NCBI GenBank assembly: GCA_027624955.1
Contig: JAQBTG010000022.1
Location: 1-59,985, forward strand
Direction: 5' to 3'
DNA: 59,985 nucleotides
DNA from: Pseudomonadota bacterium
GTDB taxonomy: Bacteria; Pseudomonadota; Alphaproteobacteria; UBA828
In this document: in pieces, positions 1 through 59,985 of the stretch
Numbering within the stretch: the stretch's first letter is position 1
Layout of the letters: every line of letters begins with the position of its first letter
Made by a program: the position numbers and the translations under genes
Notes under the pieces: model-generated
The model's database searches: none
The model's input: the letters and a program-made list of their open reading frames with translations, nothing else
What the model was told of the DNA's origin: nothing

Positions 1-65
<65 letters not shown>

Positions 66-138
66 TTAGGTGTTTGTGCGCGGTGCGCTGGCGCCTAATT
101 TAGCGTGCGCTTCGGGATTGTAAAGCCGGGCGCGGCGG

Positions 139-1251
139 TCAGCCGGCTTTGCGCAAATATTCGGGGAGCCGGTCCAGCAAGCGGGCAATATCGTCTTCAT
201 CGACAAAGGCATGTACGGAAAGACGGACGCGGCCGTTGTCGGCCCACACCAGGATGTCGTCCTCTGCCGCCAACGCCATCAGGTGTGCGGCGGCGGGATG
301 GGTGAAGCAGATGTTGCCGGCGCGGGCATGTGGTTCCGCCGGTGTGGTAACTGAAAGGCCAAGCTCGGTCAGCGCCGACCTCAGGATGCCGCCGAGCGCC
401 CAAGCGTGGCGCGCAATGCGATCGATGCCGATATCGCCGAGATAGGCGAGCGAGGTGCGCAGGAGATAGGCGTCGAGATGATTCGGGTTGCCCGCTTCGG
501 CCCGCCCGGCGCCTTCCTTTAGCGTGTAGGAAGCCGGTGTCGGCCCCTGCGACGCAGAGTTCCAGCCAATGTGAAGCGGCTCGAAACTGGGCCAGCTTGT
601 CTTGTTCCAGGCGAGTATTCCTGTGTGGGTGCCAAGCAGCCACTTATAGCCGGCGCATACGATGAAATCGGCAAGCCGGCCGTCGACCGGCACCACGCCT
701 AAGGCATGGCTGACATCGACGAGTAAGGCGATACCGCGCGGCCTGAGCGCTGCGGAAAGGGCGGCGATGTCGAGCGCTTGGCCGGTCAGATAGCTAACTT
801 GGCTAACATAGACTATGCGCGTTCGTGTGTCGCAGGCAGCGATGAGGCCATCGAGTTCGACCTGCCAGCCAGCCGGCTCAGCGAGGCGGGTTTCAACGTT
901 GACCCCAGCTAGGCGGGCAAAGGCATAACGGCCGGACGCGTACTCGAGCGACGACGTGACGACATTGTCGCCGCTGCGCCAATCAATGGACGAGAGCACA
1001 GAAGCGATGCCGGCCGAGGCGCTGCCGAGAAGGGCAAAGTCATCGGCTGCGAGGCCGGTCAGTGCCGCCAGCCGGCCGCGCACTTCTTCGCCGACGGCCC
1101 AATGCGCTTGGTAGCCAGGAAAGCCGCGCGCCTTGTCGCGGGCAAATGCTTCGAACGCTTTGCGGTGCGATTTGAGCAAGGGGGGCTCACCACCCGTCGC
1201 CAGATGGGTCACGCCTTCAAGGCCGATGAAATCGCTTTTAGGTGCCAGCAT
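139..1251 (-). CDS. Class V aminotransferase (PLP-dependent, isopenicillin-N epimerase/cysteine desulfurase-like)
   Basis: This 370-residue protein has the layout of the class V fold-type I PLP enzymes. The motif AGYKWLLG places the Schiff-base lysine at about K203, and a VDVSHALG stretch just before it (about residues 178-185) carries the PLP-contacting Asp and His. A GSASAGI segment near residue 77 fits the phosphate-binding region. Length is close to the family norm of 370-400. The reaction cannot be told from sequence alone: epimerases, desulfurases and kynureninase-like enzymes share these motifs. It is the last gene of a minus-strand run with an FMN-fold protein, another aminotransferase and an amidotransferase, which suggests amino-acid or amine metabolism. 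The Shine-Dalgarno site before 1251 is weak, so the start is uncertain. Confidence 0.85.
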   Translation of the reverse strand: MLAPKSDFIGLEGVTHLATGGEPPLLKSHRKAFEAFARDKARGFPGYQAHWAVGEEVRGRLAALTGLAADDFALLGSASAGIASVLSSIDWRSGDNVVTSSLEYASGRYAFARLAGVNVETRLAEPAGWQVELDGLIAACDTRTRIVYVSQVSYLTGQALDIAALSAALRPRGIALLVDVSHALGVVPVDGRLADFIVCAGYKWLLGTHTGILAWNKTSWPSFEPLHIGWNSASQGPTPASYTLKEGAGRAEAGNPNHLDAYLLRTSLAYLGDIGIDRIARHAWALGGILRSALTELGLSVTTPAEPHARAGNICFTHPAAAHLMALAAEDDILVWADNGRVRLSVHAFVDEDDIARLLDRLPEYLRKAG

Positions 1252-1349
1252 GAATATGTCGCCCAGCGTGCCAAGTCACTCCCGCGTGCGGGTATCTTGA
1301 AGTGTCGGTCTCGCGCCCGGTCAGCGCGCTATGTCCGCCCAGCGCGCGG

Positions 1350-1883
1350 TCAACGGGCAACGGCGTCGCCTTCAAGATAGGTTTTTGGCCAGGCGATGCC
1401 CTGCCAGGTCCAGGTCTCGACCGGATCGAGGCGAATCAGCCAGCGCTTCCAGGTCATGGTCGGCTCGAGATAGCTCGGGCCGTTTGCGCCGTAGTAACGC
1501 AGCGCCATCGTGCGCGCCACCTCGACCCAGCGCCCGCCGATGTTGGGCTCTTCCACGATCACCGCTTCGCATTGCGCCGCGAAATTGCGTTGCACACCCG
1601 CCGCCGGGTCTTCTGAAGCATCAGCGAAGGAGGATTCATCGATCGTTACCGCACAGCGCGGCTCAGCTACCAGGAATTTCGCCCATTTCGATTTGGCCCG
1701 CGCCACCAGCCAGATTGATTTGCCATCCCACTGGTACCAGCAAGGAACCGCGTAAGGCCAGCCCTTGGCGTCAAGGCAAGCGATGCGGGCAAGATTGGGC
1801 TCTTCAAGGAATTGATCGACTTCGTCGGTGCTCAGTTTGCCGACCCTACCGCGCCAGCTGTCTTCTGTTTTGTCTGTGCTCAT
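1350..1883 (-). CDS. Pyridoxamine 5'-phosphate oxidase-fold (FMN-binding split barrel) protein
   Basis: This 177-residue protein shows the split-barrel pattern of PNPOx-like proteins: an N-terminal helix (STDEVDQFLEEP), then strands in LARIACLDAKGWPYAVPCWY and later WAKFLVAEPRCAVTIDES, with an aromatic-rich C-terminus. Such proteins bind FMN, F420 or heme, and many act as small-molecule reductases or oxidases. I chose the ATG at 1883 because the reverse strand carries GGGAGAA about 4 bases upstream; the open frame extends further but that part reads as low-complexity, basic, non-protein-like sequence. It lies 28 bases downstream of the class I aminotransferase in the same direction, so the two are probably co-transcribed. 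The ligand and substrate are unknown. Confidence 0.8.
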   Translation of the reverse strand: MSTDKTEDSWRGRVGKLSTDEVDQFLEEPNLARIACLDAKGWPYAVPCWYQWDGKSIWLVARAKSKWAKFLVAEPRCAVTIDESSFADASEDPAAGVQRNFAAQCEAVIVEEPNIGGRWVEVARTMALRYYGANGPSYLEPTMTWKRWLIRLDPVETWTWQGIAWPKTYLEGDAVAR

Positions 1884-1911
1884 ATTTTCTCCCTCAATCG
1901 ACCAATGCGAT

Positions 1912-3096
1912 TCACGACTGTGCGCGGCGCATCTCGGCGCCGGCATTGGTGGCGAAGCGAGTGTAGCATTTCCCGAGGCGCTCGAGCCCCTCGTGCAGGG
2001 CCTCGGGCGCTGCGGCGAGTGACACGCGCACATAGCCTTCTCCGCCGGGGCCGAAATCGAGGCCGGGCACAACCGCAACTCGGTCGACCTCCAGCAGTTG
2101 ATCGGCGAATGTCCGGCTCGGCACGCCGGCACCGCGTATATCGATCCAAAGATAAAACGCACCGTCCGGCGGATGTGCCGTGACGCCATGTTTACTAAGC
2201 ACATCGAGAGCTAGTTGGCGGCGTTCAGAATAGGCCTTGCGCATCTCCGCGACGACGTCTTGCGGGCCTTCCAGTGCAGCCAGGGCGGCCCATTGGCCGG
2301 GAGTGCTGGCGCAGGAAATCATCGCTTCCTGCAAATCGGCGAGAACCGGCGCGATGGCGCGCGGCACCACCATGTAGCCAATGCGCCAGCCTGTCATGGC
2401 GTAGGTTTTGGAGAAGCTGTAAACGCCGATCAAACGATCTCGATGACCCAGCGACGCGGCGCTCACGAAGCTGTCGGTATAGGTCAAGGCTTCGTATGCC
2501 TCGTCGCAAATAATCCACAAATCGTGCGCCGCAGCGAAATCCAACAGCGCCGCCATACGCGCGCGCGGAATGACCGAGCCGATCGGATTGAGCGGGGTGT
2601 TGATCAACAGCAGTTTGGTGGCTGGCCCTACCAGGGTTTCAAGCTCGTCGATATCGGGCAGGAATCCGTTTTCGGCGGTGAGGTGATAGCTCCGGATTAC
2701 GGCCGAGCGCAAGGTCGCCATCATGGTGAAATTCGGCCAGGCCGGGTCGGGCAGCAATACCTCGTCGCCCGGCTCGATGAGGCCGACAAACGCGCTGTAG
2801 AGGGCGCCCATCGCGCCATGGGTGACGACGATCTCGTCGCTGTCGACAGTGATTCCGTTGTCGGCCTTCAGCTTGCGGCAGAGCGCCTCACGCAATTCGG
2901 GCAGTCCGGCGTTGCTGACATATTTGGTATGCCCGGCCTCGATCGCCCGGCTGGCGGCTGAGACGATGTGCGGCGGTGTCGGAAAATTGGGCTCGCCGGG
3001 CGCCAGATTTATGACATCCGGCATGCCCATAATGCGATTAAACGTGTCTCGAATTCCTGATGACGGCATCGCCGCCAGTGTCTTGCCAAGCTGCAT
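1912..3096 (-). CDS. Class I/II PLP-dependent aminotransferase
   Basis: This 394-residue enzyme fits the aspartate-aminotransferase fold, which swaps amino and keto groups through PLP. Visible landmarks are NLAPGEPNFPTP near residue 30, the NTPLNPIG motif near 166 that includes the conserved Asn, the CDEAYEAL segment near 198, and SFSKTYAMTGWRIGY with the PLP lysine at K230. The start at 3096 follows an AAGGGA ribosome site; the frame extends upstream to 3195 without typical family sequence. Substrate preference cannot be read. It sits between the amidotransferase (36 bases upstream) and the FMN-fold gene, and its length is normal for the family. Confidence 0.9.
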   Translation of the reverse strand: MQLGKTLAAMPSSGIRDTFNRIMGMPDVINLAPGEPNFPTPPHIVSAASRAIEAGHTKYVSNAGLPELREALCRKLKADNGITVDSDEIVVTHGAMGALYSAFVGLIEPGDEVLLPDPAWPNFTMMATLRSAVIRSYHLTAENGFLPDIDELETLVGPATKLLLINTPLNPIGSVIPRARMAALLDFAAAHDLWIICDEAYEALTYTDSFVSAASLGHRDRLIGVYSFSKTYAMTGWRIGYMVVPRAIAPVLADLQEAMISCASTPGQWAALAALEGPQDVVAEMRKAYSERRQLALDVLSKHGVTAHPPDGAFYLWIDIRGAGVPSRTFADQLLEVDRVAVVPGLDFGPGGEGYVRVSLAAAPEALHEGLERLGKCYTRFATNAGAEMRRAQS

Positions 3097-3131
3097 CGCG
3101 TGCGGTCCCTTCGTTGCATTACTGGCGCGAA

Positions 3132-3872
3132 CTAATCCACGCCATTCGCCTGGTCCGTCGGGCCGAGCCATACGGAGAGGAAATTTTCCAGCCATTGGCG
3201 CACGACCGGATCATGCACCGGTGCTTCGGCGCGCTGCTGCGCCAGCGGTTGCGCACCTGGTAAATCGAGCTGTGGCGCACCCTTTTCAGAGGTGACCCAG
3301 CGTTCCATCGTTCGCGGAATCATTTCCGGATGAAACTGCACGCCGTAGGCGTTCCGGCCGTAGCGGAATGCCTGGTTGTGGAAGGGACCGCCGCCTGTGG
3401 CGAGCAGCTCGGCTCCATGCGGCAGGTCGAAGCCTTCGCCGTGCCATTGATAGGCTGTCAGGCGCTCGGGGAAGAGCCCGCGTCCCGCCGGCGTTGCGAG
3501 TATTTGGTGATAGCCGATTTCGCGCGCGCCGTCGGGGTGCTCCCACACTTTGGCGCCGAGCGCATGCGCAATCATTTGTGCGCCGAGGCAAATGCCGAGA
3601 AGGGGCGCGTCGTTCTCGACTTGTCCGCCTACCCAGGCAAGCTCGTCGGCAATAAAATACATCTCGCTGGCATCGTTCACCCCCATCGCGCCGCCCAAAA
3701 TGATGGCGGCGACGTAGCCTTCGGGTTTTCCGTCCTTAAGCGGCGGCAACGTGCCGCCGAGAAGTGGACAGCAGATTTCCGTTTCATAGCCGCGTGCCTG
3801 CAGCGCTTCAGCAACAGCGCCTGGATCGGCCTGTTCCGAATGGGTGATAAAAACTATCTTGCCGCCCTGCAT
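3132..3872 (-). CDS. Class I glutamine amidotransferase (GMP synthase-like)
   Basis: This 246-residue protein has the free-standing class I amidotransferase signature: the nucleophile elbow GICLGAQ with Cys at about residue 95, and the C-terminal catalytic His-Glu pair in GVQFHPEM. An oxyanion-type glycine segment ILGGAMGVND precedes the nucleophile. Such proteins release ammonia from glutamine or hydrolyse gamma-glutamyl compounds, for example gamma-glutamyl-polyamines. No synthetase domain is attached. An alternative TTG start at 3911 would add 13 residues; I prefer the ATG at 3872. It heads the minus-strand group with the two aminotransferase genes, consistent with handling of amines or amino acids. 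Confidence 0.85.
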   Translation of the reverse strand: MQGGKIVFITHSEQADPGAVAEALQARGYETEICCPLLGGTLPPLKDGKPEGYVAAIILGGAMGVNDASEMYFIADELAWVGGQVENDAPLLGICLGAQMIAHALGAKVWEHPDGAREIGYHQILATPAGRGLFPERLTAYQWHGEGFDLPHGAELLATGGGPFHNQAFRYGRNAYGVQFHPEMIPRTMERWVTSEKGAPQLDLPGAQPLAQQRAEAPVHDPVVRQWLENFLSVWLGPTDQANGVD

Positions 3873-4181
3873 GCCACCTGTGCCTTCGACTTTGCTCGAG
3901 TGGCGGTCCAACCTATTGTTTTTAAGTTGTTATTCCGAAGCCCATTGGGATATGGGACGAACCGGTAGGGCGCCGATACTCCCCTTACCGTGCCTTCTCG
4001 CCGGAGGCAACAGTTTCCCATGCCTGCTGACCCGTCCGTCGCGGCGAGAAACTGCGCTATTGCGCCGGGCGCGCGGAGTGATAGCATCCAAATCAAGAGA
4101 AACTGACACGCCGTGCCGCACATGAAGATGTGTGGGGTAGCGATGTATCGTTGGAGTTTCCGCGGGTCGGGGGGAGTACCT
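3873..4181. other. Divergent intergenic region, no gene seen
   Basis: This 309-base spacer separates the minus-strand amidotransferase from the plus-strand antiporter. Both genes start from it, so it should hold two promoters, but I could not fix -35/-10 pairs with confidence. A GGGGAG ribosome site lies just before the antiporter ATG at 4182. No RNA gene or repeat is visible. Confidence 0.4.
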
Positions 4182-6665
4182 ATGGACTTACATCTCTTTC
4201 TAGTTGTGCTTGGCCTGTTTGTCTTGTTGCTGATAGCCAGTCTTCTGCAGCCTCTGGCCCGACGCCTGAATTTCCCCTTCACCGTGCTACTCGCCGCCGC
4301 CGGCGTACTGCTCGGCGTCCTCGTGCTCGTCATCCCCGATAAGAGCGGCGCCGGTATCGCCGGAGACTTTCTGCGCGCCATTGAAAATCTGGATATTACC
4401 TCCGAAGCGGTGTTTTTCCTCTTCCTGCCGGCGCTGATTTTTGAATCGGCCATGAGCATCAATGTCCGCCACCTGATGAAGGACATAAAGCCGATCCTGA
4501 TGCTCGCGGTGGTTGGCTTGTTGATCTCGACATTTGCGGTGGGCTTCGCCATGGAGGCGATCTCGGGGGTTGGATTCGTTGCCTGCTTGTTGCTCGGCGC
4601 CATTGTCTCGGCGACCGATCCGGTCGCAGTGGTGGCGATCTTCAAGGACCTCGGGGCCCCCAAACGCCTGACCATCCTGGTCGAGGGCGAAAGCTTGTTT
4701 AACGACGCTACGGCGATTGTGTTGTTTATCATTCTCGCCGGCGTGATGGTCGCCGGCGCCGAAGCTTCCGCCGGTTCCGCGGCGATAGAGTTCATCAAGG
4801 TCTTTTTCGGCGGCATCGCGGTCGGCCTGGTGGCCTCGCGCGCCATGGCCTGGATCATCGGCATGATGCGCAACCTGCCGCTTGTCGAAGTTACGTTGAC
4901 CGTCGTTCTAGCCTATCTCTCCTTCTTGATTGCCGAGCATTATCTGCATGTTTCAGGTGTGATGGCGGTTGTGACTGCCGGCTTGGTAATGGGCTCTTAC
5001 GGGCGCACCAAGGTGTCGCCCGCCACATGGCACGCGCTGCACGAAACCTGGGAACAGCTCGGGTTCTGGGCTAATTCACTTATTTTCTTCCTGGTTGGCT
5101 TGTTGGTTCCGAAGGTACTCAAGGATTTCACTGGCGAGCAAGCAATTTGGCTGGTCGTTCTCGTCGCCGTAGCGTTTACCGCCCGCGCTGCTGTGCTGTT
5201 CGGGGTCTTGCCGCTGATGATCCGGGCCAAGCTCAGCGCCAATGTAAGTGGCGCCTTCAAGACCATCATGTTCTGGGGAGGTTTGCGCGGCGCAGTCTCA
5301 TTGGCCCTGGCGCTTGTCATCTTCGAGACCGACGGCGTTGACCAGGAAGTGAAGAATTTCATCGTCGTCTTGGTTACCTGTTTCGTGCTGATCACCTTGT
5401 TTATTAACGCTACGACGATCCGCTTTGTGATGGCGATGTTTGGGTTGGACAAACTTTCTCCCGCCGATCTGGTGGTGCGCGACCGGGTGATGGCGCTCTC
5501 TCTCACTCGCATCCGCGACGAAATTCATGAAGTCGCCGAGACGCAGCAGGTGTCGCCGAAACTGGCCGGCGAAATCTCCGACGATTACACCAAGCGGCTC
5601 AACGCGCTTGAGCATCAAATGGCGAACACCACCGAGCTCGCCGAGGATGACCGGGTGAAGATCGGCCTTGGCACCTTGGTCAACCGCGAGCGTGAGATTT
5701 ATCTCAAGCGCTTCTCAGACGGGGTGGCTTCGGACGATATCACCCGCGCGCTTTTGGCCGCGACGGACACGCTGGAAGATGGCATGAAAGCCGACGGCGT
5801 CGCCGGCTATGAAGAGGCGGTGACGCAAAAACTCGGCTTCGGTTTCGGCTTCCGCACGGCGATGTATCTTCAACGCAAGTTCGGGCTGACCGGTGCCCTG
5901 CAACGCCAACTCGCTGAGCGCTTCGAAGTCTTGATCGCCACGCAAACCGGGCTACGTCAGTTGTTGGGCATGGCAGCAAAGAGTATGGAGAGCCTACTTG
6001 GGGCCGACGCCGCCACGCGGCTCGAACAGATTGTGCGCCAGCGCGCCGCCGCCACGGACACGGCGCTCGAGGCGCTCAAACTTCAATATCCAGATTATTT
6101 CGATGCCGTACAAAGATGTCATATCGGTCGTGTGGCCGTACGCCTTGAGGATCAGGATTACCGGCGCATGCTGTCCGAGCAACTCATCAGTCCCGATGTG
6201 TACGGCAATCTGATTGCGGATCTCGATAGCCGGGCACGCGATTTCGAAACCATGCCCGAGCTCGACCTTGGTTTGAAGCCCGAGGTCATGGTGGCCAAGG
6301 TGCCATTCTTCGCGGATCTTGACCAAGCGCGCATCCGCCAGATTGTTGCTCTCTTGCGTCCGCGTCTGGTGTTGCCGGGCGAAAAGGTCATTAAAAAGGG
6401 CGAGACCGGAGACGCCATGTATTTCGTCTCCACCGGCGCTCTGGAAGTCGTTATCGGCGACGCTCCCATACGCCTCGGAAGCGGAGATTTCTTCGGTGAG
6501 ATCGCCCTGGTGCGGGATATGCCGCGCAACGCCGATGTGGTGGCGCTCAGTTATTGCCAGATATTGATGCTGCACTCGCGCGAATTCCGCTCCTTGATGG
6601 ACTCGCAGCCCGATCTGAAGGCAACCATCGAGCGCGTCGTCGCGGAGCGTCTCGGCGATTCCTAG
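4182..6665 (+). CDS. CPA1-type Na+(K+)/H+ antiporter with C-terminal cyclic-nucleotide-binding domain
   Basis: This 827-residue inner-membrane protein exchanges cations for protons. The first 400 or so residues are about 12 hydrophobic segments, including GAIVSATDPVAVVAIFKDLG with the ion-binding Thr-Asp region, and LVEGESLFNDATAIVLF with the Asn-Asp pair typical of CPA1/NhaP. Residues about 410-700 form a charged, helical cytoplasmic region. Residues about 706-827 match the CAP/cNMP fold: LPGEKVIKKGETGDAMYF, then GDFFGEIALVRDMPRNADV, which is close to a phosphate-binding cassette with the key Glu and Arg. It is much longer than plain NhaP (about 530). The start follows GGGGAG; upstream in-frame ATGs lack one. 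Gating by a cyclic nucleotide is likely, but ligand identity is unproven. Confidence 0.92.
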   Translation: MDLHLFLVVLGLFVLLLIASLLQPLARRLNFPFTVLLAAAGVLLGVLVLVIPDKSGAGIAGDFLRAIENLDITSEAVFFLFLPALIFESAMSINVRHLMKDIKPILMLAVVGLLISTFAVGFAMEAISGVGFVACLLLGAIVSATDPVAVVAIFKDLGAPKRLTILVEGESLFNDATAIVLFIILAGVMVAGAEASAGSAAIEFIKVFFGGIAVGLVASRAMAWIIGMMRNLPLVEVTLTVVLAYLSFLIAEHYLHVSGVMAVVTAGLVMGSYGRTKVSPATWHALHETWEQLGFWANSLIFFLVGLLVPKVLKDFTGEQAIWLVVLVAVAFTARAAVLFGVLPLMIRAKLSANVSGAFKTIMFWGGLRGAVSLALALVIFETDGVDQEVKNFIVVLVTCFVLITLFINATTIRFVMAMFGLDKLSPADLVVRDRVMALSLTRIRDEIHEVAETQQVSPKLAGEISDDYTKRLNALEHQMANTTELAEDDRVKIGLGTLVNREREIYLKRFSDGVASDDITRALLAATDTLEDGMKADGVAGYEEAVTQKLGFGFGFRTAMYLQRKFGLTGALQRQLAERFEVLIATQTGLRQLLGMAAKSMESLLGADAATRLEQIVRQRAAATDTALEALKLQYPDYFDAVQRCHIGRVAVRLEDQDYRRMLSEQLISPDVYGNLIADLDSRARDFETMPELDLGLKPEVMVAKVPFFADLDQARIRQIVALLRPRLVLPGEKVIKKGETGDAMYFVSTGALEVVIGDAPIRLGSGDFFGEIALVRDMPRNADVVALSYCQILMLHSREFRSLMDSQPDLKATIERVVAERLGDS

Positions 6666-6838
6666 CCCGTAGAGGGAAGCCCGCCCGGCGCCGATTTGTG
6701 ACCGATCGGCAACCCAGCGGAAAGAAATGATCGACCACCTGTGTTGAATGTGTGCGTCGTTAACTACCTCTTAAATATACGACCCCTAAAATGACGTCGT
6801 TAACCTTAATCAGCGGTGTCATAGAGGAGGCTCGACAA

Positions 6839-7042
6839 ATGCTCACACGACGCTCCATCGAAACCTTGATCGATCTGGCTGAAAACAAGCTGAGTCAGAT
6901 TATTCCGTTCGACCGCGACGATGTGCGGGAAATAAAGCTCCTTCAGTCCTGCGTGGACGAGCTGAAATCGGGTGCCTGCGCTTCGGTGAGCGTTGATGGC
7001 CGCGGTACGGCGCGTATCGAAAACCAGTCGGCCACTCACTGA
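6839..7042 (+). CDS. Conserved small protein of unknown function (67 aa)
   Basis: The start at 6839 is fixed by GAGGAGG eight bases upstream. The 67-residue product begins MLTRRSIETLIDLAENKLS and continues with a charged helix (DRDDVREIKLLQSCVDEL), so it is probably two amphipathic helices. I recall similar short proteins in Rhodospirillales genomes but know of no assigned function. It has no membrane segment or metal-binding pattern. It stands alone between the antiporter and the glycosyltransferase, with about 170 bases upstream that can hold its own promoter. Confidence 0.75.
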   Translation: MLTRRSIETLIDLAENKLSQIIPFDRDDVREIKLLQSCVDELKSGACASVSVDGRGTARIENQSATH

Positions 7043-7157
7043 CCTCAAGTTCGCTGCGGAATCGTTGCCTGCCGGGCTCGACTTTTTGGCCTAGGCTTCG
7101 TTTTTCAATCCCGCAATTTGCTTGAAGGACCACGCCCCGCCGCTATGATCCGCCCGA

Positions 7158-7176
7158 ACGCGCCAATTTGGCGCGT
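7158..7176. promoter_or_regulatory. 19-bp perfect palindrome upstream of glycosyltransferase
   Basis: The sequence reads ACGCGCCAA, T, TTGGCGCGT: nine-base arms that are exact reverse complements about a single central base. It ends 17 bases before the ATG at 7194, just upstream of the ribosome site GTGAGG. It could be a repressor operator or, as RNA, a GC-rich hairpin next to the ribosome site. No regulator gene is adjacent. Confidence 0.5.
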
Positions 7177-7193
7177 GAGAGAGGTGAGGCAGC

Positions 7194-8885
7194 ATGCGGG
7201 CCACCGCCGCAATTTATTATCATCCCGAGGGGTTTGATACTTCGGGCAGCAAACTCATGGGACGCCAAGCCGCTGGCGAGGCGTTCCTAAAAGCCTATGC
7301 CGAGCATGGCGGCGCCTCGCCGCTCTATTGTTACAGCAAGACCGAAGCCATGTTTGCGAATTTTCAACAGCGTGTGGCCGCTCTTGCTGGTGCGCAACAC
7401 GCGACTCAGTGGATTTCGCACCAGCAGCCGAACGATTTGGCCAAAGCCGGCTGTCTATTCGTGCCCGGGCCCAATACAACGGATTTGGTCTGGCAGCGCC
7501 GACAATTCGATCCGCGCGGCTATAGCGTGTGCGGCATCACCCACACCACGGCCTCTGAAAGCATTATGGACAGTATCGGCGATCTTATGGTCGCTCCCTA
7601 TCAGTCTTGGGACGCGGTGATTTGCACGTCCGAGGCGGTACGGGAAACATTTCGTCACGTGCTGACCGACTGGGAGGAATATCTGAATGAGCGCACACGC
7701 GGTTTGGCGAACGCGCCGGTTCAGCTTCCGGTGATTCCTCTCGGCGTCGACTGCGCCGGGCTCAGAGCTGACGGTAAGGCAGAAGGTTGGCGCCAAGAAT
7801 GGCGTACGCGCCATGACATCGGCGAAGACGATATCGTCGTGTTGTTTATGGGCAGGCTGAGCTATCACGCCAAGGCACACCCGTTGCCGATGTATCTCGG
7901 ATTGGAGAATGCGGCACGCGAGACCAAACGCAAAATTCATCTCATTCAGGCCGGCTGGTTTGCCAATGATTCCATCGAAAAGGCCTTTGCTGATAGCGCC
8001 CGCACCATTTGCCCCTCCGTCAACGCCATATTCTTGGATGGCCGTGACGGGCATGTTCGCGAATCGATCTGGTATGCCGCTGATATTTTCACTTCGCTGT
8101 CCGATAACATTCAGGAAACTTTCGGACTGACTCCGCTCGAGGCGATGGCAACGGGCCTCCCCGTGGTGGTAACCGACTGGAACGGCTACCGCGATACCAT
8201 CGTCGATGGCGAAACCGGAATTGCCGTTCCTACCGTGTCCCTGCCGCCCGGTTTGGGAGGCGACATCGCGTTCCGCCACGCTGCGGGATTGGATAGCTAT
8301 GATCGCTATCTTGGTCATGCGAGCCTGTGTACCAGCGTCGATGCGGGAGCCTGCGCGAAAGCCTTTCTGCGCCTCATCGACGATGCCGATTTGCGCCGCC
8401 GTATGGGTGAGGCAGGGCGCAGACATGCCAGTGAAAAATTTGATTGGCCGGTTGTCATTGCCTCCTATCAGGCGCTCTGGGATTCGCTTGCGGCGCGCCG
8501 GCGCTCCGCCGCCATCATCGCGCCGCGCCCCGAAAAGGGACCGGGGCATCCCTTGCGCAACGACCCTTTTGCTTTGTTCGCCGGGTATCCGACCGCTCTC
8601 TTGGACGGCAAAGCACGGATCGCGCTCAATCCGGGCGCTGCCGGAGCCTGGTTCAAGGCGATTCGGCAAAATCCCATCGTTTCGTTCGCGCCTTATCTCT
8701 TCCTCTCGGGCGAGGAAACCGACACGCTGCTATCGGTATTGGGAGAGTTGGGGGAGTGTGAAATCGACGCGCTACTGAACCGCATGCCGACCGAAAACCG
8801 GAGCTTGGCTCACCGGACCGTGGCCTGGCTGACCAAACTGAACGTGATCCGCGTCGTCAGCGCCCGCAAGCACACCGGCGGTTGA
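7194..8885 (+). CDS. Glycosyltransferase, GT4-like (GT-B fold)
   Basis: This 563-residue protein has a Rossmann-type N-terminal half and a C-terminal donor-binding domain with VVLFMGRLSYHAKAHP (about residue 220) and FGLTPLEAMATGLPVV (about residue 311). The latter carries the EX7E-type glutamate region of GT4 enzymes. Residues beyond about 430 are an extra tail, ending in a helical LGELGECEIDALLNRMP segment not typical of GT4, so a fused accessory domain is possible. It would transfer a sugar from an NDP-sugar; acceptor and sugar are unknown. The start follows GTGAGG. It has no neighbouring polysaccharide genes, which argues against a capsule or LPS locus. Confidence 0.82.
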   Translation: MRATAAIYYHPEGFDTSGSKLMGRQAAGEAFLKAYAEHGGASPLYCYSKTEAMFANFQQRVAALAGAQHATQWISHQQPNDLAKAGCLFVPGPNTTDLVWQRRQFDPRGYSVCGITHTTASESIMDSIGDLMVAPYQSWDAVICTSEAVRETFRHVLTDWEEYLNERTRGLANAPVQLPVIPLGVDCAGLRADGKAEGWRQEWRTRHDIGEDDIVVLFMGRLSYHAKAHPLPMYLGLENAARETKRKIHLIQAGWFANDSIEKAFADSARTICPSVNAIFLDGRDGHVRESIWYAADIFTSLSDNIQETFGLTPLEAMATGLPVVVTDWNGYRDTIVDGETGIAVPTVSLPPGLGGDIAFRHAAGLDSYDRYLGHASLCTSVDAGACAKAFLRLIDDADLRRRMGEAGRRHASEKFDWPVVIASYQALWDSLAARRRSAAIIAPRPEKGPGHPLRNDPFALFAGYPTALLDGKARIALNPGAAGAWFKAIRQNPIVSFAPYLFLSGEETDTLLSVLGELGECEIDALLNRMPTENRSLAHRTVAWLTKLNVIRVVSARKHTGG

Positions 8886-8915
8886 ACGAAATCAAAAAAA
8901 CACAGGGTTGAATTG

Positions 8916-9404
8916 ATGAATATCGAAGCGCCGCTGGAGATTTACCGCGCAACTGTCCTTCCCCAGTGGATTGATTATAACGGCCATATGAATGTGGCTT
9001 ATTACCTGATGGCCGCCGATCACGCGATGGATGCCTTCGGCACCCGTATTGGCATCGGCGAGAGCTATGTGAAGGCGACCAACAAATCGACATTCGCGCT
9101 CGATACGCGAATTATTTACCTCCGCGAACTTACTCTGGGCGCGCCGATCCGGGTCACCGCCCAATTGATCGCTTATGATTCCAAGCGCATTCATGTTTGC
9201 CTGCAATTGCTGCATGGCGAAGAGGGATGGATCTCGGCGCTGAGCGAATGGGTGCTGGTTCACGTTGATCTCGGCGCGCGGCGGTCGGAGCCGTTGCCAG
9301 AAAAATCCTTGGCGATATTGGGAGAAATTATGGCCGCACATGAAAGCTTGGTGCGCCATGCCGCCTTGGTGCGGCCATTCGGACTTCTACGTAGTGGCGT
9401 ATGA
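8916..9404 (+). CDS. Hot-dog fold acyl-CoA thioesterase (4-hydroxybenzoyl-CoA thioesterase-like)
   Basis: This 162-residue protein carries the motif WIDYNGHMNVAYYL near its N-terminus, which is the active-site Asp and helix start of the 4HBT/YbgC hot-dog family. A long central strand pattern follows (TFALDTRIIYLREL, then IRVTAQLIAYDSKRIHV). These enzymes hydrolyse acyl-CoA thioesters in the cytoplasm; chain preference cannot be read. Some relatives act with carnitine dehydrogenase. ATG at 8916 is preferred over the TTG at 8913. Its stop codon overlaps the next start as ATGA at 9401, which suggests translational coupling to the pentapeptide-repeat gene. Confidence 0.86.
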   Translation: MNIEAPLEIYRATVLPQWIDYNGHMNVAYYLMAADHAMDAFGTRIGIGESYVKATNKSTFALDTRIIYLRELTLGAPIRVTAQLIAYDSKRIHVCLQLLHGEEGWISALSEWVLVHVDLGARRSEPLPEKSLAILGEIMAAHESLVRHAALVRPFGLLRSGV

Positions 9405-9976
9405 GGCGGCAGTTAAGGCTTTCCGAGCGCCGCCGCGCACTGTACATCTATAAGGCAATGGTCTTTGTTCCGAAGAAATTTCTCGGTCTGGCGGTCTTAC
9501 CCGTTTTGTTGGCGGTTCTGCTCTTGCCTTCTGCGGCCTATGCCGGCTGTACCGATACACCAGCTCCCGGTGTTGATTGGAAGCGCTGCAGTCTCGACAA
9601 TCGGCAATTCCTGAACGCCGATCTGAGTGGCGCTGATCTGCGCAGCGCCTTCTTCGCGCGCAGCGATTTTACTGGCTCGAACCTATCCGGCGTTGACGGG
9701 CGCCGGACCAAATTTGTCTCGGCGGTGTTTACCAACACGCGCTTCGACGATGCGCGCCTGATCGGGGCGGATTTCACCACCTCTGAACTCGTAAACACCT
9801 CTTTCAAGGGCGCCGATTTGCGCCGCGCGCGCTTTTTCCGCGCCAATTTGCGCGGTGCGAATTTCACCGGCGCAACTCTTGGCGACGCGGATTTCCTTAA
9901 GGCCGATCTCAGCGGCGCAACTTGGGTCGATGGCAAGACAATCTGTGCAGAAGCCTCGATCGGGCAATGTAACTGA
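9401..9976 (+). CDS. Exported pentapeptide-repeat protein
   Basis: About 20 tandem five-residue units of the A(D/N)LXX type run from about residue 65 to 178, for example ADLSGADLRS and ADLRRARFFRANLRGANF. They build a right-handed beta-helix. Before them is a signal peptide (FLGLAVLPVLLAVLLLPSAAYA, about residues 28-49), so the helix is periplasmic. Two Cys residues flank the repeat block. The start at 9401 overlaps the upstream stop as ATGA; an internal ATG at 9458 gives a more ordinary signal peptide but has an AAGG only two bases before it. Function is unknown; such proteins often act as scaffolds. Confidence 0.85.
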   Translation: MRRQLRLSERRRALYIYKAMVFVPKKFLGLAVLPVLLAVLLLPSAAYAGCTDTPAPGVDWKRCSLDNRQFLNADLSGADLRSAFFARSDFTGSNLSGVDGRRTKFVSAVFTNTRFDDARLIGADFTTSELVNTSFKGADLRRARFFRANLRGANFTGATLGDADFLKADLSGATWVDGKTICAEASIGQCN

Positions 9977-9998
9977 TAGCTAGCGAGTAACAGTCGGC

Positions 9999-11777
9999 GT
10001 GGGCGCGTCACTTTCGGGGCATCCTGTTAAAAAGGGAATGTTGCGCCTGGTTCGCAATGAGCAGGTCATTCTATCCCTGTTGGCGGTGCTAATCGGCGTT
10101 GCCGCGGCCTATGGCAGTATCGGTTTTCGTGAGCTCATCGGCGTCGTACAAACCGCAGGTTATGGCGATCTGGGCGAGCGGCTGATCACAGCGGCGGCGA
10201 AACTGCCGTGGTGGCAGATTGTCCTCGTACCGACCCTGGGCGGCCTCGCGGTGGGATTGTTGGTGCGCTATTTTCAGAGTGGCGCGCGCCCGCATGGTGT
10301 GGCTGATGTCATGGAGGCAAGCGTTCTGCACGGCGGGCGCATCCCCCTCAAGGAAGGCATCGTGGCTGCGCTAGGCGCAATTATCTCGATCGGCTCCGGC
10401 GCTTCGGTCGGGCGCGAGGGGCCAGCGGTGCATATCGGCGCTAGCATGGCATCCTTGCTTGGCCACCGCCTCAAGCTGAGCCGTTCGCTCTCGCTCACGC
10501 TGCTCGGCTGTGGTGTTGCCGCGGCGGTGGCCGCGTCATTCAATGCGCCGATCGCCGGCGCCTTCTTCGCGCTCGAGGTCGTCATCGGCCACTATGCGCT
10601 TAGCGCCTTTGCCCCTGTTGTGATCGCTTCGGTTGTCGGCACCATTATTGCCCGCGTTCATTTAGGTGATTTTCCCGCCTTCGTTATATCGGATTCGACG
10701 CTGGTCTCGTTTCTCGAGCTGCCCGCATTCGCCCTTTTTGGCCTGGTCAGCGCCGCCGTCGCAGTCATTTTCATGCGCGGCATCCTTTTTACCCAAATGG
10801 CGTGGGAGCGCACAAATGTGCCGGGCTGGCTGCGCCCGGCCCTGGCTGGCGCCGCGATTGGTGCCATCGCCATCGTTCTGCCGGAAATTCTCGGCGTCGG
10901 CTACGAGGCGACCAACCGGGCGCTCAACGAAGCCATTCCGCTTTGGCTGCTCTTCGCCTTGCTCGCGGCCAAGATTGCCGCTACCTCGCTGTCCCTCGGA
11001 TCGGGTTTCGTTGGTGGCGTTTTCAGCCCCTCGCTGTTCATCGGGGCGATGACCGGCGGTGCCTTCGGGTTCGTCGCGGCGAGTATTGTGCCGGAGCTTT
11101 CTTCGTCGCAGAGCGTTTACGCGATCGCCGGCATGGGCGCGGTCGCGGGCGCCGTTCTTGGTGCGCCTATTTCGACAATCTTGATCGTCTTCGAATTGAC
11201 CAGCAGCTATGAGGTGACCGTCGTCGTCATGGTGGCCGTAGCGGTAGCGGCGGTTGCAACTGCGCCATTTGGCCACCGCTCCTTCTTTCACATGCAACTA
11301 GGCGACCGTGGCCTAGATTTGCAGGAAGGCCGCGAAGTGGGATTGATGCGCGAGGTTCGGGTCTCGAACGTCATGACGCGCGAATTCATCCGCCTAGCAC
11401 CGACCGCCGGCATGGGTGACATAAAGCGTATCTTGAGTGTCGACTCCAACGCCGACATTGTGGTGGTGGATGAAGACGGGCGGCAATTGGGCATGGTGGG
11501 ATTCGCCGATATTAAAGAAGTCGCCTTTGAAGCCGATCTCGACCCGCTACTCTATGCCGCGGATTTGCTGCACCGGGGCCCCGTCATCCTGCGCGCCGAT
11601 GACGAGTTAACCACTGCGCTCCGCCTGATGGACGCGAGCGGGGTGGATCGCCTGCCGGTTGTTACTGATGATGAGAGCGCCCAGGTAATCGGCGTCGCCC
11701 ACCGCGACAAGGCGCTCAGAGCGCATAGCGATGCCTTGCAGGCGGCGTGGCGCGAGATCCATGGCGGCGGCGGATAA
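9999..11777 (+). CDS. ClC-type chloride channel or Cl-/H+ antiporter with CBS domain pair
   Basis: This 592-residue membrane protein has about ten hydrophobic segments and the ClC anion-pathway motif GSGASVGREGPAVHIG at about residue 132; the Glu in GREGP is the gating glutamate. The second motif GSGFVGGVFSPSLFIG is present near residue 333. Residues about 455-590 contain two CBS repeats (VSNVMTREFIRL and TALRLMDASGVDRLPVV), which in other ClCs bind nucleotides. A GTG start at 9999 is used here; an ATG at 10038 is an alternative that removes 13 polar residues. It is 22 bases after the pentapeptide-repeat gene and could be co-transcribed. Confidence 0.92.
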   Translation: MGASLSGHPVKKGMLRLVRNEQVILSLLAVLIGVAAAYGSIGFRELIGVVQTAGYGDLGERLITAAAKLPWWQIVLVPTLGGLAVGLLVRYFQSGARPHGVADVMEASVLHGGRIPLKEGIVAALGAIISIGSGASVGREGPAVHIGASMASLLGHRLKLSRSLSLTLLGCGVAAAVAASFNAPIAGAFFALEVVIGHYALSAFAPVVIASVVGTIIARVHLGDFPAFVISDSTLVSFLELPAFALFGLVSAAVAVIFMRGILFTQMAWERTNVPGWLRPALAGAAIGAIAIVLPEILGVGYEATNRALNEAIPLWLLFALLAAKIAATSLSLGSGFVGGVFSPSLFIGAMTGGAFGFVAASIVPELSSSQSVYAIAGMGAVAGAVLGAPISTILIVFELTSSYEVTVVVMVAVAVAAVATAPFGHRSFFHMQLGDRGLDLQEGREVGLMREVRVSNVMTREFIRLAPTAGMGDIKRILSVDSNADIVVVDEDGRQLGMVGFADIKEVAFEADLDPLLYAADLLHRGPVILRADDELTTALRLMDASGVDRLPVVTDDESAQVIGVAHRDKALRAHSDALQAAWREIHGGGG

Positions 11778-11861
11778 TCGCCACGGTTTGGCGTTCATTG
11801 CGTGGCATGTCGGGCGCGCGATGTTATATATGTGGCTATCGATTCGTGACTAGACTGGCAC

Positions 11862-14132
11862 ATGAGTGATCCCTTCGATCTTGCCGACTTGGTGGAAGAC
11901 AATCCCGCCGGGCCGCCCGCGAAAGCGCCAGAACCCACCTATCTGACGTCGCTCAATGCTGAGCAACGCGCTGCAGTTGAGGCGGTGGATGGCCCGGTGC
12001 TCGTCCTTGCCGGTGCCGGCACTGGAAAAACCCGGGTGCTGACCAGCCGCCTCGCGCATATCCTGCATCAGGGCAAAGCATTTCCCAGCGAAATCCTAGC
12101 GGTCACCTTCACCAATAAGGCGGCGCGCGAGATGGTGGAGCGTGTCTCGCTTCTGATCGGCCGGCCGGCGGAGGGGCTGTGGTTGGGCACGTTCCACGCC
12201 ATGGCGGCGCGAATCTTGCGGCGTCACGCGGAACTTGTTGGTCTCAAGTCCGATTTTTCCATTCTCGACGGGGATGATCAGGTGCGCTTGTTGAAACAGC
12301 TCGTGCGGGCGGCTGACATTGATGAAAAGCGCTGGCCGGCGCGCACGCTTTCGATCATCGTGCAGCGCTGGAAAGATCGCGGTCTGACGCCCGATAAAGT
12401 TGCCAATGCTCCCGGTGCGGAATTCGCCAACGGCAAAGCGCCCGAGCTCTACCGGCAATATCAAGATCGCCTGAAAACCGTAAATGCGGCGGATTTTGGC
12501 GATCTCTTGATGCACAATCTGACGATCTTCACCGCCGAGCCCGACGTGCTGGCGGAATATGAACGGCGCTTCAAATATGTCTTGGTCGACGAATATCAGG
12601 ATACCAATGTGGCGCAATATTTGTGGCTGCGCTTGCTGGCGCGCGCGCGCCATAACATTTGCTGTGTTGGTGACGATGACCAGTCGATCTATGGCTGGCG
12701 CGGCGCCGAGGTCGGCAACATCCTGCGCTTCGAGGAGGATTTCCCGGGTGCCCAGGTCGTCCGTTTGGAGCGCAACTACCGCTCCACCGGGCACATATTG
12801 GGCGCAGCCTCGGGGCTGATCGCTCACAACACGGGGCGACTCGGCAAGACCCTGTGGACCGAGGATAGTGACGGTGAGAAAGTCGCGGTCACCGGCTGTT
12901 GGGACGGTGATGAAGAGGCACGTATCGTGGGTGAAGCCATCGAGAGCCTCCAGCGCGCCGGCGAAAGCATCCAGCAAATGGCGATTTTGGTGCGCGCCGG
13001 CTTCCAGACCCGCGCCTTTGAGGAACGATTTGTCGCTATCAATTTGCCATACCGGGTGATCGGCGGTCTGCGTTTCTACGAGCGCCAGGAAATCCGCGAT
13101 GCTGTGGCCTATCTTCGCGTGTTGGGGCAGCGCGATGATGATCTCGCTTTTGAGCGCATCATCAATTTGCCGCGCCGCGGCCTGGGCGACGCCACTCTGC
13201 AACTCGTGCATCACCTTGCCCGCGCTTCGGATTGTTCGCTCTACAGCGCAGCAGAAGTTCTGGTCGAGACCGATGAGTTGAAGCCCAAGCCGCGCGGCGC
13301 GCTGTCTGGGTTGCTGAAGCAATTCGACGGTTGGCGCGCGATGGCCGTAGAAACGCCGCATTGGGATGTGTTGAATGCCGTGCTCGATGAATCGGGTTAT
13401 CGCGACATGTGGAAGAAGGATAAAACGCCACAGGCGCCAGGGCGCGTGGAAAATCTGGAGGAACTGACGGGCGCGCTCGAGGAATTCGAAAGCCTGGGCG
13501 AATTTTTGGAACATGTCAGCCTGGTCATGGACCGCGAGGAAGGCCGCGGTGAGGAGATGGTCAACCTCATGACGCTGCATGGCGCCAAGGGGCTGGAGTT
13601 CGACAGTGTCTTTTTGCCGGGATGGGAAGAGGGCCTGTTCCCGCATCAATTGGCGCTCGACGAAAACGGCGCTGCCGGCCTGGAAGAGGAGCGCCGTCTC
13701 GCCTATGTCGGTCTTACCCGAGCGCGCAAGCGCGTACATATCTTAAGCGCCGCCAGCCGCCACATTCACGGTCAATGGGTCAGCGCCTTGCCGTCGCGCT
13801 TTATCGATGAATTGCCGGCCGATCACAGCGAAGCGCGCAACCGCGACGGATTCCCGGTGGTGACGGCAATGGAAAGCTCTTTCGCGGGCCGCAATGGCGG
13901 AGCATCCGGATTTCCGCCGCGCCGCGCCCGCGCTCGCCTGATCGAGCGAAGTGCCGACACGGAAGTTTGGAAAAAAGAGCCCGCCGCCGGAAGCTTGGCC
14001 ATCGGCACGCGCATCTTTCATCAAAAATTTGGCTACGGCCGAATCCGCTCGGTCGACGGCAGCAAACTGAGTATCGCTTTTGAAAAAGCCGGCGATAAAA
14101 AAGTTATCGACCGTTTCGTCGAGCCGGTATGA
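11862..14132 (+). CDS. uvrD: ATP-dependent DNA helicase UvrD/PcrA, superfamily 1
   Basis: This 756-residue protein unwinds DNA 3' to 5' in nucleotide excision and mismatch repair. It starts its helicase core with LNAEQRAAVEAVDGPVLVLAG and the Walker A AGAGTGKT at about residue 50. Walker B is VLVDEYQDTN near 239, followed by GDDDQSIYGWRGA, then LERNYRS. Motif V/VI are MTLHGAKGLEFD and EERRLAYVGLTRA. The C-terminus has the Tudor-like piece IFHQKFGYGRIRSVDG common in alphaproteobacterial UvrD. Length is slightly shorter than the usual 780. No strong ribosome site is seen before the ATG. prmA starts 10 bases downstream. Confidence 0.95.
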   Translation: MSDPFDLADLVEDNPAGPPAKAPEPTYLTSLNAEQRAAVEAVDGPVLVLAGAGTGKTRVLTSRLAHILHQGKAFPSEILAVTFTNKAAREMVERVSLLIGRPAEGLWLGTFHAMAARILRRHAELVGLKSDFSILDGDDQVRLLKQLVRAADIDEKRWPARTLSIIVQRWKDRGLTPDKVANAPGAEFANGKAPELYRQYQDRLKTVNAADFGDLLMHNLTIFTAEPDVLAEYERRFKYVLVDEYQDTNVAQYLWLRLLARARHNICCVGDDDQSIYGWRGAEVGNILRFEEDFPGAQVVRLERNYRSTGHILGAASGLIAHNTGRLGKTLWTEDSDGEKVAVTGCWDGDEEARIVGEAIESLQRAGESIQQMAILVRAGFQTRAFEERFVAINLPYRVIGGLRFYERQEIRDAVAYLRVLGQRDDDLAFERIINLPRRGLGDATLQLVHHLARASDCSLYSAAEVLVETDELKPKPRGALSGLLKQFDGWRAMAVETPHWDVLNAVLDESGYRDMWKKDKTPQAPGRVENLEELTGALEEFESLGEFLEHVSLVMDREEGRGEEMVNLMTLHGAKGLEFDSVFLPGWEEGLFPHQLALDENGAAGLEEERRLAYVGLTRARKRVHILSAASRHIHGQWVSALPSRFIDELPADHSEARNRDGFPVVTAMESSFAGRNGGASGFPPRRARARLIERSADTEVWKKEPAAGSLAIGTRIFHQKFGYGRIRSVDGSKLSIAFEKAGDKKVIDRFVEPV

Positions 14133-14142
14133 GGGTGCGATT

Positions 14143-15045
14143 ATGGCGGTTTGGCGCATCGGCCTAACGCTCCCTGAGCTCTTTCTCGGCGAGTTTGAAA
14201 CGCTGTTCGAGGACCATGCAGTCGCCGTGTCGACGTCATTGGTGGACGACAGCGGAGAAGCTGCAGAATTGCCGGATCGGTTGTGGCGGCTCAATGCCTA
14301 TTGCGCCGATATTTTAGAACGCGATGCCGTGACGGCGCTGGCGTCGGAGACTGCGGCGCGCCTTGGCCTGGTGGCGCCGGAGATCGCAATTGAGGCGATT
14401 GCCGACGAAGACTGGGCAGCTAAATATGCGCGCGAAGTTTCTTTGCTGTTTGCTGGACGCTTCGTCGTGCACGGCGATTATCTTCACCCGCCACCCGGGC
14501 GCATCGCGCTCTGTATCAATGCCGGCAACGCCTTTGGCTCCGGCATGCATGGCTCAACCCGTGGCTGTCTGCTGGCGCTCGATCGTATCGCTGCCACGCG
14601 CCGCGTGCAGAAGGCGCTCGACCTCGGCGCCGGCTCGGGCATTCTCGCCGTCGCCATTGCCAAATGCTGGGACGGCGGCGGCATGGGCCGCGCCGATGTG
14701 CTGGCGGCGGATATCGACCCGGCGTCGGTAGCGGTCTCGCAGGCCGTCGCTAAGGCGAACGGCGTCGCAGCCAGCGTGCGGATTTGTCAGAGCGAAGGCT
14801 TCGCTGCACACGAGATCGGCGAGGCCGCGCCCTATGATCTGATCTGCGCCAATATTCTTGCCAATCCGTTGCGCCAAATGGCGCCGGAATTGGCGCACCA
14901 TTTGGCGCCCGACGGAATCGCTATTTTATCCGGGCTGCTGGCCAGCCAAGAGGCGGAAGTCGTGGAAACTTATGGCGACGCTGGATTGCGCAGTGTCGAT
15001 CCTATCCGGCTTGGCAATTGGTCCACCCTGTTATTAACCTATTGA
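14143..15045 (+). CDS. prmA: Ribosomal protein L11 methyltransferase
   Basis: PrmA adds methyl groups to lysines and the N-terminus of ribosomal protein L11 using S-adenosylmethionine. The 300-residue product has an N-terminal ferredoxin-like targeting part and a class I methyltransferase domain with ALDLGAGSGILAVAIAK as motif I (about residue 158). Earlier, FGSGMHGSTRGCLLAL corresponds to the PrmA-typical FGTGxHxTT segment, and DLICANILANPL matches the NILA active-site motif. The ATG at 14143 follows GAGGGTG; the open frame begins earlier inside uvrD but that part is unlike PrmA. It is ten bases after uvrD, likely one operon. Confidence 0.93.
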   Translation: MAVWRIGLTLPELFLGEFETLFEDHAVAVSTSLVDDSGEAAELPDRLWRLNAYCADILERDAVTALASETAARLGLVAPEIAIEAIADEDWAAKYAREVSLLFAGRFVVHGDYLHPPPGRIALCINAGNAFGSGMHGSTRGCLLALDRIAATRRVQKALDLGAGSGILAVAIAKCWDGGGMGRADVLAADIDPASVAVSQAVAKANGVAASVRICQSEGFAAHEIGEAAPYDLICANILANPLRQMAPELAHHLAPDGIAILSGLLASQEAEVVETYGDAGLRSVDPIRLGNWSTLLLTY

Positions 15046-15067
15046 GGCGGAGGTTCGTGAATAAGAT

Positions 15068-15095
15068 GACCGGGCGGTTAACGCGCCGCCCGGTC
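15068..15095. terminator. Hairpin between convergent prmA and MBL-fold gene
   Basis: Arms GACCGGGCGG and CCGCCCGGTC are perfect ten-base complements around an eight-base loop. It lies 22 bases after prmA and 24 bases before the end of the convergent minus-strand gene, so it can end transcription from both sides. There is no clear T run, so a classical intrinsic terminator is not proven. Confidence 0.6.
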
Positions 15096-15119
15096 GATAG
15101 CTCGATGGTGTGTTTGCAA

Positions 15120-16127
15120 TCAGCCGCCGGCGAGCTCGCCGTAAGTCACGCGGAGGTTCCAGCGGTGTAGGGCGTTATTAAATTCGCCGAATGCCGCCAG
15201 CGGCGAGTCTGCCGGAATGACGTAGGCGGCGGGAAGCGCGTAGCCGCTCAACGCCTGTTCCAGCGTGTGACCCTGAAGCCGGGCACCGCGCATCTCATGT
15301 ACAAGATCATTGAGGTAGGCGAGGTAACGGCCAAGCGCCGCGCCAGTTGTCGGAATCGCGTGGCCAGGAATGATCGTGTGCGCGTCAATGGTTTGCGCGA
15401 AGCGCGCCAGACTCGCGATGTAGGGCACTGCGCCGCCCTCGATCAGGAACGGGATGATGCCCTCACCGAGCACCATATTGCCGGTCCATGCGGCCCTTGC
15501 GTCTGGTACGTAGACGACAGTGTCGCCTGGGGTGTTGCCGGCGCCAAAGTGATGGAGCTCGACTATGCGCCCGCCGAGATCGATCTTCATGGTTTTATCG
15601 AACGTGACGTCGGGCAACCTGAGCCGCGTGTCGCTCAGGATGCTGGCATCATTATCGACCGCGGCGAGCATGAGAATCATCTCATGTTCGAAGTCTTTCA
15701 TGCGTTCGGCGGTGAGCCGATGCGCGATGATGCGCGTGTCCTCTGGGAAGGCATAGTTTCCGAAGGTGTGGTCGCCGTGATAGTTGGTGTTGACCAGATA
15801 TAGAATTGGCTTGTCCGTGACCTCGCGCACACGGGCCTGGATCTGGCGCGCCATGTCGCCGTCGATGTGGGCGTCAATGACGAGCACGCCCTTTTCACCG
15901 ACCACGAATCCGGAATTGTCAGTCGGCGGCTTGTTCGAGATAAGGGCGTAGACACCCGGTGCCAGCTCTCGGGTTTCGAGCACAGCACCCTCTGGGTGGA
16001 GCGGTGGCACAGGAAAATCCTCGGCTATGCTGGCAGATGTCGACTGGGCGTGGACTGTGTTGGGTTGGCCGATAGTGAACAGTGCCAACGCACCGACGGC
16101 TGCTGTAAGTATCGCTGAGTATCTCAT
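15120..16127 (-). CDS. Exported metallo-beta-lactamase-fold hydrolase with Asn-substituted metal sites
   Basis: This 335-residue protein has a signal peptide (residues 1-27, ending VHA) and the MBL fold. Its first metal motif reads NYHGDH where the family norm is HxHxDH. The second ligand region reads GAGNTPGD where GHT is usual, and the bridging Asp region reads WTGNMV where TGD is usual. The last His in IIPGHAIP is kept. So three positions that normally hold His, His and Asp are all Asn. It may bind one metal, or use the fold differently. The start follows a strong AAGGAGA. It is the last gene before a shared hairpin with prmA. Overall resemblance is to periplasmic MBL hydrolases. Confidence 0.85.
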   Translation of the reverse strand: MRYSAILTAAVGALALFTIGQPNTVHAQSTSASIAEDFPVPPLHPEGAVLETRELAPGVYALISNKPPTDNSGFVVGEKGVLVIDAHIDGDMARQIQARVREVTDKPILYLVNTNYHGDHTFGNYAFPEDTRIIAHRLTAERMKDFEHEMILMLAAVDNDASILSDTRLRLPDVTFDKTMKIDLGGRIVELHHFGAGNTPGDTVVYVPDARAAWTGNMVLGEGIIPFLIEGGAVPYIASLARFAQTIDAHTIIPGHAIPTTGAALGRYLAYLNDLVHEMRGARLQGHTLEQALSGYALPAAYVIPADSPLAAFGEFNNALHRWNLRVTYGELAGG

Positions 16128-16218
16128 GAGTTTCTCCTTGGTTTGAGTGTGGCCCTACTTGGGATTTGGATAAAATCCGGCGCCGTTGCCGGCTTGGTGT
16201 TCTTCAAGCTCTGCATGT

Positions 16219-16797
16219 TCATGCCTGTTTAGTGCTTGGCTGGGGCGATTCGAAAGCCTCGCTTTGATGCCGCGCGGCGATCCGGCGTGCTACGCGGCGG
16301 TAGGAAATCGTTTGGGAAATCATGCTGAACAGCATGGGGAGAACAAAGGCCTGGCCAATCGGAGCGGTCGGTAGATCGGCCAAGACGAGCCCATCCGTCA
16401 GCGCGGTGAGAACAGTGATCGCTGTATTCGCCGAGCCAACGATTACGCCCATAGCCACGGACCTGCGCGGGATCGCTTGCGACAGAGCACTGGCTGCAAG
16501 GCTTTCCAGAGGGGGCGTCTGAACGCCGCGCGCATCCAGGTGGGCGCGGCGCATGCCGAGGATTTGTGAAAACGTTACGACGATGAACGGCGTTATGAAG
16601 ACAAGGAGAAGCGGTAGAATTCGGACCGCGCCTTCGCCGAAGAAGGCATCGGGTTGATTGGCCAGCGTTAGAGCGCTGCCCATAATTAAGGCGACAATCG
16701 CTGCACGGCGTATCACATCAGCGTCGACCAGCGATGCAAGACTCGGCTGCTCGGGAACGACGCCATGGGAGATCGGCTGCTGCATAGCGTGAGTCAT
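16219..16797 (-). CDS. Small four-helix membrane protein, NrtS-like nitrate/nitrite transporter family (tentative)
   Basis: The 192-residue protein has about four hydrophobic segments. The first, RRAAIVALIMGSALTLANQP with DAFF after it, resembles the IVGTxLxLINxGDALL pattern of the NrtS family described in cyanobacteria, and the paired helix PLLLVFITPFIVVTFSQIL also fits. From this I infer, with reserve, nitrate/nitrite or other small-anion transport. It is followed at a distance by the MBL gene, and preceded by a MarR gene whose probable binding site lies 117 bases before this start. No nitrate-assimilation genes are near, so the function could differ. Confidence 0.5.
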   Translation of the reverse strand: MTHAMQQPISHGVVPEQPSLASLVDADVIRRAAIVALIMGSALTLANQPDAFFGEGAVRILPLLLVFITPFIVVTFSQILGMRRAHLDARGVQTPPLESLAASALSQAIPRRSVAMGVIVGSANTAITVLTALTDGLVLADLPTAPIGQAFVLPMLFSMISQTISYRRVARRIAARHQSEAFESPQPSTKQA

Positions 16798-16913
16798 GTG
16801 GTTTGCTCCTCGGTTAAAAGTTTAAGCGGTTTGGGATTCTCGGGTCCCCGGCCGGCGTGCCCCATGGCGGAGTTCTTGTTTTCGGGACGTCATTTTAAAA
16901 TCCATTAAATAAA

Positions 16914-16927
16914 ATGTAGATACATCT
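16914..16927. promoter_or_regulatory. MarR-type operator candidate upstream of the NrtS-like gene
   Basis: The 14-mer ATGTAGATACATCT differs at one base from ATGTATATACATCT found before the marR-type gene at 17405. It sits in an AT-rich stretch between the MarR stop and the NrtS-like start. Two near-identical inverted repeats flanking one regulator gene are typical of MarR autoregulation plus control of a neighbour. Confidence 0.55.
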
Positions 16928-16946
16928 ATTTACGCAAAAAAAAGCT

Positions 16947-17399
16947 TCAGTCTCGCTGCGCGATAGCGGTCGCTTCGGTCAGAGCGGTTAGCAAATACGA
17001 CCATTGCTCATCTCCGAGTCCGGTGACGAACCGCGCATGGACCTGTTGCCACATGGGAACCGCCTTGGCGAGGATTCGCCGGCCTTTTGCCGTGATTGAG
17101 ATCAAACGCACTCGCTGATCGCTGTCGCGGTCGATCTCGATCCACTGGTTTTTAACGAGTGGCCGAAGGTTGCGAGTCAGCGTCGTCCCATCCACCACCA
17201 ATATTTCGGCGAGATAGCTTTGTCGAAGTTGTCCGCGTTTGGCGAGGACGGCAAGCAGTGTGAACTGCGTCGCTCTCAACCCAGCGGGCCGCAATGCCGC
17301 ATCATAGGCTTGCGTGACCATTCGTGTGGTGCGGCGCAAATTCGCGCAGACGCAAGTACGAATGTCCGGGCTGTCGACTATGGTTTGTTCGTTGATCAT
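16947..17399 (-). CDS. MarR-family transcriptional regulator
   Basis: This 150-residue protein has the winged helix-turn-helix of MarR: FTLLAVLAKRGQLRQSYLAEIL, then VDGTTLTRNLRPLVKNQWIEI as recognition helix, and the wing DRDSDQRVRLISITAKG with the conserved DxRxxxLxLT-like pattern. Terminal helices give the dimer. Members sense small phenolic or oxidising molecules. A CVCANLRR piece near residue 16 puts two Cys close together, which might be redox-active. It reads toward the NrtS-like gene, and a palindrome covers its own 5' leader, so self-repression is likely. Confidence 0.9.
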   Translation of the reverse strand: MINEQTIVDSPDIRTCVCANLRRTTRMVTQAYDAALRPAGLRATQFTLLAVLAKRGQLRQSYLAEILVVDGTTLTRNLRPLVKNQWIEIDRDSDQRVRLISITAKGRRILAKAVPMWQQVHARFVTGLGDEQWSYLLTALTEATAIAQRD

Positions 17400-17404
17400 G
17401 TAAT

Positions 17405-17418
17405 ATGTATATACATCT
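17405..17418. promoter_or_regulatory. MarR-type operator candidate at marR leader
   Basis: ATGTATATACAT at 17405-17416 is a perfect 12-base palindrome, followed by CT as in the copy at 16914. It lies five bases before the regulator's ATG at 17399, in the place where a ribosome site would be, so binding here would block transcription or initiation. No Shine-Dalgarno sequence is visible, so the mRNA may have a very short leader. Confidence 0.6.
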
Positions 17419-17622
17419 TTAAAAATTCATGTCAACTGTGAAAGCGCTCTGTGCGCGTTAAAAAGCACAAAGATGCGCAATTTTTTCGCATCGAGCTGGC
17501 CCTGAACCATCTTTACGCCAAATTTGGACCGGTCTTTGCGGCGGTTGCGGGCGTCCCGATTCGGATTTATGGCTGACATTGCTGCTTGAAGCGCGCCTTC
17601 ATGAGCTAGTACAAATTGCGCC

Positions 17623-19674
17623 ATGAATAAAATTAAACTCACCTACCAAGGCGACGAAAACTTAGCTGAGCTCTTGACGGCGTCCGGCGCGTCGACCTCG
17701 CTGAGAGACGTCAAGGAACTGCTGGCCGGGATCGCGGCGGCGCCGCGCCCGCTAGACGACGGTGAATGGCTGCGCCTGGTCGTGCCCGCGGCGGAAGGCC
17801 CGTTGCGCGCTCAGCTGGTTGCATTGCGCGAGACGTTGGCGGCGATGGATGACGGCATCGGCCAATCGGGTGCATCGCCGGCGCGGCTTGCCGATTTGCG
17901 CGCGGCGTTCAGGCGCCAAGGCCTCGACGGCTTCGTGGTGCCGCTTGCGGATGAGCACCAGGGTGAATATGTCGCCCGGCGCTCGCGTCGCCTTGCCTGG
18001 CTCACCGGTTTTACCGGCTCGGCCGGCCTTGCCCTCCTTCTGGTCGAGAAGGCCGCACTCTTTACCGATGGCCGCTACACGCTGCAAATAGAAAACCAAA
18101 CGGATGGCGCGCTCTATGAGCGCCATCATATTACCGAATCGCCGCCCTATAATTGGATCGAGGCCAATCTTTCCGCCGGTATGAAGATGGGTTTTGATCC
18201 GTGGCTGCACAGCGCCGATCAGCGGCGCCGGCTGAGCGAGGCGTGCGCGCGGGCTGGCGCTGAGCTCAAACCCTGCGACTCCAACCCGCTCGACGAGGTT
18301 TGGCACGCCCAGCCACCCAGACCCGTGGGGGCTATCGTGCCCCAGGATATTCAGTTTAGCGGGCGAGAATCAGCCGAGAAGCGGCGTGAGATTGCCGGCC
18401 AGGTGAAACAGGCAGGCGCGGCGGCGGCCTTTTTGAGCGCGCCGGATTCGATTGCCTGGCTGCTCAATGTTCGCGGCGCCGATGTCGAATGTGCGCCGCT
18501 GCCGCAATCCTTCGTTCTGTTACAGGCAGACGGCCGGGTGCAGTGGTTCGTTGATCCGCGCAAGCAGGTGGCAGAACTAACTGCTCATCTCGGCGATGAA
18601 ATCACTACGGCATCTCCTGAGGCGCTTGGCACCGCGCTTGATTCGTTCGGCGCTGCTGACAAGTCAGTTATGCTCGATCCTGCGACGGCGCCAGACTGGG
18701 CGGTTCAGCGCCTGTGCGGCGCGGGCGCTGCTATCATCAAAAAACCAGACCCTTGCGCGCTGCCGAAAGCGTGCAAGAACGCGGTGGAATTAAACGGCAT
18801 CCGCGCCGCGCATTTGAGGGATGGTCTGGCGTTGACCCGTTTCCTCTGCTGGCTCTCTGGGTTGGATGGTTCAGAAGAGGTCACTGAGTTGATGGCGGTG
18901 GCAAAGCTTGCGGCATTCCGCGCCGGTGGCGCGCATTACCGCGGACCCAGTTTCGACACCATCTCAGGCGCCGCGGCCAATGGCGCTATCGTGCATTACC
19001 GCGTCACACCGGAAAGCGACCGGGCGCTCCAAGCCGGGTCGCTCTATCTGGTGGATTCGGGCGGTCAATATCTTGACGGCACCACCGACGTCACCCGCAC
19101 TGTCGCCATTGGTGCGCCGACGGCAGAGTATCGTGACCGCTTTACCCGGGTGCTGAAGGGCCATATCGCATTGGCGCGGGCGCGCTTCCCGGTTGGAACC
19201 ACTGGCGCTCAGCTCGACAGTCTGGCGCGTCAGTTTTTGTGGCAGGCAGGCCTCGACTACGACCATGGCACTGGCCATGGCGTCGGCGCCTATTTGAACG
19301 TGCATGAGGGGCCGCAGCGGATTTCGAAGCATCCCACCCCGGCGGCGCTTGAGCCCGGCATGATCGTTTCCAACGAGCCAGGATATTACAAGGCGGGCGC
19401 CTTTGGCATTCGCATCGAGAACTTGGTGACCGTCATCGCCGCGACCGGCCTTGAAGGGGCCGAACGCCCTACTCTCGCTTTTGAAACGCTGACGCTTGCG
19501 CCAATCGATCGCGCGCTGGTGGATTTGGTGCTGATGAACGATGAGGAGTTGGACTGGCTCGACGCCTACCACGCCATGGTGCGCGCGCGTCTCGCGCCCG
19601 AACTAGCGCCGTGGCCGGATGTGGTGGAGTGGCTGACCGGCGCGGCGGCGCCGTTAAATCGCGCGCCGGCCTAA
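17623..19674 (+). CDS. Aminopeptidase P family protein (Xaa-Pro aminopeptidase, M24B) with N-terminal extension
   Basis: The enzyme removes N-terminal residues next to proline. The 683-residue product has two creatinase-like domains (about 85-390) and a C-terminal pita-bread metallopeptidase. All five metal ligands can be seen: Asp in LVDSGGQYLDG (about 477), Asp in TTDVTRT (about 488), His in GTGHGVGAY (about 551), Glu in NEPGYY (about 585) and Glu in IRIENLV (about 599). Similar enzymes start around the sequence LADLRAAFRRQGLDGFVVP, so the first 75-80 residues are an extension. ATG at 17623 is the only early start in frame before residue 75. Its end overlaps the convergent cytochrome gene by four bases. 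Confidence 0.92.
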   Translation: MNKIKLTYQGDENLAELLTASGASTSLRDVKELLAGIAAAPRPLDDGEWLRLVVPAAEGPLRAQLVALRETLAAMDDGIGQSGASPARLADLRAAFRRQGLDGFVVPLADEHQGEYVARRSRRLAWLTGFTGSAGLALLLVEKAALFTDGRYTLQIENQTDGALYERHHITESPPYNWIEANLSAGMKMGFDPWLHSADQRRRLSEACARAGAELKPCDSNPLDEVWHAQPPRPVGAIVPQDIQFSGRESAEKRREIAGQVKQAGAAAAFLSAPDSIAWLLNVRGADVECAPLPQSFVLLQADGRVQWFVDPRKQVAELTAHLGDEITTASPEALGTALDSFGAADKSVMLDPATAPDWAVQRLCGAGAAIIKKPDPCALPKACKNAVELNGIRAAHLRDGLALTRFLCWLSGLDGSEEVTELMAVAKLAAFRAGGAHYRGPSFDTISGAAANGAIVHYRVTPESDRALQAGSLYLVDSGGQYLDGTTDVTRTVAIGAPTAEYRDRFTRVLKGHIALARARFPVGTTGAQLDSLARQFLWQAGLDYDHGTGHGVGAYLNVHEGPQRISKHPTPAALEPGMIVSNEPGYYKAGAFGIRIENLVTVIAATGLEGAERPTLAFETLTLAPIDRALVDLVLMNDEELDWLDAYHAMVRARLAPELAPWPDVVEWLTGAAAPLNRAPA

Positions 19675-20069
19675 CGCTTCCCGGCGGCGATTAAGTAAGC
19701 GATCACGTCGGCGCGCGCTACCGCGCTTTCGAGAACATATTTCATCTTTGCGCCGGGCAAGAATTCTTGCGGGTCCGTTAGCCAGCGGTCGAGCCGCTCC
19801 GGTGTCCAGGCAAAGCCGGCACCGGCCAGCGCTGGCGAATATTTATGCTCCGGCGCCGTGCCGGCCATGCGGCCGACCACTTGAAAGAGATTGGGGCCGA
19901 AGGTGCCGAATTTTCCCTGCCGCACCGAATGGCAGTTGCGGCATTGTTTAAAAACTTTACGTCCCGCCGAGCTGTCGCCTTCAGCGCGCGCCGACAAACC
20001 ACCGGGCAAGGATTGTTCCGAGCCAAACGCGGCGGCGAGAAACACGAGGGCCAGGAGCGCTATTCGCAT
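19671..20069 (-). CDS. Class I cytochrome c (c2-like), exported
   Basis: This 132-residue protein has a signal peptide (residues about 1-29) and one heme-attachment site CRNCH (Cys43, Cys46, His47). The distal axial ligand is probably Met109 in PGAKMKY, and GPNLFQVVGRMAGT matches the GPNL segment of cytochrome c2 and mitochondrial-type c. It would carry electrons in the periplasm. It overlaps the end of the aminopeptidase gene by four bases in a convergent layout and has a small cytosolic protein gene just upstream on the same strand. Confidence 0.92.
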   Translation of the reverse strand: MRIALLALVFLAAAFGSEQSLPGGLSARAEGDSSAGRKVFKQCRNCHSVRQGKFGTFGPNLFQVVGRMAGTAPEHKYSPALAGAGFAWTPERLDRWLTDPQEFLPGAKMKYVLESAVARADVIAYLIAAGKR

Positions 20070-20100
20070 ACGCCAAACATGCGGAATAACCGCACGATTC

Positions 20101-20325
20101 TCAAGCCTCTCCAGAGCGCAGGTTGCGTTTACGCTGCTCCTCGTCGAGCGCGAGGATCATGAAGGCCAGCTTGGACATGTCGGTGGCCGACCAGCCGGCG
20201 GTGACGCGCCCATCCTTCCACAAGACCGAGAGCGCGACTTCTTCGATCGCACCGAGATTGTCTAGCCCGGAACTAAATATTTCGGCCGGGGTCGCGCCGT
20301 GCAGGCTCACAACCTTCGCCATCAT
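20101..20325 (-). CDS. Conserved small protein of unknown function (74 aa)
   Basis: The product begins MMAKVVSLHGATPAEIF and includes a strand-rich part (EEVALSVLWKDGRVTAGWS) and a closing helix. A GGAG lies eight bases before the ATG at 20325, with a second ATG directly after it. No signal peptide, membrane segment or metal motif is seen, and I do not recognise a family. It reads in the same direction as the cytochrome c gene, 31 bases upstream of it, so they may share a transcript. Confidence 0.65.
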   Translation of the reverse strand: MMAKVVSLHGATPAEIFSSGLDNLGAIEEVALSVLWKDGRVTAGWSATDMSKLAFMILALDEEQRKRNLRSGEA

Positions 20326-20868
20326 TCGATACTCCGTGGTTGGTTAAATTGCCCGGCTATGCCGTGATTCCGCCGGTTTCCAATAGTTGTCAAAGGCAGT
20401 GCAAACGACGCGGAGAAGTGGCCTCCCGGATGCCAGGACTTCGATACGCGCATCGTCGCTCGGCCAGAATGCGAGCGACAATTTCAACTTGGTTTCTCAG
20501 ACGCTGCAGATGTTTGGCCACGTGTTCGCAGCGCGGCACCACCATCGTGGTGCAGTCGAAAATCCAACAGAGCGAATCGCAGAACGAAATATGAAAATGG
20601 AGCGAGAGCTGCAGTGTCGGATCGAGCGCTTCCGGCCACGCGTGGTAGCACGCCGCGTTCGTCAAGTACGGCGCTGTTGGATTGCTGATATAGCGCGGTG
20701 CCGCGCGGTCATCGCGGTGAAGAATTTCTGCTTCCATGCGATCTAGTATGGCGCGGCAGATCGGCCCGGACGTTGATTTGCATCAAGTCGCTGCGGCGGG
20801 CCCCGGGAAATCAAAAAAAGCCACAAACGGGACTTGCGCTCGCACCGCCGAATGCGCATCTTGCGGGC
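20326..20868. other. 543-bp region without a convincing gene
   Basis: Between the small protein gene and tRNA-Ile2 there are open frames on both strands (for example 20390-20737 on the minus strand), but none has a good ribosome site and their translations look unlike protein families, rich in Cys, His and Arg. It may be decayed sequence at the border of the accessory zone. Confidence 0.4.
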
Positions 20869-20945
20869 GGGCCTGTAGCTCAACTGGTTAGAGCCGGCCG
20901 CTCATAACGGTCTGGTTGCAGGTTCGAGTCCTGCCAGGCCCACCA
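20869..20945 (+). tRNA. tRNA-Ile2 (CAU anticodon, lysidine type)
   Basis: A full 77-base cloverleaf with encoded CCA. The acceptor stem is GGGCCTG/CAGGCCC, the anticodon loop CTCATAA gives CAU, and the T arm is GCAGG/CCTGC. CAU could be Met or Ile. I favour Ile2, whose C34 is changed to lysidine by TilS, because positions 4 and 5 are C paired with G69 and G68, which are TilS identity elements, and because the overall sequence is unlike elongator Met of alphaproteobacteria that I remember. Mobile DNA lies just downstream. Confidence 0.85.
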
Positions 20946-21344
20946 ATATTTCAATGACTTAGAAGATTACAACGTTTTGCCATATAGCGCCGTAAGTGCA
21001 CTGTAAGTGCAGTTTTGTCCGTTCCAAATTGCACCATTGCGGTACTGTGGAAAAGTGGTGTTAGGCAATTCGGTTGGCCTTTCAGGTCAATCTTAGGACG
21101 GCACGCTGCCCAATCTTCACCTTTGCGCTCTAAATGAAGACAAGAGCTCCATTTGTAAGCAGGTTTGATTGAAATCTACTATGTGGGTGAAATCGGGAAT
21201 TGGCGTGCGGTCGGGTTGATGGATTTGGACTCGATTTAGCTTCGTCCCATTCTTGCCATTCACACGGCAAGTGGAGCTGCGCCCGGAAGTTGGTGGCGGG
21301 GCCATCAGGCGGCGTGATTGGTTTGCTTGCGGGGGGCGAGTTTT
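20946..21344. other. Intergenic sequence between tRNA-Ile2 and IS6 element
   Basis: About 400 bases follow the tRNA with no supported gene. It includes an 11-base tandem repeat at 20992-21011. The minus-strand frame that crosses into the insertion sequence (21117-21905) is the shadow of the transposase. No integrase gene or copy of the tRNA 3' end is visible by eye. Confidence 0.45.
20992..21011 (+). repeat. Short tandem repeat GTAAGTGCA
   Basis: GTAAGTGCA occurs twice, separated by CT, 47 bases after the tRNA-Ile2. Each copy contains GTGCA, and the pair forms GTGCAC-type symmetry. It could be an arm-type site of a lost integrase or chance. Confidence 0.5.
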
Positions 21345-22150
21345 GGGCATTGTCACGTTAACAGGAAGGACGTGTAGGGGCATCTGCGATAGCCTGTCGA
21401 GATGGATAACATCTCGTTTGCTCGCCATCGATTTCCACCGGATATTATTATCCACGCGGTTTGGCTCTATGCCCGGTTTACTTTGAGTTATCGAGATGTA
21501 GAGGATCTGCTTGCGGAGCGGGGTCTTGATATTTCCTACGAGAGCGTGCGGCGCTGGTTTCTCAAATTCGGCGCGCCGATCGCAAAGAATTTGCGCAGCA
21601 TGCGGCCGGCACCGAGTGATTTCTGGCATCTCGATGAAATGGTCATCGTCATTCGAGGGCGGCGTCACTGGTTGTGGCGAGCGGTCGACAATGAAGGCGA
21701 AGTCCTCGATTTTCTCGTCCAATCCCGGCGGAACGCGAAGGCGGCGTTGAAATTGATGCGCAGACTGCTGAAGAAACAGGGAGTGGCGCCGACCCGGATT
21801 ACAACCGATAAGCTCAGATCCTACCATGTCGCCATTCGAACCCTCGGCCTGACGGCTGAGCACATCGATAACAAGCGGGCGAATAATCGTGCTGAAAACT
21901 CGCATCAGCCAGTGCGACGACGGGAACGCAAACAGCAGAAGTTCAAATCACCAGGCTCTGCCCAACGGTTTCTGAACATCCAATCTGCCGTCTACAACAG
22001 CTTTTATGTCCAGCGTCATTTACTCAGTAGGTCCACATTCAAGCGGTTGCGAACCGACGCATTCGGCGTGTGGGAAAATGCGTGCGTGGCGGCTTGAAAA
22101 ACAGCTGGCACGGTTCCTTGCGTGTCCTGCCTGTTAACGTGACAATGCCC
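21345..22150 (+). mobile_element. IS6-family insertion sequence, 806 bp, intact
   Basis: The element is bounded by 27-base imperfect inverted repeats at 21345-21371 and 22124-22150, which both begin GGGCATTGTCACGTTAACAG and differ at one internal base. One transposase gene fills the inside. The size fits IS6 (about 790-880 bp). IS6 elements move by replicative, cointegrate-forming transposition and usually make 8-bp target duplications; the flanks CGAGTTTT and GCAGACGT do not match, so a deletion or recombination next to the element has probably occurred. A second copy of the right end lies at 22333-22373. Confidence 0.88.
21402..22097 (+). CDS. IS6-family transposase (DDE)
   Basis: The 231-residue protein has an N-terminal helix-turn-helix (SYRDVEDLLAERGLDISYESVRRW) and the DDE catalytic core: Asp in FWHLDEMVI (about residue 78), Asp in ITTDKLRSYH (about 137) and Glu in NRAENSHQPVRRRER (about 172). 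The motif RRHWLWRAVDNEGEVLDFLV is typical of IS6/IS26. Length is normal. No frameshift or stop is present, so the element is probably active or recently so. It begins 57 bases inside the left inverted repeat. Confidence 0.95.
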   Translation: MDNISFARHRFPPDIIIHAVWLYARFTLSYRDVEDLLAERGLDISYESVRRWFLKFGAPIAKNLRSMRPAPSDFWHLDEMVIVIRGRRHWLWRAVDNEGEVLDFLVQSRRNAKAALKLMRRLLKKQGVAPTRITTDKLRSYHVAIRTLGLTAEHIDNKRANNRAENSHQPVRRRERKQQKFKSPGSAQRFLNIQSAVYNSFYVQRHLLSRSTFKRLRTDAFGVWENACVAA

Positions 22151-22332
22151 GCAGACGTTTACTTCGGGCGTGGGCAATCAATTCTAAAACAACGAGAAAG
22201 GATCAAACTGAAAACGATGGAGAACCGGCGCTTGCAATACAGCAAATACGCCGCTTAATATCTTGAACCAGATGGGCCAAATCCTCCTTTAGATCAGGCC
22301 GTAGATTGTTCCAAATTATATGACGACGGACA

Positions 22333-22373
22333 CACGGTTCCTTGCGTGTCCTACCTGTTAACGTGACAATGCC
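22333..22373 (+). repeat. Orphan copy of the IS6 right end (41-bp direct repeat of 22109-22149)
   Basis: Forty of 41 bases match the right end of the intact IS (22109-22149): CACGGTTCCTTGCGTGTCCT, then one changed base (A for G), then CCTGTTAACGTGACAATGCC. No transposase remnant precedes it. It marks the former edge of a second IS copy or the scar of an IS6-mediated adjacent deletion. It lies 143 bases before the substrate-binding protein start, in the promoter zone of the transporter operon. Confidence 0.85.
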
Positions 22374-22515
22374 TCCGCTTTAAGCATAGGCTTTTGCGAA
22401 TAACCTATGGGCATGTGATCATACTTGATCCATAATTCTCGCACGACGGTTGTTGCGAGTAGTTTTGAAGAGCGTGAAGTTCAAATTTTGTCTCAATTTT
22501 TCCTGGGAGGCCATC

Positions 22516-23739
22516 ATGGCGAATAACAAGAAGATCACGAGCAAACATCTTTACTACAATCTTTCGCGCCGTAATTTCATTCAAGGTGCGGCGGCGACTG
22601 GCGCAGTGATTGTCGGTGCGCCGGCAATTCTTAAGGGTCTCACCCGGCGTGCCAAAGCGGAATCAGGCGTGGTTCGCTTTCTCATGACGGCGCCGACGAT
22701 GATTCCCGGCGATTGGAGCGCGTTCGAGAAGGATACCGGTATTCGCCTTGAAGGCGAGGTGATGAAGGACGACCCCGGTCTATTCCTGAACGAAGTGCTG
22801 GTGAATGACGCCGGTGACCGCTTTGATCTGATTTCCACCCTCTCGGGCGCCGAGCAAGAGCTTATCAACGGCGAGGCCATTATCCCGATCGAGCATGGTA
22901 ATTTGTCGAATTGGGCGGGGATGCCCGACTCGATCAAGCAGGTGCCCTATCTCACGCGCGACCTGAAACCGGAGGGTGGCACGGTGTGGGGCACGCCGCT
23001 CGCCATGAACGCCGATAGTTTCGGCTATTTCCCCGACAAGCTGAACGAGCCCTATCCGCCGGAAGCGGTGTCTTGGTCGTTGGTGTTCGAAGACGAGCGT
23101 ACCATGGGCAAGAGCGCGACCGGCACCATGTATTACTACCTGGAAGAATGCGCCATGTTCCTCAAGGGCTCCGGCAAGGTGGCGATTAACGATCCGGCAA
23201 ACATGACGCCGGCGGAGGCTAACGCCACGGCCGATTACTTGATCGAACGCAAGGAGGCCGGCCAGTTCCGCAGCTTTCACACCACCTTCGATGACCAGGT
23301 ATCGCTCATCAAAAATGGCGAAGTCCTCGCCATCCGCTGCTGGGAGCCGGCGGTGAAGGAAGCGCAAAAATCCGGTATGACCGACTTCGTCTACGCCAAT
23401 GCGATTGAGGGCTATATGAAGTGGATGCATGCCGCCTACATCCCAACGCAGGTCCAGGACAGGGGCAACTTTGAGGAAATCTACACCTTCCTGAACTGGC
23501 TGATGTCGGGCGCCTACGCGGCGGCGATCAGCCCGTTGCGTGGATATGTTTCGGGACGCCCCGACCTCGGTGCGGAATATGCCAAATCCATGGGTCTCGG
23601 CGAAGATGTCGGTATCGCAATCGCCGAAGCGCAGGACAAGTTGAAGACCAAGTTCTCGCATGAGCAAATGTGGTTCACGGCGGTTCCTGAGCATCTTCAG
23701 GACATTCAAGCTGCTACGGATCGTGTGCTGAACGCGTAG
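22516..23739 (+). CDS. ABC transporter substrate-binding protein, spermidine/putrescine-type, Tat-exported
   Basis: This 407-residue periplasmic protein has a twin-arginine signal: SRRNFIQG (about residue 16) followed by the hydrophobic AAATGAVIVGAPAIL. The mature part matches family 1 solute-binding proteins of the PotD type, with WGTPLAMNADSFGYFPDK and a C-terminal FTAVPEHLQDI segment. The start at 22516 follows GGGAGG. It is the first gene of a SBP-permease-permease-ATPase operon for polyamine-like or related organic cations; ligand specificity is not readable. The region upstream contains the IS6 end, which may affect expression. Confidence 0.88.
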   Translation: MANNKKITSKHLYYNLSRRNFIQGAAATGAVIVGAPAILKGLTRRAKAESGVVRFLMTAPTMIPGDWSAFEKDTGIRLEGEVMKDDPGLFLNEVLVNDAGDRFDLISTLSGAEQELINGEAIIPIEHGNLSNWAGMPDSIKQVPYLTRDLKPEGGTVWGTPLAMNADSFGYFPDKLNEPYPPEAVSWSLVFEDERTMGKSATGTMYYYLEECAMFLKGSGKVAINDPANMTPAEANATADYLIERKEAGQFRSFHTTFDDQVSLIKNGEVLAIRCWEPAVKEAQKSGMTDFVYANAIEGYMKWMHAAYIPTQVQDRGNFEEIYTFLNWLMSGAYAAAISPLRGYVSGRPDLGAEYAKSMGLGEDVGIAIAEAQDKLKTKFSHEQMWFTAVPEHLQDIQAATDRVLNA

Positions 23740-23771
23740 TTGGACTAGTATTTCTCGTTGGCCAACGGGTC

Positions 23772-23806
23772 GGGCACCCTGGTGCATTCAGAGCACCAGG
23801 GTGCCC
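23772..23806 (+). terminator. Perfect 14-bp hairpin between SBP and first permease
   Basis: GGGCACCCTGGTGC and GCACCAGGGTGCCC are exact complements around the seven-base loop ATTCAGA. No T run follows. In ABC operons a stem after the binding-protein gene commonly protects its mRNA and partly stops read-through, giving more binding protein than permease; that is the likely role here. Confidence 0.7.
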
Positions 23807-23845
23807 GCACACCGCGCCGCCTGTAATTATTGGTAGATTCTAGTG

Positions 23846-24769
23846 ATGACGATGAGGCATGCAGACAGCTCGCGCGGGCTGTGGGGGCGAGGATTGCTGC
23901 CTCGGCTGCCGGGTGGAATTTGGACGCTAAGCGGTTTTACGACATTCTGGTTTCTCGCTGTCGTATTGCCCCTCATCGGCATCGTCATATTCTCTTTTTT
24001 GCAGACCAAGGGCGTGAAGATCCAGTGGGACTGGAGCTTTACGGCGTACGAAAAGCTGTTCTTCTACGGCGGCGGAAATCTATTGGAACGGACTATCCGT
24101 ATCGCCGCCACCATGACGGCGATCGAGCTTTTACTCGCCTTCCCGTTCGCCTTCTGGCTCGCCAAAGGGGCGAAAAATCAAACCTTGAAACTGATTACCT
24201 TCACGGCGCTCACCGTGCCTTTTTTCCTCAGCCCCGTGGCGCGGGTGATTGTCTGGCGCGCGGTGATGAGCATCCACGGTTTGGTGAACACGGCTCTGCT
24301 CGACGTCGGTATCGTCAGCGAGCCCGTGGAATGGCTGATTTTCTCGGATTTCGCGGTGCATCTCGGGCTGCTCGGGCAATATTTTCCCGCCATGGTGTGG
24401 CCAATTTTTCTCTCGATATCGTTGATCGATAATGAATACCTAGAGGCGAGTAAGGATCTTGGCGGCAATCGCTGGCGCACGCTCTATCACATTATTTTAC
24501 CGCTCTCGCTGCCCGGAATCGTTGCCGGCATCGTCTTCTGCTTCGTGCCTATGCTGGGGGATACCGTGGTGCCACAGCAGATGGGCGGCGGCAATGTGCT
24601 GATGATCAGTCACAATGTCTACAACATGATCGGCGCGCGCAATTTCACCATGGCCGCGGCACTGGCGACGATTGTCCTGGCCATCATGTTGGCTTTCCAA
24701 ATGATCTTGTGGGCCGCACTCAGGCCCATGGGCGGCCTAGCCAATGTATTCGCGAGCCTTAACCGATGA
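23846..24769 (+). CDS. ABC transporter permease (PotB-type)
   Basis: The 307-residue inner-membrane protein has six or so helices and the ATPase-contact EAA loop DNEYLEASKDLGGNRWRTLYHIILPLSLPGI near residue 195-225. It forms a heterodimer with the next permease. The N-terminus contains several possible starts (GTG 23843, ATG 23846, ATG 23852); none has a strong ribosome site. Its TGA stop at 24767 overlaps an ATG that opens the first of five minicistrons leading to the next permease gene. Confidence 0.9.
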   Translation: MTMRHADSSRGLWGRGLLPRLPGGIWTLSGFTTFWFLAVVLPLIGIVIFSFLQTKGVKIQWDWSFTAYEKLFFYGGGNLLERTIRIAATMTAIELLLAFPFAFWLAKGAKNQTLKLITFTALTVPFFLSPVARVIVWRAVMSIHGLVNTALLDVGIVSEPVEWLIFSDFAVHLGLLGQYFPAMVWPIFLSISLIDNEYLEASKDLGGNRWRTLYHIILPLSLPGIVAGIVFCFVPMLGDTVVPQQMGGGNVLMISHNVYNMIGARNFTMAAALATIVLAIMLAFQMILWAALRPMGGLANVFASLNR

Positions 24770-24840
24770 CATTTAAGCGATGACATTTAAGCGATGACAT
24801 TTAAGCGATGACATTTAAGCGATGACATTTAAGCGATGAC
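24764..24840 (+). repeat. 14-bp tandem repeat (5.5 units) forming five overlapping five-codon minicistrons
   Basis: The unit CGATGACATTTAAG is repeated five times without change from 24764 to 24833, followed by a half unit CGATGAC. Every unit contains ATGA. Reading from each ATG (24766, 24780, 24794, 24808, 24822) gives Met-Thr-Phe-Lys-Arg-stop, and each stop TGA overlaps the next ATG by two bases. The last stop overlaps the real start of permease 2 at 24836. Stop of permease 1 is the first TGA in the chain. It appears that an original ATGA overlap was expanded by slippage. Confidence 0.95.
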
Positions 24841-25714
24841 CGTGCGATCCGATATCTCACTCGTCGCGGCGAGCCGCATGCCGCTCGGCGAGCGGATCGC
24901 CCAATATTGGTCGGCCTGGGGGTCGGCGACGCTCGGCTATACTGTTCTCGGCATCATTTATTTCCCCATTCTTTGGCTGATCGTGCTTTCGGTCAGCGGC
25001 GAGCCGCTCACCGGTTTCCCGGGCGATTGGACGCTGCAATGGTATGATGACATGTTTTACGGCTCGGGCCAGCGCGAGGGCGAGGCTTATGGCGGTAACT
25101 TTCGCATTGTGAAGCCTCTCTTGTTGAGCCTGCTGCTCGCCGCCATCACCTCGATCGCCTGTATGGCGGCTGCGCTCGCGGTGGGCTCCGTGTTGCCGCG
25201 CATTCGCCGGCGCGGGCCGTTTCTGATGGCGTTTTTGATGCCGTTGATGGTGCCCGGGATCGTTGCCGGCATGTCGATCTTCCTGTTCTTCCGCGTCGGG
25301 CTGCACTTCAAGATGGGTCTCTGGTCGCTGGCGCTGGCGCATTTTATTTGGGCTTTTCCGTTCGCGCTTTTGGCGATGATGGTCGTCGCCTCGCGCTTCG
25401 ACCAGCGTTTGCTTGAAGCCGCCTCGGACCTTGGCGCCAGCAAGTTGGAGCGCTTTTGGCAAATCGAAGTGCCGGTTCTCAAACCCGGTATTTTCGCCGC
25501 CGGGTTCTTCGGCTTCCTGCTGTCGTTTAATGAGTTGCCGTTCAGTATTTTCATGCGTGCCGGCCAGTCGACCTTACCGCTCTATCTTTGGATTCAATCC
25601 GGCGCGCACAACACATCGGTGCCACTTATTTTCGCGATGAGCACATTGATCACCATCGCCAGCATATTCCTGACCTTTGTTGCGATTCGGGTCGGCTTTA
25701 GCGAGAAGAAATGA
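24836..25714 (+). CDS. ABC transporter permease (PotC-type)
   Basis: The 292-residue protein has six predicted membrane helices and the EAA loop RLLEAASDLGASKLERFWQIEVP (about residues 184-206). It pairs with the previous permease to form the channel. Its ATG at 24836 overlaps the last minicistron stop, and there is no clean Shine-Dalgarno site apart from the repeat, so translation probably depends on reinitiation by ribosomes coming through the repeat. The ATPase gene follows 42 bases later. Confidence 0.9.
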   Translation: MTVRSDISLVAASRMPLGERIAQYWSAWGSATLGYTVLGIIYFPILWLIVLSVSGEPLTGFPGDWTLQWYDDMFYGSGQREGEAYGGNFRIVKPLLLSLLLAAITSIACMAAALAVGSVLPRIRRRGPFLMAFLMPLMVPGIVAGMSIFLFFRVGLHFKMGLWSLALAHFIWAFPFALLAMMVVASRFDQRLLEAASDLGASKLERFWQIEVPVLKPGIFAAGFFGFLLSFNELPFSIFMRAGQSTLPLYLWIQSGAHNTSVPLIFAMSTLITIASIFLTFVAIRVGFSEKK

Positions 25715-25756
25715 GGGAGTTATGGACAACCGGGGAAATGCCGGCAGGGCAGGGAG

Positions 25757-26875
25757 ATGAGCGTGAGTGACATCGCGGAAGCGCCCATTCTCGAAGTGGT
25801 TGACGCCACCCATCGCTTCGGTGACGTGCTTGCCTTGGACAATGTCTCGCTGACATCGCGGCGCGGCGAGTTTTTGACTCTTTTGGGGGAGAGCGGTTCA
25901 GGCAAGACAACCCTGCTCCGGATAATCGCCGGGCTGGAGCGGCCCACGCGCGTCGGCCGTATCTCGATTGACGGCGAAGATGTGACTCACACGCCGGCCA
26001 ACAAGCGCAATTGCACCACCGTATTCCAGCACTATGCGCTGTTTCCCCATATGAGCGTCGGCCAGAATATCGAATATGGCTTGCGCCTGCGCGGCCAAGG
26101 CAAAGGCGAACGGCGCAAGAATGCGGAGCGGGCGCTTGACCTGGTGCGCCTCACGGGTCTTTACGACCGTCGCGTCCATCAACTCTCGGGCGGGCAGCGC
26201 CAACGTGTTGCACTGGCCCGGGCACTCGTCACCGAGCCGGCGATCCTGCTGCTCGACGAGCCGCTCGGCGCGTTGGATGAAAAACTCCGTGTCGATATGC
26301 AGGTCGAGTTAAAGGATCTGCATGAACGCCTTGGCATCACATTCATATACGTCACCCACAGCCAGGAAGAAGCCCTCACCATGAGCGATCGCATCATCTT
26401 GATGCAGCACGGCGAGATTGTGCAGGAGGGGCCGCCGACCGACCTCTTCGATCGCCCGTCGAATCAATTCGTCGCCGATTTTATGGGCATGGAAAATCTT
26501 CTCGAAGGAACCTTGGAAGCGGTGTCCGACGGGCGTGCCAGAGTGCGCATTGGTGAGAATTTTCTGAGCGGCATGTGGAGTGGCGGCGATGTTGTGGCGG
26601 CGGGCAGCCGAGTTTGCCTTGCCGTCCGTGCCGAGCGCGTGCGCCTTAGCAATGCCAGCGGCGGCGGCCAGAAAGACGGTGTCAACCGACTCCCGTGCCA
26701 CTCAGGTGCGACCATCTATAAAGGGAAATATATAGACCGCACGCTCGATACCGATATCGGCTCGATCAAGGCGCGCATCTGGGACCGCGATGCCGATCTC
26801 GCCGACCTCGCGTCCCTGTGGTGGCGTGAGGATGAATGTGCCGTGACCCAGATGGCGGCAGCGGCGGACGGCTGA
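25757..26875 (+). CDS. ABC transporter ATP-binding protein (PotA-type)
   Basis: The 372-residue ATPase powers the polyamine-type importer. Walker A is GESGSGKTT with Lys at about 50, the Q-loop is FQHYALFP, the signature is LSGGQRQRVALARAL, Walker B is ILLLDEPLGALD, and the switch His is in YVTHSQEEALTMSD. Residues beyond about 245 form a TOBE-like regulatory domain (ENLLEGTLEAVSDGRARVRIG). A ribosome site AGGG precedes the ATG. The gene ends eight bases before a MITE-like element, so the operon probably ends here. Confidence 0.93.
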   Translation: MSVSDIAEAPILEVVDATHRFGDVLALDNVSLTSRRGEFLTLLGESGSGKTTLLRIIAGLERPTRVGRISIDGEDVTHTPANKRNCTTVFQHYALFPHMSVGQNIEYGLRLRGQGKGERRKNAERALDLVRLTGLYDRRVHQLSGGQRQRVALARALVTEPAILLLDEPLGALDEKLRVDMQVELKDLHERLGITFIYVTHSQEEALTMSDRIILMQHGEIVQEGPPTDLFDRPSNQFVADFMGMENLLEGTLEAVSDGRARVRIGENFLSGMWSGGDVVAAGSRVCLAVRAERVRLSNASGGGQKDGVNRLPCHSGATIYKGKYIDRTLDTDIGSIKARIWDRDADLADLASLWWREDECAVTQMAAAADG

Positions 26876-26882
26876 AGGCTGC

Positions 26883-27014
26883 GGCATTGTCAGACTAACG
26901 CCAACCGGGTTGAAATTGCGATTTACGGCAGCTCATGAAAGCCGCAGAAATTGGTGATTTTCTACAACCTTTAGACGATCATAAAAATCGCTAATATTTT
27001 AGTCTGACAATGCC
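26883..27014. mobile_element. MITE-like element, 132 bp, with IS6-like termini
   Basis: The ends carry a perfect 16-base inverted repeat: GGCATTGTCAGACTAA at 26883-26898 and its complement at 26999-27014. The first ten bases match the IS6 element ends at 21346 (GGCATTGTCA). Inside is non-coding and AT-rich, with a weaker inner complementarity (ATTGCGATTT against AAATCGCTAAT). No target duplication is obvious. It looks like a non-autonomous element moved by an IS6-type transposase. It starts eight bases after the ATPase stop and could act as the operon's transcript end. Confidence 0.7.
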
Positions 27015-27293
27015 ACTGCGTCCACCACCAGTTCATTCTCAGACTTCCTGATCATCTCAGGGTGCTGGGATTAATGGCGAAGATTCATAAAAATAGCGCC
27101 GCATTAACCAGCGGCCTCCCGCCGGGAAGACGGTAGCGTTGGAGAATTAAAGGCCCCTCGCCGACGTGTCTCCACAGGCGTATTTCGCGGCCATTCCGTT
27201 GGCGGCGGCTATTGGATTCGCAGGAGCTTCCGCCGTAGGGTCAGTGGCCCCGCCCCAATCACAACATCCGCCCACCGACGCAGGGAAAACATC

Positions 27294-27752
27294 ATGCCCA
27301 CCATCTTCACCCGCCGCCAATTCCAACTCGGCCTGTTGGCCGCAAGCCTGCTTCCGCTCGCCGCCTGCGCGGTCGAGAAACATGTCGACGAACCCGCCGC
27401 GGGCAACGCTGTGACGCTCGCTTCCGGAACTTTCGTCGATGTGGACGGCTCGCATGGCGGTCGTGGCACGGCAACGATTTATCGCGAAGCAAACGGCGCG
27501 CACGCGCTGCGCCTCTCGGAATTCGAGGTCACGCCCGGACCGGACCTCGTTGTCTACCTCGTCGATCGCGCCGACATTCGAGCCTCTGCGGACGTCACAG
27601 GCGCCAACCATGTCGCACTCGGCGCGCTCAAAGGCTCCAGCGGCAATCAGAATTACCAGTTCCCGGCGAACGTGGATCCCGCCGCGTACAGCTCAGTGGT
27701 GATCTGGTGCGAAAGCTTCAGCGTGCTGTTCTCGGCGGCGACGTTAAACTAG
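27294..27752 (+). CDS. DM13-domain lipoprotein
   Basis: The 152-residue protein has a signal peptide with RRQFQLG and a lipobox LAAC (lipidated Cys near residue 25). Residues about 45-150 look like a DM13 domain: a beta-rich fold with LRLSEFEVTPGPDLVVYLV, ALKGSSGNQNYQFP and a final VVIWCESFSVLFSAATL that holds the conserved Cys. DM13 domains are thought to be redox or electron-transfer modules. The start follows AGGGA. It stands alone in the accessory zone between the MITE and the decayed transposase; partner proteins are not evident. Confidence 0.85.
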   Translation: MPTIFTRRQFQLGLLAASLLPLAACAVEKHVDEPAAGNAVTLASGTFVDVDGSHGGRGTATIYREANGAHALRLSEFEVTPGPDLVVYLVDRADIRASADVTGANHVALGALKGSSGNQNYQFPANVDPAAYSSVVIWCESFSVLFSAATLN

Positions 27753-28088
27753 GGGTGCTGCGTCAACATCTCGGCGGGTTCGGCAAAATCTTTGGCGATC
27801 AAGTCAGGTTGATCCGGCGTCTCGCCGAAGGGACGCTTGCGCTTGTAGGGCGACGGGTATTCTTGTGCCGTAAAATCAAGCTCCAAAATGTTGCGAAAAA
27901 AGCCCGCCAAAACATTCGAGTTGGCGGATGCTCGCAAAGTTTTCTGTACGCGAGGCGGAGCCCGATCAGAGATACGGGGCCGGCAGCGGGATTACTGTGA
28001 GCGGGCGAGCAAAGCGGTGAGCTCGTCCAGGGGCCGTGTCAGGCGAAATCGGCTTGAGCCTGAAGGCAGCGTTTCGTACGGTCCCGCG
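27753..28088. other. Region with a possible gene fragment on the minus strand
   Basis: No complete gene is seen in these 336 bases. On the minus strand, 27749-27937 reads a protein-like tail (FFRNILELDFTAQEYPSPY and on to AEMLTQHP) that ends just next to the DM13 gene and lacks an N-terminal part. It could be the 3' end of a gene broken by the nearby IS6 remnant. I do not recognise its family. Confidence 0.3.
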
Positions 28089-28575
28089 ATGAAAAATCAC
28101 TTCCGATATTTCAAGACATGGCCCGAAATTGCCCGCAAAGCTGTGATGATGTATGTCCGGTATCCGCTTTCGCTGAGGCAGGTCGAATATTTGCTCCACG
28201 AACGCGGTATCTATATCAGCTATGCAATGGTTCGCGCCTAGTGGTACCGGTTCGGTCCGAGGTTTGCGGCCGAGATCCGCAAGCGGCGCATTTATGATCG
28301 ATCATATTCATCTTGGCGATGGCATCTCGGCGAGATTTTCGTGCATATCAATGGCGAATTGGGTTACCTCTGGCGCGGAGAAATCACACCAGCCGTTTCG
28401 GCGACGGGAGCGTATGATGGCGAATATCGGGAATGTGAAATCTCACCAAAAATTCGTTTCGATCCTGGATTCGATCCACAACTACTTTAACCAGGAATGC
28501 CATCTTCACAGCCGCCAAATCTTTAAACCCAATCGCTCGCTCGCTGTTGCCGAATGGCGTGAAATTTCTGCTTGA
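28089..28575 (+). pseudogene. Decayed IS6-family transposase
   Basis: The frame starts MKNHFRYFKTWPEIARKAV and continues with the IS6 helix-turn-helix, then meets a TAG at 28239 where relatives have Trp. After the stop, WYRFGPRFAAEIRKRR and HLGEIFVHINGELGYLWR continue in frame, and then the sequence jumps to the C-terminal block EKSHQPFRRRERMMANIGN through LAEWREIS in another frame. Roughly 85 residues with the second Asp are lost. It is a different lineage from the intact IS6 at 21345. Both nonsense and deletion mean it is dead. Confidence 0.88.
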
Positions 28576-28712
28576 AACTTCGAGGGATCGGATTTTCTGG
28601 TACGCCCGCGTTTCTCAGATAGTGCCGAACTGAGGTCGGCACATAACGTCTCTGATACCCTGATTCTTCTGTAATTTTAAGAGAATTTAATCAATATTTA
28701 GAAGGTAAATTC

Positions 28713-30395
28713 ATGGCTTCCTACAAATATATTTATGTGATGAAAAATGTCTCTAAAACTTTCCCCGGAGGCCGCGAGATATTAAAAGACATCACGCTTT
28801 CGTTTCTTCCTGGCGTTAAAATTGGCGTCTTGGGACCTAACGGATCGGGTAAGTCCACACTGATGAAGATCATCGCTGGCCAGGATGAAGAGTTCAATGG
28901 CGAGGCTTGGGCCGCCGATGGTGTTTCGGTGGGATATCTTGAACAAGAGCCTGAACTTGATGCGGATAAAGATGTCATGGGCAATGTCATGGAAGCGATG
29001 GGGGAGACCAAAGCCCTACTCGATCAGTTCAATGAGCTTAGTGCTAAGTTTGCCGAGCCAATGGACGACGACGAAATGAATACTTTATTGGCCGAGCAGG
29101 GCGACTTGCAGGAAAAAATTGATGCGGTCAACGGATGGGAATTGGAGCGGATATTGGACGTCGCCATGGACGCACTCCGCTGTCCACCGGGTGATGCTGA
29201 TGTGGCTAAGCTTTCAGGCGGAGAAAAGCGTCGGGTGGCGCTTTGTCGTTTGCTTCTACAAAAGCCGGATATTCTATTGCTGGATGAACCGACTAACCAC
29301 CTTGATGCGGAATCTGTTTCGTGGTTAGAGCGGCATTTGGAAGATTATAAAGGCACCGTCATCATCGTAACCCATGACCGCTATTTTCTTGATAACGTTA
29401 CCGGGTGGATCCTTGAACTCGATCGCGGCCGAGGGGTTCCGTATAAAGGAAACTACTCATCTTGGCTGGAACAAAAGGAAAAACGCTTATCACAGGAAGA
29501 AGGCCAGGAAGACGCCCGCCAGCGGGTTCTCAAGCAGGAGTTGGAATGGATTAGGTCCTCGCCGCGTGCCCGCCAGGCAAAAAGCAAAGCTCGCGTAACA
29601 GCATATGATAAACTGTTAGCTGACGCCGCAGAGCAAGATTCTGGCACAACACAAATTATTATACCGCCGGGTCCCCGCCTCGGTAATTTGGTGATTGAAG
29701 CGCAAGGTTTAAAAAAGGGATTTGGCGACCGCCTTTTGATGGATGGCCTGGATTTTAAACTGCCGCCGGGGGGAATTGTCGGTATTGTCGGACCCAATGG
29801 CGCGGGTAAAACAACATTGTTTCGCATGATTACGGGGGAGGAACAGGTCGATAGTGGCACGTTGCGAACCGGCGACACGGTAGTCTTAGGTTACGTTGAT
29901 CAGTCGCGAGATACCTTGAACGAATCAAATAACGTCTGGCAAGAGATCTCCGGCGGCTTGGACGAACTGCAATTGGGTAAGCGCTCCATACAAAGCCGCG
30001 CCTATGTCGCCCAGTTCAATTTCAAGGGCGCCGACCAGCAAAAAAATGTCGGACAGCTATCGGGCGGTGAACGGAATCGGGTACATTTGGCAAATATGCT
30101 GAAATCCGGTGCCAATGTTTTACTTCTCGATGAACCAACCAACGATCTAGATATGGAAACCCTTCGTGCCTTGGAAGCGGCATTGTTAGAATTCGCCGGC
30201 TGCATTTTGATAACGTCGCATGACCGGTGGTTTCTAGACCGGCTGGCGACCCATATTCTAGCGTTTGAAGGTGATAGCCAAGTTGTCTGGTTTGAAGGCA
30301 ACTACGACGATTACGACGCAGACCGCCGTCGTCGCCTGGGTGCAGCAGCAGACCAGCCGCACAGGATTAAATATAAGCCACTGACCCGGAATTAG
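28713..30395 (+). CDS. ettA: Energy-dependent translational throttle protein EttA (ABC-F)
   Basis: This 560-residue cytoplasmic ABC-F ATPase binds the ribosomal E site and regulates the first elongation step by ATP/ADP level. Two ABC domains are complete: Walker A GPNGSGKST and GPNGAGKTT, signatures LSGGEKRRVALC and LSGGERNRVHLA, Walker B ILLLDEPTNHLD and VLLLDEPTNDLD. The first domain has the EttA-type arm insertion (about residues 85-140), and the linker YDKLLADAAEQDSGT is typical. Its DNA is visibly less GC-rich than its neighbours, and it follows a decayed IS. A hairpin GTGCCGA/TCGGCAC lies at 28622-28642. The start follows AAGG. Confidence 0.95.
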   Translation: MASYKYIYVMKNVSKTFPGGREILKDITLSFLPGVKIGVLGPNGSGKSTLMKIIAGQDEEFNGEAWAADGVSVGYLEQEPELDADKDVMGNVMEAMGETKALLDQFNELSAKFAEPMDDDEMNTLLAEQGDLQEKIDAVNGWELERILDVAMDALRCPPGDADVAKLSGGEKRRVALCRLLLQKPDILLLDEPTNHLDAESVSWLERHLEDYKGTVIIVTHDRYFLDNVTGWILELDRGRGVPYKGNYSSWLEQKEKRLSQEEGQEDARQRVLKQELEWIRSSPRARQAKSKARVTAYDKLLADAAEQDSGTTQIIIPPGPRLGNLVIEAQGLKKGFGDRLLMDGLDFKLPPGGIVGIVGPNGAGKTTLFRMITGEEQVDSGTLRTGDTVVLGYVDQSRDTLNESNNVWQEISGGLDELQLGKRSIQSRAYVAQFNFKGADQQKNVGQLSGGERNRVHLANMLKSGANVLLLDEPTNDLDMETLRALEAALLEFAGCILITSHDRWFLDRLATHILAFEGDSQVVWFEGNYDDYDADRRRRLGAAADQPHRIKYKPLTRN

Positions 30396-30520
30396 GAGAA
30401 TATCGCCCTGATTTCAAAAGCTGATCCAGTGCGCTCGCACGGGCCTTTTCAGCGCGCAAAAGATGACGCAACCTGTCAGTCTGAAAAGATGGACCGCGTC
30501 TAGCGCTGGGGAGAATCCAA

Positions 30521-30985
30521 GTGAGCAAGATCACGTTGAAGAAAAGGCCGAAATCTGTGGTGGCGGTCGGCCTTACGCCGACCTGTCTGCAGCTCAATTA
30601 TGAAGGCCACCGCATTCATACCGACGAGCCGCCGGCGCGTGGTGGCAGCGATATCGGGCCGCCGCCGTTCGACAGTTTCGTCGCCATGCTCACCGGCTGC
30701 TCGCATGTCATCCTCGGAATTATCGCCGAAGAGTTGGGCGTGCGCATCGATGACATGAAGATGTCGCTCGATACCGAACTCGACATTCGCGGCATAGGCG
30801 GCGTTGCCGAGATAACCAAGCCAATCGAAAAGATCGACCTCCGCCTCGATTTCGCCACCGACGCGAGCGCCGATCAGCTGGCGGTGATGAAAGCGACGCT
30901 CCAAAAGCGCTGCCCGGTCAACGTCATCATGACCCAAGCCGGCATCGAGATCGACGAACACTGGACAGTCCGGCCACTGGATTAA
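30521..30985 (+). CDS. OsmC-family protein
   Basis: The 154-residue protein has the OsmC fold, which in relatives acts as a Cys-based peroxidase for organic peroxides. Two Cys positions are seen: one in MLTGCSHVILG (about residue 60) and one in LQKRCPVNVIM (about 130). Strands HRIHTDEPPARGGSDIGPPP precede the first. A GTG start at 30521 follows GGGGAG. Some OsmC proteins with sequence like this are YhfA-like and have no known substrate. It is a single gene. Confidence 0.88.
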   Translation: MSKITLKKRPKSVVAVGLTPTCLQLNYEGHRIHTDEPPARGGSDIGPPPFDSFVAMLTGCSHVILGIIAEELGVRIDDMKMSLDTELDIRGIGGVAEITKPIEKIDLRLDFATDASADQLAVMKATLQKRCPVNVIMTQAGIEIDEHWTVRPLD

Positions 30986-31135
30986 ATCGGCGGCGAGCCT
31001 GGCGTTACCGCAGGCCCCGGTGAGCGACACCAAGCGTCGTCCCATCCAAGCCCTGGATCGGTGAATTTGAAGGCGCAATCACCGCCACTGAGACGTCCTG
31101 CTCCGCGTTATTTGGATGCGCTATGTGACGTCGCT

Positions 31136-32485
31136 TTAGCCACCACTATGGGCAATCTCGATATTTAAAGCGTTGAGCGCGGAACCGATTGGGATAAACA
31201 AGTTTAATCCCTCGCTCACTTCCGGGGCGATTATTAAGACACTTATGCCAATTACATTTCCCCCTTCATCCAATAGGGGGCCGCCACTGTTGCCTCGCGA
31301 GATTGCTGCGTCCGCCTGAATGAAGTCCAAATTAGTACGCTCCATACGCCTGAGCGCACTGACGATGCCGGTCGTTATTGTTGATTTCAGCCCGATGTCA
31401 ATAGGAGTGCCGATGACGAAAACTTTCTCCAATGGCCTGACGGCTTCCTCGCGGATAGCGAGGACGGAGGGTACGCGAATGGGAACTTTTATCAGCGCGA
31501 CATCCCGCTGATCGCTTCTTCTCAATACTTCACCCTTTAGTTCCACTCCGTTGTTCAAAATTATATTCACGAATTCCGCCGGCCCAACCACATGGGCGTT
31601 CGTCAAAATCAGGCCATTTTCTGCAATGACGAACCCGGTGCCGTGGCCGCCTCCAACACGCACCGTCACCACAGCCGGCATGATAAGGCCGAGGTTATCT
31701 ATTGCCAGATTCTGCTTGAGAATTACTTTATCGATGAGAATCATGTCCCCGACATTCTCTTCCGCTTGCGCTGTGTTTTTGCGCAAGGCGATGTCAATAA
31801 ACGCCTCGGAAGAAGTAAGGTTTTCGGCAGCATTTGCAAAAGCGTTTTGAAACGTGAGCACAATTCCTTCGCGTTTTGGTTGAATTAACTTGTAATATCC
31901 GTCCGTCGTTGTTTTCAATATTTCCCTTTGAAGAAGATTCGAGAATATTGTCCATTCCACTTTGATGTATGTTTCTCCGCTATATTCGTCTTGCGGCGTA
32001 CCGTCCCAAAAGCTGACCGGTTGGCAGTAATTTGAATTGAGCTGGGATATTCTGGCGCCGATGAAATATTCAGCTGACGTAGCGGCGTCTCCCCGATCAA
32101 AGAGGTCTGTCGGGTCGCCGGCGATGTTGAGTCCCTTTTGGCTCATCACCTCAAAAAATATTTCGCCCAACTCGGTGCTCCAATTTCCAAGTTCGGAACT
32201 TCCGGCGCCCCACTCCAAGGTGGCGTTCCCCTGCATCCTCGCATTGCAGCCATAGCCTTCAACGCCTTCGACACCGCCTCCCGGGAAATGCCCGACTGTC
32301 GTTCCACGTTTTAGATTGGCCAGTACCCTCGAGAGCGCGAACGACGCCTGTTGGCTAACAGGTTGGTCAATGCTTCTAGAAACTGTGGTCTTTGCTTTAG
32401 GGACATTCATGCTTGACGTCGTGTTGCATGACGCGAGGGCAAATCCAGCCAAAACGACCACGAAAATTGAAGCAATATTCATCAT
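31136..32485 (-). CDS. Trypsin-like serine protease lipoprotein with novel N-terminal half
   Basis: Residues 1-20 are a lipoprotein signal (GFALASC, lipidated Cys20). Residues about 40-255 have no family I know; they contain several aromatic and Cys residues (Cys80, Cys154). Residues about 268-449 form a chymotrypsin-fold protease with the full triad: His298 in ILTNAHVV, Asp328 in QRDVALIKV and Ser400 in SRGNSGGPL, like the DegP/HtrA protease domain. No PDZ domain follows. It would sit in the periplasm on a membrane anchor. The DNA is lower in GC than its neighbours, so it may be acquired. The start could be either of two adjacent ATGs. Confidence 0.86.
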   Translation of the reverse strand: MMNIASIFVVVLAGFALASCNTTSSMNVPKAKTTVSRSIDQPVSQQASFALSRVLANLKRGTTVGHFPGGGVEGVEGYGCNARMQGNATLEWGAGSSELGNWSTELGEIFFEVMSQKGLNIAGDPTDLFDRGDAATSAEYFIGARISQLNSNYCQPVSFWDGTPQDEYSGETYIKVEWTIFSNLLQREILKTTTDGYYKLIQPKREGIVLTFQNAFANAAENLTSSEAFIDIALRKNTAQAEENVGDMILIDKVILKQNLAIDNLGLIMPAVVTVRVGGGHGTGFVIAENGLILTNAHVVGPAEFVNIILNNGVELKGEVLRRSDQRDVALIKVPIRVPSVLAIREEAVRPLEKVFVIGTPIDIGLKSTITTGIVSALRRMERTNLDFIQADAAISRGNSGGPLLDEGGNVIGISVLIIAPEVSEGLNLFIPIGSALNALNIEIAHSGG

Positions 32486-32701
32486 CTCAGTCCCGGGTTC
32501 TTAGAGAGTTTGAAATTTATGTGAGTCTTTACTTGACGCCGAGTATCCCTAATTTAGGCTATTCAGTTGTTTGCAATAGCGACACAGTTTTTCTATCTAT
32601 ACGAGGATTTTGCCGGACGCAGCTTTCCTCACGCAACCCAATTCCGCTGGCCGTCCGCTTGACATGATAGTCGAGCTCAATTACCTTATTTTTTGAATAT
32701 C

Positions 32702-32720
32702 ATATCCGCATAACGGATAT
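32702..32720. promoter_or_regulatory. IclR-box candidate A, upstream of hyuA
   Basis: ATATCCG, five bases CATAA, CGGATAT: seven-base perfect arms. The core TATCCG-N5-CGGATA is the same as the box in front of the iclR gene at 43748. It ends 44 bases before the hydantoinase A start, a good place for an activator or repressor of the operon. Confidence 0.75.
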
Positions 32721-32764
32721 TTCTTATTGGCCGTCAGCGCGGCCCTTGAGCGACTGGGCAGGGC

Positions 32765-34816
32765 ATGAATCTTCGTATTGCAATCGATACCGGCGGCACG
32801 TTTACCGATGTTGTCGCGATCAACGAGGCGACCGGCGCCCAGCACGCGATTAAAACGCCGAGCACGCCGTCCGATCCGAGCGTTGGCCTGTTGAATGGTT
32901 TGCGCAAGGCGGCTGAGGCGGCGGGCGGCGGGCCGGCGGATGTCAGCCATGTGCTGCACGGCTCGACCACGGCGACCAACGCCGTGCTGGAGCATAAATT
33001 CGAAGGCCTCGGCCTGTTGGTGACCAAGGGCTTCCGCCACATCATCGAAATCGCCCGCCAGTCGGTGCCCGACGGCTATGGCAATTCGTTCTTCTGGGTC
33101 AAGCCGCCACGCCTGGTGCCGTTGCATCTGGTGCGCGAGGTCTCGGGGCGTCTTGACTTTGAGGGCAACGAATTAGCGCCGCTCGACGAGGCCGGCGTCA
33201 TCACGGCGGTCGAGGAACTGGTCGCCGATGGCGTCACCCGCCTCGCCGTGTGCCTGATCCATTCCTACGCCGATGCGCGCCATGAGCAGCGGGTGGGCGA
33301 GATCATCGCCGAGCATTTCCCGCAGCTCTTCGTGTCGCTGTCGTCTGTCGTGCTGCCGGAATACCGCGAATATGAGCGCGCCATGACGACCCTGATCGAT
33401 GTCATGGTGAAGCCCTATTGCAAGACCTATCTCAACCATGCGGCGGCGGAGATTCAGCGCGAAGCCGGCGAAATTCCGTTCCTTATCATGCAGTCCAACG
33501 GCGGTGTGGTCAGCAACCGCGCGGCTGGCGAAAAGCCAGTGACGATGCTGCTCTCGGGCCCCGCCGCCGGTGTTCTCGGCGCCGCCTTCATGTCCGGTCT
33601 CGCCGGCTTCAACGATATCCTGACCCTCGATGTCGGCGGCACCTCCACAGATGTCTCATTGGTTGAAAATCTTGAGCCGCAGCTCACCAGCAACTCGCTG
33701 GTCGAAAATTATCCGGTCAAGACGCCGATGCTCGATATTGCCACCGTCGCCAGCGGCGGCGGTTCGCTTGCCTGGGTCGATGATTACGGCGCCCTCAAGG
33801 TGGGGCCCAAAAGCGCCGGCGCCGAGCCCGGGCCAATTTGTTATGGCCGCGGCGGCACCCAGCCGACAGTAACCGATGCCGCGCTGGTGCTCGGGCGCCT
33901 GCCGCAGGCCTTGGTCGGCGGCGAAATCGCCCTTGACGGCGCTGCGGCGAAGCGCGCCTTTGCGCTGCTCGGCGAGCGCTTCGATATGAGCGCCGAGGAA
34001 GCCGCCGCCGGGGTGATGGAAATTGCCGCCGCCAACCAGGTTAATGGCATCCGCCAGGTCTCGGTGATGAAGGGCCGCGAGCCCGGCTTGTACGCCTTGG
34101 TGGCGTTCGGCGGCGCGGGTGGCCTTTTTGCTGCCGAAGTGGCGGATTTCTTGAACATCCGCACGGTTTTGTCACCGCCCAATCCGGGCAATCTGTCGGC
34201 CTTCGGCCTGCATGTCTCAGACATTAAGCGCGACTATATCCGCACCCTGGTGCGCCAGCAATCGAACGCCGATAGCGCGGAGATCATCACCGCGTGGAGC
34301 GCGTTGGTGGCCCAGGGACGGCGCGAAATCGCCGCCGAAGGCGTCGGTGAGGACGCTATTCAGATCAGCCATTCGGCCGATATGCGCTATGTCGGCGAAG
34401 GCCATGAAGTGCCGGTGACCGTACCGGCCGCGCTCACCGGCGATGGTGCCGTCGCGCATCTGTGGGCGGAGTTTCACCGCGTCCACAAGCGCACCTTCGG
34501 CTTTGCCTATGAAGGCACCCAGGATGTCGAGCTGGTGAATTTACGTATTCAGGCGATTGGCCGCATTCACCGGCCGAGCGTCTCACCGCCCGAGCAACAG
34601 GTTGGCGCGCCGGCCGCCGCCTCTAGGCGCCCGGTCTATTGGCGTGGCCAGGGGTGGGCCGAGTGCGATATATTCCGCCGTGGGGCATTGTCTTCCGGCC
34701 ATGTGCTGAACGGGCCGCTGATCGTCGAGGAATATGGCTCGACGGTTGTGGTTCCGGAAGGTTGGCGGGTCGGCGCCGACGCGCACGGCAATCTTTTGCT
34801 GGAGAAACTGACATGA
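32765..34816 (+). CDS. hyuA: Hydantoinase/oxoprolinase subunit A (HyuA-type)
   Basis: The 683-residue protein belongs to the ATP-dependent hydantoinase/oxoprolinase/acetone carboxylase A family. Its N-terminus LRIAIDTGGTFTDVVAI is the phosphate-1 motif of the sugar-kinase-like (ASKHA) ATPase fold, and DVGGTSTDVSLV near residue 290 is the second nucleotide motif. It works with HyuB to open a cyclic amide (hydantoin, N-methylhydantoin or 5-oxoproline) with ATP. Which ring is cut is not readable. Its stop overlaps the HyuB start as ATGA. It is the first gene of the operon that continues with the molybdenum hydroxylase subunits. Confidence 0.92.
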   Translation: MNLRIAIDTGGTFTDVVAINEATGAQHAIKTPSTPSDPSVGLLNGLRKAAEAAGGGPADVSHVLHGSTTATNAVLEHKFEGLGLLVTKGFRHIIEIARQSVPDGYGNSFFWVKPPRLVPLHLVREVSGRLDFEGNELAPLDEAGVITAVEELVADGVTRLAVCLIHSYADARHEQRVGEIIAEHFPQLFVSLSSVVLPEYREYERAMTTLIDVMVKPYCKTYLNHAAAEIQREAGEIPFLIMQSNGGVVSNRAAGEKPVTMLLSGPAAGVLGAAFMSGLAGFNDILTLDVGGTSTDVSLVENLEPQLTSNSLVENYPVKTPMLDIATVASGGGSLAWVDDYGALKVGPKSAGAEPGPICYGRGGTQPTVTDAALVLGRLPQALVGGEIALDGAAAKRAFALLGERFDMSAEEAAAGVMEIAAANQVNGIRQVSVMKGREPGLYALVAFGGAGGLFAAEVADFLNIRTVLSPPNPGNLSAFGLHVSDIKRDYIRTLVRQQSNADSAEIITAWSALVAQGRREIAAEGVGEDAIQISHSADMRYVGEGHEVPVTVPAALTGDGAVAHLWAEFHRVHKRTFGFAYEGTQDVELVNLRIQAIGRIHRPSVSPPEQQVGAPAAASRRPVYWRGQGWAECDIFRRGALSSGHVLNGPLIVEEYGSTVVVPEGWRVGADAHGNLLLEKLT

Positions 34817-36780
34817 GCGAAACTTCCACTACCTCTGATTCTGGTCAAGAAAAGAGGGCTGCCATCGGACCGGTGGAATTGGAAGTCATCGTCGGCACCA
34901 TTCGCTCGGCGGAATTGGAAATCGAAGCGGCTGTCGAGCGCACCTCGCGTTCGCCGATGATCCGTGACCAGCATGATTACCGCGTCGCACTATTTGACGC
35001 CAAAGGGCGAAAATTAACCGGACGCTCTTATTCCGCCTTGGTTGAGCCCGTGTTCGAATATTTCGGCGCCGACGATATTCATCCCGGCGACGTGTTTTTC
35101 TGGAATGATCCGTACAACTCCTCCGGCGGCATCGGTCATATCCCCGATCTCTGCACCACGGTGCCGATTTTTTACGGCGAGCGCTTGATCGGCTTCAGCC
35201 AGGTGTTCGGCCATCATGATGATGTCGGTGGTGCGGTGCCGGGTAGCATGCCGGTCAATGCCACCGATATGTGGCAAGAGGGCCTCGTTATCCCACCGGT
35301 CAAGCTCTCGGACCGCGGCGTTCTGAATGAAGCGGTGCTGAAGATTGTCGAGCGCAATTCGCGGCTCTCCGAGCATCTCCGCGGCGACGTTGATGCCGAG
35401 ATTGGCGCCGCACAATTGGGCGCTGGGCGGATGATCGCCATGGCCGAGCGCTACGGCGTCGACAATCTCGAAGCCGCCTTCGATGCCATCATCGAGAACT
35501 GCACCCGCACCATCCGCGAAGAGCTGCTGCCCAAGATCGCCGATGGCGTCTATCACTGGGAAGATTATATCGAGTGCGATGGCGTTGAGGCGCCGAAGCT
35601 GCATGCGCTCCGCCTGACCATGACCAAGACCGCCGATAAGATCACCCTCGATTTTACCGGCACCGACCCGGAAGCCAAGGGGCCAATCAATTGGCCAATT
35701 GACTATAGCGACGGCAAGTTCTTCCGAAAATGGGTTGCGCCGGTGTTGCGCTCGCTCGCTGAGACGCCCGAGCGCGCGGCGGAAATAGACATGAACGAAG
35801 GCGTGCTCGACGTCATCGAGGTCAATTTCCCCGGCAAGGGCACGTTGGTCACGCCGACCTTCGGCAAACCCACGGGGCTGCGCTTTTTCATCCTGCTGCG
35901 CTCTCTGGGCGTGTTCGCCGCCTGCCTTTCCAAGGCGACCGGCGGGCGCATGCCGGCGGATCACGAAACCATCCGTATCTGGGGCCTGCATGGCGGCGAT
36001 ACGTCGAAAGATTTTTATCTCTTCCGCGAGGTATTGGGTGGTGGCGGGCCGGGGCGGCCCTGGGCTGACGGCAGCGATGTTGTCCATATCGTGCCCAATT
36101 CGCGCAACCTGCCGGCCGAATTTTCCGAGACGCGCTATCCGGTGCTGGTCGAGAAGCTTGGCTTGGCGACGGATTCAGGCGGCGTCGGATACCGTCGCGG
36201 CGGCTGCGGATATGACAAGCGCGTCCGCGCACTGGCCGATTCAAAACTTCTTTCAAATGCTGACCGCGCGCTATTGAACACATACGGCGTCAATGGCGGT
36301 GGGCCGGGCGATGCCTACGGTATTACCGTCAGCGATGGCGATGATGCCGAACAGACGGTCGCCGGCATGTCAGACAATGTCGCTATTAACGCCGGTTCGG
36401 TGGTGCGCATCAAGACCACCGGTGGCGGCGGCTGGGGCGATCCGCTGGAGCGTGAGACCGAGCGCGTATGTGCAGATGTGCGTTCGGGCCTGGTCTCGGA
36501 ACAGGCGGCGCTGGAAAAATATGGCGTGGTATTGAAAAAAGACGGGCGCCTGCTCACTGCCGATGCAGCCGCCACCGTCAACCGCCGCGCCGAGCTGCGC
36601 CAGGCGCGGGGCCGCCTGGCAATGTTTGACCGCGGCCCATATTTCGCGCAAATAAAGCGCGATACGGGCATTAATTGGCCGGACGGTTGGAGCGATCCCG
36701 ACGACGGTTGCTTTGCCGGCGATATCGACGAGACGAATTGGCAAGATGAAGCCACCGCTGTTCGACTACGTAACGCCTGA
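34813..36780 (+). CDS. hyuB: Hydantoinase/oxoprolinase subunit B (HyuB-type)
   Basis: This 655-residue protein is the partner of HyuA. Typical landmarks are SPMIRDQHDYRVALFDAKG near the start, GDVFFWNDPYNSSGGIGHIPD near residue 95 and a GTDPEAKGPINWP block near 285, followed by a C-terminal glycine-rich GTGGGGWGDPLERE-like end (TTGGGGWGDPLERE). The ATG at 34813 overlaps the HyuA TGA. Together they form the ATP-dependent ring-opening enzyme. Its last 35 bases overlap the next gene, so translation of the whole operon appears coupled. Confidence 0.92.
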   Translation: MSETSTTSDSGQEKRAAIGPVELEVIVGTIRSAELEIEAAVERTSRSPMIRDQHDYRVALFDAKGRKLTGRSYSALVEPVFEYFGADDIHPGDVFFWNDPYNSSGGIGHIPDLCTTVPIFYGERLIGFSQVFGHHDDVGGAVPGSMPVNATDMWQEGLVIPPVKLSDRGVLNEAVLKIVERNSRLSEHLRGDVDAEIGAAQLGAGRMIAMAERYGVDNLEAAFDAIIENCTRTIREELLPKIADGVYHWEDYIECDGVEAPKLHALRLTMTKTADKITLDFTGTDPEAKGPINWPIDYSDGKFFRKWVAPVLRSLAETPERAAEIDMNEGVLDVIEVNFPGKGTLVTPTFGKPTGLRFFILLRSLGVFAACLSKATGGRMPADHETIRIWGLHGGDTSKDFYLFREVLGGGGPGRPWADGSDVVHIVPNSRNLPAEFSETRYPVLVEKLGLATDSGGVGYRRGGCGYDKRVRALADSKLLSNADRALLNTYGVNGGGPGDAYGITVSDGDDAEQTVAGMSDNVAINAGSVVRIKTTGGGGWGDPLERETERVCADVRSGLVSEQAALEKYGVVLKKDGRLLTADAAATVNRRAELRQARGRLAMFDRGPYFAQIKRDTGINWPDGWSDPDDGCFAGDIDETNWQDEATAVRLRNA

Positions 36781-37624
36781 GAGCGTCGAAGACGCCGTCG
36801 CCGCGCGCGCGGCCGAAGAGGATTCGGTGCTGCTTGCTGGCGGCCAAAGCCTGATTCCGACACTAAATTTCCGCATCGCCAATCCGGTTTTGGTAATCGA
36901 TATAGGCCGCATAGACGCACTAAAAAATGTTGATGTTGGCGACGCCGAGATCACCATCGGCGCCATGGTGCGCCAGCGCCAAGTCGAGAAAGACGAAGCG
37001 GTACACCGCGCCAATCCCTTACTGCGCGAGGTCCTTCTCAATGTCGCACATGCGGTGGTGCGCAACCGCGGCACGATCGCCGGCAGTATCGCCCACGCCG
37101 ATGCCGCGGCGGAATTGCCGGCCATGTTACTCGCCACCGGCGGCGCGGTAGACGTGCGCAGCCCGTCGGGTGGCCGCACGATCGCAGCCGGCGATCTGTT
37201 TAAATTTCATCTCACTACCAGTCTGGCGGATGATGAAATGATCACCGCCGTGCGCGTTCCGACGCTCGCGCCCAACACCGGCTGGTCATTCAAGGAATTT
37301 GCCCGCCGCCACGGCGATTACGCTCTGGCGGGCATCTGCGCTCTGGTAACGCTCGATGATGCGGGCCGTTGCACGGCGGCACGCCTCTCGGCCTGCGGCA
37401 TCGCTTCAACAGCGGTACGGCTCGACAAGGCCGAAGCCGAGTTAATCGGCGGGATGCTCGACGATGCTGCCATCGCGGCTGCGGCCAAGGCCGCGCGCGA
37501 CGCGGTGACGTCGTTGGACGAAGGCCAGGCGAGCACTGCTTATCGCCGCCATCTGGTCGATACCCTGACGCGCCGCACTCTGACGGAAGCGCGCGCCCGC
37601 GCGCAACAAAGGTGCCAGTCATGA
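36746..37624 (+). CDS. Molybdenum hydroxylase FAD-binding medium subunit (CoxM/XdhB type)
   Basis: This 292-residue subunit passes electrons from the 2Fe-2S subunit to FAD in a xanthine dehydrogenase/CO dehydrogenase-type enzyme. It has the FAD-binding PCMH fold with LLAGGQSLIPTLNFRIANP near residue 30 and AHAVVRNRGTIAGSIAHADAAAELPA near 100. The C-terminal CoxM domain is present. The start at 36746 lies inside HyuB; no family-like sequence precedes it. Its stop overlaps the 2Fe-2S gene as ATGA. It is not known which substrate the enzyme oxidises. Confidence 0.9.
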   Translation: MKPPLFDYVTPESVEDAVAARAAEEDSVLLAGGQSLIPTLNFRIANPVLVIDIGRIDALKNVDVGDAEITIGAMVRQRQVEKDEAVHRANPLLREVLLNVAHAVVRNRGTIAGSIAHADAAAELPAMLLATGGAVDVRSPSGGRTIAAGDLFKFHLTTSLADDEMITAVRVPTLAPNTGWSFKEFARRHGDYALAGICALVTLDDAGRCTAARLSACGIASTAVRLDKAEAELIGGMLDDAAIAAAAKAARDAVTSLDEGQASTAYRRHLVDTLTRRTLTEARARAQQRCQS

Positions 37625-38157
37625 CGCGGCGTGTGCGCCAGACGGCGGCGAGAGCAAATAGCGATCCGACGCGCGAGGTATCGCTCACCGTCAATGGCGA
37701 GGCCGTGACGCGGCGCGTCAGCACACGCCTGCTGCTGTCGGATTTCCTGCGTCACGAACTCGGCCTGACCGGCACCCATGTTGGCTGCGAGCACGGCGTT
37801 TGTGGCTGCTGCACGGTCAGCCTCGACGGCGCCGCCGCGCGCTCCTGCCTCACCTTCGCGGTACAGGCCGAGGGCGCAATTATCCGCACCATCGAAGGCG
37901 TTGCCAGCAGTGACGATGTGTTGCATCCCGTCCAGCAAGCCTTTCACGAGTGCCATGCTTTGCAATGCGGATTCTGCACACCAGGCTTCATCATGTCGTT
38001 GGTCACGTTCTTTGAGGAAAATGAGAATCCTGATTTGAGCGAGGACGCCATCCGCGAGGCTTTGTCGGGCAATCTCTGCCGCTGTACCGGTTATCAGAAT
38101 ATTGTGAAGGCGGTGCGCCGCGCGCATGAACTCATGACCACCAGCAAAGGGTCGTAA
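37621..38157 (+). CDS. Molybdenum hydroxylase 2Fe-2S small subunit (CoxS type)
   Basis: The 178-residue protein has two [2Fe-2S] clusters. The plant-ferredoxin-like one uses CEHGVCGCC (from Cys56) plus Cys76, and the second uses CGFCTPG and CRCTGY near residues 118 and 153. It is slightly longer than the usual 155-165 because of an N-terminal tail of about 20 residues rich in Arg. The ATG at 37621 overlaps the upstream TGA. It carries electrons from the molybdenum subunit to the FAD subunit. Confidence 0.93.
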   Translation: MTRRVRQTAARANSDPTREVSLTVNGEAVTRRVSTRLLLSDFLRHELGLTGTHVGCEHGVCGCCTVSLDGAAARSCLTFAVQAEGAIIRTIEGVASSDDVLHPVQQAFHECHALQCGFCTPGFIMSLVTFFEENENPDLSEDAIREALSGNLCRCTGYQNIVKAVRRAHELMTTSKGS

Positions 38158-38161
38158 TCGC

Positions 38162-40561
38162 ATGTCGACCGCCCTGTTCGGAGAACGCGTACAGCGCCTT
38201 GCCGATGCCAGACTGGTGCGCGGCGAAGGCAGCTTTATCGACGATATTCCGCTTGAGGGCGCGCTGCATGTGGCGTTCGTGCGCAGCCCCTTCGCGCGTG
38301 CCCATATCCGCTCAATCGATTGTGAAGCGGCGCGCGAGATGGACGGCGTTGCCGCCGTCTATACCTGCGACGATCTTGGCCGCCTCGATATTCTCATGCC
38401 GCTGCTCATTCCCCATCCCTCGCTTACCGAGCCGCGCACCCAGCGCCCCTTGGCGCGCGACGATGTCTTTTATGTCGGCCAGACCGTCGTCCTGGTGGTC
38501 GCTGTCGATCGTTACACGGCGGAAGATGCCGCCCGCTTGATCGATGTGGATTACGAGCCGCTCGATGTCGAATTGGATTTGCCGGCGGCTGTGCAAGACG
38601 ATGCGCCGCGTGTGCATCCCGATGTCGCCAACAATGTGGCGGCGCATTTCGTGCAGCGCTCGGGCGATCCCGATAGCGCCTTCGCGCGCGCCGATCACAT
38701 CACCAAGATCAAAGTCCAGATTGACCGCAGCACCGCGGCGCCGCTCGAATGCCGCGCCGTCGCCGCGCGCTATGACACGGTCACGGGCGAACTGATGGTG
38801 TGGGATGGCACGCAAGCGCCGATTGCGGTGCGCGGTGGCCTCGCCTCCATCCTCGGCCTCGATGAGGACAAAGTGCGCGTGGTCGCGCCCGATGTCGGCG
38901 GCGGCTTCGGGCAAAAAGTGTATCTCTTCTATCCCGATGAACTGCTGGTGCCCTATGTCGCCATGCAACTCGGTCGGCCGGTCAAATATATTGAGGACCG
39001 CAACGAAAATTTCATCGGTTCGGCGCAGGAGCGCACGCAAATCCACGAGCTTGAACTGGCCGCCACCAAGGATGGTGAAGTTCTTGGTTTGCGCGATTTC
39101 TTCCTGCACGATACCGGCGCTTTTATTCCCTATGGCATTGCCGTCGCCCAGGTCGCCTCGACCTCGATCGCCGGGCCCTACCGCGTGCCCCATATCGAAG
39201 TTGAATTTAAGGCAGTCTTCACGCCGACTGTGCCGATCACGCCCTATCGCGGCTGCGGCCGGCCGCAGGCCTGTTTCGCCATCGAGCGCGCCATGGACAA
39301 GCTGGCCGACGAGCTCGGCCTCGACCGTTTCGAAGTGCGCCGGCGCAATCTCATCCGCGATGAGGATTTCCCCTACCGCCGCGAAGGCCTGTTGTTCGCT
39401 GACGGCCTGCCGGTGGAATATGACAGCGGCCAATATGGCCGCGCGCTCGACATGATCGTCGAGGCGATCGATCTCGATGCTTTCGCTGCCGAGCAAGAAG
39501 CGGCGCGGGCCGAGGGACGCTATCTTGGCTTGGGGTTGGGTTATTACGTCGAAGGCACCGGGCTCGGCCCCTATGAAGGCAGCCATATCCGCATTCATCC
39601 GATCACCGGCAAGGTCTATGTCAACACTGGTCTCTCCTGCCAGGGCCAGGGCCATGAGACCGTGTTCGCGCAAATTGCCGCCGATCAGCTGGGCGTCGAT
39701 GTGGGCGATGTGATCGTCGTCGAAGGCGATACCGGCGCCTTCGATTGGGGCGTCGCCACCTTCGCCAGCCGCGCCGCGGTGGTGAGCGGCAACGCCGTCC
39801 ACAAAGCAGCGTCACAAGTGCGCGAGCAGGTCCTCGATGCCGCCTCTAATATGCTCGAAGCCGCCAAGGAAGATCTCGTCCTTGAAGGCGGCAAGGCGTT
39901 TGTCAGCGGCGTGCCCGCCATGGCCGTGAGCTTGGCCGAGATCGCCACCGCGTCAAACCCGTTGCGCTATGCTTTCAACGAGGCCGCCAAAACCTCGACC
40001 CAATTCGCCCCCGCCAGCCGCCATGACGGCCCGGCCCTGGCCGAGGGCGCGGCGCCCGGCCTGGAGGCGACGGATTATTACAGCCCGCCCCATGCTGCCT
40101 GGGCGTATGGCGTGCATGCCGCCATTATCGAGGTTGATCCCGGCCTCTGTTCGATTCAATTCAAGCGCTATATCTGCGTTCATGATTGTGGCCGCATGAT
40201 CAACCCGACCATTGTCGAAGGCCAGATCATGGGCGGCATCGCGCAAGGCGTCGGCGGCGCGCATTACGAGCGCATCGAATATGACAAAGAGGGCAATCCA
40301 CGCAACGCCAACTTCATGGATTTCCTGATGCCCTACGCCACCGAAGTACCAAAGGCCGAAATCCTCCATCTCGAAACGCCGTCGCCGCTCAACCCGCTCG
40401 GCGTCAAAGGTGTCGGCGAAGCCGGCTGCATTCCGGTTGGCCAGGTCGTCGCCTCGGGCGTCGCCGACGCACTTCGTCCGCTCGGCATCGGCCCGCTCGA
40501 ACATGTGCCCCTCACGCCCAACATGATTTTTGCCGCACTCGGCGGCGAGTCAGAGGAATAG
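38162..40561 (+). CDS. Molybdenum hydroxylase large (molybdopterin-binding) subunit
   Basis: The 799-residue catalytic subunit binds molybdopterin-cytosine dinucleotide and hydroxylates its substrate with water. Motifs are VGGGFGQKVYLFYPDEL near residue 245, the active-site loop PYRGCGRPQA near 361 where many relatives read AYRGAGRPEA, SCQGQGHETVFAQIAADQL near 490, and the base Glu in VGEAGCIPV (about residue 753). It lacks the CO-dehydrogenase AYRCSFR loop, so it is not a CO dehydrogenase. N-heterocycles such as purines, nicotinate-type acids and quinolines are known substrates of relatives. The stop is four bases before the convergent ribokinase gene. Confidence 0.93.
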   Translation: MSTALFGERVQRLADARLVRGEGSFIDDIPLEGALHVAFVRSPFARAHIRSIDCEAAREMDGVAAVYTCDDLGRLDILMPLLIPHPSLTEPRTQRPLARDDVFYVGQTVVLVVAVDRYTAEDAARLIDVDYEPLDVELDLPAAVQDDAPRVHPDVANNVAAHFVQRSGDPDSAFARADHITKIKVQIDRSTAAPLECRAVAARYDTVTGELMVWDGTQAPIAVRGGLASILGLDEDKVRVVAPDVGGGFGQKVYLFYPDELLVPYVAMQLGRPVKYIEDRNENFIGSAQERTQIHELELAATKDGEVLGLRDFFLHDTGAFIPYGIAVAQVASTSIAGPYRVPHIEVEFKAVFTPTVPITPYRGCGRPQACFAIERAMDKLADELGLDRFEVRRRNLIRDEDFPYRREGLLFADGLPVEYDSGQYGRALDMIVEAIDLDAFAAEQEAARAEGRYLGLGLGYYVEGTGLGPYEGSHIRIHPITGKVYVNTGLSCQGQGHETVFAQIAADQLGVDVGDVIVVEGDTGAFDWGVATFASRAAVVSGNAVHKAASQVREQVLDAASNMLEAAKEDLVLEGGKAFVSGVPAMAVSLAEIATASNPLRYAFNEAAKTSTQFAPASRHDGPALAEGAAPGLEATDYYSPPHAAWAYGVHAAIIEVDPGLCSIQFKRYICVHDCGRMINPTIVEGQIMGGIAQGVGGAHYERIEYDKEGNPRNANFMDFLMPYATEVPKAEILHLETPSPLNPLGVKGVGEAGCIPVGQVVASGVADALRPLGIGPLEHVPLTPNMIFAALGGESEE

Positions 40562-40565
40562 CCGC

Positions 40566-41483
40566 TCAGGCTTCGAGCGCCGCTTGGACTTCCTTCAGAG
40601 ACGGCATGGATTGCGCCGTGCCGGGGCGGGTCACGGATATACCGGCTACCGTGCAGCCATAACGCACGGCCTCCAGCGCCGTATCGCCGCGCGCCAGCGC
40701 CACCGCGAATGCACCGTTGAAGGCATCGCCCGCGCCTGTCGTCTCAATTACGGGAGCGAATTCAAAGGCCGGGCATAACTCTGAAATCTCGTTGTTGTGC
40801 AAATACGCGCCCTGTTCGCCGAGCGTGATGATCGCCGCACTGGCGCCTTTATCCATCAGCGCTTGGGCGGCCAAGCGGGCTTCCCCTGCGGTCTCGACTT
40901 TGATGCCGGTCAAGTCTTCGGCTTCGGTCTCGTTGGGCGTGAGATAATCGCACAAGGCAAAGAATCCCGCGTCCAATTGCGCCGCCGGAGCCGGGTTAAG
41001 AACCGTCGTCACGCCCGCCTCGCGGGCGATCTCGAGCGCGCGGCGTGCGGCGGGGAGGGGTTGTTCAAGTTGGGTGACGAACACCGAGGCGGCGCGGATG
41101 ACGTCCCCCACGGCTTCGATGTCGGCCGGCGAGAGGGTTGCCGCCGCGCCGGGGCAGATGATGATCGCGTTGTTGCCGCTGCTCTCTTCGAGAAAGATCG
41201 AGGCCGCGCCGGTATAGCTCTCCGGCACGCGCTGCACTTGCGTCTTGACACCGGCCTCGGCCCACAGCGCCATCGCCATATCTCCGAACGGGTCGTCGCC
41301 GATTCGTGAAATGAAGGTCACGTCCGCGCCCAGGCGGGCGGCAGCAACGGCTTGGTTGGAGCCTTTTCCGCCGGGACCAAGGGTAAAGCCGGCGCCTAGA
41401 ATCGTCTCGCCCATGCGCGGCTGGCGCGCCGCGCGGTACGACGTATCGGCGACGAACACGCCGAGAATAACGACGCCGCTCAC
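40566..41483 (-). CDS. rbsK: Ribokinase (PfkB family)
   Basis: The 305-residue enzyme phosphorylates ribose or a related sugar or nucleoside. The first PfkB signature is GPGGKGSNQAVAAARLG (about residue 37), and the second is ETTGAGDAFNGAFAVAL (about residue 247) with the catalytic Asp. The GG and TLGEQGAY features fit ribokinase better than fructokinase, but nucleoside kinases also belong here. GTG at 41483 is the start. It is the last gene of the minus-strand group (iclR, coxG-like, isomerase, kinase). Its presence in a nucleoside-like uptake cluster suggests that a ribosyl group is released and used. Confidence 0.85.
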   Translation of the reverse strand: MSGVVILGVFVADTSYRAARQPRMGETILGAGFTLGPGGKGSNQAVAAARLGADVTFISRIGDDPFGDMAMALWAEAGVKTQVQRVPESYTGAASIFLEESSGNNAIIICPGAAATLSPADIEAVGDVIRAASVFVTQLEQPLPAARRALEIAREAGVTTVLNPAPAAQLDAGFFALCDYLTPNETEAEDLTGIKVETAGEARLAAQALMDKGASAAIITLGEQGAYLHNNEISELCPAFEFAPVIETTGAGDAFNGAFAVALARGDTALEAVRYGCTVAGISVTRPGTAQSMPSLKEVQAALEA

Positions 41484-41507
41484 GAGGCGCTCATGCCACG
41501 GTCGGAA

Positions 41508-42134
41508 TCATACCCGCGGCCAGGTTCCGGCAAACGGTTTCTGTAGCGCGCGCTCGACCATCTCCAATCGGTCCTGACCATAAAACATATCGCCGTCGAC
41601 AAAATATGTCGGCGAGCCGAACACAGAGCGGGCAATCGCCTCCGCCGTATTTTTGTCATAAAGCGCGTGAATTTCCGGCGTGCCGGCGGCATCAAGCAGC
41701 GGCGCGGCATCGATGCCCACCTGCCCGGCCAGTGCGGCCAGGGTCTGCGGCGAAGCGAAATCCGCATCGTCGCGCCAATGCGCTTGCAGGATGGCATGCG
41801 CCAGCGGGCCGATATCGATGCCGCGTTCCAAGCCGGCGATCAGCATGCAGTTCGCCAGGGTCGTGTCATTGTCGTGATGGGTGGGGCGGTGGGACAGGAT
41901 CGGCGCGTTGCGATATTCCGCCCAGCGTTCTTCTTCGCGGCCGAAAAAATAGTCGAAGTGTTTTTTGTTGCGTTCCTTGAACGGGGTCGCACCGACACCC
42001 ATCAAGGCTTTGGGCAAATCGATCGGCCGATGCGCGATGCGGCGTCCGGCGGTTTGTGCAATCTCGGTCAGGCGGGCTGAACCGAAATAGGCAAAAAGGG
42101 AATGCGCGGAATAAAAATATTCGATCTCGGACAT
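41508..42134 (-). CDS. DsbA-fold 2-hydroxychromene-2-carboxylate isomerase family protein
   Basis: The 208-residue protein looks like HCCA isomerase/GST kappa proteins: MSEIEYFYSAHSLFAYFGSARL at the start with the tyrosine and Ser used for glutathione, RPIDLPKALMGVGATP, then helix LANCMLIAGLERG and SVFGSPTYFVDGDMFYGQDRLEMVERAL near the end. Such enzymes isomerise ring-derived compounds with glutathione in naphthalene-type degradation. The start at 42134 follows GAGAG and a clean N-terminus; the longer frame is shadow sequence. It is between the CoxG-like gene and ribokinase. Confidence 0.85.
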   Translation of the reverse strand: MSEIEYFYSAHSLFAYFGSARLTEIAQTAGRRIAHRPIDLPKALMGVGATPFKERNKKHFDYFFGREEERWAEYRNAPILSHRPTHHDNDTTLANCMLIAGLERGIDIGPLAHAILQAHWRDDADFASPQTLAALAGQVGIDAAPLLDAAGTPEIHALYDKNTAEAIARSVFGSPTYFVDGDMFYGQDRLEMVERALQKPFAGTWPRV

Positions 42135-42183
42135 ATTGCTCTCAGCCTGTTTGGGTGAAGGGGCGTGAGAGCCTAACCCGGTG

Positions 42184-42813
42184 CTATGCGCTGCGCCAGC
42201 CGAACAACATTTTGATGCGGCGCCAGAGGATCTTGAGCAGCAGCGCATCGCCGCGTATTTCGCTCGGCACCGGTGGCGGCGATGGTGCCGAGGTAGGTGC
42301 TTCCCCGCCGGTTGCTTCGGCGCCCGTTGCTGCCGTTTGCGCATCGCCATCCGCGGCCAACGTCGCGCGCAGGCTCGCGGCGAATTGCTCAGTGATTTGC
42401 GCCGCCACATCCTGCACGATTCCGGTCCGGCCCATCTGCGCCAGCGCGCCGGATAGCTTGATGTCGGCGTCGAGCTGCACGCGGCTGCCGGCGCCATTTT
42501 CAACTATCTTGTACACCACCGAGGCGCTGGCGCGGCTGCCACCGCGCTTGTCGATGCCCTTGCCCTCGATGCGCGCCGAGCGGGCGGTTTCATCGCTCTC
42601 GAGAATCGCGGCTTCGCCCTCGAAGGCGGCGCTTACCGGGCCGAGCTTGATGCGCACCTTGCCGCGATGGGTTTCACTGTCTGCTGTGTCGGCCTTAAGG
42701 CCAGCATATTCCAGGCCTGGCATGCAGGTGACGACGCGCGGCACATCCTGGAAGAAGCGCCACACCGTTTCCGGCGGCTGATCGATTTCAAAGCTCTGCG
42801 AAATTTCTGGCAC
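42184..42813 (-). CDS. CoxG-like SRPBCC protein (CO dehydrogenase subunit G family)
   Basis: The 209-residue protein has a START/SRPBCC domain (residues about 1-140) with PEISQSFEIDQPPETVWRFFQDV and CMPGLE near residue 35. A Pro/Ala-rich linker follows and a C-terminal basic helix (LLLKILWRRIKMLFGWRSA) that may anchor it at the membrane. CoxG recruits CO dehydrogenase to the membrane, so here it probably does so for the molybdenum hydroxylase of this cluster. The start is GTG 42813 behind GAGAG; TTG at 42825 is the alternative. Two box-like repeats are just upstream. Confidence 0.83.
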   Translation of the reverse strand: MPEISQSFEIDQPPETVWRFFQDVPRVVTCMPGLEYAGLKADTADSETHRGKVRIKLGPVSAAFEGEAAILESDETARSARIEGKGIDKRGGSRASASVVYKIVENGAGSRVQLDADIKLSGALAQMGRTGIVQDVAAQITEQFAASLRATLAADGDAQTAATGAEATGGEAPTSAPSPPPVPSEIRGDALLLKILWRRIKMLFGWRSA

Positions 42814-42838
42814 GGGCGCTCTCAAGGCCGAAAGTGTG

Positions 42839-42875
42839 TATCCATTTAGTGGTTATTGTATCCGTAATGCGAACA
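42839..42875. promoter_or_regulatory. IclR-box candidates C (two in tandem, degenerate), upstream of the CoxG gene
   Basis: TATCCA-N5-TGGTTA at 42839-42855 and TATCCG-N5-CGAACA at 42859-42875. Each left arm matches the consensus TATCCG at five or six positions, while each right arm matches only four of six. They are 20 bases apart, two helix turns, so dimers would stand on the same face. They lie 26 to 62 bases before the CoxG start. Confidence 0.5.
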
Positions 42876-42903
42876 ATCACAAACCATACCATCCCCTGGC
42901 GGC

Positions 42904-43716
42904 TCAACTTTGCGGTGCCGCGCCTGGCCGCCAGCCCAGTGCCAACGAGGCCGATTGGGCGGTGCGCAATAGTGTTTCCAGCATCGTCTCGACCTGCGCG
43001 CTGTCGCGAAAGGCGCTCCGCGCGGTGATGAAGCAGACGGCGCCAACCACCTGGTGGGTGCGGTCAAAAACCGGCGCCGACAAAGAGCCAGTGAAATGCT
43101 GCACATCGCCGACAGTCTGTGCATAGCCCTGGGATTTGATCTCTTTCAAGCGCTTGCGCAACGCTTTGGGTTGGGTGACCGTTTCCGGCGTCAGGCTTTC
43201 CAACGGGCCGCTGAGAAACTCATCGATCTCCTGTGCCGCGGAATAGGCCAGCAGAACCTGGCCCTTGGAGCCGCAATGCAGTGGAAAATGATAGCCATAG
43301 GTGGATTTAGTGATGACCTCCCCGGCGGTCTGATAGGAATACAGGGTGACCGCCAGGCGGCCCGAACGCTCCACCAGTTGCACCGTGTAATCGCCGGCTT
43401 CGGCAGCGGTGTCGAGATAGGGTCGCGCTGCCTCCAGCACCTTATGTCCTGCGAGATAGGCGGTGCCGATAAACCACATTCTGGGGCCGATAGCGTAGCG
43501 GTTTGAATCGCCGTCGCGAGCGATAAAGCCGCCTTGCTCCAACTCGCTCAGCGTGCGGTGCAGCGTTGCCCAGGAAACTTTTAATCCCGCGGCGACATCG
43601 GTCGCGCGGCCGGGATTGAGGGCGATATATTCCAGCACCTGCAGGGAGCGCCGCACACCCTTCAGGGCCGGCGCTCTCTCCTCGGCTGCGCCACCATTTT
43701 GATTCTTTTGCGCCAT
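42904..43716 (-). CDS. IclR-family transcriptional regulator
   Basis: The 270-residue protein has an N-terminal winged helix (SLQVLEYIALNPGRATDVAAGLKVSWATLHRTLSELEQGGFI) and a C-terminal effector domain with LHCGSKGQVLLAYS and AVCFITARSAF segments. IclR proteins bind aromatic acids or related metabolites and control nearby catabolic operons as repressors or activators. The start at 43716 follows GGGAA; the frame extends upstream with no family likeness. A perfect TATCCG-N5-CGGATA box lies 32 bases upstream, shared with the divergent SnoaL-like gene. Confidence 0.92.
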   Translation of the reverse strand: MAQKNQNGGAAEERAPALKGVRRSLQVLEYIALNPGRATDVAAGLKVSWATLHRTLSELEQGGFIARDGDSNRYAIGPRMWFIGTAYLAGHKVLEAARPYLDTAAEAGDYTVQLVERSGRLAVTLYSYQTAGEVITKSTYGYHFPLHCGSKGQVLLAYSAAQEIDEFLSGPLESLTPETVTQPKALRKRLKEIKSQGYAQTVGDVQHFTGSLSAPVFDRTHQVVGAVCFITARSAFRDSAQVETMLETLLRTAQSASLALGWRPGAAPQS

Positions 43717-43747
43717 GCTTTCCCGCGCAGTTTTCGAAAAATCAGCG

Positions 43748-43764
43748 TATCCGTATATCGGATA
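43748..43764. promoter_or_regulatory. IclR-box candidate B, between iclR and SnoaL-like genes
   Basis: TATCCG, TATAT, CGGATA: perfect six-base arms and five-base spacer, identical in both arms to box A at 32702. It is 31 bases upstream of the iclR ATG, in the spot expected for autoregulation, and about 157 bases upstream of the SnoaL-like gene on the other strand. Confidence 0.75.
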
Positions 43765-43921
43765 AAGTACCGCCGGGGTCAAGGTCATCGCAGCGCCGAA
43801 TAACCCGGCATATGGTGTGTTGTTATCGCGATGGTATGCCGGGCCGTGAAAGTCTACTCTTTGGCCGGGTAATCTGGATAACGTGAACAAACCAAAAGAC
43901 TCAACGAGCGGGAGAAAATAA

Positions 43922-44326
43922 ATGACAACTTCATCGGCCAAGGCGGTTATCGAAAAATGGGTGGGTTATCTGGCGACCGGCGATATTGAGGCGATTATAG
44001 CCACGTTTGCCGATGACGCCGTGATCGATATGCCGGGCTCGAGCGATTTACCGTGGGCCGGGCGCTGGCAGGGTGCGGCCAAGATCGACGAATATTTCAA
44101 AGTCATGCCGGCGGCACTCAGAATCATCTCTCATGAGCATAAGATATGGGTGGCCGAGGACGATATGGTGGCTGTCACCGGCCTCGAAGAAGCGGCCTCG
44201 CAAATCAGCGGAAAGGATTACCGCGCAAAATGGTGCTGGGTGTTCCAAGTGCGCGGCGACAAGATTGTCCTGTGGGATGCCTATGAAGATACCGAAGCTA
44301 TGGCCAGTTGCGGACCCTATCGCTAA
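43922..44326 (+). CDS. SnoaL/NTF2-like protein
   Basis: The 134-residue protein has the cone-shaped NTF2 fold: helix KAVIEKWVGYLATGDIEAIIATFADDAVIDMPG, then strands ending KWCWVFQVRGDKIVLWDAYED. Such folds serve as enzymes (cyclases, isomerases, dehydratases) or binding proteins. No catalytic pair can be assigned. The start follows GGGAG. It is divergent from iclR and before the BMP-type importer, so it probably takes part in the same pathway. Confidence 0.78.
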   Translation: MTTSSAKAVIEKWVGYLATGDIEAIIATFADDAVIDMPGSSDLPWAGRWQGAAKIDEYFKVMPAALRIISHEHKIWVAEDDMVAVTGLEEAASQISGKDYRAKWCWVFQVRGDKIVLWDAYEDTEAMASCGPYR

Positions 44327-44378
44327 TCCGCGGTCTTTGTCCTGACAACTTGACGAAAAGTTTCAGAAACGAATACAA

Positions 44379-44395
44379 TATCCACATAGCGGGCA
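44379..44395. promoter_or_regulatory. IclR-box candidate D (degenerate), in leader of importer operon
   Basis: TATCCA-CATAG-CGGGCA keeps five of six left and four of six right positions of TATCCG-N5-CGGATA. Its spacer begins CATA as in box A. It lies 52 bases after the SnoaL-like stop and 324 bases before the binding-protein gene. Weak on its own, stronger given the other copies. Confidence 0.4.
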
Positions 44396-44434
44396 AATAT
44401 ATTTTCCCGCTTCATGGGCGGCTGGTCAGGCTAA

Positions 44435-44448
44435 AATTGGCGCCAATT
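44435..44448. promoter_or_regulatory. 14-bp perfect palindrome in importer leader
   Basis: AATTGGCGCCAATT is its own reverse complement. A partial copy, CAATTGGCGCG, occurs at about 44679, 40 bases before the binding-protein start. It could be the site of a second regulator. Part of the same core (GCGCCAATT) also occurs in the palindrome at 7158, but the context differs. Confidence 0.4.
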
Positions 44449-44719
44449 GGGTGAGCCCGTGACCATGAGATCGGTGGAATTCAGGAAGCAAATCCAAAAG
44501 CAGGTGCTGCCGTGAAATCCACTTCTAGCGGTATTGGTGCCGCGACGCGACGAAGGACGAATTACCGCTATTGGCCTTGCCGACAAGAAGACTTCTGTCC
44601 TACGCTTCGCCGTGAAAAGGGTCGGGGGTTAAGCGCCGGCAAGTAATAAGACGAAAAAGCGCCCCACGCGAAGGGGCCGCAATTGGCGCGAGAGAAGAAA
44701 CATGAGAGGGAGACGATCT

Positions 44720-45826
44720 ATGAAAGTTATTAGGCTCGCACTGGCGGGTATTATGATTTCGATGGTGGCTTTGACCTTTGGGCAAGCTGCGACGGCGGAA
44801 CCGTTTAAATTGAAAGGCGACCCGAAGCCGGCTTGGCTCTATTTTGACGTCAAGAGCGACGGCGGTTGGACCCAGGCAATTCACGAATCCAAACTGCGCA
44901 TCGATGCGCATTTTGGCTGGGACATTCCGTTTGTAGAGAAAATTCCCGAAGTTGTGTCGGAGATCAAGCCAGCGGCCGAAAGATATATCAGACGCGGCTA
45001 CAACATCATTCTTGGCAGCGCCTATGGCCATAGCGACGGCTTCCTCGAGCTCGCCGAGAAATATCCGGACGTGGCGTTCATCAATCCGGGCGGCAACACC
45101 AATGCTGGCAATTTGCAGGCCATTTACGGCCGCTCCTATGAGCCGCATTATCTCTGTGGCATCGCTGCCGGCGCGTTGACCAAATCCAACAAGATTGGCT
45201 TCGTCGCCGCTAATCCCTTCGGCGTCGTCAATTGGACGGTCAACGCCTATCTGATTGGTGCGCGTCTGGTGAATCCGGACGTGACCTTGCATGTCGTCTA
45301 CACCGGCGCTTGGAACGACCCGGTCAAGGAGCGAGCTGCGGCGCAGGCGCTTGTCGAACAGGGCGTCGATGTCATCGGCCAGCATGTCGATACGCCCACC
45401 CCGCAGATCGTTGCCCAGGAAAACGGCATTTACGGCACCGGGCATCACCGCGATATGAGAGAATTCGCGCCCGAGGCCACCCAATGCTCGCAAATTTGGG
45501 TGTGGGACCGCTATCTGATCCCCAAGATTCAGGAGATGGTCGACGGTGTATGGGATCCGGCCGCTCAGCCCTATGGTGATTTCATCCATATCCAAGACGG
45601 CGGCAACGATATCGCCTGCTGCGGCGATGCCGTGCCGGCCGATATCGTCGCCAAGATTGATGCTGAAAAGGCCGCGATCGCTGGCGGCAAGCATGTCTTC
45701 GAGGGTCCGCTGTACGACCAGGATGGAACCTTGCGCGTCAAGGAAGGCGAAGTACCTTCAGACGGAGATCTTTGGGGGATGGATTGGTTGCTCCAAGGAG
45801 TCGTTGGCTCGACCAAAACACTGTAA
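44720..45826 (+). CDS. BMP-family ABC transporter substrate-binding protein
   Basis: The 368-residue periplasmic protein starts with a signal peptide (residues about 1-26, ending ATA). It matches the Bmp/PnrA family that binds nucleosides or purines: EKYPDVAFINPGGNT near residue 115, then YGRSYEPHYLCGIAAGALTKSNKIGFVAANPF, GVDVIGQHVDTPTPQIVAQENG near 215 and a helical C-terminus. The ATG at 44720 follows AGGGAG. It is followed by the ATPase and two permeases of the same importer. Confidence 0.92.
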   Translation: MKVIRLALAGIMISMVALTFGQAATAEPFKLKGDPKPAWLYFDVKSDGGWTQAIHESKLRIDAHFGWDIPFVEKIPEVVSEIKPAAERYIRRGYNIILGSAYGHSDGFLELAEKYPDVAFINPGGNTNAGNLQAIYGRSYEPHYLCGIAAGALTKSNKIGFVAANPFGVVNWTVNAYLIGARLVNPDVTLHVVYTGAWNDPVKERAAAQALVEQGVDVIGQHVDTPTPQIVAQENGIYGTGHHRDMREFAPEATQCSQIWVWDRYLIPKIQEMVDGVWDPAAQPYGDFIHIQDGGNDIACCGDAVPADIVAKIDAEKAAIAGGKHVFEGPLYDQDGTLRVKEGEVPSDGDLWGMDWLLQGVVGSTKTL

Positions 45827-45884
45827 AGCCGAGAACGGCACGCAGTTTGGCCCGATATAGTTTGACCATGCACGGGCTGAACTG

Positions 45885-47384
45885 ATGAGCGCCGCTCTCG
45901 AATTCCAAGGCGTCCACAAGAGCTTTGACGGTAATCCGGCTCTTGTGGACGCCTTTTTTCTTGCCGAGCGCGGTGAGGTCCACGCGCTCCTGGGTGAAAA
46001 CGGCGCCGGCAAGTCGACGCTCATGAATATCGCCTGCGGCCTCTATTCTCCTGACCATGGCGTGGTCAGGGTGAATGGAAAATCGGTCGCCATAGACGGG
46101 CCGTTGACTGCGAATTCTCTTGGGATCGGCATGGTTCATCAGCATTTCAAGCTGGTCGAGAACATGACCGTGGCGGAGAACATCGCCTTTTGCCACATGT
46201 CCGCGAGCCGGCGCGAAAGCCTCAATGCGGTGCGCAAGAGAATTGGCGAGGCCAGCCGCGATATCGGTTTTGAAATCGATCCGGATCGCCGGATCGATAC
46301 CTTGTCGGTGTCCGAACAACAGCGCACCGAAATCATCAAAGTGATGATGGGCGGCGCCGACATTCTGATTCTCGACGAGCCAACCGCGGTGCTGACGGAC
46401 GAGGAATCGACGCGTCTGCTGGATCAGCTAAAATCCTTCGCCCAGCAGGGCAAGAGCGTCATTCTCATCACCCACAAATTGCGCGAGGTGTTCAGCCACG
46501 CCGACAAAGTCACGGTCATGCGCGCCGGCGCGACGGTCGAGGCCGGCCGTGACCCGGGCGAGCTGACGCCGGCGGAATTATCGCGGCTGATGGTCGGCGA
46601 GGCCGCCTCCTCCGAGAGCCTGCGGTTGCGCGCCGGCGGCGATATCGTGCTGGAACTGAAGAACATCAGCGCCAAGCGTGCCAATGGCACAACCGCGCTG
46701 GACGATCTCTCGATCACGCTCCGTGCCGGGCAGGTTTACGGCCTGGCCGGCGTTGGCGGCAACGGTCAAACCGAGTTGGCGGAAACCCTGATGGGCATAC
46801 GCCATATGGAATCCGGCGAATTCACACTCGGCGGGCAGGTGCTGAAACGGCCGACGCCCGGGGAGCTGCGCCGTAAAGGCGTCAAAACCATTCCGGCGGA
46901 ACGCTATATCTATGGTCTCGCCGGCGATCTTTCGGTGATGGATAATTATGTCGTCTCGCATCTGTCGAGTGGCAGGTTTGGGCCGGCCGGTTGGATAAAT
47001 CGGCGTGCCATCCTGCGCGGCACCTTGGAAGCGATTAAAGATTATGAAATTCTCGGCGCCGGGCCGGCGACACGCGCCCGCCTGCTGTCCGGCGGCAACG
47101 CGCAAAAGCTCGTCCTGGCGCGCGAGATGTCGGGCGACTCAACTGTCCTTCTAGCTCATTCGCCGACCCGTGGCCTGGACGTGCGGGCTTGCGCTGCCGT
47201 GCATGAATATTTGCGCGAAGCCTGCAAACGCGACGTCGCTATTCTTTTGATCAGCGAAGATCTTGATGAAGTGCTTGCCGTCTCCGATCGCGTCGGGGTG
47301 ATCAACCGCGGCCGTCTGGTCGGTGAGTTCGACGCGCCGGTGGCGCGCGAAGCGGTCGGCCAATTGATGGTCGGGCACGCGTAG
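45885..47384 (+). CDS. ABC transporter ATPase, tandem domains (NupB/YufO-like nucleoside/sugar type)
   Basis: The 499-residue protein has two fused ATP-binding domains. The first is complete: Walker A GENGAGKST (about 38-46), signature VSEQQRTEIIKVM and Walker B ILILDEPTAVLTD. The second is degenerate at its Walker A (GVGGNGQTE) and Walker B (VLLAHSPTRGLD) while keeping LLSGGNAQKLVLAREM, a normal situation in this family. It energises the BMP-type importer. It starts 58 bases after the binding-protein gene and the next gene begins 19 bases later. Confidence 0.93.
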   Translation: MSAALEFQGVHKSFDGNPALVDAFFLAERGEVHALLGENGAGKSTLMNIACGLYSPDHGVVRVNGKSVAIDGPLTANSLGIGMVHQHFKLVENMTVAENIAFCHMSASRRESLNAVRKRIGEASRDIGFEIDPDRRIDTLSVSEQQRTEIIKVMMGGADILILDEPTAVLTDEESTRLLDQLKSFAQQGKSVILITHKLREVFSHADKVTVMRAGATVEAGRDPGELTPAELSRLMVGEAASSESLRLRAGGDIVLELKNISAKRANGTTALDDLSITLRAGQVYGLAGVGGNGQTELAETLMGIRHMESGEFTLGGQVLKRPTPGELRRKGVKTIPAERYIYGLAGDLSVMDNYVVSHLSSGRFGPAGWINRRAILRGTLEAIKDYEILGAGPATRARLLSGGNAQKLVLAREMSGDSTVLLAHSPTRGLDVRACAAVHEYLREACKRDVAILLISEDLDEVLAVSDRVGVINRGRLVGEFDAPVAREAVGQLMVGHA

Positions 47385-47403
47385 GAATGGCGCAGGTCGA
47401 ACT

Positions 47404-48498
47404 ATGACAGCCCTTTCGCTCTCCTTCCTCCGCGGCCGCCGCCTGACAATCGAAGTTCGTCAGAAAATGGGCTTCTTCACGCGCGTCGCCATTGCTCTCG
47501 GTGCCGTTCTCTTCGGCCTTGGCATCTGCGTCGCCATTCTGGTGAGCCGCGGTGTTGATGTGTCGTCGATCTATGATGAATTCATCGTCTTCACCTTTCT
47601 CAACTCGTCGGGCATGAGTACTGTTGTCGTGCAAAGCACGCCGTTGGTGCTGGTCGGCCTCGCCGCCGCCATGGCGTTTAGAGTGAACTACTGGAATATC
47701 GGCATTGAGGGCCAGCTCTTCATGGGCGTGGTCGGCTGCACCGTCATCGCCTATTTCGATATCGGGCCGGAGAGCCTCCGCCTGCCGTTGATGTTCGTCT
47801 TCAGCATTCTGTTCGGCGCGATGTGGGCATTGCCGGCGGCGCTGTTGAAATTGCGCCTGAACATCAGCGAGGTCATTTCGACCCTGCTCCTGAATTACAT
47901 CGCCTTTTACTTCGTCCTCAATCAGGTGTTCGGCCCGTGGCGCGACCCCAAGGATAATTTCCCGCACAGTCCGCGCTATGACGATTTTGAACGCCTGCCC
48001 AAGGTCGGTTGGGAAGACGTGCATTACGGCCTCGTCGTTGTTGGCTTGGCGCTGTTCTTTGTATGGTGGCTGATTGAACGCAGTCGGTTTGGCATTCAAT
48101 CGCGTTTCGTCGGCGTCAACCCGCGCATGGTGCTGGCGATTGGCCTGCCGCTCTCGGCCATCACCTTGATATCGGCTTTGACGTCCGGTGCTCTCGCCGG
48201 CGTGGCCGGTTTTACCATTGCGTCGGCGACAGAAGGCCGCCTCACCTTTACCTTGGCAGCAGGCTACGGCTTTTCCGGCATTGTGATCGCCTTTCTTGCC
48301 GCGAATCGCCCGCTGATGGTCCTGGTCGTCGCCTTTCTCATGGGGGGCCTTTATGTCGCCGGCGACAGCATGAAAGTTTTCTATAGCCTGCCCGATGCCT
48401 TGGTCGGCTTGTTCCAGGCGGCGATTGTGCTTTCAGTAACGGCATCAGAATTTTTTGTCCGCTATCGCCTCCGCATGGCGCATTACGAGCGGGCGTAG
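47404..48498 (+). CDS. ABC transporter permease (NupP/YufP-like)
   Basis: The 364-residue inner-membrane protein has about nine helices and matches BMP/ribose-type permeases: YWNIGIEGQLFMGVVGCTVIA near residue 97, LRLNISEVISTLLLNYIAFY near 155 and a C-terminal LVGLFQAAIVLSVTASEFF. It pairs with the next permease. The stop is three bases before the second permease ATG, so they are co-translated. Confidence 0.92.
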   Translation: MTALSLSFLRGRRLTIEVRQKMGFFTRVAIALGAVLFGLGICVAILVSRGVDVSSIYDEFIVFTFLNSSGMSTVVVQSTPLVLVGLAAAMAFRVNYWNIGIEGQLFMGVVGCTVIAYFDIGPESLRLPLMFVFSILFGAMWALPAALLKLRLNISEVISTLLLNYIAFYFVLNQVFGPWRDPKDNFPHSPRYDDFERLPKVGWEDVHYGLVVVGLALFFVWWLIERSRFGIQSRFVGVNPRMVLAIGLPLSAITLISALTSGALAGVAGFTIASATEGRLTFTLAAGYGFSGIVIAFLAANRPLMVLVVAFLMGGLYVAGDSMKVFYSLPDALVGLFQAAIVLSVTASEFFVRYRLRMAHYERA

Positions 48499-48501
48499 GT
48501 A

Positions 48502-49428
48502 ATGGATTTCCTCACCCATTGGCTGGCCTTCACGCCCGTTTTCGCGCTGCCCCTGATCGCCGCGGCGCTCGGCCTCATCATCAACGAGCGCGCCGGTCTG
48601 TTAAATCTCGGTGCCGAAGGCATCATGCTGTGCGGCGCCTTGGTCGGCGTTATCGCCTTTCTTGAGTTCGACAACAGCCCGGCTCTCGGATTTATCTTCG
48701 CCATCCTCGCCGGCGCGTTTTTAGGTTTCTGTTTCGGCTTCTTTGTCGTCGTGCTGCGCACCAATCAGGTCTTGACCGGCATTACCTTCGTCTTCCTCGG
48801 TATCGGCCTGACCGGGTTGATCGGCGTGCCCTGGGTTAACAAGGCGTTCTCCGCCCTTAACCCGATCCACATTCCCGTGCTCACCGATATTCCGGTTATC
48901 GGCAGGTTCCTGTTCGGCCAGGACATCGTGGTCTATGTCACCTTAATTCTCGCCATTCTTGTATGGCGGTTTCTCTATCACACGCGGATCGGTCTGCGTC
49001 TCCGCGCGGTTGGCGAGAATCCGCAAGCCGCCGACGCCGGCGGCATAAATGTAGAAGGTTACCGTCTGCTGGCGGCGACACTCGGCGGCGCCTTTATCGG
49101 ATTGGCCGGCGGTTATCTGTCGCTGGTAATTGCCAAGATTTTTGTTGAAGAGATGACCCAGGGGCGCGGCTGGATCGCCGTGGCGCTGGTCATTTTCTCG
49201 CGCTGGCGGCCGTGGCGCGCAGTCCTCGGCGGCCTGTTGTTCGGCGGTATCGAGGCGCTCATTCCGCGCCTCAAGGCAACCGGATACAACATCCCGCAAT
49301 ATTTCCTCGAAATGGCGCCTTACGCCGTGACGCTAGCGGTATTGATTTACGCCGCCGTCCAAATGCGCGCCGGCCAAGACGCGCCGCGCGCCCTCGGCAC
49401 ACCCTATGTGCGCGAGGACCGCAAGTAG
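48502..49428 (+). CDS. ABC transporter permease (NupQ/YufQ-like)
   Basis: The 308-residue protein has about eight membrane helices: INERAGLLNLGAEGIMLCGALVGVIAF near the start, TNQVLTGITFVFLGIGLTGLIGVPW near 90, and RAVGENPQAADAGGINVEGYRLLAATLGGAFIGLAGGYLSL near 168. It completes the importer that starts at 44720. The last gene of this plus-strand operon; a minus-strand flavoprotein gene converges on it 73 bases later. Confidence 0.92.
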   Translation: MDFLTHWLAFTPVFALPLIAAALGLIINERAGLLNLGAEGIMLCGALVGVIAFLEFDNSPALGFIFAILAGAFLGFCFGFFVVVLRTNQVLTGITFVFLGIGLTGLIGVPWVNKAFSALNPIHIPVLTDIPVIGRFLFGQDIVVYVTLILAILVWRFLYHTRIGLRLRAVGENPQAADAGGINVEGYRLLAATLGGAFIGLAGGYLSLVIAKIFVEEMTQGRGWIAVALVIFSRWRPWRAVLGGLLFGGIEALIPRLKATGYNIPQYFLEMAPYAVTLAVLIYAAVQMRAGQDAPRALGTPYVREDRK

Positions 49429-49501
49429 AGCACGCCGTCCGGTCTCATTTTAATTCAAGCAAATGCGTCGTCGCAGATGATTTCACCTGCTCGGGATTTG
49501 C

Positions 49502-50494
49502 TTAGATATTCGGCAGCACCGATTCACTGAAGCGCTTGATCTGCACATCGATATCGCTTGTCGGCATCGGGCATAGCACGATTGAGGTTGTCCCAGCGTC
49601 GAACAAATTGTGGATCGATTTGATGCAATCCTCTGGCGTGCCGCAGACCGCGAGCCAATCCATCCAATCGTCCGGCATGTTCTTGGCGATGGCATCGGCA
49701 CCGCCCTGATTGATCATCTGCTGCAACTGTTCGTTGGCGCCGTAGACGCCGGTCATCAGCGTCGCCCCCATGGCGTCGAGATAAAACGCTGCGACGTCCT
49801 TCAGCCCATTGCGGATTTGTTCGCGGTCCTCGCCGACCGAAGCCAGCACATAGGTGACGATATCAAATTTCCCCGGTAGGCCCTTGGCGCTGCGAATCGT
49901 TTTAATATTCTGCTTCACCGTCTCGACATATTTCGGGCCGGACAGTACCGACAGCACGATACCGTCTGAAATCTCGGCGCACAGATCGGTCGATTTCGGT
50001 CCCACCACCGCGCCCAAAACGTCGAGCTCAGGCGCTGGATGGGTGAGCGACACCGCGTCATAGGAATAATACTCGCCGTCCTCGGTCAGGCTTTCACCTT
50101 TCAACAGCCGCTTCACGCCGGAGGTGGCCTCCTGGAAAGATTTGAGAAAGGATTTGGGCTTCAGCTTCATCTGGCTGGTCCAGGCCGGAACGCCGTGGCC
50201 GATGGCGAGCTTGAGCCGGCCGGGATGGACGCCGGCCAGGGTCGCGGCCTCCATCGCCGTGACTGCGGGGTGGCGCACCCGCCCTGATATCGCGCCGATG
50301 CCGACGGTGATTTGTTTTGTCGCCGCCAGCGCCGTGGCGGCAGTGGCAAAACCGGACAGCATGAAATAATCCTCAGCGACCCATATTTCGGAGAACCCGC
50401 TGTTTTCCAAATTCTGGCAGATTTCGACGATTTTGCCCGGCGGCGTATCGCCAAATATAAGTGCGCCGATCGGTCGGGTGCTATTTGCGGTCAT
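49502..50494 (-). CDS. LLM-class (luciferase-like) flavin/F420-dependent oxidoreductase
   Basis: The 330-residue protein has the bacterial luciferase-like TIM barrel: IGALIFGDTPPGKIVEICQNLENSGFSEIWVAEDYFML, TVGIGAISGRVRHPAVTAMEAATLAGVHPGRLKLAIGHG and a C-terminal VCGTPEDCIKSIHNLFDAG. These residues fit mer/F420 or FMNH2-dependent enzymes. The sequence differs from RutA (pyrimidine ring oxygenase). The start follows CGAGGA. In this cluster it may oxidise a ring or a side chain. Its cofactor, FMN or F420, cannot be told apart by eye. Confidence 0.86.
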   Translation of the reverse strand: MTANSTRPIGALIFGDTPPGKIVEICQNLENSGFSEIWVAEDYFMLSGFATAATALAATKQITVGIGAISGRVRHPAVTAMEAATLAGVHPGRLKLAIGHGVPAWTSQMKLKPKSFLKSFQEATSGVKRLLKGESLTEDGEYYSYDAVSLTHPAPELDVLGAVVGPKSTDLCAEISDGIVLSVLSGPKYVETVKQNIKTIRSAKGLPGKFDIVTYVLASVGEDREQIRNGLKDVAAFYLDAMGATLMTGVYGANEQLQQMINQGGADAIAKNMPDDWMDWLAVCGTPEDCIKSIHNLFDAGTTSIVLCPMPTSDIDVQIKRFSESVLPNI

Positions 50495-50539
50495 GTGATG
50501 TTCCTCGGTGTGATTTCGGTTATTTGTCGCTGCATGCGT

Positions 50540-50801
50540 TTATTCTTCCCTGGCCCGTGCTTCGAGCAGGTGTTCCGGGGCGATGGGGATTTTGCGGTTT
50601 GGTTTGCCGATAGCATCGGCGACGGCGCAGGAAATCACCGCCGGTGGCCACAGTTTGGCTTTGCCCGCCGCCGCATTTTCCCGCCGTCATGGCGCTGCCG
50701 CCGGCGACAAATGCCGCGTCGGCACCAAAGAATTCAAGCTTTTCCAAAGCTTCATCGAACGAAGTGAGAGAGAGAGAAATTCCATCAAATTCTGCTGCCA
50801 A
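50540..50801 (-). pseudogene. Fused remnants of a second molybdenum hydroxylase (FAD-subunit start + large-subunit end)
   Basis: On the minus strand, 50801 down to about 50690 reads EFDGISLSLTSFDEALEKL and then EFFGADAAFVAGGSAM, which matches the N-terminus of FAD-binding subunits (typically SLDEALxLL..LAGG). From about 50686 to 50540, in another frame, it reads AKLWPPAVISCAVADAIGKP and then RKIPIAPEHLLEA and a stop, which is the C-terminus of large subunits. A large internal deletion joined the two ends of an operon in the order FAD subunit to large subunit. There is no full gene left. A stop codon separates the frames. Confidence 0.75.
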
Positions 50802-50942
50802 ATGCCGCCGCTATTTCTGTATGTGCGTCGATTGTAAATAGGATTTTTGAGGAACGCTAACGCACAGTTCGCTCAGGCCTGGACTTGCGCCGCGGTGAAC
50901 GCCAAACTGGCTTCAACAAAAGCTTGGCAAGGGGGGAGCCGC

Positions 50943-51653
50943 ATGAGCGACATATTTGTGTATGGCCAGCGTCGGCCTCTGCCCGCGGACGCGGCTTTCG
51001 AATCCTTCCTCGATCCGGCGCGGACTGCCGTGGTTTCCATCGACATGCATGAAGGGCATTTGAGCGAGGATGCGGATTGTCCCTGTCCGGCGCCGCGCGC
51101 CCGTGAAATCGTCGCCCCGATCGACAGCTTCCATGATGCTTGCCGCGCTAGGGGGCTGCCTATAATCCATGTGCGCACGGTGCTGCGCGCCTCGGGGCGT
51201 GATGACGTCAAAGGCGGTGTGAGCGCCTGGCGCCTGGTGTTCCCGCTTTATGTCGGTGAAATTCCGGGCGCCGATCAGCACGCTCTCCAGGGCAGCAAAT
51301 GGACCGACCTCCGTACTCGTATCGAGCCCGAAGACGAGATTGTCGAGACAAAAAAACGGCTGTCGATTTTCAATCCCACCGATCTAGATTTCCTGCTGCG
51401 CAACATGGGGGTGCGCGCCGTGGTGTTCAACGGCGGCTTCACCGATTGCTGTGTCCTGAATGCTGCGTTCGATGCCTCCAACCTCGATTACCGCGTCGTC
51501 GTCGCGCAAGATCTGGTGCGCGGCACCAATGCGGAAATGGAGGATGCGGCGCTCAAGATGATGTCGCTCCACATGGCGCTGGTTATGGAATCGGCTGATA
51601 TTCTCGATGCGTGGGACGCGCGCGGCGCAAAAGCGTCGCAAGCCGCAGAGTAG
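50943..51653 (+). CDS. Isochorismatase-fold cysteine hydrolase (amidase type)
   Basis: The 236-residue protein has the Cys-hydrolase fold with the Asp-Lys-Cys triad: Asp34 in VVSIDMHEGH, Lys137 or 138 in VETKKRLSIF and Cys170 in GGFTDCCVLNAAFD. The conserved cis-peptide region is in VVFNGGFTD. Members include N-carbamoylsarcosine amidase, ureidoacrylate hydrolase and nicotinamidase. Next to a hydantoinase pair, an N-carbamoyl amino acid amidase is an attractive idea, but unproven. The start at 50943 follows GGGGGGAG; upstream in-frame codons lack a site. Confidence 0.88.
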   Translation: MSDIFVYGQRRPLPADAAFESFLDPARTAVVSIDMHEGHLSEDADCPCPAPRAREIVAPIDSFHDACRARGLPIIHVRTVLRASGRDDVKGGVSAWRLVFPLYVGEIPGADQHALQGSKWTDLRTRIEPEDEIVETKKRLSIFNPTDLDFLLRNMGVRAVVFNGGFTDCCVLNAAFDASNLDYRVVVAQDLVRGTNAEMEDAALKMMSLHMALVMESADILDAWDARGAKASQAAE

Positions 51654-51711
51654 AGCAAGCCCCGAGCCGGCGGGAACACCGGCGACGGTGCAATTGCGGC
51701 AATTCAAAAAC

Positions 51712-52185
51712 TCAGATCGGCGTCGACAGCAGGCGCGGAATGCCGAAGGTATCCGCCACGGCGATCTTTTCTTTGAACAGCGGTTTGCCGTCGGCGAAGG
51801 TGATTAAATCGCGATAGGTGCCGACGCTGAACAATTCGCTGACGCCGTCCTGATTGCTTTGATAGAGGCTGTAATTCGCCTGCACCCGGTAGCCACCGTT
51901 TTCGGCTCCCAGAATCCGCACTGCGCCCAACAGATGCTTGTCGAAATGGATGTTGTAGATATTGGCTTCGCGCAGCGACAGGATGCGGTCGCGTAGCATG
52001 TTCTTGTTGCGGCACGACAGCAGTTCGAGCGGCAGACTGTCCTCGACGTTTTCGCGCGACAGGATCTTGTATTGGCAATCTTCGGTAAAGAAATCTAGCC
52101 ATTCCTCGAGACGGTCGTCGTCGAGATAGTGGCAGTAATCGGCCATCAGGTCGTTGATGGCGTCGCGCACGCTCGTCTCCGTCAT
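51712..52185 (-). CDS. Aromatic ring-hydroxylating dioxygenase small (beta) subunit
   Basis: The 157-residue protein has the cystatin-like fold of ring-dioxygenase beta subunits: MTETSVRDAINDLMADYCHYLDD, LEEWLDFFTEDCQYKI near residue 30, and a C-terminal FKEKIAVADTFGIPRLLSTPI. Beta subunits are structural. Its ATG overlaps the alpha-subunit stop as ATGA at 52182-52185. The start at 52185 is chosen for that overlap; the frame extends upstream inside the alpha gene. Confidence 0.9.
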   Translation of the reverse strand: MTETSVRDAINDLMADYCHYLDDDRLEEWLDFFTEDCQYKILSRENVEDSLPLELLSCRNKNMLRDRILSLREANIYNIHFDKHLLGAVRILGAENGGYRVQANYSLYQSNQDGVSELFSVGTYRDLITFADGKPLFKEKIAVADTFGIPRLLSTPI

Positions 52186-53450
52186 TCGGCCGCTGCTTCG
52201 ACGCCGGCCGTGAAGCCCATCAGCTCGCAATAATAGGAATAGAAGCCGCGGATCGGTACTTCGGTCACCAGCGATTTCTGCGTTTCGATTTTGCCGGTGC
52301 CGCCGATCTCGACCATTGCATGCTTGTCCTGCTCGCGCTGAACAGCGTTCTGTACAAGCTCCACCGCCTCGCCGTCTTCCATCGAAATCAGGCCGCCCGG
52401 CCCGACCAAATTGGCTTGGTCGAGGCGGTGTTGGGTCATCTCTTCATCATCGTCAGCATAGCCGTAATAGGTCCAGTAAAGCTCCATCTTGTCGGTGCCG
52501 ATGGTGCGAATTTGGCGCGTGCAGAGGCTGTTGGAGATTTGTTGGAAGACAACATTGGGAAAGACCGAGAGGATCACCAGGGTCACATCGTCAGGATGCT
52601 CGGTGCGGTTCTGCAACATCGACATGTCATTCAAGGTGAATTTCGGCTTATAGACTTTCTTCGTTCCCTCATAGCCTTCGCTGGTCGTCTTTTCGTCATC
52701 CGTGCCGAGGGAATTCCAGGTGATGTTGTGACGCCCGCGCGCATCTAGCTTGGCGCCGCCCTTTTGGCTCAGGCGGTATAGCCCGAAGGTGGCGTGGAAC
52801 ATGTGCAGCAATCCGCCATGGTTGGGATCGCGGACATTGTCGTTATAGAGCTTCCAATTGCCGAAAATTCTCTGGCGCTGATAACCGAGAATGCGGATCG
52901 GCTTGTGAAACAGGCGGTCGATTTCAAACATCACTTCCGGGCCGAGATAATCGATCAGCGGTTCAGCAGCGTCGGAAAATGTGCCGAAAATGACGCCCTT
53001 GTATGATTCAATTTTTAATTCATGCAGGTGGATTTTTTCGCGGTCGAAATCTTTCGGCAGGCCGCCCTCGCCATTGACGCCGCGCGGAAATGGAACGGCG
53101 CGCAGTTGTCCGGTCAAATCGTAGGTCCACTGGTGATACGGGCAAATGAAGTTCGCCGCATTGCCTTGCCGTTCGCGGCAGAGCAGCATGCCACGGTGCA
53201 TGCATCTGTTGACAAAAGCATGCAGCGCACCGTCTCCGTCGCGGTTCACGACCACAGATGTTTCGCCGACCTTGGTGGAGAGAAAATCGCCGGCGTTCGG
53301 CAGCTCCGCCTCAAGCGCCAGATAATTCCAGGTGGGGCCGCGGAAAATCCGCTCCTGCTCATCTTCATAGACGTCCGGGTCGCAATAGGCTGCGAACGGA
53401 ATGCGGCTGAAATCGCCGGCCGGCCACGACAATGAAGGATGGTTGCGCAT
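52182..53450 (-). CDS. Aromatic ring-hydroxylating dioxygenase large (alpha) subunit, Rieske type
   Basis: The 422-residue subunit has the Rieske 2Fe-2S site CMHRG and CPYHQW (Cys83, His85, Cys103, His106) and the mononuclear iron site DPNHGGLLH (Asp208, His211, His216). The stretch LLHMFHATFGLYRLSQ resembles anthranilate or salicylate-type dioxygenases. The ATG at 53450 with GAGGTGAG about ten bases before it is preferred over GTG at 53465. No ferredoxin or reductase gene is nearby; these would have to be encoded elsewhere. The aromatic or heteroaromatic substrate is unknown. Confidence 0.9.
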   Translation of the reverse strand: MRNHPSLSWPAGDFSRIPFAAYCDPDVYEDEQERIFRGPTWNYLALEAELPNAGDFLSTKVGETSVVVNRDGDGALHAFVNRCMHRGMLLCRERQGNAANFICPYHQWTYDLTGQLRAVPFPRGVNGEGGLPKDFDREKIHLHELKIESYKGVIFGTFSDAAEPLIDYLGPEVMFEIDRLFHKPIRILGYQRQRIFGNWKLYNDNVRDPNHGGLLHMFHATFGLYRLSQKGGAKLDARGRHNITWNSLGTDDEKTTSEGYEGTKKVYKPKFTLNDMSMLQNRTEHPDDVTLVILSVFPNVVFQQISNSLCTRQIRTIGTDKMELYWTYYGYADDDEEMTQHRLDQANLVGPGGLISMEDGEAVELVQNAVQREQDKHAMVEIGGTGKIETQKSLVTEVPIRGFYSYYCELMGFTAGVEAAAE

Positions 53451-53668
53451 AGTTGAACCGCTCACCTCATGAAAACAGACTTCCTATCATTGGCGCGATT
53501 GGGCGCAAGTCAAGCGTTGACGCGGAGGTTCTTCGCCTGTGGTAAGGGCTTGGCACCGGGGGAAATTTTGACCACCTAAATTCACGGAGTGAGTTTTTGA
53601 TGCTTCCCGCATCGGCAGTCAGTGAGTAGAGTTCGCCGGGCACAGCCGGATAACAAATTTGTGAAGCA

Positions 53669-55441
53669 ATGCGAAATTGGGGCATAGCGACATATATTCT
53701 TGTCGCGGCGATTATCGGCTTAGCGATCAGCGTGATTCTCGGTCTAAATCAGATGATCGAGAAACGCGGCCCGTTTCAGAGCGATCCCCGCATCGATGTA
53801 TGGCTGGTGTCGCAAGTTGAGCTTGAGCATCTAAGGCTCATCCGCGCCCTCGATACCTATCACCACACGATCGGACCTGCCGAGGCGGACCTGGGCGACC
53901 TCCTAACCCGATTCGATATTTTTTGGAGCCGTTTGCTGGTCATCAACGAAGGCCGCGAATCCGAACGGTTGCGCGAGGTCGCGGGACTTGAGCAAACGGT
54001 CGGCGAAGTGACTGCCGTGCTCGACAACATCGAGCCCGAAATCGCCACTCTACAAAAGGCGGATCGCGCCGCCTATCAGTCGATCCTTTCCCAGTTGACG
54101 GATTTGAGCGCGCCGATTCACTCGATGGTGCTCGACACCACGAATCACAACCGTGGATTGCGGATTGAGACTGCATCGGCGCGCAGCGATATTTTCTGGC
54201 AGGTCGTCGGCTATTTCATCGGTATTCTGGTTTCAGGGACAATCCTAGTCCTCTTCCTGCTATGGCAAAACCGCGAAGCCAGAAGATTGCTCGCCCGGGC
54301 AGCAGAGGCAGAACGGCGTGCTAAAGAGGCAAGCACGCATCTGATACATGCCATCGAAAGCTTTACCGATGGCTTCGCCCTCTACGATCAAGACGGCAGG
54401 CTGCAAATTTGGAATGAACGCTTTCTGACGAGTTACCCGAAAATCGCCGACTATGCGGTGTCCGGGCGAACGGTAGATCAATTGTCGCGTGAAGGTTATC
54501 TACGCGGCCAGTTCCGCCAAATCGAAGCCGGCATCGAGGAATGGGTCCGCGAGCAGAATAAATTATACAAGCTGCCAGAGAGTTTCTTCGAGCAGCGGCT
54601 AAGCGATGGCCGATGGCTACACGTCAAGGGCCGCCGGACAAGCGATGGATTCAACGCCGTCATCTATACTGACGTGACAGAGATGAAACAGCGCGAAGCC
54701 GAACTTGCCGAGAATTCCAAACGGCTTGAACTTGCCTTGGAAAAGGAAGTCGAGCTGAGTTCGATGAAATCCAATTTTGTCGCCACCGCATCACACGAAT
54801 TTCGCACGCCTCTAACGACAATCTTTTCGGCCGCCGATCTCCTGCAACATTATAGCGACCAAATGGATGAGGCCGAAAAACTGGACTATCTAGAGGAGAT
54901 CAAACAAGAAGTCGGCGAAATGACCCAATTGCTCGATGACATCTTGCTGGTGCGCAAGATGGAAGCCGGCATGTTCTCGTTCAGCCCAGAGAAGGCGAAT
55001 TTCGAAACCTTGTTACGCAACATCGTCCGCGCGTCACAGAACCTGGCCGGCAACCTTCATGCCATCAAGCTCAATATTGAATGCGACGGTAATAATGTAT
55101 CGATCGACAGCAGTTTGATCCGTCACATTGTCAATAATCTGCTGTCCAACGCGATAAAATATTCGCCAGACGGCAGCCCAATCGAAGTCAGTCTATCGCG
55201 CGGAAATGGCGAGCTAATCCTTGACGTGGTCGATAATGGAATCGGTATTGCGGAGAATGAAATCGACCGTGTTTTCGACACCTTTTTCCGGGCTGAAAAT
55301 TCCGCCGGAATTGGCGGCACGGGGTTGGGGCTGAGCGTGGTCAAAACTGCGGTCGAATTGCACGGCGGAAGGATCAGCGTGGAAAGCGTGGTCAACGAAG
55401 GAACAACGTTCTCGGTGCGCATTCCGGATAGCACCGACTGA
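53669..55441 (+). CDS. PAS-domain sensor histidine kinase (orphan, membrane-bound)
   Basis: The 590-residue protein has two transmembrane helices (about 8-30 and 175-200) flanking a 140-residue periplasmic sensor, a PAS domain (about 225-340: ALYDQDGRLQIWNERF), a coiled linker and a HisKA/HATPase pair. The phospho-acceptor is His376 in ATASHEFRTPLTT; the ATP site has NLLSNAIKYSPDG (N-box), VVDNGIGIAE (G1) and GTGLGLSVVK (G2). No response regulator lies beside it, so it is an orphan kinase. It faces away from the dioxygenase genes and may sense a related compound. Confidence 0.93.
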   Translation: MRNWGIATYILVAAIIGLAISVILGLNQMIEKRGPFQSDPRIDVWLVSQVELEHLRLIRALDTYHHTIGPAEADLGDLLTRFDIFWSRLLVINEGRESERLREVAGLEQTVGEVTAVLDNIEPEIATLQKADRAAYQSILSQLTDLSAPIHSMVLDTTNHNRGLRIETASARSDIFWQVVGYFIGILVSGTILVLFLLWQNREARRLLARAAEAERRAKEASTHLIHAIESFTDGFALYDQDGRLQIWNERFLTSYPKIADYAVSGRTVDQLSREGYLRGQFRQIEAGIEEWVREQNKLYKLPESFFEQRLSDGRWLHVKGRRTSDGFNAVIYTDVTEMKQREAELAENSKRLELALEKEVELSSMKSNFVATASHEFRTPLTTIFSAADLLQHYSDQMDEAEKLDYLEEIKQEVGEMTQLLDDILLVRKMEAGMFSFSPEKANFETLLRNIVRASQNLAGNLHAIKLNIECDGNNVSIDSSLIRHIVNNLLSNAIKYSPDGSPIEVSLSRGNGELILDVVDNGIGIAENEIDRVFDTFFRAENSAGIGGTGLGLSVVKTAVELHGGRISVESVVNEGTTFSVRIPDSTD

Positions 55442-55450
55442 TCGCCGCAC

Positions 55451-56554
55451 TCAGCCGCGCTTGATCAAGACAGCGGATGACAACAGGGGAAGATGCACCA
55501 CGCTGTCCGGACGGCCAGCGAAATAAGCATCGACTGCGCGCGCGGCGCCGGGACAGTACGGGTCGCCGTAATCGTCGAACACCATGACGCCGCCTGGCGC
55601 CAGGCGGGGATACACAAAGGCGCAGCAATCCAGCACGGAGCGTTCAATATCGACGTCGATATGGGCGAATCTGAAGGTCAAGCCCCGCACCTGTTCACTC
55701 GCGGATTCAGGAAAAATGCCCTGATGGACGAAACTCTGGGGGTTGTTAGACAACAGGCGTTGAACGTCGGTGAACGAATTGTCCGCGAATACGTTGAGAA
55801 AGCCGGCTTCATCCGGGGCCAGCGCATCCGGCATGCCGTCGAACGTATCGAATACGTGAAAGGCGCAGTTCATATCGTGGCGTAAGATCGATTCCGATAT
55901 CAATTTCGCGGTGCCGCCCTTGTAGCAGCCAACTTCGATGCAAGCGCCGGTGATATGGCGGGTCGAAATCAGCCACTGATAGAGCATGTAAAGCCGTCTT
56001 AAATCGACCAGCGTCGCGCTGCAAGCGCCGCTCGAGAGAATGTCTTGCAAATGGGCAATATCAGGATGCCCGCGGCGCTCGTTCAGCGCCTGTTGTGTGA
56101 ATTCCGCCAGCAACTGAACTTGCTGGGATTGTTGCGAGTCCGTCGGCGTTATCGGTGCCATGCGTTTGCGGAGGGCCCGCATCGCTGGTTCGCTAGGCGT
56201 TTCAAGCGGCACCGCGAGATGTCCGATTTGGGCGATCAGTGCATCCATCTCGGGCGGCGGTGAGCCCACGGCTAAAAAGCCGTGCGGTCGTAGCACGCGC
56301 AGCCAATTCGCCAGCGCATTATAGGGCTCAGCGCAAGTTGTCAGGCAATCCACGGCATAGACAAAATCGTATGACTCGGTGGCGCAGTCCGCGATGTTGT
56401 CGCCGTCGCTGGTGATACCGCGCGTGTCCACTTCGGCATTTCGGTTTATCCCGCTAGGCAATGCCGGCTGTGCTTGTCCCTGCCGGTATAGAACCAGGCC
56501 GCGGCCGCTAAGCACAGGGAGGCCGACTGTCTTAGATGTATCAATTTCAGCCAA
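55451..56554 (-). CDS. TylF/MycF-type O-methyltransferase fused to a degenerate methyltransferase-like N-terminus
   Basis: The 367-residue protein has two parts. Residues about 1-130 look like the tail of a class I methyltransferase (YDFVYAVDCLTTCAEPYNALANWLRVLRPHGFLAVGSP) without motif I. Residues about 160-367 match the TylF family: GACIEVGCYKGGTAKLISESIL with the SAM motif, HVFDTFDGMPDAL, AHIDVDIERSVLDCCAFVYPRLAPGGVMVFDDYGDP with the metal-binding Asp pair. It probably methylates a hydroxyl of a sugar or phenol. The start is TTG at 56554 behind AAGGAA. It ends nine bases from the kinase. Confidence 0.8.
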   Translation of the reverse strand: MAEIDTSKTVGLPVLSGRGLVLYRQGQAQPALPSGINRNAEVDTRGITSDGDNIADCATESYDFVYAVDCLTTCAEPYNALANWLRVLRPHGFLAVGSPPPEMDALIAQIGHLAVPLETPSEPAMRALRKRMAPITPTDSQQSQQVQLLAEFTQQALNERRGHPDIAHLQDILSSGACSATLVDLRRLYMLYQWLISTRHITGACIEVGCYKGGTAKLISESILRHDMNCAFHVFDTFDGMPDALAPDEAGFLNVFADNSFTDVQRLLSNNPQSFVHQGIFPESASEQVRGLTFRFAHIDVDIERSVLDCCAFVYPRLAPGGVMVFDDYGDPYCPGAARAVDAYFAGRPDSVVHLPLLSSAVLIKRG

Positions 56555-56839
56555 GGAAGCGGATTCCTTATTGCATCGGCTTGGATTTGCCGATCATTGG
56601 TTACACTAACCCGAAAGTAATATAATTCCGAGTCATGAATTTCAATTTTAGGTTACTTAGTTAGTTACAAAGTTAACATTGTCAAAATTGACCGATTACT
56701 GTCAATATGGTCCGAGAGAGCATTCATATTATCTGCGGCATCCATAGAATACTGGGCCTAACTTCGAAAGTGTTTTTCGTAGGCTTCACGGGTCGAGGAA
56801 AATAGCCGCGCGTGTCGACGAATACTGGAGGTAACAATC

Positions 56840-57433
56840 TTGTTTGTGATGATTTTTAAGAAAACCGGCCTGGGTCCGTTCTTGGCGCTTCTGTTGAGCG
56901 CATTGGTATTTGCCGGGGCAGGCGGAAAATTGGCCGCGGACGAGCACGGATACACGGTCGTATCGGCTCAAACTCTGGCTGCAGGTGACGTGATCCCAGC
57001 GCCAACGGGGCGCAAGGTTCTTGCTGTAAGCGGCAATATTTCTGGCGCCAATATGGGCGGCGCCGCGGTCTTCGATATGGCGACGCTGGAAAGCATCGGC
57101 GTGGTGCGATTCACGACAGAAACTGCGTGGAGCGAAAAGCCAATCACCTTCGATGGCGTGCTGTTGTCGGCGATTCTCGATGTGATCGGTGCGGACTCCG
57201 GCGCAACAACGCTCAAGGTTACCGCTCTGAACGATTATGCCATCGAAGTGCCGATCGCGGATGCAAGGGAATGGCCGACGATTCTCGCGTTAAAGGCGGA
57301 CGGCGAATATATGTCGGTGCGCGAAAAAGGGCCGCTTTGGCTGGTTTATCCGCGCCACATGAATGCGCAATTTGGCAACGATACATATAACGCCCGCTGG
57401 ATTTGGCAAATCGCGACCATCGAGGTGCAATAA
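56840..57433 (+). CDS. Exported molybdopterin-dependent oxidoreductase-like protein
   Basis: The 197-residue protein has a signal peptide (LGPFLALLLSALVFAGAGGKLAA, about residues 11-33). The mature part resembles the periplasmic sulfite-oxidase-fold (Oxidored_molyb) proteins: VLAVSGNIS, ETAWSEKPITFDGVLLSAILDVIGA, LNDYAIEVPIADAREWPTILA, GPLWLVYP. The cofactor cysteine is not present, so it may not bind molybdopterin. The TTG at 56840 is eight bases after GGAGGT, which makes it the likely start; an ATG at 56849 is 17 bases away. A 285-base AT-rich stretch upstream probably holds its promoter. Confidence 0.78.
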   Translation: MFVMIFKKTGLGPFLALLLSALVFAGAGGKLAADEHGYTVVSAQTLAAGDVIPAPTGRKVLAVSGNISGANMGGAAVFDMATLESIGVVRFTTETAWSEKPITFDGVLLSAILDVIGADSGATTLKVTALNDYAIEVPIADAREWPTILALKADGEYMSVREKGPLWLVYPRHMNAQFGNDTYNARWIWQIATIEVQ

Positions 57434-57441
57434 TCCGCAAC

Positions 57442-57487
57442 GCTCAGTGCGTCGCGACACCCACAGTGCTTAGCGCGTCGCGACACC
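57442..57487. repeat. Imperfect 20-bp duplication at the 3' end of the MFS gene
   Basis: The 20 bases at 57442-57461 and 57468-57487 match at 18 positions, offset by 26. Read on the minus strand they code LGVATR-stop, the real end of the transporter, and then VGVATH-stop. It looks like a local duplication at the stop codon with little effect on the protein. Confidence 0.7.
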
Positions 57488-58711
57488 GAGCGTACGGGCA
57501 CGGCTCAGCAAGAAGGCGACGATCACGAAATTCATCACGTTGAAGGCAAGTGCGTTGATGAAGGAGACCGTGTAGGAGCCTGTGAGATCGTAGAGAAAAC
57601 CGGCTAACCAGCCGCCGATCGCCATGCCGAAGATGGTAAAAAAGAGTGCTGTGCCGATGCGCCAGCCCGCTTCGCCAGCGGGAAAGAAAGTCCGCACAAT
57701 AATCGCGTAAGACGGCACCACGCCACCTTGCGACAGGCCGAAACAGGCTGAGATGACGTAGAGCGCGGTCAGGCTGTCGGCGGTGAGAAAGGCGGCCAAT
57801 ACGACGCCCTGTAACCCGCCGCCCAGCAGCAATGTACGCAAGCCACCAATACGGTCCGAAATCCAGCCGGACGCAATACGCGAAATAATCCCGCAGCCCA
57901 GCATCAGGGAGAGCATCTCGGCGCCGCGCTGGGCGGCGAACCCGAGATCGGTGGCATAGGCGACGATATGCACTTGCGGCATCGACATGCCAACACAACA
58001 GCCGATGCCGGCGACGCACAACGTGCATTGCAGCGCATTGGGTGCCAGGCCGAGCGGGCGCACGAACTGGCTTTCACGCGGCGCGCCCTTGTCGGCAAAG
58101 AGATGCGCCGGTTTGCGGTACAATAGTAAGGACAGTGGCACCATCGTCGCTAGGCAGAAATAGCCGACCGTGACCAAGGCTGAGCGCCAGCCATATTCGC
58201 TGATCAAATATTGCAGTACCGGTGGCCAAATCGCGCCGGCGAAATAGGAGCCCGATAAGACAAACGCGACGGCGAGGCCGCGCCGGCCGGTAAACCACAG
58301 CGACACATCGGCGACGATCGGAGCGAACACGGCAGAAGAGCCGAGCATCCCGCCCAGGAGCGAGATCGCCGCGAGAAACTGCCACAGCGATTCGGCTTGG
58401 GCTGAGAGAATAAGGCCAGCCGGTAGCGCAACGCTGCCGACCAAGAGGGGCAGCATAATGCCGTAGCGATCGGCAAGGCGCCCGTGAATGACATTGCCAA
58501 AAGCGTAGCCGACCATGAACAGCGCATAGGGCAGCGAGCCGCCGCCGCGGGAAACGCCGAATTCTGCGGCAATCGGTTTCAAGCCGACGATGCCGACATA
58601 CATCCCGACCGTCCCCACCATCATCAAAGCGAGCGAGACGAATAGGCGAACGATGACATAAGTACCGACCGGCGCCGTGACATCAGTCAATCGTGGGGAA
58701 GGCTCATTCAT
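57470..58711 (-). CDS. MFS transporter (monocarboxylate/oxalate-formate antiporter-like)
   Basis: The 413-residue inner-membrane protein has 12 hydrophobic segments and a central loop near residue 205-225 with charged residues. Motif A-like segments are GNVIHGRLADRYGIMLPLL near residue 72 and SRIASGWISDRIGGLRTLLLG near 280, typical of MFS. Sequence style (VGIVGLKPIAAEFGVSRGGGSLPYAL) resembles OFA/MCT-type carriers of carboxylates. It probably exports or imports an organic acid. It reads away from the acyl-CoA dehydrogenase gene. Confidence 0.9.
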   Translation of the reverse strand: MNEPSPRLTDVTAPVGTYVIVRLFVSLALMMVGTVGMYVGIVGLKPIAAEFGVSRGGGSLPYALFMVGYAFGNVIHGRLADRYGIMLPLLVGSVALPAGLILSAQAESLWQFLAAISLLGGMLGSSAVFAPIVADVSLWFTGRRGLAVAFVLSGSYFAGAIWPPVLQYLISEYGWRSALVTVGYFCLATMVPLSLLLYRKPAHLFADKGAPRESQFVRPLGLAPNALQCTLCVAGIGCCVGMSMPQVHIVAYATDLGFAAQRGAEMLSLMLGCGIISRIASGWISDRIGGLRTLLLGGGLQGVVLAAFLTADSLTALYVISACFGLSQGGVVPSYAIIVRTFFPAGEAGWRIGTALFFTIFGMAIGGWLAGFLYDLTGSYTVSFINALAFNVMNFVIVAFLLSRARTLGVATR

Positions 58712-58903
58712 GGGCTGAAAAATCCGCGAAGAATCGGTCGATTAATTCGACCGGCGGCGATGATGACCGAAGTCTAGGTGCACCGCCAAACATCACAAGG
58801 AGAGTCATTGAATTCACGGCATCACTCTGCAAACGTGACGTTCGACCGTGTGCGCAGGGTAGGACGGCAGAGGCAACTAACGGAATGACTGAGGACATTA
58901 ATA

Positions 58904-59985
58904 ATGACTGATCAAAAAATGTGGGGCGATGAGCCCTATTACGGTCTGGATTTCGACTTCGATCCGCAATGGTTTCTAACCGACGAACAAAAGGAAATAC
59001 AACGCAAACTGATTGAGCTCTGCCGCACCACGCTCGCGCCCAACGCCATCGAAAGTGACCGCGACAGCATATTTCCGCGAAAAAACATGGAGGCACTGGC
59101 GTCACAAGGCCTGCTCGCCCTTCACGTGCCGGAAAAATATGGCGGCATGGGACAGAACCATCAATGCGTCTGCATGGTGCTGGAGACCATCGCACGGTAT
59201 GGCTGCGCCAGTACCGCCCTCGTTTTTACAATGCATTTGCTGGCGCTGAGCGCGCTACTTTTTCGCGCCACCGGCAATCGGGAAATCGAGAAAGTGCTGC
59301 GTCGGGTCAACAAAGACGTTTTTATCGGCACCGCCTCCTATTCAGATCCTGAGACCGGCTCGCATTTCTGGTATCCGATGATGTCGAGCGCCGTGGAAGT
59401 CCCTGGCGGATGGAAGGTCAACAAGAAATCCTCTTGGACCACGTCGGGTGGTTTCGCCGATTTTTATGTGACGCAAACGGCGAGCCCGAATTTCGACGGC
59501 GATTTCTCGAACTTATCGGTGTTTCTGTTATACGCCGATGAATGTGAGGCGATGCCGTCGAGCTGGGACGCCATGGGCATGCGCGGCAATCAATCGGGCC
59601 CGGTGACCTTCACCGATGTCGTCGTCGACAAAGACCGCATGGTCGGCCCGCCCGGTGACGGCGCCTTTTCCAATGACGAGGCGCTCGATCCGATCGGGCT
59701 GTTGATGCTGGGCGCCTGCTTTAATGGCCTCGCAATGGCCGCGATCGATCTCGCCAAACGCCAGGCAACGCGCAAGACCCATGCTGATGTGGGCATGCGC
59801 GTGGCCGATTATCCGACCATCCAGGACTATGTCGGCGATGCCATCATGGACACCCAGTCGTCGCGGCTCTATACCGGCTCGGTCGCACAATTGTTGGACA
59901 GTGTCACCGAGAATTGTGATTGGACCCTGCATGAACGCGATCCCGAGGCCTCGCCGCGCGCAAAATATTTAACCTGGGGCTGGAT
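58904..59985 (+). CDS. Acyl-CoA dehydrogenase family protein, 3' truncated by window
   Basis: My own translation from ATG 58904, behind GAGGA, gives MTDQKMWGDEPYYGLDFDF, then an N-terminal helical domain with LVHVPEKYGGMG-like ALHVPEKYGGMGQNHQ, CASTALVFTMHLLALS and the FAD-contact loop IGTASYSDPETGSHF, and SWTTSGGFADFYV in the middle beta domain. These fit the acyl-CoA dehydrogenase or related flavin desulfurase/monooxygenase family. The catalytic Glu would lie beyond base 59985. 360 codons are present. It has no visible frameshift. Confidence 0.86.
   Translation, partial: MTDQKMWGDEPYYGLDFDFDPQWFLTDEQKEIQRKLIELCRTTLAPNAIESDRDSIFPRKNMEALASQGLLALHVPEKYGGMGQNHQCVCMVLETIARYGCASTALVFTMHLLALSALLFRATGNREIEKVLRRVNKDVFIGTASYSDPETGSHFWYPMMSSAVEVPGGWKVNKKSSWTTSGGFADFYVTQTASPNFDGDFSNLSVFLLYADECEAMPSSWDAMGMRGNQSGPVTFTDVVVDKDRMVGPPGDGAFSNDEALDPIGLLMLGACFNGLAMAAIDLAKRQATRKTHADVGMRVADYPTIQDYVGDAIMDTQSSRLYTGSVAQLLDSVTENCDWTLHERDPEASPRAKYLTWGW

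Follow-up and report, generated by a model that had tools for sequence, protein, structure and literature searches.

A chain of five overlapping 14-nt minicistrons between two ABC permease genes, and recurrent ATGA chains in Alphaproteobacteria

The permease junction and its operon

The window analyzed here, i.e., the whole stretch of 59,985 nt (contig JAQBTG010000022.1 of the assembly GCA_027624955.1, GTDB lineage UBA828), carries an ABC transporter operon with the gene order substrate-binding protein, permease 1, permease 2, ATPase. The two permease genes are joined by a tandem array. The features at this location are as follows.

22450..23739 (+), YdcS/PotF-like substrate-binding protein with TAT signal, part of this operon
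23852..24769 (+), permease 1, PotB-like ABC permease (PotB model, 3.6e-41; PF00528)
24759..24840 (+), the complete array, read in register as TTAACCGATGAC followed by five times AT+TTAAGCGATGAC
24766..24835 (+), five 14-nt units ATGACATTTAAGCG, read from the sequence as five MTFKR minicistrons; unique in the genome
24836..25714 (+), permease 2, PotC-like ABC permease, its ATG being in the sixth ATGA; no Shine-Dalgarno upstream
25757..26875 (+), PotA-like ABC ATPase, also part of this operon, with its own Shine-Dalgarno (anti-SD energy -7.8)

Judging by its best model, the operon appears to be of the spermidine/putrescine type, with scores below the curated cut-offs, and no substrate is assigned. 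A GTG at 23843 is an alternative possible start for permease 1. Just upstream of the operon there is an IS6/IS240-type transposase ORF (21402-22097, +; PF13610, 6.6e-35). Downstream are a small protein that contains a DM13 electron-transfer domain (PF10517; 27294-27752, +) and two short ORFs (27888-28575) that by eye resemble fragments of a similar transposase, with no Pfam match.

The five units are exact copies and each reads ATG ACA TTT AAG CGA TGA, a closed minicistron coding for M-T-F-K-R-stop, with the stop of every minicistron overlapping the following start as ATGA. There are thus six ATGA sites at 14-nt spacing. The first holds the TGA of permease 1 (24767-24769), whose end is CGA-TGA, and the sixth provides the start codon of permease 2 (ATG at 24836). 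As 14 is 2 mod 3, each ATG of the array is in frame with the next TGA. Tandem Repeats Finder (TRF) gave the array a score of 157 (period 14, 5.9 copies, 98% matches), versus 51 for the runner-up in the window, and a genome-wide search found it only once. The first-pass annotation had described five 14-bp Met-Thr-Phe-Lys-Arg-stop repeats, joined by ATGA from the stop of permease 1 to the start of permease 2. This is confirmed in the sequence, and the limits that it gave (24764-24840) are correct within a few bases. However, its argument that changes in copy number spare both genes because 14 is not a multiple of three does not hold, since both genes lie outside the array and could not be frame-shifted by a copy change at any period. 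About one length in three among random duplications of an ATGA junction would give this frame closure, so that the one-off origin of such a chain needs no selection.

Origin of the array

The closest homologues (G001/L005, with 96% identity in permease 2, and G005/L006, with 88%) have a plain ATGA overlap of the permeases and zero units (...CTCAACCGATGA; e.g., AGCCTCAACCGATGACGG), and the permeases of more distant homologous operons either overlap plainly or are separated by a short gap. Since both nearest operons have the plain overlap, the array is a recent gain in this lineage and not a conserved device. In the comparison of geometry and repeat number among homologous operons that the first-pass annotation had put forward as a check, the nearest ones lack the units, and their permeases are simply ATGA-coupled. 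The same comparison bears out an origin at an ATGA-coupled junction, with the relatives carrying the ancestral plain overlap. The unit copies TTAANCGATGAC of the junction, and the array, read in register, is a tandem duplication of a 12-nt junction segment plus a 2-nt filler, with one later change. Its expansion is young, since no copy differs from another, even though the permease genes on either side have 11-12% nucleotide differences from those of the 96% relative. Permease 2 still looks functional, with no sign of decay, given that 85 of the 100 nucleotide differences from the same relative are synonymous.

Initiation signals at the junction

By anti-SD energy, no Shine-Dalgarno was detected ahead of permease 2, either in the window or in the relatives, the value at this start being -1.9, while random 20-mers had a mean of -2.9. 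We also considered that every unit might carry a Shine-Dalgarno of its own, and none was found in the window. Hairpins, terminators, promoters and known RNA families were looked for as well, with nothing notable. Lacking a Shine-Dalgarno, permease 2 is likely to be entered by reinitiation, and the permease pair has the arrangement of coupled pairs, with stop and start overlapping on one strand and in one operon. Termination-reinitiation requires an overlap or a very short gap, and in Escherichia coli a gap of 38 nt lowers it by 80-100%; it is under debate whether ribosomes scan after termination or depend on an overlap (PMC10666635). Because reinitiation drops sharply over gaps and there is no Shine-Dalgarno, an insertion of 70 nt without starts should uncouple permease 2, and the size of the effect of a 38-nt gap makes a chain of overlaps a plausible way across. 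The proposal that ribosomes pass along the repeats by termination-reinitiation, already made in the first-pass annotation, is thus in keeping with the start-stop geometry and with the missing Shine-Dalgarno, and ribosomes may use the chain in this way.

ATGA chains across the class

We scanned nearly the same sample of genomes of the class (347-385) for four ATGAs at a fixed spacing, with periods of 11, 13, 14, 16 and 17, and used the reversed pattern as a control, its counts being tallied from the result tables. Period 14 was matched in 26/385 genomes versus 10/385 for the control. The corresponding figures were 8/347 versus 4/347 (period 11), 11/385 versus 10/385 (period 13), 11/372 versus 4/372 (period 16) and 8/372 versus 1/372 (period 17). 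An array was considered to be at a gene start when its last ATGA opened an ORF of at least 80 codons with Pfam support. This applied to 23 of the 44 period-14 arrays versus 3 of the 40 at the other four periods (p=6e-6), and Pfam-verified genes were found on both sides in 10/44 and 0/40, respectively (p=9e-4), in a set that is not fully independent, as some genomes give several arrays and two clpS arrays are homologous, and in which L053 was counted as ClpS via its 99% identity to L051. The architecture is real and recurrent, not a lone oddity.

Examples of period-14 arrays lie at the junctions yejB-yejE and narH-narJ, between an APH-family (ThrB-like) gene and rnhA, an SdhE-family gene and mfd, a PLP-dependent enzyme and an octopine-dehydrogenase-like gene, RsbW-like and SpoIIE-like genes, and two ABC ATPases. 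Others are located at the starts of clpS, purL, hisB, birA, speB-like and UbiD-family genes. Units resemble the sequence beside their junction (5.6/10 positions alike upstream and 4.9/10 downstream), which fits local duplication. Among the 23 gene-start arrays, three (L065, L257 and L265) have units with an early in-frame stop. Arrays of other periods on real gene starts are rare, namely L204 at a thymidylate kinase (period 13), L234 at a PEP-utilising enzyme (period 16) and L319 at a LysR gene (period 11), and can serve as natural controls.

Several explanations for this pattern were discarded. A plain mod-3 rule does not account for the excess of period 14, since periods 11 and 17 share the frame property, yet are rare at gene starts. 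A conserved peptide was rejected as well, the peptides encoded by the units being unrelated between loci. Phages do not appear to be the source, as arrays of this kind are found in viral contigs at all three of the periods 13, 14 and 17, many of them being heptamers, with no clear preference for period 14. Heptamer arrays (ATGAAGG, ATGAATT) that also give period-14 ATGA chains were seen at the viral loci L083, L092, L153, L104 and others. A common background of single 14-nt units was sought in the contigs of G298, G288 and G300, with none beyond the loci already found. A TRF survey of these contigs had period 14 concentrated at gene starts, a result of little weight because most of these loci had led to the choice of the contigs. 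One period-13 array (L200) has long ORFs on both sides, but these have no Pfam support and look like spurious frames in GC-rich DNA. One genome, G288 (L293-L301, L309-L311), stands out for its many intergenic tandem repeats of period 11-14, among them ATGA arrays of period 13 at the starts of genes, and G193, of the same genus, gave several matches in the ATGA scans.

Copy number between species

Copy-number loci beyond the founding genomes were found via the gene and not via the pattern. The clearest series is yejB-yejE, where all seven species of one genus (7/7) carry units, namely five in G298 and G402, four in G403, three in G404, two in G375 and one in G205 and G086. Every one of them is 14 nt long and begins with ATGA, and the diverged single unit of G086, ATGAAGGTGCTTAC, leads into a GTGA start. 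At narH-narJ, six species of this genus have three (G298), two (G205 and G375), one (G402) or no units (G403 and G404), the units being diverged in sequence. The numbers for clpS are 3-4 in G298, 3 in G205, 1 in G375 and 0 in G086. The octopine-dehydrogenase-like locus has 3, 1 and 0 units within its genus, one of them of 12 nt, birA has 3 units versus 0 or other lengths in the compared genomes, and the permease junction has 5 versus 0 in its relatives. The first-pass annotation had supposed that repeat number can change by slippage; changes in copy number are seen directly between species at the sister loci yejB-yejE and narH-narJ.

Proposed mechanism and alternatives

The reading that we favor, and regard as moderately probable, is that of local ATGA duplication giving a relay of minicistrons that carries the coupling, with slippage changing the copy number and tolerance keeping the chain in place. 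The ATGA stop-start overlap would have been locally tandem-duplicated, and with a unit length of 2 mod 3 each copy would become a complete overlapping minicistron. A ribosome ending permease 1 would reinitiate at the overlapping ATG, translate MTFKR, terminate at the following ATGA and repeat this cycle until it reaches permease 2, the relay carrying the coupling over 70 nt that would otherwise break it. Each reinitiation step probably loses some ribosomes and, if reinitiation is incomplete, output should fall with each added unit. Slippage would alter the number of units, and the chain would persist through tolerance rather than regulation, the insertion being absorbed without uncoupling the genes. 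We infer ribosome passage, the loss per step and tolerance as the cause of persistence. The geometry kept at yejB-yejE and narH-narJ despite their diverged units argues for the relay; the preference for period 14 over periods 11 and 17, which share its frame property, the lack of a clear 14-nt preference in viral contigs, the early stops in 3/23 arrays and the absence of units in the nearest relatives argue against it.

The units of the permease junction, missing in close relatives and young by the identity of the five copies, would also be expected from a passive slippage scar, an ordinary minisatellite in which the minicistrons have no effect and permease 2 is started independently, from its own ATG or from a nearby GTG or ATG. 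Permease 2 does have early in-frame alternative starts (GTG at codon 3 and ATG at codon 15), and some genomes, such as G288, are full of 11-14-nt intergenic repeats. We nevertheless consider this explanation rather unlikely, as there is no Shine-Dalgarno for independent initiation of permease 2, the period-14 excess is strong exactly at gene starts, and the geometry is preserved at yejBE and narHJ while the unit sequence diverges. An assembly artifact seems extremely improbable. The genome is a draft of 84 contigs, probably metagenome-assembled, and tandem repeats can be mis-sized, but the approximately 82 nt fit an ordinary read length, and the same architecture appears in independent genomes, among them seven species of one genus, and on very long contigs (G302 and G398).

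The differences between species in copy number (1-5 at yejBE, 0-3 at narHJ, and 0 to 3-4 at clpS) are what a true rheostat would predict, i.e., chain copy number, by slippage or selection, setting the ratio of downstream to upstream product, as the first-pass annotation had suggested for the two permeases. However, half-transporter pairs normally need near-equal amounts of both proteins, and the affected genes (clpS, purL, mfd, hisB, birA and narJ) have no common theme, and we regard the rheostat as improbable. A broader and speculative version, to which we give slightly more credit while still thinking it improbable, is that the class repeatedly evolves copy-variable 14-nt chains whose length would determine the number of reinitiating ribosomes arriving at the next gene, a slippage-mutable rheostat with some physical reason for the 14-nt step.

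Under the favored relay of tolerated minicistrons, the chains illustrate how a junction within an operon could take up insertions while its genes stay coupled. Naturally occurring chains that offer 0 to 5 reinitiation steps at one gene pair are ready material for measuring the loss per step, and the 14-nt bias, if it holds, would point to a constraint on the geometry of the ribosome or on the maintenance of such repeats.

Relation to known systems

No description of short stop-start chains was found in the literature searched, where subscription journals were mostly outside coverage. The statement of the first-pass annotation that this form is not known to have been described stands to that extent, but has to be qualified by the mycobacterial MIRUs, the closest known case, which are repeat units whose ORF couples to the next gene with -4 spacing (PMC12548453, citing Supply et al. 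1997). According to the same review, MIRUs are likewise located at start codons, with an ORF overlapping its neighbors by 4 nt (here ATGA at every step), and are presumed to be tolerated since they preserve the coupling. MIRU copy number varies between isolates (PMC2734929); for the chains, the variation seen here is between species. In contrast, MIRU units are 40-100 bp, share their sequence among many loci and appear mobile (PMC12548453), whereas the units described here are 14 nt long, differ by locus, derive from the local junction and code for a five-residue peptide. The permease-junction array is present once in its genome, and the units at other loci are unrelated to its unit in sequence.

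Pairs of genes overlapping by ATGA or TGATG (Huber 2019, PMC6728339; 2023, PMC10666635) have the same -4 overlap and represent the ancestral state of the permease junction, but consist of a single overlap between two full genes, with no chain of minicistrons. The axe-txe minigene (PMC8708949) is also a tiny ORF just upstream that acts in cis on the next gene, in a frame- and distance-dependent way, although it is a single two-codon minigene, unrepeated and with no stop-start chain. The TAACTGA heptamers of Beggiatoaceae (PMC4679880) and the Mtb-fpg1 repeats (PMC2734929) are, like the chains, short copy-variable tandem repeats at gene starts. However, TAACTGA has no start codon, and for these repeats the authors propose factor binding or mRNA-level effects and not translated units.
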